Shown: one piece after another, positions 1 to 64,000 of the stretch
How positions within the stretch are numbered: the first letter of the stretch is position 1
How the letters are laid out: each line of letters starts with the position of its first letter
From: Cladorhizidae sp. MBARI D1340-BT2
Lineage: Eukaryota; Porifera; Demospongiae; Poecilosclerida; Cladorhizidae
Reading direction: 5' to 3'
Length of the DNA stretch: 64,000 bases
Assembly: GCA_028752905.1 (NCBI GenBank)
Contig: JAQNBH010000011.1
Coordinates: 28,610,678 to 28,674,677, forward strand
Notes under the pieces: model-generated
Database searches by the model: none
Seen by the model: the letters and a program-made list of their open reading frames with translations, nothing else
What the model was told of the DNA's origin: nothing
Translations under genes and position numbers: made by a program

Positions 1-1400
1 CCCAGGAGAGCGACCCCACCATGGAGATCTGCAGGAGAAGAAGTGCTGTCCCTACCTCACCCTTTTTCTATCAGGATGACATCCTATGGAGTGAATCGCT
101 ACCCACAAAACAGACAGAGATGGTGCAGCAGATTGTACTTTCCGAGGAATACAGTTAGACGGCGCTGTATATGGCACACCTGGTACCATGGGCCGGCCAC
201 TTCGGGAGAACCAAGACCATTAACAGACTACTGAAAAGGTTCTTCTGGCCAGGCATATGAGGAGAAGTAGCATCTGCAAGAGATGCCAGACCTGCCAGCA
301 TGCAGCCAAGGGAATAGTATACGTAAGGCACCCCTCATTACCTTATCTGTTGTTTCACAACCACTGGCAATGGACAATGGACATAGTGAGTTCACTGCTG
401 CAGACAGAGGAGGGCCATAGATATATTCTGACCATGTGTGACTATGGGAAACGCTATCTAGAAGCCTTCCGGCTGAAGACCACAACAAGCAGAGATGTTG
501 CAGATGCTCTGGTGGAGATGTTCTCCAGAGTGGGGTTCCCTGATGAGATTCTCTCTGACACGGGCTCCAACTTCTGCAGCAAACTGATGGAGGAATTCCT
601 ACGGATGTTCGGGGTGTGCCACATCAAGACTGCAGACTATCATCCAGAGACGGACGGAATGGTAGAGTGCTACAATGCAACCCTAAAGAGTGGACTCCGT
701 AAGTATGTTGAGAGGTTTGAAGGATAGTGGCACATGAGCATTCCCTACTTACCTTTTGCATTATGTGAACTTCCCCACCAGAGCACAGGGTTCAGCCCAT
801 TTGAACTGATGTATGGGAGGAATCCCCGAGGGCCACTAGACGTGTTGCAGGAACAGTGGAGGCAGCCGACTAAGTGTAAGGAGAGTGTCGTCTCCTTCCT
901 ACTTAACACCTACGAGAAGTTGGAGGCAGCTCGAGACCTGGCCTGCACCACTCAGTTGGGACAAGGACAAAATGAAGATCTAGTATGATAGGACAGCTCG
1001 TGAACGCTGCTTCCAGGTGGATGACCTAGTCCTGTTTGCCTTCATCATCCAACAATTTGCTGGCCAGGTGCCAAGCACAATATCCTATCTCAGAAAAACT
1101 AAGCCATAGTACATATAAGGTCAAAGGCAAGTAAGGAGAAGCCGAACATTTCATGTGAGTATGTTTGCCAGGTGGGAGTCACCATCAGCGGTCTGTCTTC
1201 TCAATGAGACATCCCAACTACCACTGACTGAGTTCAAGGAGATCACGACCTGGAATGATCAATCTACATGATATCGTTAAGACAGAAGAGGAGATGGTTG
1301 CACTTGCTGTAGAGGGGGACAAAGATAATGTAGATGATGAAGAGAAAGAAGAGTAGTGTGTTCCAGCTGTATCCCATGCCCAGGCTTGCACTGCACTAGA
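1..1400 (+). pseudogene. Ty3/gypsy pol 3' portion (integrase), decayed
   Basis: Remnant of a retrotransposon integrase, which inserts element cDNA into the genome. The zinc-binding region is split between frames: a histidine part at about 171-257 (HLVPWAGHF, FFWPGI) and a cysteine part (CKRCQTCQ) in the ORF from 257. That ORF (257-727) holds the catalytic core, with D42 (WTMDIV), D101 (SDTGSNF) and E137 (MVECYN), which is exactly DD35E spacing. A TAG at 725-727 interrupts it. The same frame continues at 734-988 (HQSTGFSPFELMYGRNPRG), and a frameshift near 985 is followed by ARERCFQVDDLVL and, near 1142-1170, RTFHVSMFARWESP, the usual gypsy C-terminal end. RT and RNase H would lie left of the window. 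I see at least two frameshifts and one stop, so it is not functional. The family call is secure; the precise lineage is not. Confidence 0.9.
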
Positions 1401-1648
1401 GACAGTGCTAGCATATGTTCAAGAGCAGTAGCATGGAATTCCAATGACCACAATGATGATGCTGAACAGTCTCTTGCTTGAAACTGAAAAAATAAGATCG
1501 ATAAATCAAAAGAAACAAAAGTTAGAGACAAAGCTTCAGACTCTAATACTTGTAATTAAGTTATTCACAATGTTGTTTAGATGCTGTCGTAATAATTGTA
1601 CATGTGTTGTGGTTATTGTGGTAACTTAATGAACATTTTGTGCAACTT

Positions 1649-1712
1649 CAGTTATCTGAACATTTAATTATCCGAACACCCTCCCTCCGGTCCTAACATG
1701 TTCGGATAACTG
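1649..1712. repeat. Short hairpin with Tigger/pogo-like ends
   Basis: CAGTTATCTGAACAT at 1649 and ATGTTCGGATAACTG ending at 1712 are inverted repeats with one mismatch. Ends of the form CAGTTATCCGAAC resemble the termini of pogo/Tigger-type Tc1-mariner elements, so this may be the remnant of a tiny MITE. No target-site duplication is clear. It is mirrored in the other palindrome arm at about 4450-4513. Confidence 0.35.
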
Positions 1713-2030
1713 ACTTCCTACTGTATAGAGTAATTAGGATGACAAAGGTGTTGATTGTTGGCTGCAAGCGCCTCAGCTCAGTGGTGGTTCTGACTATGTA
1801 GACGTATTTTGTGAGGTCTTATCTAACTTCAATGACTCGCTAAGCATTCAGCGACTGACCATGCTAACATTTGGTGGTAGCGGACCGAACCTATTGGCCC
1901 GTATCTTTCCTTCGCTTGTTTTGATTGTAATTGTTACTTTAGTTAACTCTACCACTCAACAGAATGGAAGGAATTAGCTGACCGCAACACTCTGCTAGGC
2001 CACCATCATGTTGTGAACTGGTCTTAAATC

Positions 2031-2300
2031 ATGCTAATATATAAACATGGAGACAAATCCAGTGTCAGGAACCATGGTCTAATCTCTTTGCTTAGCTGTG
2101 TTCCAATAGGCCCAAAAGGATCATTCTCAAAAACAGCATTGCAATTACTATTTGGCAAATTTGGTTTCTTGAAAAACCTTTCTACAATGCAACAGTTCCT
2201 TCATTGCATCCATTTCTTGCTGATTATCTATCACTTGCTAATTGCTCACATATCTGGTTGCCCTAATGGTAGACAGTTAGGTTTAATTAGACATTTGTAA
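2031..2300 (+). pseudogene. LINE reverse-transcriptase fragment (weak)
   Basis: The 89-codon ORF begins with IYKHGDKSSVRNHGLISLLS, which resembles the conserved LINE RT block usually written as (K/S)GD(K/R)xxxxNYRPISLLS. No catalytic box follows and the rest is not recognisable. It lies upstream of the ORF1-like region, the reverse of normal LINE order, so this is a scrambled fragment rather than an element in place. The motif is short, so confidence is modest. An identical mirror copy lies at 3861-4130 on the minus strand. Confidence 0.45.
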
Positions 2301-2357
2301 TCTGATGTCTGGTCATTTAGTGTAAATTAATTAATTAATTTTGTCAAGGCATATAAG

Positions 2358-3132
2358 TTGAAAGGAGATCACGATTCTCTCAAACAAACTCTGTGTGAAA
2401 ATTTCTCTGCTATTGCTTTGGGATCATTCTCGTTCAGAGTTGGAAACTTCTGGCTTTACCTATACCATCGAAGACGTGGTTCAGAGAATTGTCCTTCAGT
2501 TGACTTAATAATCAATGATACTTTATCTGCCTTTGATAAGCTTGACTCCTCTGAACAAATTCCACCAATTTACTGTGAAGCTATAGAGCTGCTGAAGCTC
2601 CCTCCATGGCTACTGATTTACATGCAGCCACTGTACAAGAATCAAACTTGTGTATTAGGGACTTGCAATCCAGTATGGAGGTTACTAACAATCAAGTTAG
2701 AGACATGCAAGTTAATCTCAGCAAACTTACATCCATTCTGTCAACTCAGACTTCTAGTCTTAGAGACTTGAAGGATTCAATTAATAGTCGTGTTCAGGAA
2801 ATTTCTATTTCATTGAGTGATAAGATCTTCCTCTCTGAATAACTTGTCTTCTGATCCTACATCTATTAAGGATCAAGTTTCTTCTTCTACAGTTGCTGTT
2901 CCATCACATCAATCAATAAATCAATAATGTTTGCCCAAGACCTGACCTTGTGAAGTTTTGTACAGTGTGGGATAAAAGATTAATCTTAATCTCCAAACAG
3001 AAACTCAAAGGGTTCAAGTTAAGTACAATCTTTGTTCGCCCAGATCTTTCACCAGATCTTTCACCACAAGAAAGAGCAGCAAGGAGACATTATCATCGCC
3101 ATCACTACGATGAACATGCTTGCCTAGCCTAA
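2358..3132 (+). pseudogene. LINE ORF1-like protein remnant
   Basis: The ORF at 2358-2771 and the overlapping ORF at 2606-2842 are related by a frameshift. The second is a heptad-like coiled coil (IRDLQSSMEVTNNQVRDMQ, then LSKLTSILSTQTSSLRDLKD), as in trimeric LINE ORF1 proteins that coat element RNA. Past the left arm edge at 2923, the spacer ORF 2950-3132 gives VWDKRLILISKQKLKGFK and IFVRPDLSPQERAARR-like sequence, typical of the C-terminal domain of such ORF1 or gag-like proteins. The spacer therefore looks like the natural continuation of the left arm. Frameshifts make it non-functional. Known of the family: RNA binding and chaperone activity. Inferred: LINE origin. Confidence 0.55.
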
Positions 3133-3237
3133 ATAAATCCTTACCATCGAGTTAAACACAAATCTCATCAACCAAGCGACGAGTGTCCAGAAGGTTATGG
3201 AATTCCCAAAAATATGACATTGGCACTTCTATATACC
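2924..3237. other. Central spacer of the inverted repeat
   Basis: These 314 bp are present once, between the two arms. The left part (2950-3132) continues the ORF1-like reading of the left arm. The right part (3133-3237) shows no recognisable coding signal. The single-copy spacer makes this a stem with a loop rather than a perfect palindrome. Confidence 0.85.
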
Positions 3238-3318
3238 TGATTTATTGATTGATGTGATGGAGCAGCAACTGTAGAAGAAGAAACTTGATCCTTAATAGAT
3301 GTAAGATCAGAAGACAAG

Positions 3319-3803
3319 TTATTCAGAGAGGAAGATTTTATCACTCAAAGAAATAGAAATTTCCTGAACACGACTATTAATTGAATCCTTCAAGTCTCTA
3401 AGACTAGAAGTCTGAGTTGACAGAATGGATGTAAGTTTGCTGAGATTAACTTGCATGTCTCTAACTTGATTGTTAGTAACCTCCATACTGGATTGCAAGT
3501 CCCTAATACACAAGTTTGATTCTTGTACAGTGGCTGCATGTAAATCAGTAGCCATGGAGGGAGCTTCAGCAGCTCTATAGCTTCACAGTAAATTGGTGGA
3601 ATTTGTTCAGAGGAGTCAAGCTTATCAAAGGCAGATAAAGTATCATTGATTATTAAGTCAACTGAAGGACAATTCTCTGAACCACGTCTTCGATGGTATA
3701 GGTAAAGCCAGAAGTTTCCAACTCTGAACGAGAATGATCCCAAAGCAATAGCAGAGAAATTTTCACACAGAGTTTGTTTGAGAGAATCGTGATCTCCTTT
3801 CAA
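3319..3803 (-). pseudogene. Mirror copy of the LINE ORF1-like remnant
   Basis: The minus-strand ORFs 3319-3555 and 3390-3803 translate identically to those at 2606-2842 and 2358-2771. This copy lacks the C-terminal part present in the spacer, since the inverted copy stops at 3238. It has no independent coding significance. Confidence 0.55.
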
Positions 3804-3860
3804 CTTATATGCCTTGACAAAATTAATTAATTAATTTACACTAAATGACCAGACATCAGA

Positions 3861-4130
3861 TTACAAATGTCTAATTAAACCTAACTGTCTACCATTAGGG
3901 CAACCAGATATGTGAGCAATTAGCAAGTGATAGATAATCAGCAAGAAATGGATGCAATGAAGGAACTGTTGCATTGTAGAAAGGTTTTTCAAGAAACCAA
4001 ATTTGCCAAATAGTAATTGCAATGCTGTTTTTGAGAATGATCCTTTTGGGCCTATTGGAACACAGCTAAGCAAAGAGATTAGACCATGGTTCCTGACACT
4101 GGATTTGTCTCCATGTTTATATATTAGCAT
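3861..4130 (-). pseudogene. Mirror copy of the LINE RT-like fragment
   Basis: Identical in translation to the plus-strand ORF at 2031-2300 (GDKSSV and ISLLS). It is part of the right palindrome arm and is annotated only so that the pair is not mistaken for two genes. Confidence 0.45.
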
Positions 4131-4751
4131 GATTTAAGACCAGTTCACAACATGATGGTGGCCTAGCAGAGTGTTGCGGTCAGCTAATTCCTTCCATTCT
4201 GTTGAGTGGTAGAGTTAACTAAAGTAACAATTACAATCAAAACAAGCGAAGGAAAGATACGGGCCAATAGGTTCGGTCCGCTACCACCAAATGTTAGCAT
4301 GGTCAGTCGCTGAATGCTTAGCGAGTCATTGAAGTTAGATAAGACCTCACAAAATACGTCTACATAGTCAGAACCACCACTGAGCTGAGGCGCTTGCAGC
4401 CAACAATCAACACCTTTGTCATCCTAATTACTCTATACAGTAGGAAGTCAGTTATCCGAACATGTTAGGACCGGAGGGAGGGTGTTCGGATAACTTAAAT
4501 GTTCAGATAACTGAAGTTGCACAAAATGTTCATTAAGTTACCACAATAACCACAACACATGTACAATTATTACGACAGCATCTAAACAACATTGTGAATA
4601 ACTTAATTACAAGTATTAGAGTCTGAAGCTTTGTCTCTAACTTTTGTTTCTTTTGATTTATCGATCTTATTTTTTCAGTTTCAAGCAAGAGACTGTTCAG
4701 CATCATAATTGTGGTCATTGCAATTCCATGCTACTGCTCTTGAACATATGC

Positions 4752-7700
4752 ACTCTGGTTTGCATCGAACCATGAACTCAGGTGTGCATTAAGCTATGAA
4801 CAATGGAATGCAGCAAGCTATGAACTCTGGTGTCTATCAAGGTATGTATGAACTCTGATGTGCATCAAGCCATGAACTCGGGTGTGTATCAAGCTATTAA
4901 CTCTAGTGTGTAGCAAGGCATGAACTCTGGTGTGTATGAGTCATGAATTCTGTATCAAGCCATGAACTCTGGTGGCTCGAGCCATGAACTCTGGTATGTT
5001 TCAAGCCATGAACTCTGGTGTGCATCAAGCCATGAACTTTTGTTTGCATCGAGCCATGAACTCTGGTGTGTATCAAGCCATGAACACTGGTGTGCATCAA
5101 GCCATGAACTCTGGTGTGCATCAATCCATGAACTCTGGTATGCATCAAGCCATGAACTCTGGTGCTATGAACTCTGGTGTACATCAAGAGATGAATTCTG
5201 GTGTGTTGCCTTCATGAAGTCTATAACTAGCCATGAACTATAAATGTCTCAAGCCATGAACTCTGGTGTACATCAAGCCATTAACTCTGGTGTGCATCAA
5301 GCCATGAACTTTGGTGTGCATCGAGCTAAGAACGATGATGTGCATGAAGCCATGAACTCTGGTGTAGTTCAAGCCATGAACTCTGGTGTGCATCAAGCCA
5401 TGAACTCTGGTTTGCATCAAGCCATGAACTCTGGTGTGCATCAAGCCTTAAATTTTGGTGTGCATCAAGCTATGAACACTGTTGTGTAGCAAGACATGAA
5501 CTCTGGTGTGTAGCAGTCATGAACTCTCTATCAAGCCATGAAGTGAGGCGTCTAAAGCCATGAACTCTGGTGTGTTTCAAGCCATGAACTCTGGTGTGCT
5601 TCAAGCCATGAACACTGGTGTGTATCAAGCTATTAACTCTGGTGAGCATCAAGTCATAAACTCTGGTGTGCAACAGGCCATGAACTCTGGTGTGCATCAA
5701 GCCATGAACTCTGGTATGTAGTAAGGCATGAACTCTGGCGTGCATCAAGCCAGTAACTCTGGTGTGTATCAAGCTAAGAATTCTGGTCTGTAGCAAGACA
5801 TGAACTCTGGTGTGTAGCAGTCATGAACTCTGTATCAAGCTATGAACTCTGCTGTGTAGCAACCCTTGAACACTGGTATGTTAAGTCTTGAACTCTGGTG
5901 TGCAACAAGTCATGATCTCTGGTGTGCATCAAACCATGAACTCAGGTGTGCATCAAGCTATGAACACTGGCATGCAGCAAGCTATGAACTCTGATGTGTA
6001 TCAAGCTATGTATGGACTATGATGTGTAGCAAGACATGAACTCTGGTGTATATCAGTCATTAACTCTGTATCAAGCCATGAACACTGGTGTCTTAAGCCA
6101 TGAACTCTCGAGTGTGTCAAGCCATGAACTCTGGTGTGCATCAAGCCATGAACTCTGGTGTGCATCAAGCCATGAACTCTGGTCTGTATCAAGCTATATG
6201 AACTCTGGTGTGTAGCAAAACATGAATTCTAGTGTGTATCAAGCTATGAACTCCAGTCTCTATCAAGCTATATGAATTCTGGTGTGTAGCAAGACATGAA
6301 CTCTGGTGTGCATCAAGCCATGAACTCTGGCGGGTTTCAAGCTATGAACTCTGGTCTGTATCAAGCTATCAACTCGGGTGTGTAGCAAGTTATGTGGTCT
6401 TGTGTGTAGCAGTCATGAACTCTGTATCAAGCCAAGAAGTCTAGTATCTCAAGTCATGAACTCTGGTGTGTTTCAAGCCATGAACTCTGGTGTGCATCAA
6501 GCCATGAACTCTGGTGTGAAGCAAGCCAAGAACTCCGGTGTGCATCAAGCCATGAAATCTGGTGTGAAGCAAGCCATGAACTCTGGCGTGTATCAAGCAA
6601 TGAATTCTTGTCTGTAGCAACACATGAACTCTGGTGTGTAGCAGTTATGAACTCCGTATCAGGCAATGAAATCTCATGTGCAGCAAGCCTTGAACACTGG
6701 TGTGTCAACCATGTACTCTGGTGTGCCCCAAGCTATGAACTCTGGTTTGCATCAAGCCATGAACTCTGGTGTGCAACAAGCCATTAACTCAGGTTTGCAT
6801 CGAACCATGAACTCAGGTGTGCATTAAGCTATGAACAAAGGAATGAAGCAAGCTATGAACTCTGGTGTCTATCAAGCTATGTATGAACTCTGATGTGCAT
6901 CAAGCCATGAACTCTGGTGTGTATCAAGCTATTAACTCTAGTGTGTAGCAAGGCATGAACTCTGGTGTGTATGAGTCATGAATTCTGTATCAAGCCATGA
7001 ACTCTGGTGGCTCGAGCCATGAACTCTGGTATGTGTCAAGCCATGAACTCTGGTGTGCATCAAGCCATGAACTTTTGTTTGCATCGAGCCATGAACTCTG
7101 GTGTGTATCAAGCCATGAACAGTGGTCTGCATCAAGCCATGAACTCTGGTGTGCATCAATCCATGAACTCTGGTATGCATCAAGCCATGAACTCTGGTGC
7201 CATGAACTCTGGTGTACATCAAGAGATGAATTCTGGTGTGTTGCCTTCATGAAGTCTATAACTAGCCATGAACTATAAATGTCTCAAGCCATGAACTCTG
7301 GTGTACATCAAGCCATTAATTCTGGTGTGCATCAAGCTATGAACTTTGGTGTGCAACGAGCTAAGAACGATGATGTGCATGAAGCCATGAACTCTGGTGT
7401 AGTTCAAGCCATGAACTCTGATGTGCATCAAGCCATGAACTCTGGTGTGTATCAAGATATTAACTCTAGTGTGTAGCAAGGCATGAAATCTGGTGTGTAC
7501 GAGTCATGAATTCTGTATCAAGCCATGAACTCTGGTGTGCATCAAGCCATGAACACTGGTGTGCATCAAGCCATGAACTCTGGTATGCATCAAGCCATGA
7601 ACTCTAGTGTACATCAAGCCATGAACACTGGTGTGCATCAACCCATGAACTCTGGTGTGCATCAAGCCATGAACTCTAGTGTGCATCAAGCCTTGAACTG

Positions 7701-10700
7701 TGGTGTGTAGTAAGCCATGAACACTGGTGTGCATCAAGACATGAACTTTAGTTTGCATTGAGCAATGAACTCTGGTGTGCATCAAGTCATGAACTCTGGT
7801 TTGCATCAAGCCATGAACTCTTGTGTGTGTCAAGCCATGAACTCTGGCTTGCATCAATCCATGAACTTTGGTATGCATCAAGCTATGAACTGTGATGGGT
7901 ATCAAGCTATGAACTCTGGTGTGTAGCAAGCTATGAACATTGGTGTGTGTCAAGCCATGAACTCTGGTTTGCATCAAGTCATGAACTCTGGTATGCAGCA
8001 AGCCATGAACTATGGTGTGTATCAAGCTATATGAACTCTGGTGTGTAGCAAAACATGAATTCTGCTGTGTATCAATCAAGCTATGAACTCCAGTCTATAT
8101 CAAGCTGTATAAATTCTGTTGTGTAGCAAAACATGAACTCTTATGTGCATCAAGCCAAGAACTCTGGCGGGTATGAAGATATTCTAGTCTGTATCAAGCT
8201 ATGAACTCGTGTGTGTATAAAGTTATGAGGTCTGGTGTGTATCAAGCTATGAACTCTGGGGTGTAGAAAGACATGAACTCTGGCGTACAGCAAGCCATGA
8301 ACTCTGGTGTGCATCAAGCCATGAAATCTGGTGTGTATGAAGCTATGAACTCTGATGTGCAGCAAGACATGAACTCTGGTGTGTAGCAGTCATGAACTCT
8401 GTAACTAGCCATGAACTATAGGTGTCTCAAGCCATCAACTCTGGTGTACATCAAGCCATGAACTCTGGTGTGCATCAAGCCATGAACTTTGGTGTGCATA
8501 GAGCCATGAACTATGGTGTGCATGAAGCCATGAACTCTGGTGTACATCAAGCCATGAACTCTGGTTTGCATCAAGCCATGAACTCTGGTGTGCATCAAGC
8601 CATGAACTCTGGTGTGCATCAAGAGATGAATTCTGGTGTGTTGCCTTCATGAAGTCTATAACTAGCCATGAACTATAAATGTCTCAAGCCATGAACTCTG
8701 GTGTACAACAAGCCATGAACTCTGATGTGCATCAAGCCATGAACTTTGGTGTGCATCGAGCTAAGAACGATGATGTGCATGAAGCCATGAACTCTGGTGT
8801 AGTTCAAGCCATGAACTCTGGTGTGCATCAAGCCATGAACTCTGGTTTGCATCAATCCATGAACTCTGGTATGCATCAAGCCATGAACTCTGGTGCCATG
8901 AACTCTGGTGTACATCAAGAGATGAATTCTGGTGTGTTGCCTTCATGAAGTCTATAACTAGCCATGAACTATAAATGTCTCAAGCCATGAACTCTGGTGT
9001 ACATCAAGCCATTAATTCTGGTGTGCATCAAGCTATGAACTTTGGTGTGCAACGAGCTAAGAACGATGATGTGCATGAAGCCATGAACTCTGGTGTAGTT
9101 CAAGCCATGAACTCTGATGTGCATCAAGCCATGAACTCTGGTGTGTATCAAGCTATTAACTCTAGTGTGTAGCAAGGCATGAACTCTGGTGTGTACGAGT
9201 CATGAATTCTGTATCAAGCCATGAACTCTGGTGTGCATCAAGCCATGAATACTGGTGTGCATCAAGCCATGAACTCTGGTATGCATCAAGCCATGAACTC
9301 TAGTGTACATCAAGCCATGAACACTGGTGTGCATCAACCCATGAACTCTGGTGTGCATCAAGCCATGAACTCTAGTGTGCATCAAGCCTTGAACTGTGGT
9401 GTGTAGTAAGCCATGAACACTGGTGTGCATCAAGACATGTACTTTAGTTTGCATTGAGCAATGAACTCTGGTGTGCATCAAGCCATGAACTCTGGTTTGC
9501 ATCAAGCCATGAACTCTTGTGTGTATCAAGCCATGAACTCTGGCTTGCATCAATCCATGAACTTTGGTATGCATCAAGCCATGAACTGTGATGGGTATCA
9601 AGCTATGAACTCTGGTGTGTAGCAAGCTATGAACATTGGTGTGTGTCAAGCCATGAACTCTGGTTTGCATCAAGTCATGAACTCTGGTATGCAGCAAGCC
9701 ATGAACTATGGTGTGTATCAAGCTATATGAACTCTGATGTGTAGCAAAACATGAATTCTGCTGTGTATCAATCAAGCTATGAACTCCAGTCTATATCAAG
9801 CTGTATAAATTCTGTTGTGTAGCAAAACATGAACTCTTATGTGCATCAAGCCAAGAACTCTGGCGGGTATGAAGATATTCTAGTCTGTATCAAGCTATGA
9901 ACTCGTGTGTGTATAAAGTTATGAGGTCTGGTGTGTATCAAGCTATGAACTCTGGGGTGTAGAAAGACATGAACTCTGGCGTACAGCAAGCCATGAACTC
10001 TGGTGTGCATCAAGCCATGAAATCTGGTGTGTATGAAGCTATGAACTCTGATGTGCAGCAAGACATGAACTCTGTTGTGTAGCAGTCATGAACTCTGTAA
10101 CTAGCCATGAACTATAGGTGTCTCAAGCCATCAACTCTGGTGTACATCAAGCCATGAACTCTGGTGTGCATCAAGCCATGAACTTTGGTGTGCATAGAGC
10201 CATGAACTATGGTGTGCATGAAGCCATGAACTCTGGTGTACATCAAGCCATGAACTCTGGTTTGCATCAAGCCATGAACTCTGGTGTGCATCAAGCCATG
10301 AACTCTGGTGTGCATCAAGAGATGAATTCTGGTGTGTTGCCTTCATGAAGTCTATAACTAGCCATGAACTATAAATGTCTCAAGCCATGAACTCTGGTGT
10401 ACATCAAGCCATGAACTCTGATGTGCATCAAGCCATGAACTTTGGTGTGCATCGAGCTAAGAACGATGATGTGCATGAAGTCATGAACTCTGGTGTAGTT
10501 CAAGCCATGAACTCTGGTGTGCATCAAGCCATGAACTCTGGTTTGCATCAAGCCATGAACGCTGGTGTGCATCAAGCCATAAATTTTGGTGTGCATCAAG
10601 CTATGAACACTGTTGTGTAGCAAGACATGAACTCTGGTGTGCAGCAGTCATGAACTCTCTATCAAGCCATGAAGTCAGGCGTCTAAAGCCATGAACTCTG

Positions 10701-13700
10701 GTGTGTTTCAAGCGATGAACTCTGGTGTGCTTCAAGCCATGAATACTGGTGTGTATCAAGCTATTAACTCTGGTGAGCATCAAGTCATGAACTCTGGTGT
10801 GCAACAAGCCATGAACTCTGGTGTGCATCAAGCCATGAACTCTGGTATGTAGTAAGGCATGAACTCTGGCGTGCATCAAGCCAGTAACTCTGGTGTGTAT
10901 CAAGCTAAGAATTCTGGTCTGTAGCAAGACATGAACTCTGGTGTGTAGCAGTCATGAACTCTGTATCAAGCCATGAACTCTGGTGTGTAGCAACCCTTGA
11001 ACACTGGTATGTTAAGCCTTGAACTCTGGTGTGCAACAAGTCATGATCTCTGGTGTGCATCAAACCATGAACTCAGGTGTGCATCAAGCTATGAACACTG
11101 GCATGCAGCAAGCTATGAACTCTGATGTGTATCAAGCTATGTAAGAACTATGATGTGTAGCAAGACATGAACTCTGGTGTATATCAGTCATTAACTCTGT
11201 ATCAAGCCATGAACACTGGTGTCTTAAGCCATGAACTCTGGTGTGCATCAAGCCATGAACTCTGGTCTGTATCAAGCTATATGAACTCTGGTGTGTAGCA
11301 AAACATGAATTCTAGCGTGTATCAAGCTATGAACTCCAGTCTCTATTAAGCTATATGAACTCTGGTGTGTAGCAAAACATGAATTCTGCTGTGTATCAAT
11401 CAAGCTATGAACTCCAGTCTATATCAAGCTGTATAAATTCTGTTGTGTAGCAAAACATGAACTCTTATGTGCATCAAGCCAAGAACTCTGGCGGGTATGA
11501 AGATATTCTAGTCTGTATCAAGCTATGAACTCGTGTGTGTATAAAGTTATGAGGTCTGGTGTGTATCAAGCTATGAACTCTGGGGTATAGAAAGACATGA
11601 ACTCTGGCGTACAGCAAGCCATGAACTCTGGTGTGCATCAAGCCATGAAATCTGGTGTGTATGAAGCTATGAACTCTGATGTGCAGCAAGACATGAACTC
11701 TGTTGTGTAGCAGTCATGAACTCTGTAACTAGCCATGAACTATAGGTGTCTCAAGCCATCAACTCTGGTTTACATCAAGCCATGAACTCTGGTGTGCATC
11801 CAGCCATGAACTTTGGTGTTCATAGAGCCATGAACTATGGTGTGCATGAAGCCATGAACTCTGGTGTACATCAAGCCATGAACTCTGGTTTGCATCAAGC
11901 CATGAACTCTGGTGTGCATCAAGCCATGAACTCTGGTGTGCATCAAGAGATGAATTCTGGTGTGTTGCCTTCATGAAGTCTATAACTAGCCATGAACTAT
12001 AAATGTCTCAAGCCATGAACTCTGGTGTACATCAAGCCATGAACTCTGATGTGCATCAAGCCATGAACTTTGGTGTGCATCGAGCTAAGAACGATGATGT
12101 GCATGAAGCCATGAACTCTGGTGTAGTTCAAGCCATGAACTCTGGTGTGCATCAAGCCATGAACTCTGGTTTGCATCAAGCCATGAACGCTGGTGTGTAT
12201 CAAGCCATAAATTTTGGTGTGCATCAAGCTATGAACACTGTTGTGTAGCAAGACATGAACTCTGGTGTGTAGCAGTCATGAACTCTCTATCAAGCCATGA
12301 AGTCAGGCGTCTAAAGCCATGAACTCTGGTGTGTTTCAAGCGATGAACTCTGGTGTGCTTCAAGCCATGAATACTGGTGTGTATCAAGCTATTAACTCTG
12401 GTGAGCATCAAGTCATGAACTCTGGTGTGCAACAAGCCATGAACTCTGGTGTGCATCAAGCCATGAACTCTGGTATGTAGTAAGGCATGAACTCTGGCGT
12501 GCATCAAGCCAGTAACTCTGGTGTGTATCAAGCTAAGAATTCTGGTCTGTAGCAAGACATGAACTCTGGTGTGTAGCAGTCATGAACTCTGTATCAAGCC
12601 ATGAACTCTGGTGTGTAGCAACCCTTGAACACTGGTATGTTAAGCCTTGAACTCTGGTGTGCAACAAGTCATGATCTCTGGTGTGCATCAAACCATGAAC
12701 TCAGGTGTGCATCAAGCTATGAACACTGGCATGCAGCAAGCTATGAACTCTGATGTGTATCAAGCTATGTAAGAACTATGATGTGTAGCAAGACATGAAC
12801 TCTGGTGTATATCAGTCATTAACTCTGTATCAAGCCATGAACACTGGTGTCTTAAGCCATGAACTCTGGTGTGCATCAAGCCATGAACTCTGGTCTGTAT
12901 CAAGCTATATGAACTCTGGTGTGTAGCAAAACATGAATTCTAGTGTGTATCAAGCTATGAACTCCAGTCTCTATTAAGCTATATGAACTCTGGTGTGTAG
13001 CAAAACATGAATTCTGCTGTGTATCAATCAAGCTATGAACTCCAGTCTATATCAAGCTATATAAATTCTGTTGTGTAGCAAAACATGAACTCTTATGTGC
13101 ATCAAGCCAAGAACTCTGGCGGGTATGAAGATATTCTAGTCTGTATCAAGCTATGAACTCGTGTGTGTATAAAGTTATGAGGTCTGGTGTGTATCAAGCT
13201 ATGAACTCTGGGGTGTAGAAAGACATGAACTCTGGCGTACAGCAAGCCATGAACTCTGGTGTGCATCAAGACATGAAATCTGGTGTGTATCAAGCTATGA
13301 ACTCTGATGTGCAGCAAGACATGAACTCTGGTGTGTAGCAGTCATGAACTCTGTAACTAGCCATGAACTATAGGTGTCTCAAGCCATCAACTCTGGTGTA
13401 CATCAAGCCATGAACTCTGGTGTGCATCAAGCCATGAACTTTGGTGTGCATAGAGCCATGAACTATGGTGTGCATGAAGCCATGAACTCTGGTGTACATC
13501 AAGCCATGAACTCTGGTTTGCATCAAGCCATGAACTCTGGTGTGCATCAAGCCATGAACTCTGGTGTGCATCAAGAGATGAATTCTGGTGTGTTGCCTTC
13601 ATGAAGTCTATAACTAGCCATGAACTATAAATGTCTCAAGCCATGAACTCTGGTGTACATCAAGCCATGAACTCTGATGTGCATCAAGCCATGAACTTTG

Positions 13701-16700
13701 GTGTGCATCGAGCTAAGAACGATGATGTGCATGAAGCCATGAACTCTGGTGTAGTTCAAGCCATGAACTCTGGTGTGCATCAAGCCATGAACTCTGGTTT
13801 GCATCAAGCCATGAACTCTGGTGTGCATCAAGCCATAAATTTTGGTGTGCATCAAGCTATGAACACTGTTGTGTAGCAAGACATGAACTCTGGTGTGTAG
13901 CAGTCATGAACTCTCTATCAAGCCATGAAGTCAGGCGTCTAAAGCCATGAACTCTGGTGTGTTTCAAGCCATGAACTCTGGTGTGCTTCAAGCCATGAAC
14001 ACTGGTGTGTATCAAGCTATTAACTCTGGTGAGCATCAAGTCATGAACTATGGTGTGCAACAAGCCATGAACTCTGGTGTGCATCAAGCCATGAACTCTG
14101 GTATGTAGTAAGGCATGAACTCTGGTGTGCATCGAGCCAGTAACTCTGGTGTGTAACAAGCTAAGAATTCTGGTCTGTAGCAAGACATGAACTCTGGTGT
14201 GTAGCAGTCATGAACTCTGTATCAAGCCATGAACTCTGGTGTGTAGCAATCCTTGAACACTGGTATGTTAAGCCTTGAACTCTGGTTTGCAACAAGTCAT
14301 GATCTCTGGTGTGCATCAAACCATGAAATCAGGTGTGCATCAAGCTATGAACACTGGCATGCAGCAAGCTATGAACTCTGATGTGTATCAAGCTATGTAA
14401 GAACTATGATGTGTAGCAAGACATGAACTCTGGTGTATATCAGTCATTAACTCTGTATCAAGCCATGAACACTGGTGTCTTAAGCCATGAACTCTGGTGT
14501 GCATCAAGCCATGAACTCTGGTCTGTATCAAGCTATATGAACTCTGGTGTGTAGCAAAACATAAATTCTAGTGTGTATCAAGCTATGAACTCCAGTCTCT
14601 ATTAAGCTATATGAACTCTGGTGTGTAGCAAAACATGAATTCTGCTGTGTATCAATCAAACTATGAACTCCAGTCTATATCAAGCTGTATAAATTCTGTT
14701 GTGTAGCAAAACATGAACTCTTATGTGCATCAAGCCAGGAACTCTGGCGGGTATGATGATATTCTAATCTGTATCAAGCTATGAACTCGTATGTGTATCA
14801 AGTTATGAGGTCTGGTGTGTATCAAGCTATGAACTCTGGCATGTAGAAAGACATGAACTCTGGCATACAGCAAGCCATGAACTCCGGGGTGCATCAAGCC
14901 ATGAAATCTGGTGTGTATCAAGCTATGAACACTGATGTGCAGCAAGACATGAACTCTGGTGTGTAGCAGTCATGAACTCTGTAACTAGCCATGAACTATA
15001 GGTGTCTCAAGCCATCAACTCTGGTGTACATCAAGCCATGAACTCTGGTGTGCATCAAGCCATGAACTTTGGTGTGCATAGAGCCATGAACTATGGTGTG
15101 CATGAAGCCATGAACTCTGGTTTACATCAAGCCATGAACTCTGGTTTGCATCAAGCCTTGAACTCTGGTGTGCATCAAGCCATGAACTCTGGTGTGCATC
15201 AAGAGATGAATTCTGGTGTGTTGCCTTCATGAAGTCTATAACTAGCCATGAACTATAAATGTCTCAAGCCATGAACTCTGGTGTACATCAAGCTGGTGTG
15301 CATCAAGCCATGAACTTTGATGTGCATCGAGGTAAGAACGATAATGTGCATGAAGCCATGAACTCTGGTGTAGTTCAAGCCATGAACTCTGGTGTGCATC
15401 AAGCCATGAACTCTGGTTTGCATCAAGCCATGAACTCTGGTGTGCATCAAGCCATAAATTTTGGTGTGCATCAAGCTATGAACACTGTTGTGTAGCAAGA
15501 CAAGAACTCTGGTGTGTAGCAGTCATGAACTCTCTATTAAGTCATGAATTCAGGCGTCTACAGCCATGAACTCTGGTGTGTTTCAAGCCATGAACTCTGG
15601 TGTGCTTCAAGCCATGAACACTGGTGTGTATCAAGCTATTAACTCTGGTGAGCATCAAGTCATGAACTCTGGTGTGCAACAAGCCATGAACTCTGGTGTG
15701 CATCAAGCCATGAATTCTGGTATGTAGTAAGGCATGAACTCTGGCGTGCATCAAGCCAGTAACTCTGGTGTGTATCAAGCTAAGAATTCTGGTCTGTAGC
15801 AAGATATGAACTCTGGTGTGTAGCAGTCATGAACTCTGTATCAAGCCATGAACTCTGGTGTGTAGCAACCCTTGAACACTGGTATGTTAAGCTTTGAACT
15901 CTGGTGTGCAACAAGTCATGATCTCTGGTGTGCATCAAACTATGAACTCAGGTGTGCATCAAGCTATGAACACTGGCATGCAGCAAGCTATGAACTCTGA
16001 TATGTATGAACTATGATGTGTAGCAAGACATGAACTCTGGTGTATATCAGTCATTAACTCTGTATCAAGCCATGAACACTGGTGTCTTAAGCCATGAACT
16101 CTGGAGTGTGTCAAGCCATGAACTCTGGTGTGCATCAAGCCATGAACTCTGGTGTGCATCAAGCCATGAACTCTGGTCTGTATCAAGCTATATGAACTCT
16201 GGTGTGTAGCAAAACATGAATTCTAGTGTGTATCAAGCTATGAACTCCAGTCTCTATCAAGCTATATGAATTCTGGTGTGTAGCAGGACATGAACTCTGG
16301 TGTGCATCAAGCCATGAACTCTGGCGGGTATCAAGCTATGAACTCTGGTCTGTATCAAGCTATCAACTCGGGTGTGTAGCAAGTTATGAGGTCTTGTGTG
16401 TAGCAGTCATGAACTCTGTATCAAGCCATGAAGTCTAGCGTCTCAAGCCATGAACTCTGGTGTGTTTCAAGCCATTAACTCTGGTGTGCATCAAGCCATG
16501 AACTCTGGTGTGTATCAAGCTTTTAACTCTGGTGTGCATCAACCTATGAACTCTGGTGTGCATCAAGCCATGAACTCTGGTGTGCATCAAGCCATGAACT
16601 CTGGTGTTAAGCAAGCCATGAACTCTGGCGTGTATCAAGCTATGAATTCTTGTCTGTAGCAACACATGAACTCTGGTGTGTAGCAGTTATGAACTCCGTA

Positions 16701-19278
16701 TCAGGCAATGAAATCTAGTGTGCAGAAAGCCTTGAACACTGGTGTGTTAAGCCATGTACTCTGGTGTGTTCCAAGCCATGAACTCTGGTTTGCATCAAGC
16801 CATGAACTCTGGTGTACAACAAGCCATGAACTCTGGTTTGCAACAAACCATGAACTCAGGTGTGCATTAAGCTATGAACAATGAAATGCAGCAAGCTATG
16901 AACTCTGGTGTCTATCAAGCTATGTATGAACTCTGATGTGCATCAAGCCATGAACTCTGGTGTGTATCAAGCTATTAACTCTAGTGTGTAGCAAGGCATG
17001 AACTCTGGTGTGTACGAGTCATGAATTCTGTATCAAGCCATGAACTCTGGTGGCTCGAGCCATGAACTCTGGTATGTGTCAAGCCATGAACTCTGGTGTG
17101 CATCAAGCCATGAACTTTGGTTTGCATCGAGCCATGAACTCTGGTGTGCATCAAGCCATGAACACTGGTGTGCATCAAGCCATGAACTCTGGTGTGCATC
17201 AAGCCATGAACTCTCTAGTGTGCATCAAGCCTTGAACTGTGGTGTGTAGCAAGCCATGAACACTGGTGTGCATCAAGACATGTACTTTAGTTTGCATTGA
17301 GCAATGAACTCTGGTGTGCATCAAGCCATGAACTCTGGTTTGCATCAAGCCATAAACTCTTGTGTGTATCAAGCCATGAACTCTGGTGTGCATCAAGCCA
17401 TGAACCCTGGCTTGCATCAATCCATGAACTATGGTATGCATAAAGCCATGAACTGTGATGGGTATCAAGCTATGAACTCTGGTATGTAGCAAGCCATGAA
17501 CATTGGTGTGTGTCAAGCCATGAACTCTGGTTTGCATCAAGTCTCATGAACTCTTATATGCAGCAAGCCATGAACTATGGTGTGTATCAAGCTATATGAA
17601 CTCTGGTGTGTAGCAAAACATGAATTCTGCTGTGTATCAATCAAGCTATGAACTCCAGTCTATATCTAGCTGTATAAATTCTGTTGTGTAGCAAAACATG
17701 AACTCTTATGTGCATCAAGCCAAGAACTCTGGTGGGTATGAAGATATTCTAGTCTGTATCAAGCTATGAACTCATGTGTGTATCAAGTTATGAGGTCTGG
17801 TGTGTAACAAGCTATGAACTCTGGGGTGTAGAAAGTCATGAACTCTGGCGCACAGCAAGCCATGAACTCCGGGGTGCATCAAGCCATGAAATCTGGTGTG
17901 TATTACGCTATGAACTCTGATGTGCAGCAAGACATGAACTCCGGTGAGCATCAAGCCATGAAGTTTGGTGTGCATCAAGCCATGAACACTGATGGGTAGC
18001 AAACTATGAACTCTGGTGTGTAGCAAGCCTTGAACTCTGTAACTAGCCATGAACTATAGGTGTCTCAAGCTATCAACTCTGTCTGGTGTACATCAAGCCA
18101 TGAACTCTGCATGAAGCCATGAACTTTGATGTGCATAGAGCCATGAACTATGGTGTGCATGAAGCCATGAACTCTGGTGTACATCAAGCCATGAACTCTG
18201 GTGTGCATCCAGCCATGAACTCTGGTGTGCATCAAGCCATGAACTCTGGTGTGCATCAAGCCATGAACTTTGGTGTGCATCAAGCCATGAACACTGATGG
18301 TGTGTCAAGCCATGAACTCTGGTGTGCATCAAGCCATGAACTATGGTGTGCATCAACCCATGAACTCTGGTGTGCATCACCAATGAACTCTGGTTTGCAT
18401 CAAGCCGTGAACTTTGGTCTGCATCAAGCCATGAACTCTGGTGGGTATCAAGCCAAGAACTCTGGTGTGTAGCAAGCCATGAACACTGAAGTGCAGCAAG
18501 CCATGAACTCTGGCATGAATCAAGCCATAACCTCTGGTGTGTATCAAGCTATCAACTCTGGTGGTTAGAAGACATGAACTCTGGTGTGTAGCAGTCATGA
18601 ACTCTGTATCAAGCCATGAACTCTGGTGTATCAAGCCATGAACTCTGGAGTGTGTCAAGCCATGAACTCTGGTGTGCATCAAGCCATGAACTCTGGTGTG
18701 CATCACCAATGAACTCTGGTTTGCATCAAGCCGTGAACTTTGGTGTACATCAAGTCATGAACTCTGGTGGGTATCAAGCCAAGAACTCTGGTGTGTAGCA
18801 AGCCATGAACTCTCGTGTGCATAATGCCATGACCTCTGGTGTGTAGGAAGCCATAAACTGCGTGCATCAAGCCATTAACTCTGGTGTGCATCAAGCCATG
18901 AACTCTGGTTTGCATCAAGCCATGAACTCTTGTGTGTATCAAGCCATGAACTCTGGTGTGGATCAAGCCATGAACTCTGGTTTGCATCAATCCATGAACT
19001 TTGGTATGCATCAAGCCATGAACTGTGATGGGTATCAAGCTATGAACTCTGGTGTGTAGCAAGCCATGAACATTGGTGTGTGTCAAGCCATGAACTCTGG
19101 TTTGCATCAAGTCATGAACTCTGGTATGCATCAAGCCATGAACTATGGTGTGCATCAACCCATGAACTCTGGTGTGTATCACCAATGAACTCTGGTTTGC
19201 ATCAAGCCGTGAACTTTGGTGTGCATAAAGCCATGAACTCTGGTGGGTATCAAGCCAAGAACTCTGGTGTGTAGCAAG
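4752..19278 (+). repeat. 24-bp minisatellite array with higher-order repeats
   Basis: Some 600 diverged copies of a 24-bp unit (GCCATGAACTCTGG followed by TGTGCATCAA). As the unit is divisible by three and free of stops in several frames, it yields ORFs on both strands: AMNSGVHQ and SHELWCAS on plus, MHTRVHGL and DAHQSSWL on minus. These are by-products, broken wherever the variant GTGTGTAGCAA puts in a stop. Longer blocks repeat: one beginning near the tract ATAGGTGTCTCAAGCCATC recurs near 8410, 10106, 11734, 13362 and 14990, giving spacings of 1,696 and then 1,628 bp three times. A related block at 4903-5480 recurs near 6938 (2,035 bp later). No flanking gene frame continues into the array, so I do not call a protein. 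Confidence 0.95.
8410..16620 (+). repeat. Higher-order repeat domain, period about 1,628 bp
   Basis: Equivalent positions across the block (minus ORFs at 8150, 9846, 11474, 13102, 14730; plus ORFs at 8422, 10118, 11746, 13374, 15002) are spaced 1,696, 1,628, 1,628 and 1,628 bp. Each unit holds about 68 of the 24-bp monomers in the same variant order, so the domain grew by duplication of whole blocks. The final unit differs more, including deletion of a monomer near 15290. Similarity between blocks is much higher than between neighbouring monomers. Confidence 0.85.
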
Positions 19279-20045
19279 ATACACACCATAGTTCATGGCT
19301 TGCTGCATACCAGAGTTCATGACTTGATGCAAACCAGAGCTCATGGCTTGACACACACCAATTTTCATGGCTTGCTACACACCAGAGTTCATAGCTTGAT
19401 ACCCATCACAGTTCATGGCTTGATGCATACCAAAGTTCATGGATTAATGCAAGCCAGAGTTCATGGCTCGATGCACACCAGAGTTCACGGCTTGATACAC
19501 ACAAGAGTTCATGGCTTGATGCAAACCAGAGTTCATGGCTTGATGGACACCAGAGTTCATTGCTCAATGCAAACTAAAATACATGTCTTGATGCACACCA
19601 GTGTTCATGGCTTACTACACACCACAGTTCAAGGCTTGATGCACACTAGAGTTCATGGCTTGATGCACACCAGAGTTAATGGGTTGATGCTCACCAGAGT
19701 TCATGGCTTGATGCACACTAGAGTTCATGGCTTGATGCATACCAGAGTTCATGGCTTGATGCACACCAGAGTTCAAGGCTTGATGCACACCAGTGTTCAT
19801 GGCTTGATGCACACCAGAGTTCATGGCTCGATGCAAACCAAAGTTCATGGTTTGATGCACACCAGAGTTCATGGCTTGACACATACCAGATACAGAATTC
19901 ATGACTCGTACACACCAGAGTTCATGCCTTGCTACACAGAGTTAATAGCTTGATACACACCAGTGTTCATGGCTTGATGCAAATCAGAGTTCATACATAG
20001 CTTGATAGACACCAGAGTTTATAGCTTGCTGCATTCCATTGTTCA
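19279..20045 (-). repeat. Inverted terminal segment of the 24-bp minisatellite
   Basis: At about 19279 the array switches orientation: monomers now read as the reverse complement (GGCTTGATGCACACCAGAG). The order of variant monomers matches the reverse complement of the array's own start and of blocks near 9180-9720 and 16840-17560, including the rare variants around ATGAACAATGGAATGCAGC at the outer edge. So the whole array has inverted ends. The 236-codon ORF at 19243-19953 crosses the junction and is a chance product. Confidence 0.9.
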
Positions 20046-20049
20046 TAGC

Positions 20050-23000
20050 TTCTTACGGGTTAAAAAAGGAAGATTTCTCACCAAAAGACCTTTCATGTCA
20101 TTTAAAGAGTAGAAACAGTTCTATATTGTTGAATAGGAAGCTGAAGTGCCAATTTTGACTCAAAACCCTTAAATGGAGGTTAAAAAGATAATATTTCTCA
20201 ACAAAAGACGTTTTCTGTCATTTAAAGAGTAGAAACAGTTCCATAATGTTGAAGAGGAAGCTAAAGTGCTATTTTGACAAGATTTGCGATTTCAGATAAT
20301 TTTTCTTCAAAGACGTACCAATTGGAGCAAAATAGAGCTTCTTTCGGTTTAAAACGGAAGATTTCTCACCAAAAGACATTTACTATCGTTTAAAGAGGTA
20401 GAAACAGTTCCATAATGTTGAAAAATAAGCTGATTTCAGACTTTTTCCCCTCAAAATGCTCAAAAACGACCTTATTGGATCTTATTTCGTTATAAAGGGA
20501 AGATTTCTCAGAAACCTAAAGATGTTTTTGTCATTAAGAGACAAAGAGTTCATAAATGTTTAAAAGGAAGCCATTTTGAAAAGTTATAGCGACGTAAGAG
20601 AGTTTTTACTCAAAATCCTCCTATTGGAGATCTTTTTTTGGTTAAAAATCGGAAATTTAACTTTTTCGATCGTTTAAAGAGTAGAAACTGCTCCAAAATA
20701 TTGAAAAGGAAGCTAATTCTGTAATTTTGAAAAGATTGAGCGACTTAAGACAGTTTTCACTCAAAATGCTCAATAATGTTCTAGGACGGATAAAAATGGA
20801 AGATTTCTCACCAAAAGACATTATCTGATGTTTAAAGAGTAGGAACAGTTCCATATTGTTGACAATAACCTATATGCATATATGCATATTTTAGCATTTA
20901 AGACAGTTTTTCTTTGCTTAAAATGTATTAAAATAAACCAATCGCTTAAAAAGGGGAGATTTCTCACCAAAGGACGTTTTCTGACATAAGAGTAGAAGTA
21001 GTTCCATAATGTTAAAAAGGAGCCATTTTGGGCGATTTCAGACAGTTTTTCCTCAAAACGCTCAAAAAGGACCCAATTGGGAGCTTAAATAGGAAGATTT
21101 CTCACGAAAAGACGTTTCTGTCGTTTAAAGAGTAGAAACAGTTTTATAATGTTGAAAAGGAAGCTAATGTGCCCATTTGGACAAGAATGAGCGATTACAC
21201 AGTTTTTTCCTCCAAAAGCTCAAAAAGATCCCATATTGAGTAAAATAGAGCTTCTTTGGGTTTAAAAGACGTTTTCTGTCATTTAAAGACTAGAAACAGT
21301 TCCATAATGTGAAAGGGAAGCTTATTTGCCATTTTAACAAGATTGAGCGATTTCAGACCTTTTTCCTCAAAACGCACTAAAAGATCCTGTGAGCTGTTAA
21401 AAACAGATTTCTCACAGTGTAAGACAGTTTTTCGAGTACAAACAGTTCTATAATGTTCAAATGGAAGCTAATTGCAAGAATGAGCGATGTCAGACTGTTT
21501 TTCTTTAAAACGCTTACAAACGTCCAAAATGCATTAAAATAGTTAGCCAAAAAAAATTCTGACATTTTAAGAGTACAATTCCATAATGTTGGCTAATTTG
21601 CAATTTTGACAAAATTGAGCGATTGCAGACAGTTTTTCCTGAAAACGCTCAAAAACGTCCCAATTGGAGCAAACGAGTTTCTTTCGGGTTAAAAACGAAA
21701 TATTTCTAAGATTTAAACAGTTTTTCTTCAAAACGCTCTAAAACGTTCCAATTGGGAGCTTCTTTCTTTTTAAAACGGAAGATTTCTCACCAAAAGACAT
21801 TTACTCTTGTTTAAGGAGGTAGAAACAGTTCAATAATGTTGAATGAAATGTAAGCTAAAGTGCCCATTTTGACAAGAATGTGCGATTTCAGACAGTTTTT
21901 CCTCAAAACACTCAAAAAGTCCCAATTGGATCAAAGTAGTTACTTTCGGTTAAAAACGGAAGATTTCTCACCAAAAGACGTTTCCTGTCGTTTGTAGAGT
22001 AGAAACAGTTCTATAATGTTGAAAATGAAGCCATTTTGAACAGAATGACAGGTTATTCCTCAAAACGCTCAAAATAGAGCTGCTTTCAGTTAAAATGGAT
22101 ATTTCTCAAAAAAAAGACGTTTTCAGTCATTTAAAGAGTAGAAACATTTCCATAATGTTGAAGAGGAAGCTAATGTGCCATTTTGACAAGATTTAGACCG
22201 TTTTTCTTCAAACCGCTCAAAAACGTACCAATTGGGAGCTTATTTCCGTTTAAAACGGAAGATTTCTCACCAAAGACATTTAACCTTGTTTAAAGAGTTA
22301 GAAACAGTTCAATAATGTTGAAAAGTAAGCTAAAGTGCCCATTTTGAAAAGAATGAGCGATATCTGACAATTTTTTCTAAAAATGCTCAAAAACGTCCCT
22401 ATTGGAGCAAGGTAGAGCTTCTTTCAGATAAAAATGTGAGATTTCTCACCAAAATACCTTTTCTGTCGTGAAATGCTGAAAAGTAACGTGCACATTTTGA
22501 ATTGAATTAGCGATTTCTTAAAACGATTTAAAATAATCATAAAAGGGAGAGATTTCTCACCAAAAGACGTTTTCTGACATTATAAGAGTAGAAACAGTTC
22601 CATAATGGCTAATTTGCGATTTCAGACATTTTTCCCTCAAAACACTCAAAAACGTCACAATTGGGAGGTTAAAAACGGAAGATTTCTCACCAAAAGACGT
22701 TTTCAGACGTTTAAAGAGTAGAAACAGTTCTATAATGTTGAAAAGGAAGCTAATGTCCCCATTTTACATAAATGAGCGAAATACGTCCCAATTGGAGCAA
22801 AATAGAGCTGCTTTCGGTTAAAAAGGTGATATTTCTCACCAAAATGTTTTCTGTCATTTAAAGAGTAGAAACAGTTCACTGTTGAATAGTTCCATAGAAG
22901 CTAAATAGCGATTTTGAGATACTTCAGCCTTTTTTCCCTCAAAAACTACCAATTGGAGCAAAATAGAGCATCTTACGGATAAAAAGTTGATTTCTCACCA

Positions 23001-23540
23001 AAAGAAGTTTTCTGTAGTTTAAAGAGTAGAAACAGTTCCATAATGTTGAAAATGAAGCTAGTTTGCACCTTTGGAAAAGATTGAGCGATTTAAGACATTT
23101 TTTCCCTCAAAATGCTCTAAAACATCCCAATAGGAGGGACATTTATCACTTTAAGAGTAGGAACAGTCCTATAATTTTGAAATGGAAGCTAATTGCCCAT
23201 TATGATGAGTGATTCGAGACAGTTTTTCCTCAAAATGTTGAAAAAGTCCCAATTGGAGCAAAGTAGAGGTTTTTTCAGTTAAAACGGCAGATTTCTCATA
23301 AAAAGACATTTACTCTCATTTAAAGAGTACAAGTTTGAGCGATTTCAGACTTGTTTTTTTAAATTGCACTAAAATATCCCAATTGTCGCAAAATATAGCT
23401 TAAAAATGGAATATTTCTGACAAAAGTCGTTTAAAAGAGTAGAAACAGTTTTATAATAACAAGAATGAGCGATTTCAGAGAGTTTTTTCTCAAAACACTC
23501 AAAAACGTCCCTATTGGCTCAATTTTATTTATAACAAAAA
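20050..23540. repeat. Degenerate satellite of about 180 bp per unit, block 1
   Basis: About 19 imperfect copies of an AT-rich unit of roughly 180 bp. Anchor words recur in the same order: GATTTCTCACCAAAAGACG, TTTAAAGAGTAGAAACAGTT, CCATAATGTTGAA, GAGCGATTTCAGACAG, CCTCAAAACGCTCAAAA, CCCAATTGGAGCAAAATAG. Copies carry many indels, so the array is old. The unit length is like many centromeric or pericentromeric satellites, but that role is only a possibility. The same family continues at 50660-52896 and 54799-56350. No genes are seen. Confidence 0.9.
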
Positions 23541-23549
23541 TATATCCTT

Positions 23550-23569
23550 GGGGGGGGGGGGGGGGGGGG
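23550..23569 (+). repeat. Poly-G tract (20 bases)
   Basis: Uninterrupted run of 20 G at the edge of satellite block 1. The duplicate at about 56380 has only a few G in a row. It may form G-quadruplex structure or reflect polymerase or sequencing slippage. Confidence 0.95.
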
Positions 23570-24614
23570 AAGTTACTGACAAAATGTTTTTAACCTGTAG
23601 TACCCATTAGTACCCCTTGCAAGACATCTTGTTCTCTTGCAAGAAGGGCGAGTTCAGATTACCAGGGCATTGCATATCAGAAGTAAGGAGGTAAGCTTTG
23701 CATTATATGATATCCTTATTAAAAAATTATTTCCCATAACAATCATCATTTGATATCGACCCAATGGGAGAATTGGAGCACCATTGTAGTTAAGGTGATG
23801 CGAAGGTGATGTGATAGTGATTTCATACTCAGATGTAATAGTGGCCTGATCATCTTGGTGCATTTGTGGTTCTAACTGCAAGTGTTGAGATGCTGCCTTG
23901 AGACCTAGTACTTGATAAACTAACAGAATGTATATATCTGAAAAATTAAATGTTTTGTTGTGTGAAATTCTGAAGTTCAGAAATTAACAATATAATTCTT
24001 CATAAAAGTTTATTCTAAGCAATCTGCAAGAAGAAGAAGAAGAAGAAACATCAAGAAAGGAAGTCATCCAGACCATTGGCAAGACTTTAGCTATTCCTCT
24101 GTGTGATATGTTGCATAGAATCCTCCAAACTTCTCAAACTGGCCACCAAAAGAGTTCTAATCATAACTGTGGCCAATGTTGGACTATCATGGTGCATTAT
24201 ACTTGTACTTATCATGGTGCGAGTGTTTTCAACATCTGGTAAGCAATGTGGTGGGTGGGAAAATTGCAATAACCTTCAGAACTAAGATTCTAAGATTGCC
24301 CAGGATAAAAACTCACTATATGTGCGGATGGGGAGGGAATTTTTTTCCACGGTTTTGAATTTTCACACTATTTGTCATAACTTTTTTGTTCTCCATTTCT
24401 TATAAGTTATTTTGAAGACAACTGTAGTGCATTTGCTGCTCTTTCTAAATCTAAAGGTTTGTGCATAGCTACTTCCTAAGTCAAGATATGGTAACTTGAT
24501 TGCCTCACTTGTCTGTGCTTTGAAGTTGAGCTTACCTGACTTTCCCACTTTAATGTGGTTGGCAGAACCACTGATGTGGAAAATGCATTGAAAGAATCCA
24601 CAAATCATCTGTCA

Positions 24615-25005
24615 CAAGGTGCATGTCCTTAGGTGCATGTCCATGATGGTGGGCCAGTCCAGAGCATCATCTCTCACAAGGTGCATGTCCTTGATGGTGA
24701 GTCACGTCATAGCATCATCTCTCACAAAGTGCATGTCCATGATGGTGAGCCAGGTCAGAGCATCATCTCTCACAAGGCTCATGTCTTGATGGTGGGCCAG
24801 GTCAGAGCATCATCTCTCACAAGGTGAATGTCCTTGATGGTGAGCCAGGTCAGAGCATCATCTCTCACAAGGTGCATGCCCTTGATGGTGTGAGTCAGGT
24901 CAGAGGATCATTTCCCACAAGGTGCAAGTCCTTGATAGTGGGCCAGGTTATAGTCATCTCTCACAAGGAGCATGTCCTTGATGGTGAATCAGGTCAGAGC
25001 ATCAT
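24615..25005 (+). repeat. 48-bp minisatellite, copy 1
   Basis: About eight copies of a 48-bp unit built from CATGTCCTTGATGGTGAGCC, AGGTCAGAGCATC and ATCTCTCACAAGGTG. The unit is a multiple of three, so it gives short ORFs (SIISHKVHVLDGE) without evidence of being translated. The duplicated block carries about five copies at 57413-57670. Confidence 0.9.
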
Positions 25006-26082
25006 GTACAAGTGTATCAAATTTTTATGTCCCTCTACTTTTTTTCGGCTTTACACTGACCACCCACCTAACCCACAGCTTTTAAAAGTAGACCATTTGA
25101 CCGTTTACTAATCATGAGGGAGTAACTGAAGAACACTGTTCATGATTCTAGAAACTCTGCCATTCAATATCTCATGTTTTAGTGAATGCATTAATTGAAC
25201 TAAAACACTTTTGAGTTTGACAAAGGGAAAGGAAAAAAGCTGCCTTTATAGAGTGATGAGGTAAATGTCATTGTAACTCTAATGATGCAATGTCATGGGG
25301 ATGCAATGTCATGGGTCAAAAAATAAAATGATTTTTTTTGGTCCTGGATGGATAAAAAATGCCAATCTCAATAGGTTGGCTGCTTTGCTAGTTAACCGAT
25401 TATACGCGGTATTAATTAATTCAATTGTACCGCATGACGCGGAACCTTTTTCATGTGACCTTAGGGTGTGGCGAGTACCAAACAAAACGTGCTAGATCTT
25501 TGTCTTGAAGGCTTTTCAGCCTTAGCGGTATATTGCCTGAAGAGAAAGCGTGTCCTTGGCTACCCGATTACAAAAGAAGTTAGTCTTGCCAGCTTTTGTG
25601 CCCGCTGTGGATAACAAATTTCGAGGACCAAAGAGTATAATCGAGCGTTCAGCTAAAGATCGGAGTTCTTTGATTCTTCAGAAACCTTCGATGGCGTGTC
25701 CAGTTACACTTGCCTGAGCCTTGGAAGCTCCTGGACAGAAGATAACCCCACGCGCTAGCAATGGACAAAGAAAGGTAAGATATAAATAATTTTAATATTT
25801 GGAACGCGTAGCTGCTAGCTTAGCTAAGTTGAACTCGAGGTATGATACTGAATATTGTACGTGCATCCATAGGTTCTTTGCCGGTCAAGTCCCAATACAA
25901 TGTCCTGCTAACCTACCATCATCCCCATGGGTGGGCATGAAAAGGAGAGAGCAGTGGAGCTGAATCAAGAAACCCTAACCCCCTGAACCATGAAGCAACT
26001 TGAATTTGCCACTTTCTCACAGGTATTACATATCATTTTATATGAATACAATGTAGTACATTGGTACATAAGAGAGAGAAGG

Positions 26083-28687
26083 TTATATTCCAATAACAGG
26101 ACTATAATTTGTTTTTGTGCCACAATAGATCGTGGGTGCTCGCGATTCCAGCGTGGCATAGCCATATGCCACATTCCTGGCAGTATCACTGGCTGTCAGA
26201 TCGCTTCTGTTGCTGGTAGTATAAGTGCAACGTCCTCGACTGCACTTCCCAGATGTTGCAGGGGTCTTTATTGGGAAGTGGAGGAAAGGAAGCCTCTTGA
26301 TAATGGAGCTGCACCCAGCTCTGCGTCAGCTACAATAACTTCCTATTATCTCCTTGGCCAGCTGAATCCTAACTTCTTGATCGTAAGTTCACTTCCGCTT
26401 CCTGACCATCCTTTGTGCAGAATGAAGGTGTTTGTGATAGCCACATTGATCAGAAAGTAAAATATGTATTTGTAGAATTTCTGCTTTTCACCTGACACCT
26501 ATAATATCCTTTGATCTGATCACCTTTGTCCACGCCTCCCATGTATTTATTGTAGGCTAGGGGGCAGCTTATTTCCTCTGCTGCCAATGCTCTTATACCT
26601 AATCACTGAGGTGACACTCTTGGGGTCGCTGTTGATACATAAGCATGACGATCTTTCTTTTTGTGTGCTCTATAGCTCCATCTGTGTGCTCTATAGCTCC
26701 ATCTGTGTGTTCTATAGCTCCATCCGTGTGTTCTATAGCTCCATCCGTGTGCTCTATAGCTCCATCTGTGTGTTCTATAGCTCCATCTGTGTGTTCTATA
26801 GCTCCACCTTTGTCCACGCCTCCCATGTATTTATTGTAGGACTGTATAGCTAGGGGGCAGCTTATTTCCTCTCTGCTGCCAATGCTCTTATGCCTAATCA
26901 CTGAGGTGACACTCTTGGGGTCGCTGTTGATACATAAGCATGACGATCTTTCGGTCCTGCCATGCATTTGCACACACTTTTCCACATTGCGTGGTTAGTG
27001 ACTGGCCCCTAAAAATGTTTAGAAGTTCATATAATGTGTATCTCATAGTTGGGGTAAATAACATGCATGACCTGATATACAACCCCAAAATGTTTGTGGC
27101 ATAACACTAACTTGTGTTTATCTAGTGCAATTTTACCTTTTCTTGAATTTGGCTTTCTTCAGCTCCTCGGGGAAACCACGCCTGTCTTTCCTGGCTGTCC
27201 CACATCCATAAATCCCTCTCCTCTCCAAATCAACCAACAGACTATGCGAGGTAAAAAAGCTGTCAAAGTACATGTGGTGCCACTTGCCCTGTAGGTCCTC
27301 AGTTAGCCACTCTTGCCCCCAAGTGGTGCTCAACTGCACCTTTCTTTTCCCCCGTGTAAATCTCGAACTGTGTGAAAAAACCGTTTCGGCTATCAGCCCG
27401 AACCCACACCTTGATTCCTCTTTTGATGGGTTTCATTGGCATGTATTGCTTCAGTGATGAATGACCTTGAAAGTTTATCATAGCCTCATCGATTGCAATC
27501 TCGCAGTTAGGCCTGTATATTGATGAAAATTTGTGTTGAAAATGGCTGAGAAGAGGTCGGATTTTCCCCAGCCTGTCATAATTTTCACTGCCCCTTGGGG
27601 AAAGTGTACAATTGTCTACAAAATGTAGAAACCTTGTAATTGTCCTGTACCTATCCCTGGATATTCTTTGGGATATCGGTTTATAATTGTGGATGGGATC
27701 CCTCTTCCAATAGTCGTCTGTGGATGGCTGGTGATTAATTCCCATAAGAATGCTGAAGCCTATGAATGCTCGTATATCATCCTCTGTAATTTCTTTCCAA
27801 GAAACATAGGCTTCAGCACCCATGACTTCTTCAGCATACTTATTTGTTTGATCCACTATCTCTTCCACTATGTTAGGTGTTTAAAAAAAGTTCAAATACC
27901 TCCAGTGGTGATTCCTGTATAGGAACTGTAGGTCCTACGGAATATGTGAATGGATGAATTGTAGGGGTCACTAGGTTTGGTGACCAAACTGGAGGCAATG
28001 TCTGTGTGGAAGAGACAGTGGATGGCAAGGCTGAGGAGGTGGCAGTGGAAGGAATGAAAGAGGGTGATGGTTGGATTTGTTGTTGAGTTGGTATAATGTT
28101 GAGTTGGGGCTGGGGTGTGTAAGTAGGTGTGGTTGATACTGATGTTGGTTGAGGCATGGGTGTGGTTGATTCTGATGTAGGTAGAGGTGGAAGTCATTGT
28201 GGTCAATACCGATGTGGTTTGAGGCTGGGGTGTGGTTGATACTGATGTGGTTTGAGGCTGGGGTGTGGTCGATACTGAAGTAGATATGGAAGTGCATGTT
28301 GTCGATAGCGATGGTGGTAAAAGGTGGCAGGTAGCAGTAGTGTTTACAGAGTCTGATGTGAAAGCAACCACGGAGTCTTTTACTGAGATGGGTGTGATAA
28401 AAGCGGCATTCATTTGGGTCGATGGGTTGGGTAAAGGTGTCTTGTGTAATGCGGCAGGTATCGCGAAGGAATGAGCATCTTCCTCTTCCATGTCTAAATA
28501 TATTACATGTATATATAATTATTTTATATATATATTTTATTATATTATTCAACATTTGTTCACTAAAATTTCCTTACCTTCCTGCAGATTCCTCATCACT
28601 TCCATCTGCAAATGGCTCATCCAAGTCCCCATCTCCATCCAATGCCTTGTGGACCTCCTCCAAAGACAAACATTCTCTTTTTGCCAT
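26083..28687 (-). pseudogene. piggyBac transposase (two exons, frameshifted)
   Basis: Cut-and-paste transposase, DDD type. Exon 1 (28687-28578) reads MAKRECLSLEEVHKALDG with an acidic tail, then a GAAG|GTAAGG donor; an acceptor TTTAG lies before 28493. A Pro/Thr/Ser-rich linker follows (repeats of TTPQPQTTSVS). The core starts near 27930 (SPLEVFELFLN), then VDQTNKYAEE, the first aspartate in AIDEAMINFQGHSSLKQYMP (about 27430), the second in HHMYFDSFFTS (about 27260), and the third in YNKYMGGVDKG (about 26830, duplicated near 26535). The C-terminal part has NVAITNTFILHK (about 26430) and a cysteine-rich zinc finger (CQECGIWLCH) ending near 26083. All three aspartates remain, but at least three frameshifts and a repeat expansion break the frame, so it is dead as it stands. 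Confidence 0.9.
26527..26955 (-). repeat. Internal duplication with 21-bp repeats in the transposase
   Basis: A segment of about 140 bp encoding the third catalytic aspartate region occurs twice, at 26527-26665 and 26809-26952 (shared words GTGACACTCTTGGGGTCGCT and CCATGTATTTATTGTAGG). Between them are about seven 21-bp repeats (GCTCCATCTGTGTGTTCTATA) that read GAIEHTD on the minus strand, in frame with the preceding GGVDKG. Confidence 0.9.
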
Positions 28688-29096
28688 TATAGTTATCCTA
28701 TTTTTAATATGTATAAGTCATAATTGTTTTCAAGTTTTCAAAAAAAATGTTATAGTAAGTCCTATATGTGACAGGCTCTGGGAAAAGGGCCCACTTCGCG
28801 CAGATATTGAAATTGAGATACAACCTAAAACAATGCCTAGGCCAAAATTTTATAAAATCCATTTTATTAGCTTATAAGTATCTATTATCTTTTAGCTAAC
28901 TTTCTGTGAAGTTTGATGACCTAAAAGCGTCTGCTTCTTGCCGAGCGTAGCCTTAGAAAACTCGGACTCAATTCTTCTCTACGCGTAACCGAGATTGAAG
29001 TTTAACTGCCGGCGGAAGAATACTACGTGCACACGGAAGTATGGGAGTTACCCGCGCGCCTTTATAACTCGTTACCACAGTAACAACAGCTGCAGA

Positions 29097-30615
29097 ATGT
29101 CTTTTCAAACTAGTGCTGCTAGAGCTGTGAATGGTTTGCTTCACTTTTGTGAGAAAGACCAACAACCCTTGTTGGATATCTTACAAGACTACTTCAACAC
29201 TCCTTTTGAAGGAGAAATGGACAGTGATGATGTGACTGGAGCAGCAAATCATGGCAGGTTTAGTGAAGACATAGGTGTCCATAGCCAAAAAAAAATATCA
29301 TCTACTGAATAGCTGAATAGCAAAATATACACTGTATTGACAAAAATTTGTATTTAGGAGTAATGTGGAGTAATGTGTTGGAATTATAGTACATCTGTGT
29401 GCATACTATTTACAGAGACAGAACTTTTGTGCAATAGCAGAGTGGTAGAGGTTGGCGAGATGGGTGTGGAGGAGGAGATCAGTGAGGATGAAGAAATTAA
29501 GAAATTGAGGAGGAAGATTTGGACCGTGATGAGCAAGTGAGTGAAGCCCTGGAGAATCTTCACATGATTGATGGCATCGAACCAACTCTTTCCGACATCG
29601 AGGAAAATAAGCAAGTTGGAGATTTCTTGGATGCTGGATGTGGTTGTCGTCTTCGTGATGGGGGAAGTTTCTCTCTCCCATTTTCCTTGACAGCATGTCT
29701 TTGATTTCGCTCACACTGCAATTCCCAGACACACAATGAGTTGGACATCTTGCTTGGGCAGCTCATGGCTACCTCAAATTCGATGGAGATGGTTCGGCAT
29801 TCACTGTTGAGTCGACAGAAAAAGTACACAAAATATTACCATCAGGGGCAACCAGTGTGTCCTTCCATGTTTCGTTACCTTCACACTGTTGGCGAGAAAC
29901 GAATGAAGAACTTGGTGACACACTTCAAGGACAATGGGCTTGCACCACGTGTCCATGGAAACACCAGGCGTCTTCCTCACAATGCCCTTGCATTTGCTTA
30001 GGTAGAGTTTATTGTCAGATTCTTACTAAACTCTGCTGATCAGAATGGCCTGCTCCTTCCTGGTCGCATACCAGGTTATAGCAGATCTGACATCAAGCTG
30101 CTACCTTCTAGCGTGTCCAAGAGAGGGATCCGGAGGGTGTATTGTGAAGCTGCTAACTCCACACCCTGTGCATGTCCTGCTGCATACTCCACCTTCAATA
30201 TAAGCTCTGGCAGTCACTGCTTCCATCCATTATTATTATGAAACCTATGTCTGACTTGTGCTGGCAATGCCAACAGAACAGTACAGCTATCCTCCGAGCT
30301 GCTAACTGTCCTGATGTGGAGAAATGTGCTACTATAAAAGCAGCAGAAGAGCACCTTCAAATTGTGCAGCTGGAAAGGTCGTTCTACAAAACCACCTGTG
30401 ACGAGTGCTGGCGAGAAGTCCGGGAGTACTTCACCTGAAGATGAGAAGGATAGTACCTGTCCTTTGCCAGCTGTCCCCAAGCCTTCCAGCACTCCCTCCT
30501 CACCAACTGGTAATCAGAATAAAGAGGATTATCTTCCCTCTGCCAAGAAACACACTTGTATGATCTGCAGAAAGGAGGGACATAACAGTAGATCAGCAAC
30601 AATAAGTCTTTAACC
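29097..30615 (+). pseudogene. Element A protein gene, truncated homologue of element B protein
   Basis: Exon 1 starts with ATG at 29097 (MSFQTSAARAVNGLLHF, then LLDILQDYFNTPFE), parallel to exon 1 of element B (AAKAINSF, LLDVIEQYF). A likely acceptor is TTTACAG before 29415. Later pieces match element B in order: DAGCGC near 29630, LRDGGS, LDILLGQLMATSNS at 29738, RVHGNTRRLP near 29950, LLPGRIPGY near 30055, SDIKLLPSS near 30090, KPMSDLCWQ at 30241 and ERSFYKTTCDEC near 30375. The frame is broken repeatedly. After EVREYF (30430) the sequence jumps to a tail like that of element B (DEKDSTCPLPAVPKP), so the region equal to the last-exon catalytic-like domain is deleted. The tail ends with a small CxxC...GH zinc-knuckle-like motif (CMICRKEGH). 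A TTTATAA box lies at 29061. Function unknown; transposase-related by context. Confidence 0.8.
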
Positions 30616-30734
30616 AATGTTGTTGTAACGCTGTATAATAATAATTATTCTTGTCCTACTTTTTATCTAATAATAGTTTGTTCTAACAACAACAAAAGAG
30701 AGAAAACTGGGTTAGGACAAGTAGCCGGCTTACT

Positions 30735-31262
30735 GCTGACCTGAAACTAAGTTTAATAAACACTAACTGTAGGCTAGAAACAAGTTAACTATGGGCTAGA
30801 AACTAAACACTAACTATGGGCTAAATAAATAAAGGTTAACTGTGGGCTAGAAAACAAGTTAAACAAAGGCTAACTGTGGGCTAGAAAACAAGTTAAATAA
30901 AGGCTAACTGTGGGCTAGAAAACAAGTTAAATAAAGGCTAACTGTGGGCTAGAAAACAAGTTAAACAAAGGCTAACTGTGGGTTAGAAAAGAAGTTCAAT
31001 AAAGGCTAACTGTGGGCTAGAAAACAAGTTAAATAAAGGCTAACTGTGGGCTAGAAAACAAGTTAAATAAAGGCTAACTATGGGCTAGAAAACAGGTTAA
31101 ATAAAGGCTAACTGTGGGCTAGAAAACGAGTTAAACAAAGGCTACCTGTGAACAAAGGCTAACTGTAGGATAGAAATCAAGTTAAACAAAGGCTAACTGT
31201 GGGCTTATTAGAAAACAAGTTAAACAAAGGCCAACTGTGAGCTAGAGAACAAGTTAAATAAA
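30735..31262 (+). repeat. 34-bp tandem array in element A
   Basis: About 15 copies of a 34-bp unit composed of GGCTAACTGTGGGCTAGAA and AACAAGTTAAATAAA, with small indels. It is in the 3' part of element A and the same array, much longer, occurs in the truncated copy C at 43180-44610, so the repeat travels with the element. Confidence 0.93.
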
Positions 31263-31834
31263 AAAGTTACAGTTGGTGGGCTAGTACTATCTCTCACCTG
31301 CTTTTCCTCCCAAGAATAGCTGCTTGATTCATGGAGGCACGAAGTTTTGGGGGGCTCTAGTGGTGTTCAAAGTCCTTGGCTGCGCCGTGGAAGCGAACAA
31401 AAGCTCCTCCAAGAAGTGTGACTTCTCCACGAACTATGAAGGGCGTATCTTGTAGAATCACGTGCTACCTCAAAACGTGTAACGCGGAAGATTACGGAAA
31501 TAGAAAAATTCCCCGTAAGTAAACATTGAAAGACCGTTTTCATGGAATTATGGCCTTGTACTTAGATGTGTTAGATCGGTCGTAGCTCAGCAAACCAACT
31601 AGCTATGGTGACGCTTCTTAGACCATTTTGAAGGTAATAAGGTGTGCTATATCTTAGTGCCAATAACTCAAATTTTATATCTTGCGCGAAGTGGGCCCTT
31701 TTCGCAGAGCCTGTCACATATAATAAAGGCACTATCATGAACTTACAGTGTTATAGAGCAGTATCGCAGCAATGGATCCTTCGTAAAGAGTAAGACAGCT
31801 AGCCGATCGCGCGAATAAAAAGGCTGCTTGATAT

Positions 31835-31894
31835 GACGCCAATTGGCGTCTACCGCCGTTCAGAGCACGCACGGGCATGACGCCAATTGGCGTC
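31835..31894. promoter_or_regulatory. Paired subterminal palindromes of piggyBac element 1
   Basis: GACGCCAATTGGCGTC is a perfect 16-bp palindrome present twice (31835-31850 and 31879-31894), each followed by TA(C/T)CGCCGTT, just inside the right end. Subterminal repeats near an end are where piggyBac-type transposases commonly bind, so a binding role is inferred. Confidence 0.55.
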
Positions 31895-31914
31895 TATCGC
31901 CGTTAATCGGTTAA

Positions 31915-32362
31915 ACTGCGTTAGTCGACTACTATAGTCGCCTCAATTGAACTTTACGTAATTGCGAAGGGCCGCCCGCTCCATGCTAAATTATTAGTTG
32001 GATCTCGAGCATTGGAGCTAAACTTAGCTTTGCGCATCATGTTTTTTTGGTGCGGTGATCGGCACCTGCTTGTTCTAGAGCAGACGTTTCTTACGTTGAC
32101 TTGCCATTCTAAGCTTCTTACTTGCTTTTGCAGCGCCGACTATTCCAGCTCACAAATTCTTTCTCTTTTCCAATCTTGCTCACCTCGCCGAACCCTGAAC
32201 TCTAAACTGTTTGCAAGCTCTGCGCAGTTCTAGTTGCTGAACTCCACCTTCTTGATCTCACAACTCCACCCTCCAAATTTACCAACAAGCTCCTCCCTGA
32301 AGAATTTCATTATTAGCAATTATTCTGAACCCTAGACCTTATCAAGTTCATGGTGATATATA
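31915..32362. other. Region between the piggyBac genes, no gene seen
   Basis: About 450 bp between the right end of piggyBac element 1 and the second piggyBac gene. An ORF at 32012-32233 has no recognisable motif. It may be the upstream part of piggyBac element 2, but I could not find that element's terminus. Confidence 0.5.
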
Positions 32363-33850
32363 TGAGTGATGGAGACTTTGATGGTTACCTTGAAGGAAAG
32401 TTATTTACTACAGCAAGAGCAATAAAATACAATATAAATAACCAATAAATATTCTTTTTATTATAGATGTTGGAGATGAAGGTGCTGATAATGAATGTGA
32501 AGAGGGCGAGGTTCCAGGTGAAGAGGGCGGCGAGGTTCCAGGTGAAGAGGGCGGTGAGGTTCCAGGTGAAGAGGGTGAGGTTCCAGGTGAAGAGGGGGTG
32601 AGGTTCCAGGTGAAGAGGGTGAGTTCCAGGTGAAGAGGGTGAGGTTCCAGGTGAAGAGGGTGAGGTTCCAGGTGAAGAGGGTGAGGTTCCAGATGAAGAG
32701 GGCGAGATACGAGATGAAGAGTGCGAGGTTCAAGGTGGGGGGCATGAGGTTGAATGTGATGGGTGGGATGATGTTAGTTTGCATAGTGAGGATGGAGCGG
32801 GAGGTGGTTATGACATAGACGAGGAAGAAGGCGATGCAAGTGGCATGGTGGTATCTTCTGTTCTTCTGTTGGTGGGCCTAATAAGGTGTGGTCGAGCCTC
32901 TGGATACTTTCGAACAATTATTCACGTCAATATCATCAAGGATATCTGGTGTGAAACGAACCGGTATGGGAAACAGTACTTGGCAAGTCACCAGCAGCAC
33001 CTTGATGAACACCCACAAGCAAGAGAGCATGACTTCATCCGCCACCTGTTCACGCTGGAAGAAATGTATAGGTAAATGACATAAGGCCAGTAAGCTTACA
33101 ATAAAATATTAATTAGCAATTGTTACACACCTCTAACCTTGTCACTCTCACACACCTCAATATTTGCATAAATACATGATGGTGCAAATATTAACCCACA
33201 AAGCTTTCATCTTATATCAAAACCTGTGCAACCTCAGATTACATGCAAAACACACATTACAGGCAGCATTTATTTTTTGCCACCAATGACAGGACACACA
33301 GTTATACTTTACTATACAGATTCATCGCAATGGTGATTCTAATGTCTAATGGGAGTGCTGGATTATCCCACTCCCCAGAGCTACTGGAGCAGAAGTTGCC
33401 CATTACATATCCCTACATTCTCCACCATAATGTCAGGAGATAGGTTTTTGTTGTTGCTCAATTTTTTACACTTGACCAACAATGAGAATCAAGTAGGACG
33501 AGGTCAACCAGGACATGATCAGCTATTCAAGATCCGGACATATATGACAGCACTGGTGTAAAGGTTTCAGGCATCTTACACGTTGCATCGGGAAATTGCA
33601 TGACTGGTTTCAAAGGGCGTTTATTCTTCCTTCAATACATGCCCCCAAAACCCACAAAAGTGGGCATTGGTACTGGCCAACTCAAAGACAGCATATACAT
33701 GGAATTGGTCACTATATGCAGGAAGGGAGGACTATACCTCCAAATATTCATTGGCCACACGCGTTGTGTTACATCTAGTAACAAAATTACATAACTTTGG
33801 ACATCACCTCCAGGATTTCATCCAGAAGTTCTTGCAAGAGGGGGCATAAT
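32363..33850 (+). pseudogene. piggyBac transposase 2, fragmentary
   Basis: A second, diverged piggyBac gene on the plus strand. A possible first exon starts at 32363 (MSDGDFDGYLEGK), with an acceptor TTATAG just before 32467. The acidic region that follows contains a run of 21-bp repeats (GEVPGEEG). Core pieces: PLDTFEQLF near 32895, ETNRYGKQYLASH near 32955, then RFLLLLNFLHLTNNEN near 33440 and QLFKIRTYM. GFKGRLFFLQYMPPKP at about 33604 is the block around the first aspartate, but the residue before it is lost at a frameshift. Matches then fade (VVLHLVTKLHNFGHHLQDF near 33780). The second and third aspartates are not seen. It is dead and probably lacks its 3' half. Confidence 0.75.
32502..32725 (+). 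repeat. 21-bp acidic-coding repeat in piggyBac 2
   Basis: About ten copies of a 21- to 24-bp unit GAGGTTCCAGGTGAAGAGGG encoding GEVPGEEG. Copies of unequal length shift the frame, so the ORF passes from an acidic reading to RFQVKRV. Confidence 0.85.
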
Positions 33851-34319
33851 GGTGTGTTCCAAAATTTAGGGGGGACAACATGTACTGTAAGCATGTGAAG
33901 TGTGGCCGTAGCTAGTGGGGTCTCCCCGGGGAAATTTTGAAAAAATTGATTCTCTGAGACGCATTCTGGTGCATTCTCAGCACAATATTCAATGTTTTAG
34001 TCATCATAAGTACTGCATATGATGGATAGATTCCTCCTCACCAAAAGCCCATAATCAGCATGATTGTGCAGCTAATTCAGCTAAGTATTGTCTCAGAAAG
34101 TGTATTTACAGAGTACATAATGTATTACATTAATAGTTTTGTAGCTAGATGCAATTGTGTCATAATCTAGAACGTTCTGTTCATGTGCTATTATTCTGTG
34201 GTTGTACTCTTTGATACTAAAATATTTTTCATGGGTATAAAGATAGCCAAGTTACTTTAGCTAAAGTGGGGGTACCTAAAAACCTGAATGCCTGTGGTTC
34301 TGCATAAATATCCAGATTG
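33851..34319. other. Unassigned sequence
   Basis: No coding region or repeat recognised in about 470 bp between the second piggyBac remnant and the hAT remnant. Confidence 0.5.
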
Positions 34320-34713
34320 CTAAGTGTTAACGATTTCAAATAAGTACCTGAGGCTAGAGAAAGCTATACTCTACGCAATGAGTGTTTTCATTAGGCACAA
34401 AAATGTAGGTACGTGGTCAAGCATGCAAAAGGAAAAAATTATCGATCACTACGGTGCATATGATGCAGAGCTGCCTGCGGAGACTGTGCAGAGTGATGAA
34501 TATATACCAAGGAAGCTCTGATATCCACTGAACTCAGAACAGAGTGGAAAACATTTCGTAGCTACCTATCCAAGCAGCCGAAAGGAACTTTGTACTCAGA
34601 GCAAACCAAACTCAGTAGTGAGGAAATGCTGAGAACAATCTTCCCCAACATCAGCACTCTGGCAAACATCTGTCTCACTATTCCTGTTAGCACTGCCACT
34701 AGTGTCTTCTCTC
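34320..34713 (+). pseudogene. hAT transposase C-terminal (dimerisation) remnant
   Basis: After a frameshift near 34515, the reading from about 34530 gives EWKTFRSYLSKQPKG, then LSSEEMLRTIFPN, ISTLANICLTIPVSTATS. This matches the C-terminal dimerisation region of hAT transposases, usually FPxLxxLAxxxLxIPxSxAxxERxFS. The expected ERSFS part is missing because the sequence runs into the TA-rich minisatellite. The preceding ORF (34324-34521; MQKEKIIDHYGAYDAEL) is probably the upstream part of the same protein. The catalytic domain is absent. Family call moderately sure; lineage unknown. Confidence 0.65.
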
Positions 34714-36028
34714 ATTTATATATATATTGAGCAAGTTATGATGGCGTACCACTAGTGTCCTCTCTCATTATATATATAGAGCAAGTTATGATGGCGTGCC
34801 ACTAGTGTCTTCTCTCATTATATATATATATAGAGCAAGTTATGATGGCGTGCCACTAGTGTCCTCTCTCATTATATATATATAGAGCAAGTTATGATGG
34901 CGTGCCACTAGTATCCTCTCTCATTATATATATAGAGAGCAAGTTATGATGGCGTGCCACTAGTGTCCTCTCTCATTATATATATATATATTGAGCAAGT
35001 TAGTTATGATGGCGTGCCACTAGTGTCCTCTCTCATTATATATATATATAGAGCAAGTTATGATGGTGTGCCACTAGCGTCCTCTCTCATTATATATATA
35101 TAGAGCAAGTTATGATGGCGTGCCACTAGTGTCCGCTCTCATTATATATAGAGCAAGTTATGATGGCGTGCCACTAGTGTCCTCTCTCATTATATATATA
35201 TATATAGAGCAAGTTATGATGGCATGCCACTAGTGTCCTCTCTCGTTATATATATAGAGAGAGCAAGTTATGATGGCGTGCCACTAGTGTCCTCTCTCAT
35301 TATATATAGAGAGAAAGTTATGATGGTGTGCCACTAGTGTCCTCTCTCATTGTATATATAGAGAGAGCAAGTTATGATGGCGTGCCACTAGTGTCCTCTC
35401 TCATTATATATATATATATATATATTGAGTCAGTTATGATGGCGTGCCACTAGTGTCTTCTCTCATTATATATATGTATAGAGCAAGTTATGATGGCGTG
35501 CCACTAGTGTCCTCTCTCATTATATATATATATATTGAGCAAGTTATGATGGCATGCCACTAGTGTCCTCTCTCATTATATATATATATAGAGCAAGTTA
35601 TGACGGCGTGCCACTAGTGTCCTCTCTCATTATATATATATATATATATAGAGCAAGTTATGATGGCATGCCACTAGTGTCCTCTCTCATTATATATATA
35701 GAGAGAGCAAGTTATGATGGTGTGCCACTAGTGTCTTCTCTCATTATATATATATAGAGAGCAAGTTATGATGGCGTGCCACTAGTGTCCACTCTCATTA
35801 TATATATATATAGAGCAAGTTATGATGGCATGCCACTAGTGTCCTCTCTCATTATATATATATAGAGAGCAAGTTATGATGGCGTGCCACTAGTGTCTTC
35901 TCTCATTATATATATATATAGAGAGAGAGCAAGTTATGATGGCGTGCCACTAGTGTCCTCTCTCATTATATATATATAGAGAGCAAGTTATTATGGCGTG
36001 CCATTAGTGTCTTCTCTCATTATATATA
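34700..36028 (+). repeat. TA-rich minisatellite of about 52 bp per unit, left part
   Basis: About 24 units made of GCAAGTTATGATGGCGTGCC, ACTAGTGTCCTCTCTCATTA and a (TA)n tract of variable length. The first unit starts at CCACTAGTGTC inside the last readable hAT codons. Element B interrupts the array at 36028 and it resumes at 42063. Confidence 0.95.
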
Positions 36029-36639
36029 TGTGACAGGATTTGGGAAAAGGGACCTTATCGCGCAAAAATAAATATATGAGTTAGCTAGACCATGTTGAAG
36101 CCCGATTTATAAGGTTCAAAATAAGCCTTGTATCAAGTCTAGAGCTGCTCTGACACCGAAGATATGAGCGAGAGCTTCAGGTTTAAGTATTGGCTAAAAC
36201 CGTGACTATTTCAATAACTGGGCGTTGTAGTTGACGACGAAAGCTAAAATGTTTACTCCGTAAATTACCGTGTTACGAACGGGTGGGGCTACTTTTGCTG
36301 GGAAAGAAACGATGTAAATAGCTATAGCTGTTGTCTGACAAAGTGAAACTATGGAACGCTGGCTATCTAAAACTATAGAACGCTGGCTAACTAACTAAGA
36401 CTGTGGACTTCGAAGCAGACGCTGTCGAAAGTGGGGCGGTACTTTCGGGAAAGAAGTGATCGAAGACTGTGAATTTCCAGTCATTCGCTTAAAGATTCAT
36501 CCAAAACAGTCTGGATTTGTACTGGGAGTAAGCGCTAGCCAGGTCTAGCACTAGGCATAAATAAGTAGAGTATGTACAGGCTAGCATTAATAATTATTAG
36601 CATACATTAAAAAAGGACAAATTTGCAATGTACAGTAGC

Positions 36640-36785
36640 GACCAAAAAAAACTTTACATACCGTTGCGTTGGGTAAACGTTCAACGCAGAAACGTTTCTT
36701 AAGAAACGCTCAAGCAACGCTCAAGGAACGCACAGATAACGCTCAAGCAACGTATTGCGAACGCAACGCACGATCCGTTATTTAA
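36640..36785. repeat. Subterminal AACG-rich repeats of the mariner, left end
   Basis: Series of AACG-containing words (CTCAAGCAACG, CTCAAGGAACG, CGAACGCAACG), mirrored by 38850-39000 at the other end (TTAGCGAACG, ATGGCGAACG, TTCGGCGAACG). Probably a cluster of transposase-binding repeats; that role is inferred. Confidence 0.55.
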
Positions 36786-37619
36786 TTACCCGAAATGCGC
36801 AATCAACATTCGGTATCCTACACCAAGTGTTCGATAGAGCGCGTAAAGTCAAGTCAGTCGGCCTACTGTTGATTACTGTTCTGTTTTGTTGCAGCTTCTA
36901 CTTTTGATTTGTCCTGGGAATGGCTCACAGAAGAACTCTCGCTGCCACCTTCCTCTGAGCAGTAAGTATAACACTAGGTAGAACTCCAATGGCTAGCGCC
37001 TATCTGTGGTAGTTACCCAGCCTTTACTTCAGTCTAGTTGTTAGTGTTACATACAGTATTTAAAACGAAACCCCCCAAAATAAAACTAGAACAGTGGATC
37101 CAGTAATGATAATTATACTGACTATCGTTTGGTCTTCTGGCAGAATGAAAGTTCTGGGTGGCTGTACCAAGCAGCAATGTTTTAGGGTGCTCCTCAATGG
37201 GAGTGGGAGGCCAAGGCAGTGAGGGTGATATATAATGGCAAGATTTCAGCTATTGTTAAGTTTTAAATCAAATTCTTTATATCAAGTTCAGGTGTGATTT
37301 ACTATTTTGAAATGCAGTTACCAGGCAGCCATGGAGGAAGAATTCAAGCCTGTCATGGAAGACGAGGATTACAGTTCTTCACTCTACATCTGTGGTGGCG
37401 GGGTCAGAACTGGACTTGTTCAATAACTATATAGTTGTTTTTGAAATTATCATTATTTTATATCTTCTTATTGATAATTTAATAAGAAAATTTAACATCT
37501 CTAACTACCCAAACACACGAAAGTTTTGCCAACTTGATATCACAAGTGATTTCCAAATAAACCTCCCCATGGCAGGTGTCTGTTCTACTTCTGACATCTA
37601 CAGTTAATCAAAATTGTGT

Positions 37620-37850
37620 TATGCTGTCCACCAATTCAGCTTTGGACTTGGGCTTCACTTCTCTCCTGATGTACTCTTTCAAACTCGTGTCACAGGTCTT
37701 CAATGGGGTTGGCATCTTGAAACTCAGGAGGCATCCTCCATCAATTTATATCGAACTCTTTAGCCAGCCTGGATGTACGTTTGGGGTCAGTGTCCTGCAT
37801 GAAGCGGTGATGGGAGCAAACATCCTTTACAAAGGGTAACAAGGGTCTAG
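37620..37850 (-). pseudogene. Tc1/mariner transposase fragment
   Basis: The minus strand reads RFMQDTDPKRTSRLAKEF, then PPEFQDANPIEDL, then HEFERVHQE. This is the Tc1/mariner catalytic block around the second aspartate (commonly FMQDNDPKHTS) and the third acidic region (PPxSPDxNPIENLW). In-frame stops replace a tryptophan after INx and the tryptophan after IEDL. The HTH region and first aspartate are not recognised elsewhere in the element, so the transposase is dead. Confidence 0.75.
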
Positions 37851-39028
37851 TGAAGAATTTGAACAAAAAGTGGGGCTCTCATAATACTGGCCCACACATT
37901 TACCTTCACCAAATGTTTCACGCTATAATAAAATAAACAGGTTTAAAACAAGAGTATAAATCTACACCTTATTACACACACAACCATAATACAACATGAA
38001 TCATATCTTAGCTTGTTCTTTCGTGTCTGCCTTATACAACCAAAAAAAGCCTATATATGTGTTTCCAATTGAACTGTGCACTCGTCTGTGCTCTTCAAGG
38101 TTCTGTATCTCGCTCCAATCTCTTGACCTAGGACAGGGATAAATGATACTGCTATTGATCATGTTATTACATTAGTCACTATACCAATTCACCAGTGTTC
38201 TATATCAATATCTTGCCCTAGAATTAAGCCATAACATCTACAAAGTCCCTAAACTATATATATATATATATTTTTTTTAATCCAATGGCTTATCCCCATC
38301 AGCACATTGGCTCTAACCAAAATACCATCAAGACCCAGGCCTAGATTATCATTAGCCACTAACAACCAACATAGCTTCAGTGTGACACAGAAAGCTTCTA
38401 CACTAGATATTAACTTTCACATAGTTCCATCCCAAAACTAGTTCAACACAAGCGTCTCTTATCAGTTGGCATTACCTCTGCCTCAAAATATCAACATAAG
38501 CAATGTCCTGCAAAGCAAGACTGGGTTCCCTTCGCTGTGAAGGAGAACTGCAGTTGGTATGCTGTCTTCTCATCATCTTCCAGCATCTTTACCACCACCG
38601 CTCCACGGCTGTAAGGCGATACCTGTCTCGCAGTGCTTGACAAAACTGGACGCATTGCCTTGTTGCTGTCAGGCTCTCCTTCAAAATACAGACGATAGCT
38701 GCAGCCTTGAATCCTCTAGATCCTAAAGAATACAATTCTGTTTCTTCTAATAGAATAAGGCATCTTGATTCTGAAAAAGAATAAACGCTAGAGCAATGAC
38801 AGTTAGCCTTCGTCGATCTGGTATGCGCTAGAGAAATTCAATTTTACAACGCTCAATTGACGATCCCTGCCTAACGTTTTTGGCCAACGTTTAGCGAACG
38901 TATGGCGAACGTTCGGCGAACGTTTGTCTAACGGTACAGCAACGCTGCGACTCAAACGTACCACAAACGTCCAACGCAAACGGTACGTAAAGTTTTCTTT
39001 TACCTCTACTGTAGCTTCCTACTGTTAG

Positions 39029-39904
39029 TTATGTGGTGTGTTTGAGATTGAGATGAGATTCCACTTCATTGTTCAGAAGTTGGGGGGTACTGCTCCTGCT
39101 TGTTGGTTTTGGATTTGGGGGTAATGGACAGGTAGTGTCTTTGTCAGAGTCAGGACAAAATTGCCTGATATTCTCATACAGGTACCATTGCCGTTCAAGA
39201 GTAAGACCCTTGGGATGTATTACAAGTGGCAAACCATTCTGTTGCGGTTTCCAAGTATGTTTGAAGAGTTTGATCTCCTGTTCCACTGTGTCACATCGGT
39301 CCCTCACGAACACACTGTCAGGAACACGGCTATCAAAGAAAAAGTGATGGAGTTTTTTAATGCCAATGATCTTCTTGAAGTGAGTTGCAAAAAGAGTACT
39401 CCAATCGAATGTTGGTACAATGACTGCTTCATCTTCGGTTGCAACTAACTGAGCGAAGTTACAATCTGCAGATAAATTGACAACACTTGCTAGGCCACTC
39501 AATGTCCCTATCTTCGTCCTTCTGTATTTCCTCTTCAGAAGACCAAAGCACCAATCTGGTGAGAACTTTGTGTGCCCTACCACCAAAAATGACAACGTGA
39601 TTTTGTTGTACCTTCCTGTTAGAGTCCTCCACAACAAGTACTGCATCATACAATTGTTCTTGTTCTGTCCCGTGCAATTATCAGCATGGAGGAACACTTC
39701 TGTCTCTCCAAGTCCATGAGTCTCAAGGAAGTGATGAAGCTGGCTCACCACAACATTGGCGCCTTTGCCACAATCGCTGGCCTCATCAGTCAGGTAGTTC
39801 ACCTGCCTCGGAATTCCTTCGCAGTGTACACCAAAGATACTGCACTTCCGAGGTACAAGAAAGTACATGGGACCTGGCTGGAGAGGATCTGAAGGATAGT
39901 GCAC
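39029..39904 (-). CDS. Element B protein, exon 3 (DNCTGQNKNN domain)
   Basis: Open for 291 codons and preceded by an acceptor (TTTGATAG|GTGCAC), so it begins at a codon boundary as VHYPSDPLQPGP. Notable words: FLVPRKCSIFGVHCEG, RQVNYLTDEASDCGKGAN, HADNCTGQNKNN (residues 75-84), LLWRTLTGRYNKITLSFL, GHTKFSPDWCFGLLKRKYRR and a Pro-rich tail. The spaced acidic residues and the DNC-GQN motif look like an RNase H-fold DDE nuclease core, but this is inference. I recall similar motifs in uncharacterised transposon-encoded proteins of invertebrates (possibly the domain catalogued as DUF7869); this was not checked. No stop or frameshift is visible in this exon. Confidence 0.75.
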   Translation of the reverse strand: MHYPSDPLQPGPMYFLVPRKCSIFGVHCEGIPRQVNYLTDEASDCGKGANVVVSQLHHFLETHGLGETEVFLHADNCTGQNKNNCMMQYLLWRTLTGRYNKITLSFLVVGHTKFSPDWCFGLLKRKYRRTKIGTLSGLASVVNLSADCNFAQLVATEDEAVIVPTFDWSTLFATHFKKIIGIKKLHHFFFDSRVPDSVFVRDRCDTVEQEIKLFKHTWKPQQNGLPLVIHPKGLTLERQWYLYENIRQFCPDSDKDTTCPLPPNPKPTSRSSTPQLLNNEVESHLNLKHTT

Positions 39905-40311
39905 CTATCAAAGAAGGTAACAATGTCATGTGAATAAATCTTTATTCCCCTACTATCCAAAATATATCCAAAGTAGTATGATTTATATTTTTTGTCTCAT
40001 GCAGTTATCAGTAACACTTCGTCTCTTCTGGGTAATGCATATCCAAAATTATGGCACATGATTAAAAGAAACCAAGGAGTGCAGGTAAACCAACATAAAT
40101 ATCCTATGACACTCCCACACTTTTGTCAATAACTGAATGTTAAGGTGCTATTCTAGTGTGATAATACTCTCAACACCCAAATAAATGACCCCTCTCTGAC
40201 ATTGTACACATTGTAGATACACAACCATGGGATAAGCTACTTAACACCCTGTTGAACATAGCTAGTACCTATAGGATTTATAGTAATACACACCATTTGT
40301 GTAATACATAC

Positions 40312-41502
40312 CATTTGTGCGTAATCAAAGGAATAATGAGCTTTGATGTCTCTCGAATTTGCAGGTGTGAGTGCAGACAAAGGAGGTGGCTGGAATGAGA
40401 CATTGGTTGGGAAGAGAGATCTGATTGACCTCTTACATTCGTCAGATTTGGTCCTATAAAATGACCTTTCGGTTGTCACAATTCGGAGATGCTCCAGTGC
40501 ACTGGCAAGTGCTTCTTTCTGTCTTCTCAGACTCTGAGGAATTTACAGCTCGCACAACAGTGGTACTATTACGCTGGCGTTGCCAACACAAATCCGACAT
40601 TGGCCGCATGAGAATGATCGAGGGAAGAAGAGTTCGCCACAAGTTACAGAACGTCGAGTATGCAACAGCATGAAAAATGGTCATTTCCACTGCTGCCGTG
40701 TATATATTCCATATGCCACGTTTGGAGGTGCTTGAGGGTAGAAGCTTGATGTCACTCTGTCGATAACCTGGGATGCGACCTGGAAGAAGCAAGCCATTCT
40801 CTTCTGTGTAATTGAGTAGGAAATGTACCATGTTCTTAATCGACACTAGTGATAGAGTGTACTTTGGTAAACGCTTCGTATTTCCATGTACGCGAGGAAG
40901 AATACCGTTGTCAAGGAAGCTCTTGGTGATGTTTTTGAAACGCTTCAGACCAATGGTATGTAAAAAGAGGAATGTTTCTTGACAAATTTGTCGACTCTGG
41001 TGTTGGTACGATACGCGAATTCGAACTCTTTTAGCAGCAGTGTGCCTGGCTTCCGTGGAGGTTGACTCACTAGTGTTCGCCAAAGCCAGAAGTTGCCCCA
41101 TGATCAACATGTCAAGTTCACAGTGTGAGAGCTCGAAGCATTTTGATCTGACTTCCTGTACATGACCCACAGAAAACTGTGCTGAACAGCTCCGTCCCCT
41201 CCACTTCAGGCAACCACAACCTGCAGACATGAACATTGTGATTGATTTTTCCTCATCTAAGTCAGTCGGCCGATACTCTACTTCTGTATCACAAAGACTG
41301 GACAATCGTGCCAAGGCCAAATCGGTCTCTGATGGAGTTCCTGGTTCATCCAACTCGCCATGCAGATCATCAGTTTCACTATCATCCATTGCATCCATTA
41401 CTCCCTGCACATCCATCTCATCATTTCTGTCACCCTGCTCATCCATTGCATCCATCTCATCTTTTCTGTCACCATGTTCTTCAGATCCTTCCTTGTCAAG
41501 TT
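40312..41502 (-). CDS. Element B protein, exon 2
   Basis: Starts after an acceptor (TTGATATAG|AACTTG) and ends at ATG|GTATGT. It reads an acidic repeat region (MDAMDEQGDRNDEMDVQGV), a cysteine pair (SAGCGC), CELDMLIMGQLLALANTS, then RVHGNTKRLP, LLPGRIPGY, SDIKLLPSSTSKRG, MRPMSDLCWQRQ and, in the next frame, TTERSFYRTKSDECKR and HYSFDYAQM. The shift at about 40514-40526 is one surplus base: exon lengths 145 + 1191 + 876 leave exactly one extra nucleotide. Either the copy carries one disabling frameshift or the assembly has a single-base error. Without it the protein would be about 736 residues. Confidence 0.8.
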
Positions 41503-41574
41503 CTATATCAATTTATTTTATAATAATTATCTAAATCTTAATGAGAAATGAGGTAGCTACCATTGTCTACTTAC

Positions 41575-41719
41575 CTTCAAATGGAGGATCATTGTCCTCA
41601 TCATCCTCATTGGTGAAATACTGCTCAATTACATCTAGCAGTGCCAGCTGGTCTCCTGAGGAATAGCTGCTAAAAGAATTAATAGCCTTAGCTGCCTCAT
41701 TACTACTTATCCAAGCCAT
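41575..41719 (-). CDS. Element B protein, exon 1
   Basis: ATG at 41719; reads MAWISSNEAAKAINSFSS, then LLDVIEQYFTNEDDEDNDPPFE and a GAAG|GTAAGT donor at 41575/41574. The phase-1 junction to exon 2 keeps the frame (FE-E-LDKEGSEEHG). It is homologous to exon 1 of element A, which supports this start. Confidence 0.8.
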
Positions 41720-42062
41720 TGCAGCTGGCAGTGTTTATGTGGTTCCATAACAACCGCAGTATGCCGGCCGTATGCTAATTGGAGAATGACGTAATGCTAA
41801 TTGAACTTTTACTGCGAAGTCACTCCGTATACGCGTTATTCTACGCAATGGAAAACTTGACGACAAGTTTTCGAACTGTTATTTTAACCTGTTCTGGACT
41901 CAACCTAGACACCAAACTTGGTACAGAGGTAAAGGAAAGATTCTAGAGAGTGCTAAAGTTAAAAAAATATATATAAGAAAAAGTGACCCATGCATACTTT
42001 TTGTGCTATAACTCAAAATCATTTTCTGCGCGATAAGGTCCCTTTTCCCAAATCCTGTCACA

Positions 42063-42661
42063 TATATAGAGCAAGTTATGATGGCGTGCCACTAGTGTCC
42101 TCTCTCATTATATATATATATATATATATATTGAGCAAGTTATGATGGCGTGCCACTAGTGTCCTCTCTCATTATATATATATATTGAGCAAGTTATGAT
42201 GGTGTGCCACTAGTGTCTTCTCTCATTATATATATATATAGAGCAAGTTATGATGGCGTGCCACTAGTGTCCATTATATATATATAGAGCAAGTTATGAT
42301 GGCGTGCCACTAGTGTCCGCTCTCATTATATATATAGAGAGCAGGTTATGATGGCGTGCCACTAGTGTCTTCTCTCATTATATATACATTGAGAAAGTTA
42401 TGATGGCGTCCCACTAGTGTCCTCTCTCATTATATATATATTGAGCAAGTTATGATGGCGTGCCACTAGTGTCCTCTCTCATTATATATATATAGAGAGC
42501 AAGTTATGATGGCGTGCCACTAGTGTCCTCTCTCATTATATATATATTGAGCAAGTTATGATGAGTGTCCTCTCTCATTATATATATAGAGAGAGCAAGT
42601 TATGATGGCGTGCCACTAGTGTCTTCTCTCATTATATATATATATATATATAGAGCAAGTT
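42063..42661 (+). repeat. TA-rich minisatellite of about 52 bp per unit, right part
   Basis: Continuation of the array at 34700-36028 beyond element B; about 11 units, same consensus and same orientation. Confidence 0.95.
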
Positions 42662-43127
42662 ATCTACCTAGGCACAGCTTATAAGTAATGTAGCAAGTGA
42701 ACTTCGATGAGAGCTAAGAAGCTTGATTTACCCGCTAAGTTCACTGTTGTATCACTACAATTACTACCAGTAAAACAAACGCTAGCGCTAGCTAGAGCTA
42801 CTGCTGGATAGAGCGACACTAGCTAGCTAGATTTACTGCTAGCTACAAATGAATGACGCTAGCGCTATCTAGATGGACTGCTGGCTACCAAAGAAACTAA
42901 AAGCTTGATTACTAAAAACGAAGGCTAGCTATAAGGATCACAAAACAAGCAAAAAGAAAGTAACTAAACAATTCTAATTACAGCTCACCATTTATCTTTA
43001 CACGAAGAAAAATCCAGAGTCCATGGTAGAGTTTATATTCTCCCCCAATCTTTGATGAGTCTTCAAGGCAACTTTTCGAACCCGGAAGAACAGAGAAAGG
43101 CGAAATAGAGAAAAGAGAAAGAAAACT
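42662..43127. other. Unassigned sequence before copy C
   Basis: About 470 bp with no recognised coding region. It has several GCTAGC-rich words (ACGCTAGCGCTAGCTAGAG) forming local palindromes. It may be part of copy C that has no match in element A. Confidence 0.45.
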
Positions 43128-45052
43128 GGGTTAGGACAAGTAGCCGGCTTATTGCTGAACTGAAACTAAGTTTAATAAACACTAACTGTAGGCTAGAAAG
43201 AAGTTAACTATGGGCTAGAAACTAAACACTAACTATGGGCTAAATAAATAAAGGCTAACTGTGGGCTAGAAAACAAGTTAAACAAAGGCTAACTGTGAAC
43301 AAGGCTAACTGTGGACTAGAAAACAAGTTAAACCAGGCTACCTGTGAACAAAGGCTAACTGTGGGCTAGAAATCAAGTTAAACAAAGGCTAACTGTGGGC
43401 TAGAAAGCAAGTTAAACAAAGGCTAACTGTGGGCTTCTTAGAAAACAAGTTAAACAAAGGCTAAATGTGGGCTATCAAACAAGTTCAATAAAGGCTAACT
43501 GTGGGCTAGAAAACAAGTTAAATAAAGGCTAACTGTGGGCTAGAAAAGAAGTTCAATAAAGGCTAACTGTGGGCTAGAAAACAAGTTCAATAAAGGCTAA
43601 CTGTGGGCTAGAAAGCAAGTTAAACAAAGGCTAACTGTGGGCTTCTTAGAAAACAAGTTAAACAAAGGCTAACTGTGGACTACAAAACAAGTTAAATAAA
43701 GGCTAACTGGGCTAGAAAACAAGTTAAATAAAGGCTAACTGTGGTCTAGAAAACAAGTTAAATAAAGGCTAACTGTGGGCTAGAAAACAAGTTAAATAAA
43801 GGCTAACTGTGGGCTAGAAAACAAGTTAAATAAAGGCCAACTGTGGGCTAGAAAACAAGTTGAACAAAGGCTAACTGTGAACAAGGCTAACTGTGGGCTA
43901 GAAAACAAGTTAAACAAAGGCTACCTGTGAACAAAGGCTAACTGTGGTATAGAAATCAAGTTAAACAAAGGCTAACTGTGGGCTAGAAAGCAAGTTAAAC
44001 AAAGGCTAACTGTGGGCTTCTTAGAAAACAAGTTAAACAAAGGCTAACTGTGGGCTATAAAACAAGTTCAATAAAGGCTAACTGTGGGCTAGAAAACAAG
44101 TAAAATAAAGGCTAACTGTGGGCTAGAAAAGAAGTTCAATAAAGGCTAACTGTGGGCTAGAAAACAAGTTCAATAAAGGCTAACTGTGGGCTAGAAAGCA
44201 AGTTAAACAAAGGCTAACTGTGGGCTTCTTAGAAAACAAGTTAAACAAAGGCTAACTGTGGACTACAAAACAAGTTAAATAAAGGCTAACTGTGGGCTAG
44301 AAAACAAGTTAAATAAAGGCTAACTGTGGGCTAGAAAACAAGTTAAATAAAGGCTAACTGTTGGCTAGAAAACAAGTTAAATAAAGGCTAACTGTGGGCT
44401 AGAAAACAAGTTAAACAAAGGCTAACTGTGAACAAGGCTAACAGTTAACTGTGGGCTAGAAAAGAAGTTAAACAGAGTCTACCTGTGAACAAAGGCTAAC
44501 TGTGGGCTAGAAAGCAAGTTAAACAAAGGCTATCTGTGGGTTTCTTAGAAAACAAGTTAAACAATGGCCAACTGTGAGCTAGAGTACTAGTTAAACAAAA
44601 AAGTTACAGTTGGTGGTTCAACACAGCTAGTAAAATCTCTCACCTGCTTTTCCTCCTAAGAATAGCTGCTTGATTCATGGAGGCCTGAAGTTTTTGGTGG
44701 CTCTAGTGGTGTTCTAAGTCCTGGGCTGCGCCGTGGAATCGAAGAAAAGCTCCAAGTAGCGTTACTTTTCTCCACGAACAATGAAAGGCGTATCTTGTAG
44801 AATCACGTGCTACCCCAAAATGCGTAACGCGGAAGATTACGGAAATCAAAATTGTCGTAAACATTCAAAGGCCGTTTTCTTGCCTTGTACTTAGCTGTGT
44901 TAGATCGGTCGTAGCTCAGCGAACCAACCAGCTATGATGATGCTTCTTAGACCATTTTGAAGGTAATAAGGTGTGCTATATCATAGTGCCAATAACTCAA
45001 ATTTTATATCTTGCGCGAAGTGGGCCCTTTTCGCAGAGCCTGTCTGTCACAT
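43128..45052 (+). mobile_element. TIR element C, truncated relative of element A
   Basis: From GAAAACTGGGTTAGGACAAG at 43128 it parallels element A from 30702, then the 34-bp array, then the unique 3' sequence (CACCTGCTTTTCCTCC, CGCGGAAGATTACGGAAAT) and the terminus GCGCGAAGTGGGCCC, GAGCCTGTCTGTCACA, which has a 4-base duplication (CTGT) compared with A. No left terminus or protein gene is present. Confidence 0.85.
43180..44610 (+). repeat. 34-bp tandem array in copy C
   Basis: About 40 copies of the same 34-bp unit as at 30735-31262, with variants such as GGGCTTCTTAGAAAACAAG placed at intervals. A longer block of about 590 bp appears twice (compare 43290-43700 with 43870-44280), so the array also grew by block duplication. 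Confidence 0.93.
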
Positions 45053-45390
45053 AATTATGATAATGAAGGGATTACTAGCTAACAATAATATAATATTAAA
45101 ATAATATATGCATGTATTAAGTCTATACACATTCTAACATAATCATTTCCCCCTTTATTTCCTCTTCTCTCCAGATCATCACAATCATTGGAGTAGGAGT
45201 GATTGATTGTTTTGGTTGTCTACAGTTGGAACTGTAGCTTTTCTGGTAAAAAAATATCAAAGAAAAGGACATTAACATATATGATTTTTTGGTCAATAGG
45301 GATTGTAAATTATTGAATTTTGTGGGATAAATTATATACTATACATATGTGCAGCTTTAACTTTTTTCACTGATGTTATAGTAAACCTCT
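45053..45390. other. Unassigned AT-rich sequence
   Basis: About 340 bp between the end of copy C and the RT fragment; no coding signal. The RT would be expected to continue here on the minus strand, but its catalytic box is not found. Confidence 0.5.
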
Positions 45391-45890
45391 CTAATTGTCT
45401 CCCCCCTTAGTGTATATTGTTCCCCCCAAACACGGGAGGCACAGGCATAGTATGGCGGTGACATTAATTAGGGAATAGTATATTCCTAGGACAGTTTTAC
45501 TAGTTATAAATGGCATATGCATGAAGGCATACTTGCCCCACGGTGTGCAAAATGCTGTTTTGTCCTGGCTTTTTCTACTCAAGGGAACCTGATAGAAGCC
45601 TTTGTTAAGGTCCAGTTTCGATAACCAGCTGAGACCTGATTTAGTAAGTCCTCAATACATGGCATTTGATAGGGATCCGAAATAGTAATCTTGTTTAGCC
45701 TTCTATAGTCGATGCAAAGCCTCACCTGTCCAGTACTCTTTTTTCTGAGAGGCACCATTGTTGATGACCATGGGCTCTTTGATGGAACAATAATGCCTTT
45801 CCTAAGGAGATCATCAATCTCTCCCTTCAAATCATCAACCATGCCTGGAGCAATACGATAAGGGTGAGTTCTCAAAGGATAATCTTCTTT
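45391..45890 (-). pseudogene. Ty3/gypsy reverse transcriptase, N-terminal half
   Basis: Reverse transcriptase copies element RNA into DNA. ORF 45579-45875 reads LRTHPYRIAPGM-like linker sequence, DDLLRKGIIVPSKSPWSS, VRLCIDYRRLNKITI and DPYQMPCIEDLLNQV, all gypsy RT blocks. The next ORF (45391-45582) has QDKTAFCTPWGKYAFMHMPF. The catalytic YxDD box and RNase H are missing, so it is truncated. It follows the integrase end at 46097 on the same strand within about 220 bp, through a linker resembling the usual pre-RT region. Confidence 0.85.
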
Positions 45891-46096
45891 GACATTAATT
45901 CATTCTCTTCAAATTTTGCAACACCTATAACTCGATCACTGAATTAGGCAAGCCGCAGGTCTAACCTGAGGTGCTGTTCCTCAGTTAAGTGAGTACCACT
46001 CATGCTAACCTTCCCAATAGGTTCAGGATTGACTTCAGACTCATCTGCCACTATATACAACACGAAACAAGTTGGCAGTTGGGGTCTTCCAAGCTT

Positions 46097-48250
46097 TTAA
46101 CCTATTGATATGCACAGTGACATGTCTAGATCTTTTGCCTTGGAATGCAATAGTGTATAGTTGCAGTTAGATAGTTTAGCACTCACTACATATGGGCCAT
46201 CCCAGATTGAATGCAATTTTCCCATGAGCCCAGGGGTGTGGCATAACACAAGATCCCCTGGCTCAAAGCTACAGGCCTTGGATCTAGCATCATATGCTGT
46301 CTTGGATTTTTCTTTTGCAATAGCCTGATTGGCATGAGCTACTTCGTGTAGAGCTACTAGGGTCTCCCTCAATACCTGTACCCACTCAACCGTGCTGGTA
46401 AAGCTTATATCTCCACTTATCCATCCCACTTTAACTGCCTAAAGGGGACCTCACATGCTCTTACCATGAACTAATTCGTAAGGTGAAAACCCTGTGGCTG
46501 TGTGGAGGGTAGCTCTGTATGCTAACAAGCAATACTTTAGGCCATTCTTGGTCTTTGCCCTGGATCTTACGAATCATACTCTTCAAACAACCATGCCACC
46601 GTTCTAGTATCCCGTTGGTCTGGGGGTGGTAGGCTGTGATCTTTATCTGTTTAATATTCAAGAGCCTACATAACTTCTTAAGGCCAGCGTTGCCCATTAT
46701 TTTGACAATATTTTTGGGGGGCTTATATCCCTTCTAAACATCTGTACAATCTGTCTTTCAAATTTGGATGCACAAGTCTCTAGTTATGGTGAATTTTATC
46801 CATTACATTCACCTTGAAAATTGAAGAAGGTTAGTTCAGCTTCAGTAAAGTTTGATCGCTCATATCTACTACCACTTACCCTGGATACTTTATTCAAGTA
46901 CTAGAATGCAGCTCATTGCACGTAGAATCATTGCATTCTAATTGAGCATAAATATACGAAAAATTGAAGTACTGCACATGTGTGACATGTGAGCAGTAGT
47001 CTGGTGGTGGCCCAATATAGTAGTAGCCCAACTTCAATAGCAGTTTCTCAGAAACATGTTTTTTTTAAGGTAAAGACAGATATCTCAAGGAAAAATGTAT
47101 GTATACCTGCTTCATTATATATCATATTGTAGCTCTATCTTTGCTCTACGATTGTAGAGCGGAGTTTTTCAATTTTTAAGTGCTAGTCCAATTATAAAGT
47201 CATGTGTATATACCCTGATATGCCCATATTATTGTTGACCTTGTCATGAAAACTCAGTTAGTGTTGAGGTTAAAAAATTTCGCTGGAATCAAGCTTTCGT
47301 GGTTGCTCTACTACATCCATAAAAGGTAAGTGTGTATAGGGCATATCTTAGGAGAGGGACATTTTATTGTGACTCTAGTTAGAATTTTTCCAAACCTCTA
47401 TACTTTACTGAAACTTCTTAATAAAGCACATTATTAGAAAGCTCTTGCAGAGAGCTGTATTCTGGTACCAAAATAAAATGTAGGGGAAGAAGGACAACAA
47501 AGTTATGGACGTTTACATAAACTATGATAAAATGGGCAACGCTGGCCTTAATAACCTTTCCCAGAAGTGACTGATTACTCCCATTAACCCCTCTGCTACT
47601 GATTTAGCATCTACCCATTTCAAAGGAATAGTCATTGTCCAAGCCCTAACCCTAGTCCCAAGACACAATGGTCAGGATATACCTGTGACCTTCTTTGGTT
47701 TTTTCTACCAGATCCCAGGCCATCCTTTGGTAAGGTTCTGTCTGATATGGTTGGTGTAACTACCATAGGTACTCTAAGTTGTAGCTGCCTCCCTGCCTTT
47801 TCACATTCTGGGCAGGCACTACAGTATGCCCTAATGTCTTTCCTAATACCAGGCCATGTGAAGTGGTGAGATAGGATGGCAAGCATCTTATTGTGTGAAA
47901 AATCCACCAACTAACCCTCTGTGCCCAATGTCCAACACCTCTTTCCTTCTACAAGATGGCACGACAATTCTGGACAACTCCTTTTGAGGATCTACCAACT
48001 TGACCTGCACTAGTACTCCGTTCTCCCTACAATAATCATCTTCCTGCTTTTCAGCTTTACTCCTCATCTCCGACAGGCTACCATCTTCCACATGCTGAGC
48101 AACTAGCTTCCTAACTTCTTCCTCGCTTTTGCTAAGCACCGGAATTGGCTGGTCACTAGATTGAGCTCCCTCTAACCCATTAAGGACAACTTCCTCAACC
48201 AAGACCGAAGAGTCTTCTTCCACCTCATCTACTACCTCATCTGCACTCGC
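46097..48250 (-). pseudogene. Gypsy integrase, upstream of RT, interrupted
   Basis: Minus-strand integrase pieces in N-to-C order. The zinc domain (47910-47632) reads HFTWPGIRKDIRAYC, then CPECEKAGRQ. A core start near 47660 is frameshifted, followed by a short PLKWVDAKSVAEGL region near 47600. An 866-bp TTAA element at 46682-47547 interrupts the core. Then come the core 3' part KKLCRLLNIKQIK and AYHPQTNGILERWH with its catalytic glutamate (46697-46461), and the C-terminal domain SFEPGDLVLCHTPG, WDGPYVVSAKLSN (46429-46097). The central aspartate block appears deleted. The upstream ORF (48352-47888) is mostly gypsy linker (KLVDPQKELSRIVVPSCRR). Integrase before RT is not the usual Ty3/gypsy order. 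Confidence 0.85.
46682..47547. mobile_element. 866-bp non-autonomous TTAA element
   Basis: Flanked by TTAA (46678-46681 and 47548-47551). Both ends are GGCCAGCGTTGCCCATT, a 17-bp perfect inverted repeat. No coding capacity. TTAA targets are used by piggyBac and Kolobok families; the termini do not match the other piggyBac elements here. Taking it out together with one TTAA rejoins integrase sequence in frame, which supports the boundaries. Confidence 0.88.
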
Positions 48251-49020
48251 ATACAGCCTGTCCCTATCGGGATCTCTGGGGTCATGGGTGGGGTCCTCAT
48301 TATTTGCAAAATGTAGGAATTTCAGGAGGAGAAAGAACCTATCCCTTCTCATTTTAAATTTTGCCCGAATATAGGGATTTCTATCAGATCATCCGTGGAC
48401 CAACACATGTCCAGCCTTGGCTTGTGAATAACATCCATCAGTCCAAGTAAACCGAAGAATGTCTTCATTTCATCAACGGTAGTGTCCACCCAGTCATGAA
48501 CCCTGGAGAAATCCTTCAGATTTTCACAACTTGCCTCGATGAACTGCTGAGCATATCGGTTGGTCTCCTCTACAATATGCCTAAAGATATTGTTAGTGAG
48601 TACTGGGCGAAGAATTCATCTAATAGTTGCATTGGCACCAAGCCTAACTTTGAGTTGCTCGCCACCAACGAATGGAATTTGCTTTGGCTCATAACTGTCA
48701 TTCGGGCCAATGTCCCAATTTATCCTGGGTTTCTGAGCCCTTACAGGTCTGCGCCCCTGTCCTCTAGTACGAGGCCGGCCCCTCTGACCTCTTACAGGCC
48801 CCCCTCTGCCACCGCCTAGGCCACCACGAACCTGCATGAAGTGGCCACGAATCACACCACCATGAACACGTGGATTACGTTTGGCCTGTTTGGCCTGCAC
48901 TGGCTAGTCTTCTGCATCACTTTCATTATCTGTATCACAGTTCTTGCCGTCTAAGAGGCTTAATTCATCATCTAACGGAACAGCGGTCGAACGGTTATGC
49001 CAGATCCATGACTTCAAGTT
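48250..49020 (-). pseudogene. piggyBac transposase 3, N-terminal part
   Basis: Minus strand. An acidic N-terminal stretch (DDELSLLDGKNCDTDNESD, near 48950) is followed by a stop, then by a Gly/Arg-rich linker (VRGGLGGGRGGPVRGQRGRP), IPFVGGEQLKVRLG, the piggyBac helical block IVEETNRYAQQFIEAS (about 48560), WSTDDLIEIPIFG near 48390 and, after a frameshift, RFFLLLKFLHFANNEDP and PDRDRLY near 48260. It stops exactly there, before the first catalytic aspartate, and the ORF continues into gypsy sequence. At least three frame breaks. Confidence 0.8.
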
Positions 49021-49054
49021 TGACAGGCCAGTTACCTTGGTTACCTTACATATG

Positions 49055-49260
49055 AGCTCTTAAAATCAACTTCTCAATAATCAACTTCAAATTTCTCGAC
49101 GTTTCGACTAGATGCACTAGTCTTGATAAGGAATAATGGAATGCTAAGGCTCACGTTAGCATGTTATATAGCTAGCTATCCACCATGTGCCAGTACACGT
49201 ACCTAGCACATGCACCAGTTGTAAAATATCAATAATAACACATGTACCAAAAAAATGGAC
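49055..49260. repeat. Dispersed repeat with hammerhead-like motif, copy 1
   Basis: Similar to 60055-60240 (shared words CTTCTCAATAAT, ACTAGATGC, CTAG and the later TGTTATATA). On the minus strand (about 49129-49097) it has GACTAGTGCATCTAGTC, a perfect 6-bp stem with a 5-base loop, followed at once by GAAAC. A hammerhead core would need CTGATGA before the stem, but here it is TTATCAA. Such motifs occur in terminal repeats of Penelope-like elements; the assignment is tentative. Confidence 0.45.
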
Positions 49261-49315
49261 AATCCAAAAAAATTGTATAATAAACAAGTAAATTAAACAA
49301 TTACATATATATAAT

Positions 49316-49850
<535 letters not shown>

Positions 49851-49934
49851 GCAGTGCTTGGATCCAGCTCAGTACCTGATGATCATTATTTCTTAAATTA
49901 AATGGTATTCTCTATCTATATGCATGATTAATTA

Positions 49935-50287
<353 letters not shown>

Positions 50288-50517
50288 AGATATTGGCCGC
50301 CGACTAGCCAGGATTATGGGTCAGGAGAGTTGTACCACCTTCCTCATACAAAGGCTCTCTGTTGCTGTACAACGTGGTAATGCGGCCTCAGTGTTGGGAT
50401 CGGCTGATATGTTAACCGCTACTGACTTCTTCAACTAATATCATTACTTCAACTTATATAATTTAATTGTATAACTATCAATTGATTATTAAATAGTTAT
50501 TGCAATAAATTTTTTTT

Positions 50518-50640
<123 letters not shown>

Positions 50641-50659
50641 ATAATAATAAGTCATGCTT

Positions 50660-52896
50660 CAGTATCGCAAACAGTTCCATAATATTGAAAGGGAAGCTTA
50701 TTTGCCATTTTGACAAGATTGAGCGATTTCAGACAGTTTTTAATGGAGAAAATTTCTCACCAAAAGACATTTACTGTCGTTTAAAGAGTAGAAACAGTTC
50801 CTGTTGAAAAGGAAGCCATTTTGACAAGAATGAGACAGTTTTTCCTCAAAACGCTCAAAAGAATCCCAATTGGAGACAAATAGAGCTTTCGGTTATAAAG
50901 GGGAGATTTCTCACCAAAAGACATTTTATCATTTAATGTTCAAATGGAAGCTAATTGCCCATTTATACAAGAATGAGTGATTTCAGACACTTCCCAAATG
51001 GAGTAAAATAGAGCTTCTATTGATAGATTTGTCACAAAAATACGTTTTCTGACATTTTAAGAGTAAAAACAGTTCCATGATGTTGAAAAGGAAGCTAATT
51101 TGCCATTTTGAGCGATTTCAAACAGTTTTTCCTCAAACGCTCCCAATTGGAACAAAATGGAGCTTCTTTCTGGTTAAAATCGGAAGATTTCTCACCAAAA
51201 GACCTTTCCTGTCGTTTAAAGAGTAGAAACAGTTCTATAATGTTGAACAGGAAGCTAATGTGCCCATTTTGACATTAATGAAACAGTTATTCCTCAAAAC
51301 CCTCCAAATAGAGCTGCTTTCAGTTAAAAAGATGATATTTCTCACCAAAAGTCGTTTTCTGTCATTTAAAGAGTAGAAACAGTTCCATAATGTTGAAAAG
51401 TAAGCTAAATTGAGTGATTTCATAGTTTTTTCACAAAATTCATAAAAAAAGAGGCAAAATAGATCTTTCGGTTAAAAAGGGCAGAAACCAAAATATGTTT
51501 TTTGTCATTTAAGGCGTAGAAACAGTTCATAAATGTTGAAAAGGGAACTAATTTGTCCATTTTGAAAAGTTTGAGCGATTTAAGACAGTTTTTACTCAAA
51601 ATCCTCCTATTGGAGAGCTTATTTCGGTTAAAAATCTGAAATTTGACTTTTTCTGTCGTTTAAAGTAGACTTGTTTCAGTAAAAAATGGAAGATTTCTTA
51701 TCAAAAGACGTTTTCTGACAAGATGAGTAGAAATAGTTCCATAATGTTGAAAATGAAACTAATTTCCCATTTTGAGCGATTTCAGACAGTTTTTCCTCAA
51801 AACGCTCCCAATTGGGTCAAAATAGAGTTAAAATCGGAAGATTTCTCACCAAAAGACGTTTACTGTCGTTTAAAGAGTAGAATCAGTTCTATAATGTTGA
51901 AATGGAAGATAGTGTCCATTTGGACAAGAATGAGCGATTTCAGAGTTTTTTCCTCCAAAAGCTCAAAAACATCCCAAATTGAGTAAAATAGAGCTTCTTT
52001 GGGTTAAAAAGACATTTTCTGTCATTTCAAGAGTAGAAACAGTTCCATAATGTTGAAAGGGAAGCTTATTTGCCATTTTGGCAAGATTGAGCGATTTCAG
52101 ACCGTTTTTCCTCAAAACGCAATAAACATCCTAATTGTGAGCTTTTGGTGAGATTTCTCACCAAAAGACATTTACTGTCGTTTAAAAAGTAGAAACAGTT
52201 CAATATTGCTGAAAAGAAAGCTGTGCCCATTTTGACAAGAATGAGAGTTTTTCCTCAAAACGCTCAAAAAAAGTCCCAATTGAGACAAATAGAGCTTCTT
52301 TCGATTAAAATGGAGAGATTTCTTTCCAAAAGACATTTTCTTTCATTTAAAAAATAGAAACAGTTCCCTAATGTTCAAATGGAAGCTAATTGCAAAAATT
52401 AGTGATTTCAGACTGTTTTTCTTTAAAACGCTAAAAAGACGTCCCAAATGCAGTAAATAGGTACCATAAATATGTTTTCTGACATTTTAAGAGTACAGTT
52501 CCATAATGTTGGCTAATTTGCCATTATTCAAAATACTATAAAAAAACGTCACTATTGTAAGCTTCTTTCAATTAAAAAGTGTAGATTTGTCACCAAAAGA
52601 CGTTTCCTGTCATTTAAATAGTACAAATAATTCAATAACGTTGAAAAGGAAGCTAAATAGCCATTTTGAGCGACTTCAGACAGTTTTTCCTCAAAATGCT
52701 CAAAAACGTACCAATTGGAGCAAAATACGGTTCAAAAGGGGAGATTCACCAAAAGACGTTTTCTCTAGTTTAAAGTGTAGAAACAGTTCCATAATGTTGA
52801 AAAGGAAGCTAGTTTTCCCATTTTTGAAAAGATTGAGACAGTTTTTTCTCAAAATACTCAAAAACATCCCAAAATAGAGGACATTTATCATTTTAA
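50660..52896. repeat. Degenerate satellite of about 180 bp per unit, block 2, left part
   Basis: Same family as 20050-23540 (GATTTCTCACCAAAAGAC, GTAGAAACAGTTCCATAATG, GAGCGATTTCAGACAG). About 12 units. It ends in ACATTTATCATTTTAA, where piggyBac element 4 inserted. Confidence 0.92.
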
Positions 52897-52973
52897 CGCT
52901 TTAGGGCCGATAATTGAAATAACGCCGCGCAAGCGTCTGCCGGAATTAATTGAGTAATTCGTTTTATTAGCCC

Positions 52974-53630
52974 GAGAGAAAAACACCTTGGGCTCTTGAA
53001 GTTCATGGGACAGCTTCTTCGCTTCAGGACTCAATCAGGTTAGCGTGTTGATAGCTTACATGGCCCTTGAAGTCATGGGACAGCTTCTTCGCTTCAGGGC
53101 TCAACTAGGTTAGCGTGTTGCTAGCTTACCTGGCTACTTCTAAACAAAGCACACTAAGTTTGTTTTGCTTTTAGCGATCTCTGCGGTCTGTTGGCGTCGA
53201 AATCTTTTTACTATAGAGCTAGAGCTGCCATTATGCCATGGTAGTAGTTTCATCCACGTAAATAGTTTCAAAAAGGTAAGCTAGATAATTGATTGAGTAT
53301 ATAATTAGTAGTAATTAGTTTTAGTCGCGTGAGAGAAAAACACCGTGGGCACTTGGAAGTCATGGGACAGCTTCTTCGCTTCAGGACTCAACCAGGTTAG
53401 CGTGTTGATAGCTTACATGGCCCTTGAAGTCATGGAACAGCTTCTTCGCTTCTGGGCTCAACTAGGTTAGCATGTAGCTAGTTTACCTGGCTAATTCTAA
53501 AGAAAGCACACTGTTTGTTTTGCTTTTAGCGATGTCTGTCGGCTTCGAGATCTTCTTACTATAGAGCTGCCATGATGCCATGCTACGTAGTTTCATGACG
53601 CAAATAGTTCCAAAAAAGTAAGCGTGAAGC
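52974..53630. repeat. 357-bp tandem duplication inside piggyBac element 4
   Basis: Two copies offset by 357 bp (GAGAGAAAAACACC at 52974 and 53331). Each holds a shorter internal repeat of about 68 bp (GTCATGGGACAGCTTCTTCG). It lies on the 3' side of the transposase remnant; no coding role seen. Confidence 0.88.
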
Positions 53631-53879
53631 TTACCTCCGATCAGTATTTTTGTTGTCAGTACTCTGTTCACATTCAAAGGAAAGGACATGATGTTACCAA
53701 TATTTTCAGGACAAGACACATGGATATAAGACACATGGATATACTGATAAGTTGCTGAGATATTGAATGTCAATAATATATTGTTTTGCTAGGTAGAAGT
53801 AAGTTGAGCATGAAACATAATCATATATATAGCTAGCTATTATTGAATGTGAGAAATAGTGTGCCAGCTTGTAGCAGTC

Positions 53880-54627
53880 CTCTTTTAGGCATAGATGTGG
53901 CTTCCGAGGACAGGCATTGCATACCCATACGCTCTGTCGGGAGGGCACACATTTTTTGGGGCACTAGATGCATCTCCTAGATATATTGCCTCTTGCAGGA
54001 AAGTGGTCTAGTCGAGGAAGTGTTGGTGGTAATAGTTCTGTGACAGAGCTACTTGGCCTCTGAGAAGAGAGCAGTGGCTGGTTGGTCGACTGAGAGAGTG
54101 GTTGTGGTGGATTTGGTGGCAAGGGTAGGGTTTGTTGAGATATGTGTTGTGGTTGAGGTGTGTTGGTTGACGACTGAGATGGTTGTATAGTTGGTGCTAT
54201 AAGTACATGTATAGCACTGCTGAAGAACATCTATAGTGTATTGACATTGTTATGTATTGACATGGTTATGTTAAATGTTTGTTGTTGTTGTTTCACCCAC
54301 CTGTAGCAAATGTAAATCCTGGACTGAGCTGTGTACCAGTATCATTCTGACCTATAGCTGGTGGAGGTGAAGCTCACTCCTCTGAAAATATTTATTTTTG
54401 TAAATATAATCATTGAATCATAAAGAAACCATTGATGTTGGGGTGAAGTTCTGAATCACTTGATCACTTGCTGGAGGAGGTACAAGATTTAAAAAAACAT
54501 TACCATTGTCTTCCATAACTTCAAGGTCATCATCACTTCCTTCTGCTATGTATTCAATGTTGCTGTTGTCATAACCAGAAAAAAAGTCTACAACACACTC
54601 TAGAGAAAATCTTTTTGCCATTATCAC
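53880..54627 (-). pseudogene. piggyBac transposase 4, N- and C-terminal remnants
   Basis: ORF 54627-54418 begins MIMAKRFSLECVVDFFSG and is acidic (GSDDDLEVMEDNG), like exon 1 of piggyBac element 1 (MAKRECLSLEEV). ORF 54230-53964 is a Pro/Ser/Gln-rich linker (QPSQSSTNTPQPQHISQQ). ORF 53948-53706 begins with a cysteine-rich piece, VWVCNACPRKPHLCLKEDC, matching the C-terminal zinc finger of piggyBac proteins. The DDD core between them is absent, so the copy cannot mobilise itself but could be mobilised in trans. Confidence 0.75.
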
Positions 54628-54802
54628 TTGTGGGCAGAGCAGCTACAAGTAAACACAGCTGCAAAATATTAGATTACGCAATGGCCATGTAAATATAGCG
54701 GCGCTAAAGTGATTAGTGTTTCTCCGTGACAAAAGTCGCTATCGTTGTTATGGACAATTAAAATGTGCGCGTGAAAAGTCGCTATCGGCCCTAAAGAGTT
54801 AA

Positions 54803-56350
54803 GAGTAGGAACATGTTGAAATGGAAGCTAATTGCTCATTTTGACAAGAATGAGCGATTCGAGACAGTTTTCCCTCTAAATGCTCAAAAACGTCCAATTT
54901 TGGGAGCTTTTTTCGGTTAAAACGGCAGATTTCTCACCAAAAGACCTTTTCTGTCGTTTAAAGAGTAGAAACAGTTCCATAATGCTAAAAAGTTACATAT
55001 GTGCACATTTTTAGACAGTTTTTCCTTAAAACGATTAAAATAGAGCGTCTTTCAGTTGAAAGGGAGAGATTTCTTACCAAAAGACGTTTTCTGACACTAT
55101 AAGAGTAGAAACAGTTCCATAATGGCTAATTTGCGATTTCAGACATTTTTCCCTCAAAACACTCAAAAACATCCAATTGGGAGGTTAAAAACGGAAGATT
55201 TCTCACTAAAAGACGTTTCCAGACGTTTAAAGAGTAGAATCAGTTCTATAATTTTGAAAAGGAAGCTAATGTGCCCATTTTGACAAGAATGAGCGAAATA
55301 CATTCCTATTGGAGCAAAATAGAGCTGCTTTCCGTTATAAAGGTGATATTTCTCACCAAAATATGTTTTCTGTCATTTAAAGAGTAAAACAGTTCCATTT
55401 TGACGAGATTTAGGGATTTAAGACGGTTTTTCTTCAAAACGCTCTAAAACGTTCCAATTGAGCAAAACAGTCTTACATTTATAACAAAACACATTTACTA
55501 TCATTTAAATAGGTATATAGAAACAGTCCATAATTTTTAAAAGGAAGCTAGTGTCCATTTTGACAAGAATAAGTTTTTTCTCAAAATTCTCACCTATTGT
55601 AGCAAAAAAGAGCTTCATTCGGTTAAAAAGTGGAGATTTCTCACTAAAAGACGTTTCCTGTCATTTAAAGAGTACAGTTCAATAAAGTTGTGGAGGAAGC
55701 TAAATAGCCATTTTGAGCGACCTCAGACAGTTTTACTAAAAAACGTACCAATTGGAGCAAAATACGGTTAAAAAGGGGAGATTTCTCACCAAAAGACGTT
55801 TTCTGTAGTTTAAAGAGTAGGAACAGTTCCATAATGTTGAAAAGGAAGCTAGTTTGCCCATTTTGAAAAGATTGAGACATTTTTCCCTCAAAATGCTCAA
55901 AAACATCCCAATAGGAGCAAAATAGAGGACATTTATCATTTTAAGAGTAGGAACAGTCCTATAATGTTGAAATGGAAACTAATTGCCCATTTTGACAAGA
56001 ATGAGCGATTCGAGACAGTTTTTCCTCAAAATGCTCAAAAACGTCCCAATTGGAGCAAATCAGAGCTTTTTTCAGTCAAAACGGAAGATTACTCTCACCA
56101 AAACACATTTACTGTCATTTAAAGAGTAGAAAGAGTTCCATAATGTTGATAATGTGACAAGATTGAGCGATTTCAGACTGTTTTCCTTAAAAATGCAATA
56201 AAATATCCCAATTGTCGAGGTGAAAAACGGAAGATTTCTCACAAAAGTCGGTTAAAAGAGTAGAAACAGTTTTATAATGCCAATTTGGACAAGAATGAAC
56301 GAATTCAGACAGTTTTTTCTCAAAACACGCAAAAACGTCCCTATTGGCCA
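54803..56350. repeat. Degenerate satellite of about 180 bp per unit, block 2, right part
   Basis: About nine more units of the same satellite. Unit order and neighbouring variants (for example the GGACATTTATCATTTTAAGAG variant) resemble the end of block 1 at 22300-23540, consistent with a large duplication of satellite plus flank. Confidence 0.92.
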
Positions 56351-57713
56351 ATTTTTTTTTTATAACAAAAATATATCCATGCGGGAAAAGTTACTGACAA
56401 AATGTTTTTAACCTTTAGTACCCGTTAGTACCCCTTGCAAGACATCTTGTTCTCTAGCAAGAAGGGTGAGTTAAGATTACCAGGGCATTGCATATATACC
56501 AGAAGTAAGGAGGTAGGTAAGCTTTGCATTAGATGATACCCTTATTAAAAAAAAAATTCCCATAAAATCATCATTTGATATCTAGCCAATGGGAGAAGTG
56601 GAGCCCATTGAAGTTAATGCGATGCGAAGCTGATGTGATAGTGAATTCATACTGGATTTATTAGTGGCCTGATCATCTTTGTGCATTAATTCAAGTGTTG
56701 AGATGCTGCCTTGAGACCTAGTGCTCCAGTACTTGATAAACTAACAGAATGTATAATTATATCTGAAAAATTAAATGTTTTGTTGTGTGAAATTCTGAAG
56801 TTCAGAAATTAACACTATCTATATTCATGAAAGTTTATTCTAATCTGAAGAAGAAGAAACACAAGAAAGGAAGTCATCCAGACCATTGGCAAGACTTTAG
56901 CTATTCCTCCTGTCTGAAATGTTGCATAGAATCCTCCAAACTTCTTAAAATGGCCACCAAAAGAGTTCTAATCATAACTGTGGCCAATGTTGGACTATCA
57001 TGGTGCAAGTATGGCCAATTGTACTTATCATGGTGAGAGTGTTTTCAACATCTGTTAAGCAATATCGTGGGAGGAATATCCTTCAGCACTAAGATTCTAA
57101 GATTGCCCTGGATAAAATCTCACTATATGTGCGGAGGGGAAGGGGATTTTTTTCCACCGTTTTGAATTTTCACACTATTTGTAATAACTTTTTCCCCCTC
57201 CATTTCTCTTGTAAGTTATTTTGAGGACAACTGTAGTGCATTTGCTGCTCTTTCTAAATCTAAAGGTTTGTGCATAGCTACTTCCTAGGTCAAGATATGG
57301 TAACTTGATTGCCTCACTTCTCTGTGCTTTGAAGTTGAGCTTACCCACTTTAATGTGGTTGGCACAAATACTGATGTGGAAAATGCATTGAAAGAAACAA
57401 CAAATCATCTGTCACAAGGTGCATGTCCTTGATGTTGAGCTAGGTCAGAGCATCATCTCTCACAAGGTGGATGGTGAACCAGGTCAGAGCATCATCTCTC
57501 ACAAGGTGCAAGCTTTTGATGATGAGCCATGTCAGAGCATCATCTCTCACAAGTTGCATGCCCTTGATGGTGTGTCAGGTCAGAGGATCATCTCTCACAA
57601 GGTGCATTTCCTTGACGGTTGGCCAGGTCAGAGCATCATCTCTCACAAGGTGCATGTCCTTGATGGTGAAACAAATGCCAATCTCAATAGGTTGGCTGCT
57701 TTGCTAGTTAAAA
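56350..57713. repeat. Segmental duplication, copy 2
   Basis: Partner of 23540-25395, same order and orientation: TACCCCTTGCAAGACATC near 56430, GTTCTAATCATAACTGTGG near 56967, the 48-bp minisatellite at 57413-57670, then AATCTCAATAGGTTGGCTGC at about 57680. Diverged by many small indels, so the duplication is not recent. Confidence 0.85.
57413..57670 (+). repeat. 48-bp minisatellite, copy 2
   Basis: About five units of the repeat seen at 24615-25005, some of them shortened. Confidence 0.9.
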
Positions 57714-60054
57714 GTTTGATTTGTAAGTGAGATCTGCCTTGAATCCCGTTTCGAGTTAATACTCCAGTATTGTGGTGGTGCAGAATTTTTGCCCTTGTTG
57801 TAATGACAGATTTTACATGTATTATTATTCCAATATTATTATTTCTTTGTTTTAGAGGTGATTGCTGTCTCTTCTGCTGTTGTGCTGGTCATCATTGCTG
57901 CCATTTCGATATTGTTTATTGTGATTTTTTAAATGCGGTAAGAAATATTTAGTATACCATCCCTACTGTACAGTTTCATTGAGCTTCTCCTAGGCATTCT
58001 ATTATACTGACATTGTGTCATTCCATAATGTTGCAATGAAATTGGAAGCCAGAAATGCAATGAAATGGATATGAAGCATGCAAGAGTAGGATTTGGTTTA
58101 ATACTTACATCCATTGTATTGTGTCGGACCAAGAATCTATAGAGCAGAGGATGAAATGCTCTGTGAGCTATTTAGTTTCCAAATACTCTAAAGGATTTGT
58201 AGACATGTGGGTGGGACGCATTGGAACTTTGAGAAACCTACCCTGTTTGTAAACAGGTATCTGCTTAAACATACAGCAATGTTATGCAAACAAGGTATAG
58301 GTGTTCTACAGATAGCTAACAGTTTGAGGGCTGTTATAGTAATTTTGTTACCAGGTGCTGGGTGTATCCATAATCTTTGGTTGCAGTGGTAGCTAGAGTT
58401 TGATAACTGTAATACCGACTAATACATTGCATTATGAATCCTGCTTGGAATGCAACACAAGAATTGGAATGCATTCAGGCCTTCGGTAATAATGCCAGAA
58501 TAGTTTTTAGATGCCACAACATAGATACTACATTGCTACATAATAGATACATTAAACTTGCAATAAAATAACACATTGGCAAGTATTTACTGGTTGTCAT
58601 GGAAGTCAATTTATAGACTAAAATGTAGTCCACATCATACCATTTGATATCTTCCATATTCTTGGGAGTATAAGTAGTACCTACTAATATGCAGAGATTT
58701 TGTTGGTTGGTTTGTATGCATATGTGCTGCATGAATGTTGGGCAGTAGAGGTACACTTATATTCAAGGAGAATGACTTAGCATTAGTAAAATACTTTATC
58801 CAACTTTTAACTTCTTGTACGCTCAACAGTCTCAGCACACACCATATTTTGTTATTATTGTTATCATTTTGCTATCAGAATTGGCCCCTTAGTAGTGGGT
58901 CAGCTACAATCTCCTTCAAGTTCTCAGTAACAAATGTGCAAGAGAACTAAACAGCAGAAAATACTGTCTTGATGATCCTTGCCCACATTTTACAAAATAT
59001 GACGTGCATTGGGGAAAATTTGGAGCCTTCTGCCACTAAAATTGTTTTGATTGTAAGCAAGTTTTTTGAGAAAAATAACTTAGAAGATACATACATAGCT
59101 AGATATATACCTAGATAAATAGCTAGATACATACCTAGATACAAAGCTAGATCTTGAAGATATATTTCAAGATTTTTTATTTTTTTAAGTGAAGTCTGCT
59201 AGTTTAAAAGATCTCAAAACACATTTGAAGAAACTAATAGAAGCTGAAATCACTCTTTAAGCTACTAAAGAGTTGTCAACATGAGTTTTGGCCGAGTATG
59301 AATTGTTTTTTTTAATGATTTGGTTGCCTGCCATTTTTAAGTGGGTAGAGCTTGATGATACTTCCTAGAAATATTTCAAGAATTTTTTCCCACTATTAAA
59401 CGACATAACTTTTCTTGTCGTTAACACTACAACTCCACCTCCTCCCCGCAATGGGCCACCCATCAAGACCAAGATAACAGACCAAGTAATTAACTTAGTT
59501 CCACCATCAATGGAGAGCTAATAGCTACAGTTAGTACCACACACATCAACAGCAATCACAACTGAGTTACATCTGGAACCCAGTAACACAACGAATGGAC
59601 TATAAGCTGCCTATATTTGCTAGCAAACTACGAACACAGCCTCTGGAATAAATTATTTCATAAACGGAACCTTGATCAAAGCAGAAAACATGGAAATGGC
59701 ATCTTCTCCCATTCCAAACAAGTCAAGCAGAGCTCATGTCAATTAAGTTATGGCCTTCACATAGCGGGACCTTCCCATAGTATCCCCAGTGGCACAAAGA
59801 AGATATGGAGGTTTTGGGTATATAGTTAGAGTTTTAAGCCACTTAAATCTTTCAACCACATGACTTGGAAAAATTGGTAACTTAAATCGTTTTTGCCAAA
59901 TAAATAGCTATGGAACACATACCATAGAAAAATATAAACTTGAAGATTTGTATCAGATTTTCATCAATTTTAATATTCAAGTATAATGTATGAGATGATA
60001 ATTAGAACTTTCTGACGATACTGACATTCTTCGCATTGAAAATCTGAAATAAAT
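57714..60054. other. Unassigned region
   Basis: No gene is supported over about 2.3 kb. One feature stands out: 57858-57929 reads VIAVSSAVVLVIIAAIS and continues with hydrophobic residues for 24 codons, like a transmembrane helix, after a TTTTAG acceptor and before a CG|GTAAG donor, but a TAA at 57930 closes the frame. It could be a decayed exon of a membrane protein or chance. A TAGCTAGATA-type microsatellite lies at 59091-59150. Confidence 0.4.
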
Positions 60055-60240
60055 AACAATAACCTTCTCAATAATTAACTTGAAATATACTCTCTCGACA
60101 TTTCCACTAGATGCTCTAGCCTTCATCAGGAATGATGAGATGCTAAGACTTGTGTGAGCCTGTTATATACTGCTATCAACCACGTGATACAAGCCACACC
60201 CTGGCACATGCATCCAGCATGAGAACCAGATTTGAAAAAA
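60055..60240. repeat. Dispersed repeat with hammerhead-like motif, copy 2
   Basis: Relative of 49055-49260. On the minus strand (60130-60092) it has CCTGATGAAGGCTAG, AGCAT, CTAGTGGAAATG: here the CTGATGA box is intact but the far side of the stem and the GAAA are altered. Together the two copies show both halves of a hammerhead core. Probably old Penelope-like terminal-repeat remnants. Confidence 0.45.
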
Positions 60241-61937
60241 ATAGTAAAGATAATAGCAATTATAAATGAAATATTATAACAATTCAAAAGAATCAATAAA
60301 TAAAAATTATAACACCTAAAAAGACATGCTTGATATAACTAAGTTATCTAGTATTTTATATATATCTGTTCATCCTACATTCATAGTTGAACAACTCAAT
60401 AGCAACAACTCTGTTACAATTTAAAAATTATTTTAAGCAGCAGATAATGCCTTCAATTTTTTTAAACAGGAACAAGTGTTTGACTATCATTTGCACTCAA
60501 AACAATTCTTGTGGTCTGCTTCCAATCAATTGCTTTGTTATGGTTAATGTGCCGCTCTCTGTTATCATTTTGGAAAACCTCCCTGCAGTTGGTTTCTAGA
60601 CATTTAACTTTGTATATATGTTTCTAATTTAGCCATGAGTTGGATTTGCGACCGCCGAGAGGTTTATAAACACACATGCTTGTTCTAAAAGCAAATGGTG
60701 ATAATTATAATGTTCCCAGGGAGATAAACCCAATGTTGGGTCCTAGATAATGCTGCTGGCCCACTACTCTAGACAAACAAACAACCAGTTCTCTATTACA
60801 AATAGTTCTCTATACAACCACGGGTGCACAACGGAGAGGAGGATGTTATGTTGGTCAGTTATATTTGGGGGGGTTTCAAATTATGCTTGTGATTTTTTCT
60901 CCTCTTCTTCCCCGATGATGGGCCTCCATGAGGTCCTGATGGGGCTTCTAGCCATCCCATTGTGCTGCCAGAGTTAGGAAGTGACTCATGAAAACTTATA
61001 GTTGCACGTGCACCTACCTAACTAGTTCAGATTTAACTCAAACCACTAATGATGTAGTTCAAGACAATGCATTTGAAAAGTATTGGACAAATTATGGAGT
61101 ATGTACGGGCTTAATGTGTTTGGATTCAGATGCAAGTGGGGAGGAGAATACAACTTACACCATGAATGATATTAATTTGATCAAATCAACAGTAGGTGTG
61201 GTCCCAACTAGCACATGGTATATTATTAATTTCTATTAGCCAGATGAGCGAGAAGGGAAATCCGAGTAATGAGAATCATTCTGTTGCTCAGCTGTACCAT
61301 AGATTTACCACCCTTAAATAGAAGAGGAAATTTGTAGCTGCAATCATTACCCACAATAGTATCTAAAGACTTACTAGGCTTGCATGAATATTTCTGTTCA
61401 CATGAAGAATTTGATGCTATATACAGCAAAAATAAACAAGCAAACTTACTTGTCAGTTTATCTGTTTCTGTGATTGCTGCTGTTTTTAACTGCTTTTCTG
61501 TCTGTTTTCTTCTTATTCTCATTGACAGGAGCCCACATCAACCAACAAGCATAATTTGATCTTCATACGAGGCGTGAGTTTTACAATTTACATTAGAATG
61601 TTAGCTATCACTAAATATATTGTGGAGGCTAATCAACATTGTTGGTCAGACTTCATTGCTCTTTTATTTTTCTGATTTATACTCATGTGTGTGTATTCCA
61701 GAACCATATATTATATATTACCATAGAACCATCTCTATTATAGTGGAACCCTCAATTTGGGGAACATCTACAATCTGTAATCCCTCTTTACATGCAGTCT
61801 ACAATGTAACAGTTACATGTATTTGTAATGGTGCAGCTGGAGCCAATGGGGCACTGCAGGCATACATGCTGTACTTTATCACTAATTCAGGGATTAAGAG
61901 TTTTGATCTATATACACTATATAGTGAGGGACCCATA
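60241..61937. other. Unassigned region
   Basis: Short ORFs only (for example 60988-61239 and 61620-61943). The latter contains a stretch VEPSIWGTSTICNPSLHAVY that could be part of an extracellular-domain exon after a TTCCAG acceptor, but I cannot support a gene. Confidence 0.35.
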
Positions 61938-62320
61938 TGTTAGGGACCTTGTTAGGTAACACCCTAACAGCCCTAACAACACAGGAGCAACCTGCAGATG
62001 TTAACCTGCAGAAAGCTCACGAACAAACTGTTGACCTCAAAGTTGACCACACTTATGTTAATAGCCGCATGCATAAACAAACACACAGCTGCTACTTGTA
62101 TTCCATTGGATAGTCAATCAACCACATGCATGTATTTTACCTTATATGGTCATGTCCCTGGGGGGAGGCCAGCCTAGTTAAGGGCAGCCTCCCTCTGGAC
62201 AGATTATTCGGTCTTGAGTTGTGTCTTGTCGAAGTGAATAAAGTTGTTATTACTAGTTGCCTAAAGCACTAAGTGTGTAAAGCCTTAGCTAGACTGTTAG
62301 GGGTGGTGCATACCCTAACA
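61938..62320 (+). mobile_element. Solo LTR (383 bp)
   Basis: Begins TGTTAGGG and ends CCCTAACA, a perfect 8-bp terminal inverted repeat with TG...CA ends, flanked by the 5-bp duplication CCATA (61933-61937 and 62321-62325). An AATAAA signal lies at about 62239. No internal region or second LTR is in the window, so it is a solo LTR left after recombination. Strand is set by the AATAAA. Ty3/gypsy or a related LTR class; not resolvable further. Confidence 0.85.
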
Positions 62321-62325
62321 CCATA

Positions 62326-64000
62326 CCATACATATACTTTGGAAGTTGATTGGGATATTGATAAAACATCTGGATAAAGTTTCCATGTTTTGAGTAACAG
62401 TCTCAAGTAAATTTTGGCAGACATGCATAATGTTGGTTGTTTCATTATTGTACACCACTTACCATTCTCTCTCACCTAAATATTTTGGCTCAAGAAGAAG
62501 TGATAACCAGTCCTCTGATGGCAACTCAAGTAACTGTAAGAAGGATGAAGTTATTGAGGACACACATTCACATTCTGATAGTGCAATGCCTAATCAGAAT
62601 CTTGAAGGATCAATCCAAGTGTTTTTCTGTGAACTTGGATCAGTCAGAGGAGCCGACTACTTCAATGAAATGTGAAGGCAAGGAAGATACAGCAGCTTAT
62701 ATGTGCAAGGGACATTTGCAGTAGTTAATGACCGGTGGATGATATCATTTCTTGCCAAGAGAAAGATAATTACAGACTGAGTCTATTCATGACTGTTGCT
62801 TAGTGGCCCTGAATATGTTGCTCTACTGACCGGACCACTTCCTTTTTCAGTTTGAAACGTTCTTGGTGGCATGATGACTAGAGTTTCCAATTTCATGCAA
62901 CTCCTTGTCTCAACTTCGACAGTGATTCATGGAAATCCGTGTTTTCTGTTTTCGATAACAGTCATAATTCTGCCATAGTTGATTCAATTTAATTTTGTTT
63001 GATGTCATTTCTAGTGTTCTCTGATAGGAGGAAGTTAGATTTTTATTTACTGTAGGCAATACCAAGCTATGGTCATTAGAAGATGGGTCTTAATTGGCTT
63101 TTGAGGGTACCATGATTTAATTAACTGGGCTCGAGGAACCAATTCCATTCTGCTCAAATGCTAAATATTCTGCCAGCCTCAGAATCAATTTGAGCCTTTG
63201 ATCCCACCACAGTGGGAAGCTATGACTGTTTCCACAGATGAGGTGCATTTTTAAGTGACCTTGATGTTGCTACGTAACTGTATCTTCTAAGAAAATGTGC
63301 CAATGTAGATATTCAACATATCAGTGGAGAGCACACAGAATAAGGAATAAGTAACAAAATGGTATAAAAATGACCTACACTGAAGTAAGGAAAAAGTTAT
63401 GGTGTTGGCTTGTGGCTTGGCCCGTTCAGTTAGACAACTTCTGCTGGTCTCAGGCAGTTGTTATGTACCAGGAGTGCTGCCTTGCCCACTCTGTGTGTCT
63501 GCCATCTGATGCCAGGCATGCTGCTCAGCCCATGTGGTTATGGTTAGGCTCCTGCCGATGCATGTATGTCCTGATGTCCAACACATTGTGTTCATGGGTA
63601 GTCACCCATTTGGTGCATTGGGTTAGCATGCTACTTGTGCCTTGCAGAGGTACATATATGCAAGATCTGCCTCCTAGTGCAATGGGTTGGTACAAGGCTT
63701 GTGGACTGTTGCATTGAGTTTTACTTGGCTTGCTGTCTGGCTCATCGAGTACTTTGGCTTATTGCATGGAGCATTACCTATTTGCACACTTACTTCCTGG
63801 CTAGTTGGGTTAAGGCACTGCATGTCATGGGCTTATAGTTTATCTAGGCCAATCTGCCACTGCCTGCATATGAGCATGGTAAAACTTCATCACTGCCACT
63901 TGCCTTTGGTGGTGATTGTGCAGCTAACCATCTAACGACAGTCCTAAATCACCACATGATAATTTAGCTAATTCCGCGAGACAATAATGCTTTAAAGTTA
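62326..64000. other. Unassigned region
   Basis: Short ORFs at 62430-62675 (hydrophilic, Ser/Asp-rich) and 63370-63717 (Cys/Trp/Leu-rich) have no recognised motif. The end of the window from about 63400 is less AT-rich than the rest, without clear repeats. No gene called. Confidence 0.4.

Follow-up and report, generated by a model that had tools for sequence, protein, structure and literature searches.

A transposon family with a probable DUF7869 transposase and AWWT target sites in a sponge genome and in bacteria, probably of the Sola2 branch of Sola

The window, by which we mean the whole 64,000-nucleotide stretch that was analyzed, lies on contig C2 of an 857-Mb sponge genome. A sequence-only reading had proposed that three copies (A, B, and C) of a transposon family share their terminal inverted repeats (TIRs) here. 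Both ends were found in A and in B, while C has a right end only. Two terminal motifs that had been singled out are indeed enriched in the window, TGTGACAGG occurring four times (0.76 expected) and GGGAAAAGGG three times (0.05 expected). An Rfam search of positions 28000-46000 at gathering score gave no match. We distinguished the following features.

28764..28767, plus strand: left target duplication of A, ATAT
28768..31717, no strand assigned: element A, a non-autonomous member of the L032/L046 subfamily (TIR arms and match to L046)
28768..28802, plus strand: left TIR of A, beginning GTGACAGGCTCTGGGAAAAGGG
29400..30595, plus strand: what is left of the decayed transposase gene in A, with its catalytic part deleted (tblastn pieces)
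31683..31717, minus strand: right TIR of A
31718..31721, plus strand: right target duplication of A, ATAT
36026..36029, plus strand: left flank of B, ATAT, part of the TA run in a minisatellite unit
36030..42061, no strand assigned: element B, both ends complete, gene on the minus strand (TIR arms)
36631..39013, no strand assigned: nested Tc1-like element in the 3' half of B, outside the family (inverted repeat)
39029..39904, minus strand: B exon 3, the DUF7869 domain, with the D2 codon at 39680-39682 and the D3 codon at 39554-39556 (PF25273 match and alignment to P0003)
39905..40308, minus strand: B intron 2, GT-AG, splitting FDYAQ(M)^VHYPSD (placed by inspection)
40309..41502, minus strand: B exon 2, containing the catalytic D1 codon at 40321-40323 and, near 40517-40521, a frame change (tblastn against P0003)
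41575..41719, minus strand: B exon 1, starting at ATG and followed by the donor GTAAGT at 41574 (gene model by inspection)
42062..42065, plus strand: right flank of B, ATAT
43111..45050, no strand assigned: C, remnant of the 3' part of an A-type element in which only the right TIR is present (match to A 30694-31716)

Element A is 2,950 bp long, starts with GTGA, and ends with TCAC. Its TIR arms, including flank (28763-28802 and 31683-31722), span 40 nt and are 98% complementary, and the insertion boundaries read CCT-ATAT / GTGA...TCAC / ATAT-AATA. The flanks had earlier been given as TA or TATA; we correct them to a 4-bp ATAT beside both A and B. Element A matches L046 at 89 to 91% identity in two long blocks, and about 840 bp between the blocks (about L046 3644-4484) are absent from A. 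The gene remnant consists of four tblastn pieces (29400-29447, 29501-30214, 30202-30435, and 30434-30595) and has lost the region of residues 351-632 of the intact relative P0004, where the entire catalytic part lies. The gap of about 840 bp accounts for the loss of these residues, and with them of all three catalytic aspartates; A cannot encode a working enzyme.

Element B is 6,032 bp long and has the same GTGA and TCAC tips, with TIR arms that, including flank (36023-36068 and 42023-42068), span 46 nt and are 98% complementary. It sits in a TA run belonging to a 54-bp minisatellite unit, and the array extends on both sides (34694-36029 and 42062-42645). Intron 1 of its gene (41574-41503, GT-AG) was placed by inspection, and intron 2 is missing from the intact relatives whose frames were examined. 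The protein blocks said to be shared by the A and B genes are encoded as described, and HADNCTGQNKNN and GHTKFSPDWCFGLLK lie in the last exon of B, as claimed. The frame change in exon 2 renders B itself defective, and the best explanation is that B is a once-autonomous copy. The element nested in its 3' half has an inverted repeat (36631-36665/38979-39013, 83%) with TA adjoining the CAGTAG ends; we called it Tc1-like by eye, and the single frame scanned gave no Pfam match. Near-identical pairs of A and B, spaced 10.2 to 10.4 kb apart, are found at 22.9, 23.5, 25.6, and 28.6 Mb of contig C2. Because A and B recur together, at least four copies of B are segmental duplicates. On C2, the near-identical copies of B have 291-residue open frames, which suggest that they carry intron 2 as well.

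The right end of C is at 45050, and its match to A starts near 43111 and covers only the 3' part of A. We looked for a left end of C in the window and did not find one; C as a complete copy was rejected. The sole blastn match of at least 60 bp between A and B is 72 bp long, and their ends diverge within GTGACAGGCTCTGGG / GTGACAGGATTTGGG. Judged by these differences, A and B are separate subfamilies.

The sequence-only reading had left the encoded protein unassigned. In a profile search, exon 3 of B matched Pfam DUF7869 (PF25273) with an E value of 1.4e-18, and the proteins P0001, P0003, and P0006 scored 67.7, 61.5, and 72 bits, all over the gathering cut-off of 26. This assignment is new here; in the literature searched, the letters GQNKN gave five hits, none of them related. 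The genome has at least 137 matches to B exon 3, with a few split loci counted twice. It had been asked whether gene and termini occur together elsewhere, and 14 of 20 fetched genome copies are enclosed by TIR pairs of this type. Most of the TIR-paired copies have a single open frame of 650 to 710 residues, of which DUF7869 forms the C-terminal half. This frame spans the protein except, it seems, for the short first exon. The predicted fold is RNase H/integrase-like, in line with the nuclease core suspected earlier, and D372, D451, and D493 of P0003, spaced by 78 and 41, are conserved at the catalytic positions. In the predicted core the first acid lies on strand 1, the second follows strand 4, and the third is on the helix that comes after strand 5, as expected for the DDE/D integrase-transposase fold. 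The predicted DUF7869 model shares an RNase H-like core with retroviral integrase, Mos1 mariner, and the IstA/TnsB transposases, but no sequence homology to them is detectable, a search of PDB sequences with P0001 having returned no match. The third acid of retroviral integrase is E, and that of the DUF7869 protein is D.

The DUF7869 protein is almost certainly the transposase of the family, as had been supposed. Alternatively, the protein, whose role is a predicted one, may be a passenger in an element moved by an unseen transposase. We consider this very improbable: in short intact copies (e.g., L029, L037, and L042; 2.3 to 3.4 kb), the DUF7869 frame is the sole listed frame of at least 250 residues between the ends, the RNase H core with its conserved D/D/D fits what a transposase needs, and the protein occupies almost all of the 2.06- to 2.34-kb bacterial elements described below.

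The family is abundant in the genome and is a real cut-and-paste transposon, which bears out the original proposal of a TIR element through paired ends, flanking duplications, and empty sites. The end motif GTGAYAGGMTCTGNGAAAAGGG, allowing at most one mismatch, occurs 866 + 819 = 1,685 times genome-wide, compared to 0 + 0 for the reversed control. We examined 19 facing end pairs, a set that omits ten further C2 pairs repeating pairs already used and in which a single insertion is represented by four copied C1 pairs (28.77-29.91 Mb). They delimit elements of 0.5 to 5 kb, except for one doubtful 9.6-kb pair, indicating that many copies are short derivatives. That pair, at C1:3730451, has differing ends and may be two elements. 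The flanks match exactly in 18 of the 19 pairs, as ATAT (12) or ATTT (6), and a script found equal flanks (ATAT, AAAT, or AATT) in seven of eight fetched copies.

The base before GTGA is T in most ends. Among 795 ends with an exact TIR, just 59 have a non-T base there and 25 read BTAT; the patterns behind these three counts vary slightly in their leading bases, and 19 of the 59 are one repeated sequence on C7. Non-T ends were examined to tell a 2-bp from a 4-bp duplication; two plus/minus pairs among them have unlike flanks, and at two such places the 2.5 kb retrieved contained no partner end. Because this T and the outer A are kept in most ends, the target is AWWT. Whether 4 bp (AWWT) or 2 bp (the WW of A^WW^T) are duplicated, the letters come out the same, which leaves the two readings formally ambiguous; we adopt the published 4-bp reading. 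The presence of TA in most targets, with the inner two bases duplicated too, is also what a Tc1/mariner-like element with a 2-bp TA duplication would leave. We give this explanation hardly any credence, since the outer A and T are retained in most ends, the protein and the element length are unlike those of such elements, and no Tc1 Pfam domain was matched in the transposase. A TA-only 2-bp target was rejected, as TT, AA, and AT centers occur (ATTT, AAAT, and AATT).

Empty sites, which had been suggested as a check, were found for A and for the intact copy L029. With the duplication kept once, the joined flanks of A match end to end at 99% in 40 of 40 scored places (426 candidates). Matches at 40 or more uninterrupted places mean that A jumped into another dispersed repeat. 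For L029, the joined flanks have one match at 100% over 180 nt, and 39 other places match at 96 to 97%. The location of B within a minisatellite, and the recurrence of A+B pairs at four C2 places with some copies being segmental duplicates, might raise the suspicion that the repeated ends are a satellite artefact that involves no transposition. The chance of this is negligible given that copies lie on many contigs with differing flanks and empty sites, the last of which refute it for A and L029. The intact frames, the near-identical ends, and the 100% empty site suggest that the family was probably active in the recent past.

A scan of GTDB species genomes gave 10 loci, the best seven of which have 35 to 37% identity over about 570 to 620 residues. 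Five of these seven (L051 to L055) are TIR-bounded elements of 2.06 to 2.34 kb, each with a single long frame of 635 to 668 residues; carriers include Desulfocicer, Desulfobacterales, a Legionellales MAG, and others. As in the sponge, the elements encode a DUF7869 protein, homologous over nearly its full length, and the triad spacing in two bacterial proteins measured is 78/41, as in P0003. The bacterial genes differ in having no introns, and the bacterial tips are GGGG (once GGCG) rather than GTGA. AWWT adjoins the TIR in 9 of the 10 ends of the five loci, the exception being the right end of L055, and the flanks on both sides are identical in two of the five. Beyond these, the right ends of L056 and L057 have the bacterial motif beside ATAT and AATT.

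We compared TIRs between five bacterial ends (L051 to L055) and six sponge ends (A, B, L029, L037, L042, and L038), anchored at the first base after AWWT, with one end per element (the right end for L037 and L042) and L056 to L060 left out; the ends were chosen and are not independent samples. On average, 17.0 of 36 positions are shared, compared to 9.65 after column shuffling; none of 20,000 shuffles was as high, and the likeness peaks at zero offset. G13 and AAAA at positions 16 to 19 are present in all 11 ends compared, and CTG at 11 to 13 in three of six sponge and three of five bacterial ends. The other end of L037 departs from this, with GAAA at 16 to 19. Bacterial relatives with sponge-like ends beside AWWT are new here. 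A tree was built from 20 bacterial-type and 24 animal-type proteins, and in it the bacterial-type proteins lie on one side of a branch with 100/100 support; because the tree is unrooted, the direction of transfer cannot be told from it.

No named superfamily had been offered by the sequence-only reading. Sola2 is likely the closest fit among named superfamilies, based on the target site and the triad and on comparison with published descriptions; to that extent the earlier abstention no longer stands. Sola2 elements have 4-bp AWWT duplications (ATAT, AAAT, ATTT), like the AT-rich duplication here, and in the literature searched AWWT appears together with a transposon in this source only (PMC3627910). 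Sola elements are described as having a DDD transposase and 4-bp duplications and as present in bacteria and metazoans, which agrees with the putative DDD triad D372/D451/D493, whose residues are conserved and occupy the positions seen in RNase H-type cores, and with the distribution of the family here (PMC10741241). The TIRs of about 35 to 40 bp (98%) fall inside the published Sola range of 11 to 1124 bp (PMC10741241). Dictyostelid Sola2 elements differ, with TIRs of 12 to 21 bp and one enzyme of 888 residues, compared to TIRs of about 35 bp and 650 to 710 residues here (PMC3627910). KDZ, CMC, Kolobok, and other superfamilies are not indicated, as judged by target and Pfam only.

Overall, we favor, at a probability of about 0.82, the reading that A, B, and C belong to a large cut-and-paste family with a single DUF7869 transposase and an AWWT target, likeliest in the Sola2 branch of Sola. 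The transposase would bind the TIRs and pair the inverted ends, DNA would be cut by an active site that has an RNase H fold and three aspartates (D372, D451, D493), and insertion at AWWT would generate the 4-bp duplication. The DUF7869 elements might instead be a separate superfamily that merely has the same AWWT target and a DDD enzyme as Sola2 does, which we regard as unlikely though worth weighing. The name DUF7869 is absent from the literature searched, NCBIfam (five proteins) and PHROGs (three proteins) gave no match that was above cut-off or clear, and Sola is not in the main text of the list of prokaryote-eukaryote transposon pairs by Kojima and Bao 2023 (PMC10045372). Against this, the target, duplication, triad type, and bacterial presence agree with published accounts of Sola and Sola2 (PMC3627910, PMC10741241). 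The fuller version, in which one enzyme, the same AWWT, and TIRs agreeing position by position define a superfamily of its own in bacteria and animals, is a shade more doubtful still; it would add a new prokaryote-eukaryote pair, absent from the published list. If the Sola2 identity is true, a named superfamily becomes tied to a Pfam model, as well as to a group of bacterial elements that had no NCBIfam match here. The useful additions are the assignment to DUF7869 and the bacterial elements whose ends match, and the superfamily is probably Sola2 rather than a new one. With enzyme, target, and ends matching in an animal and a bacterial element, the conserved parts of the TIRs can be read as likely enzyme contacts.

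Through the assignment, a Pfam domain of unknown function that appears in sponge and coral records as uncharacterized proteins would also gain a function, and annotators could label DUF7869 genes as transposases. The closest named protein relatives are from the sponges Halichondria panicea and Dysidea avara, and those of a more distant branch are from the corals Montipora capricornis and Oculina patagonica. Among the matches listed, most relatives are unnamed proteins. A tblastn search of plasmids with P0003 found no relative, and a viral origin was rejected after a scan of viral contigs with A1 gave 22 pattern matches and no relative. In bacteria the elements are rare: one phylum was scanned across 395 genomes, and the starting genome (G001) was the sole positive. 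Five bacterial genomes have one copy each. Of the 120 relatives listed for P0130, about 67 by hand count are on contigs of 2.0 to 2.5 kb, which might fit assembly breaks at a repeated element, although short contigs are common in metagenomes anyway. The locus L058 resembles, by eye, sponge contamination of a symbiont bin.

The minisatellite repeats and additional transposon sequences detected in the window are as follows:

30826-31262: 34-bp minisatellite within transposon copy A
43250-44599: 34-bp minisatellite within C, the 3' remnant of an A-type element
33343-33558: piggyBac-type transposase fragment between copies A and B (Pfam DDE_Tnp_1_7, E = 2.6e-10)
33519-33846: piggyBac-type transposase fragment between A and B, with a weaker match to DDE_Tnp_1_7
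36631-39013: element inside B, judged by eye to be Tc1-like, with 35-nt inverted ends (83%) and TA at its flanks

The 34-bp minisatellite of A-type elements is expanded in C and is also found in three related elements, L032, L044, and L046. The reading frames of the Tc1-like element nested in B are decayed. By eye, we also noted retrotransposon reverse transcriptase-like sequence on the minus strand at approximately 45560-45800.

Along source-genome contig C2, which holds the window, A and B recur jointly at a spacing of 10.2 to 10.4 kb, with pairs at 22.9, 23.5, 25.6, and 28.6 Mb, which indicates that a large segment of this contig has been duplicated several times. On another contig (C17:36504830-36505177), seven TIR ends lie on one strand within 350 bp, forming a tandem array of transposon ends; the base preceding GTGA, the first bases of the element, is A in all seven.

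Public records describe P0148, a DUF7869 protein from Candidatus Magnetoglobus multicellularis, as a chaperonin, which is very likely a misannotation. L058, a locus from the bin of a sponge's Cycloclasticus symbiont, contains a DUF7869 frame that, by eye, closely resembles the type of sponge protein P0005; this likeness suggests host contamination of the bin.
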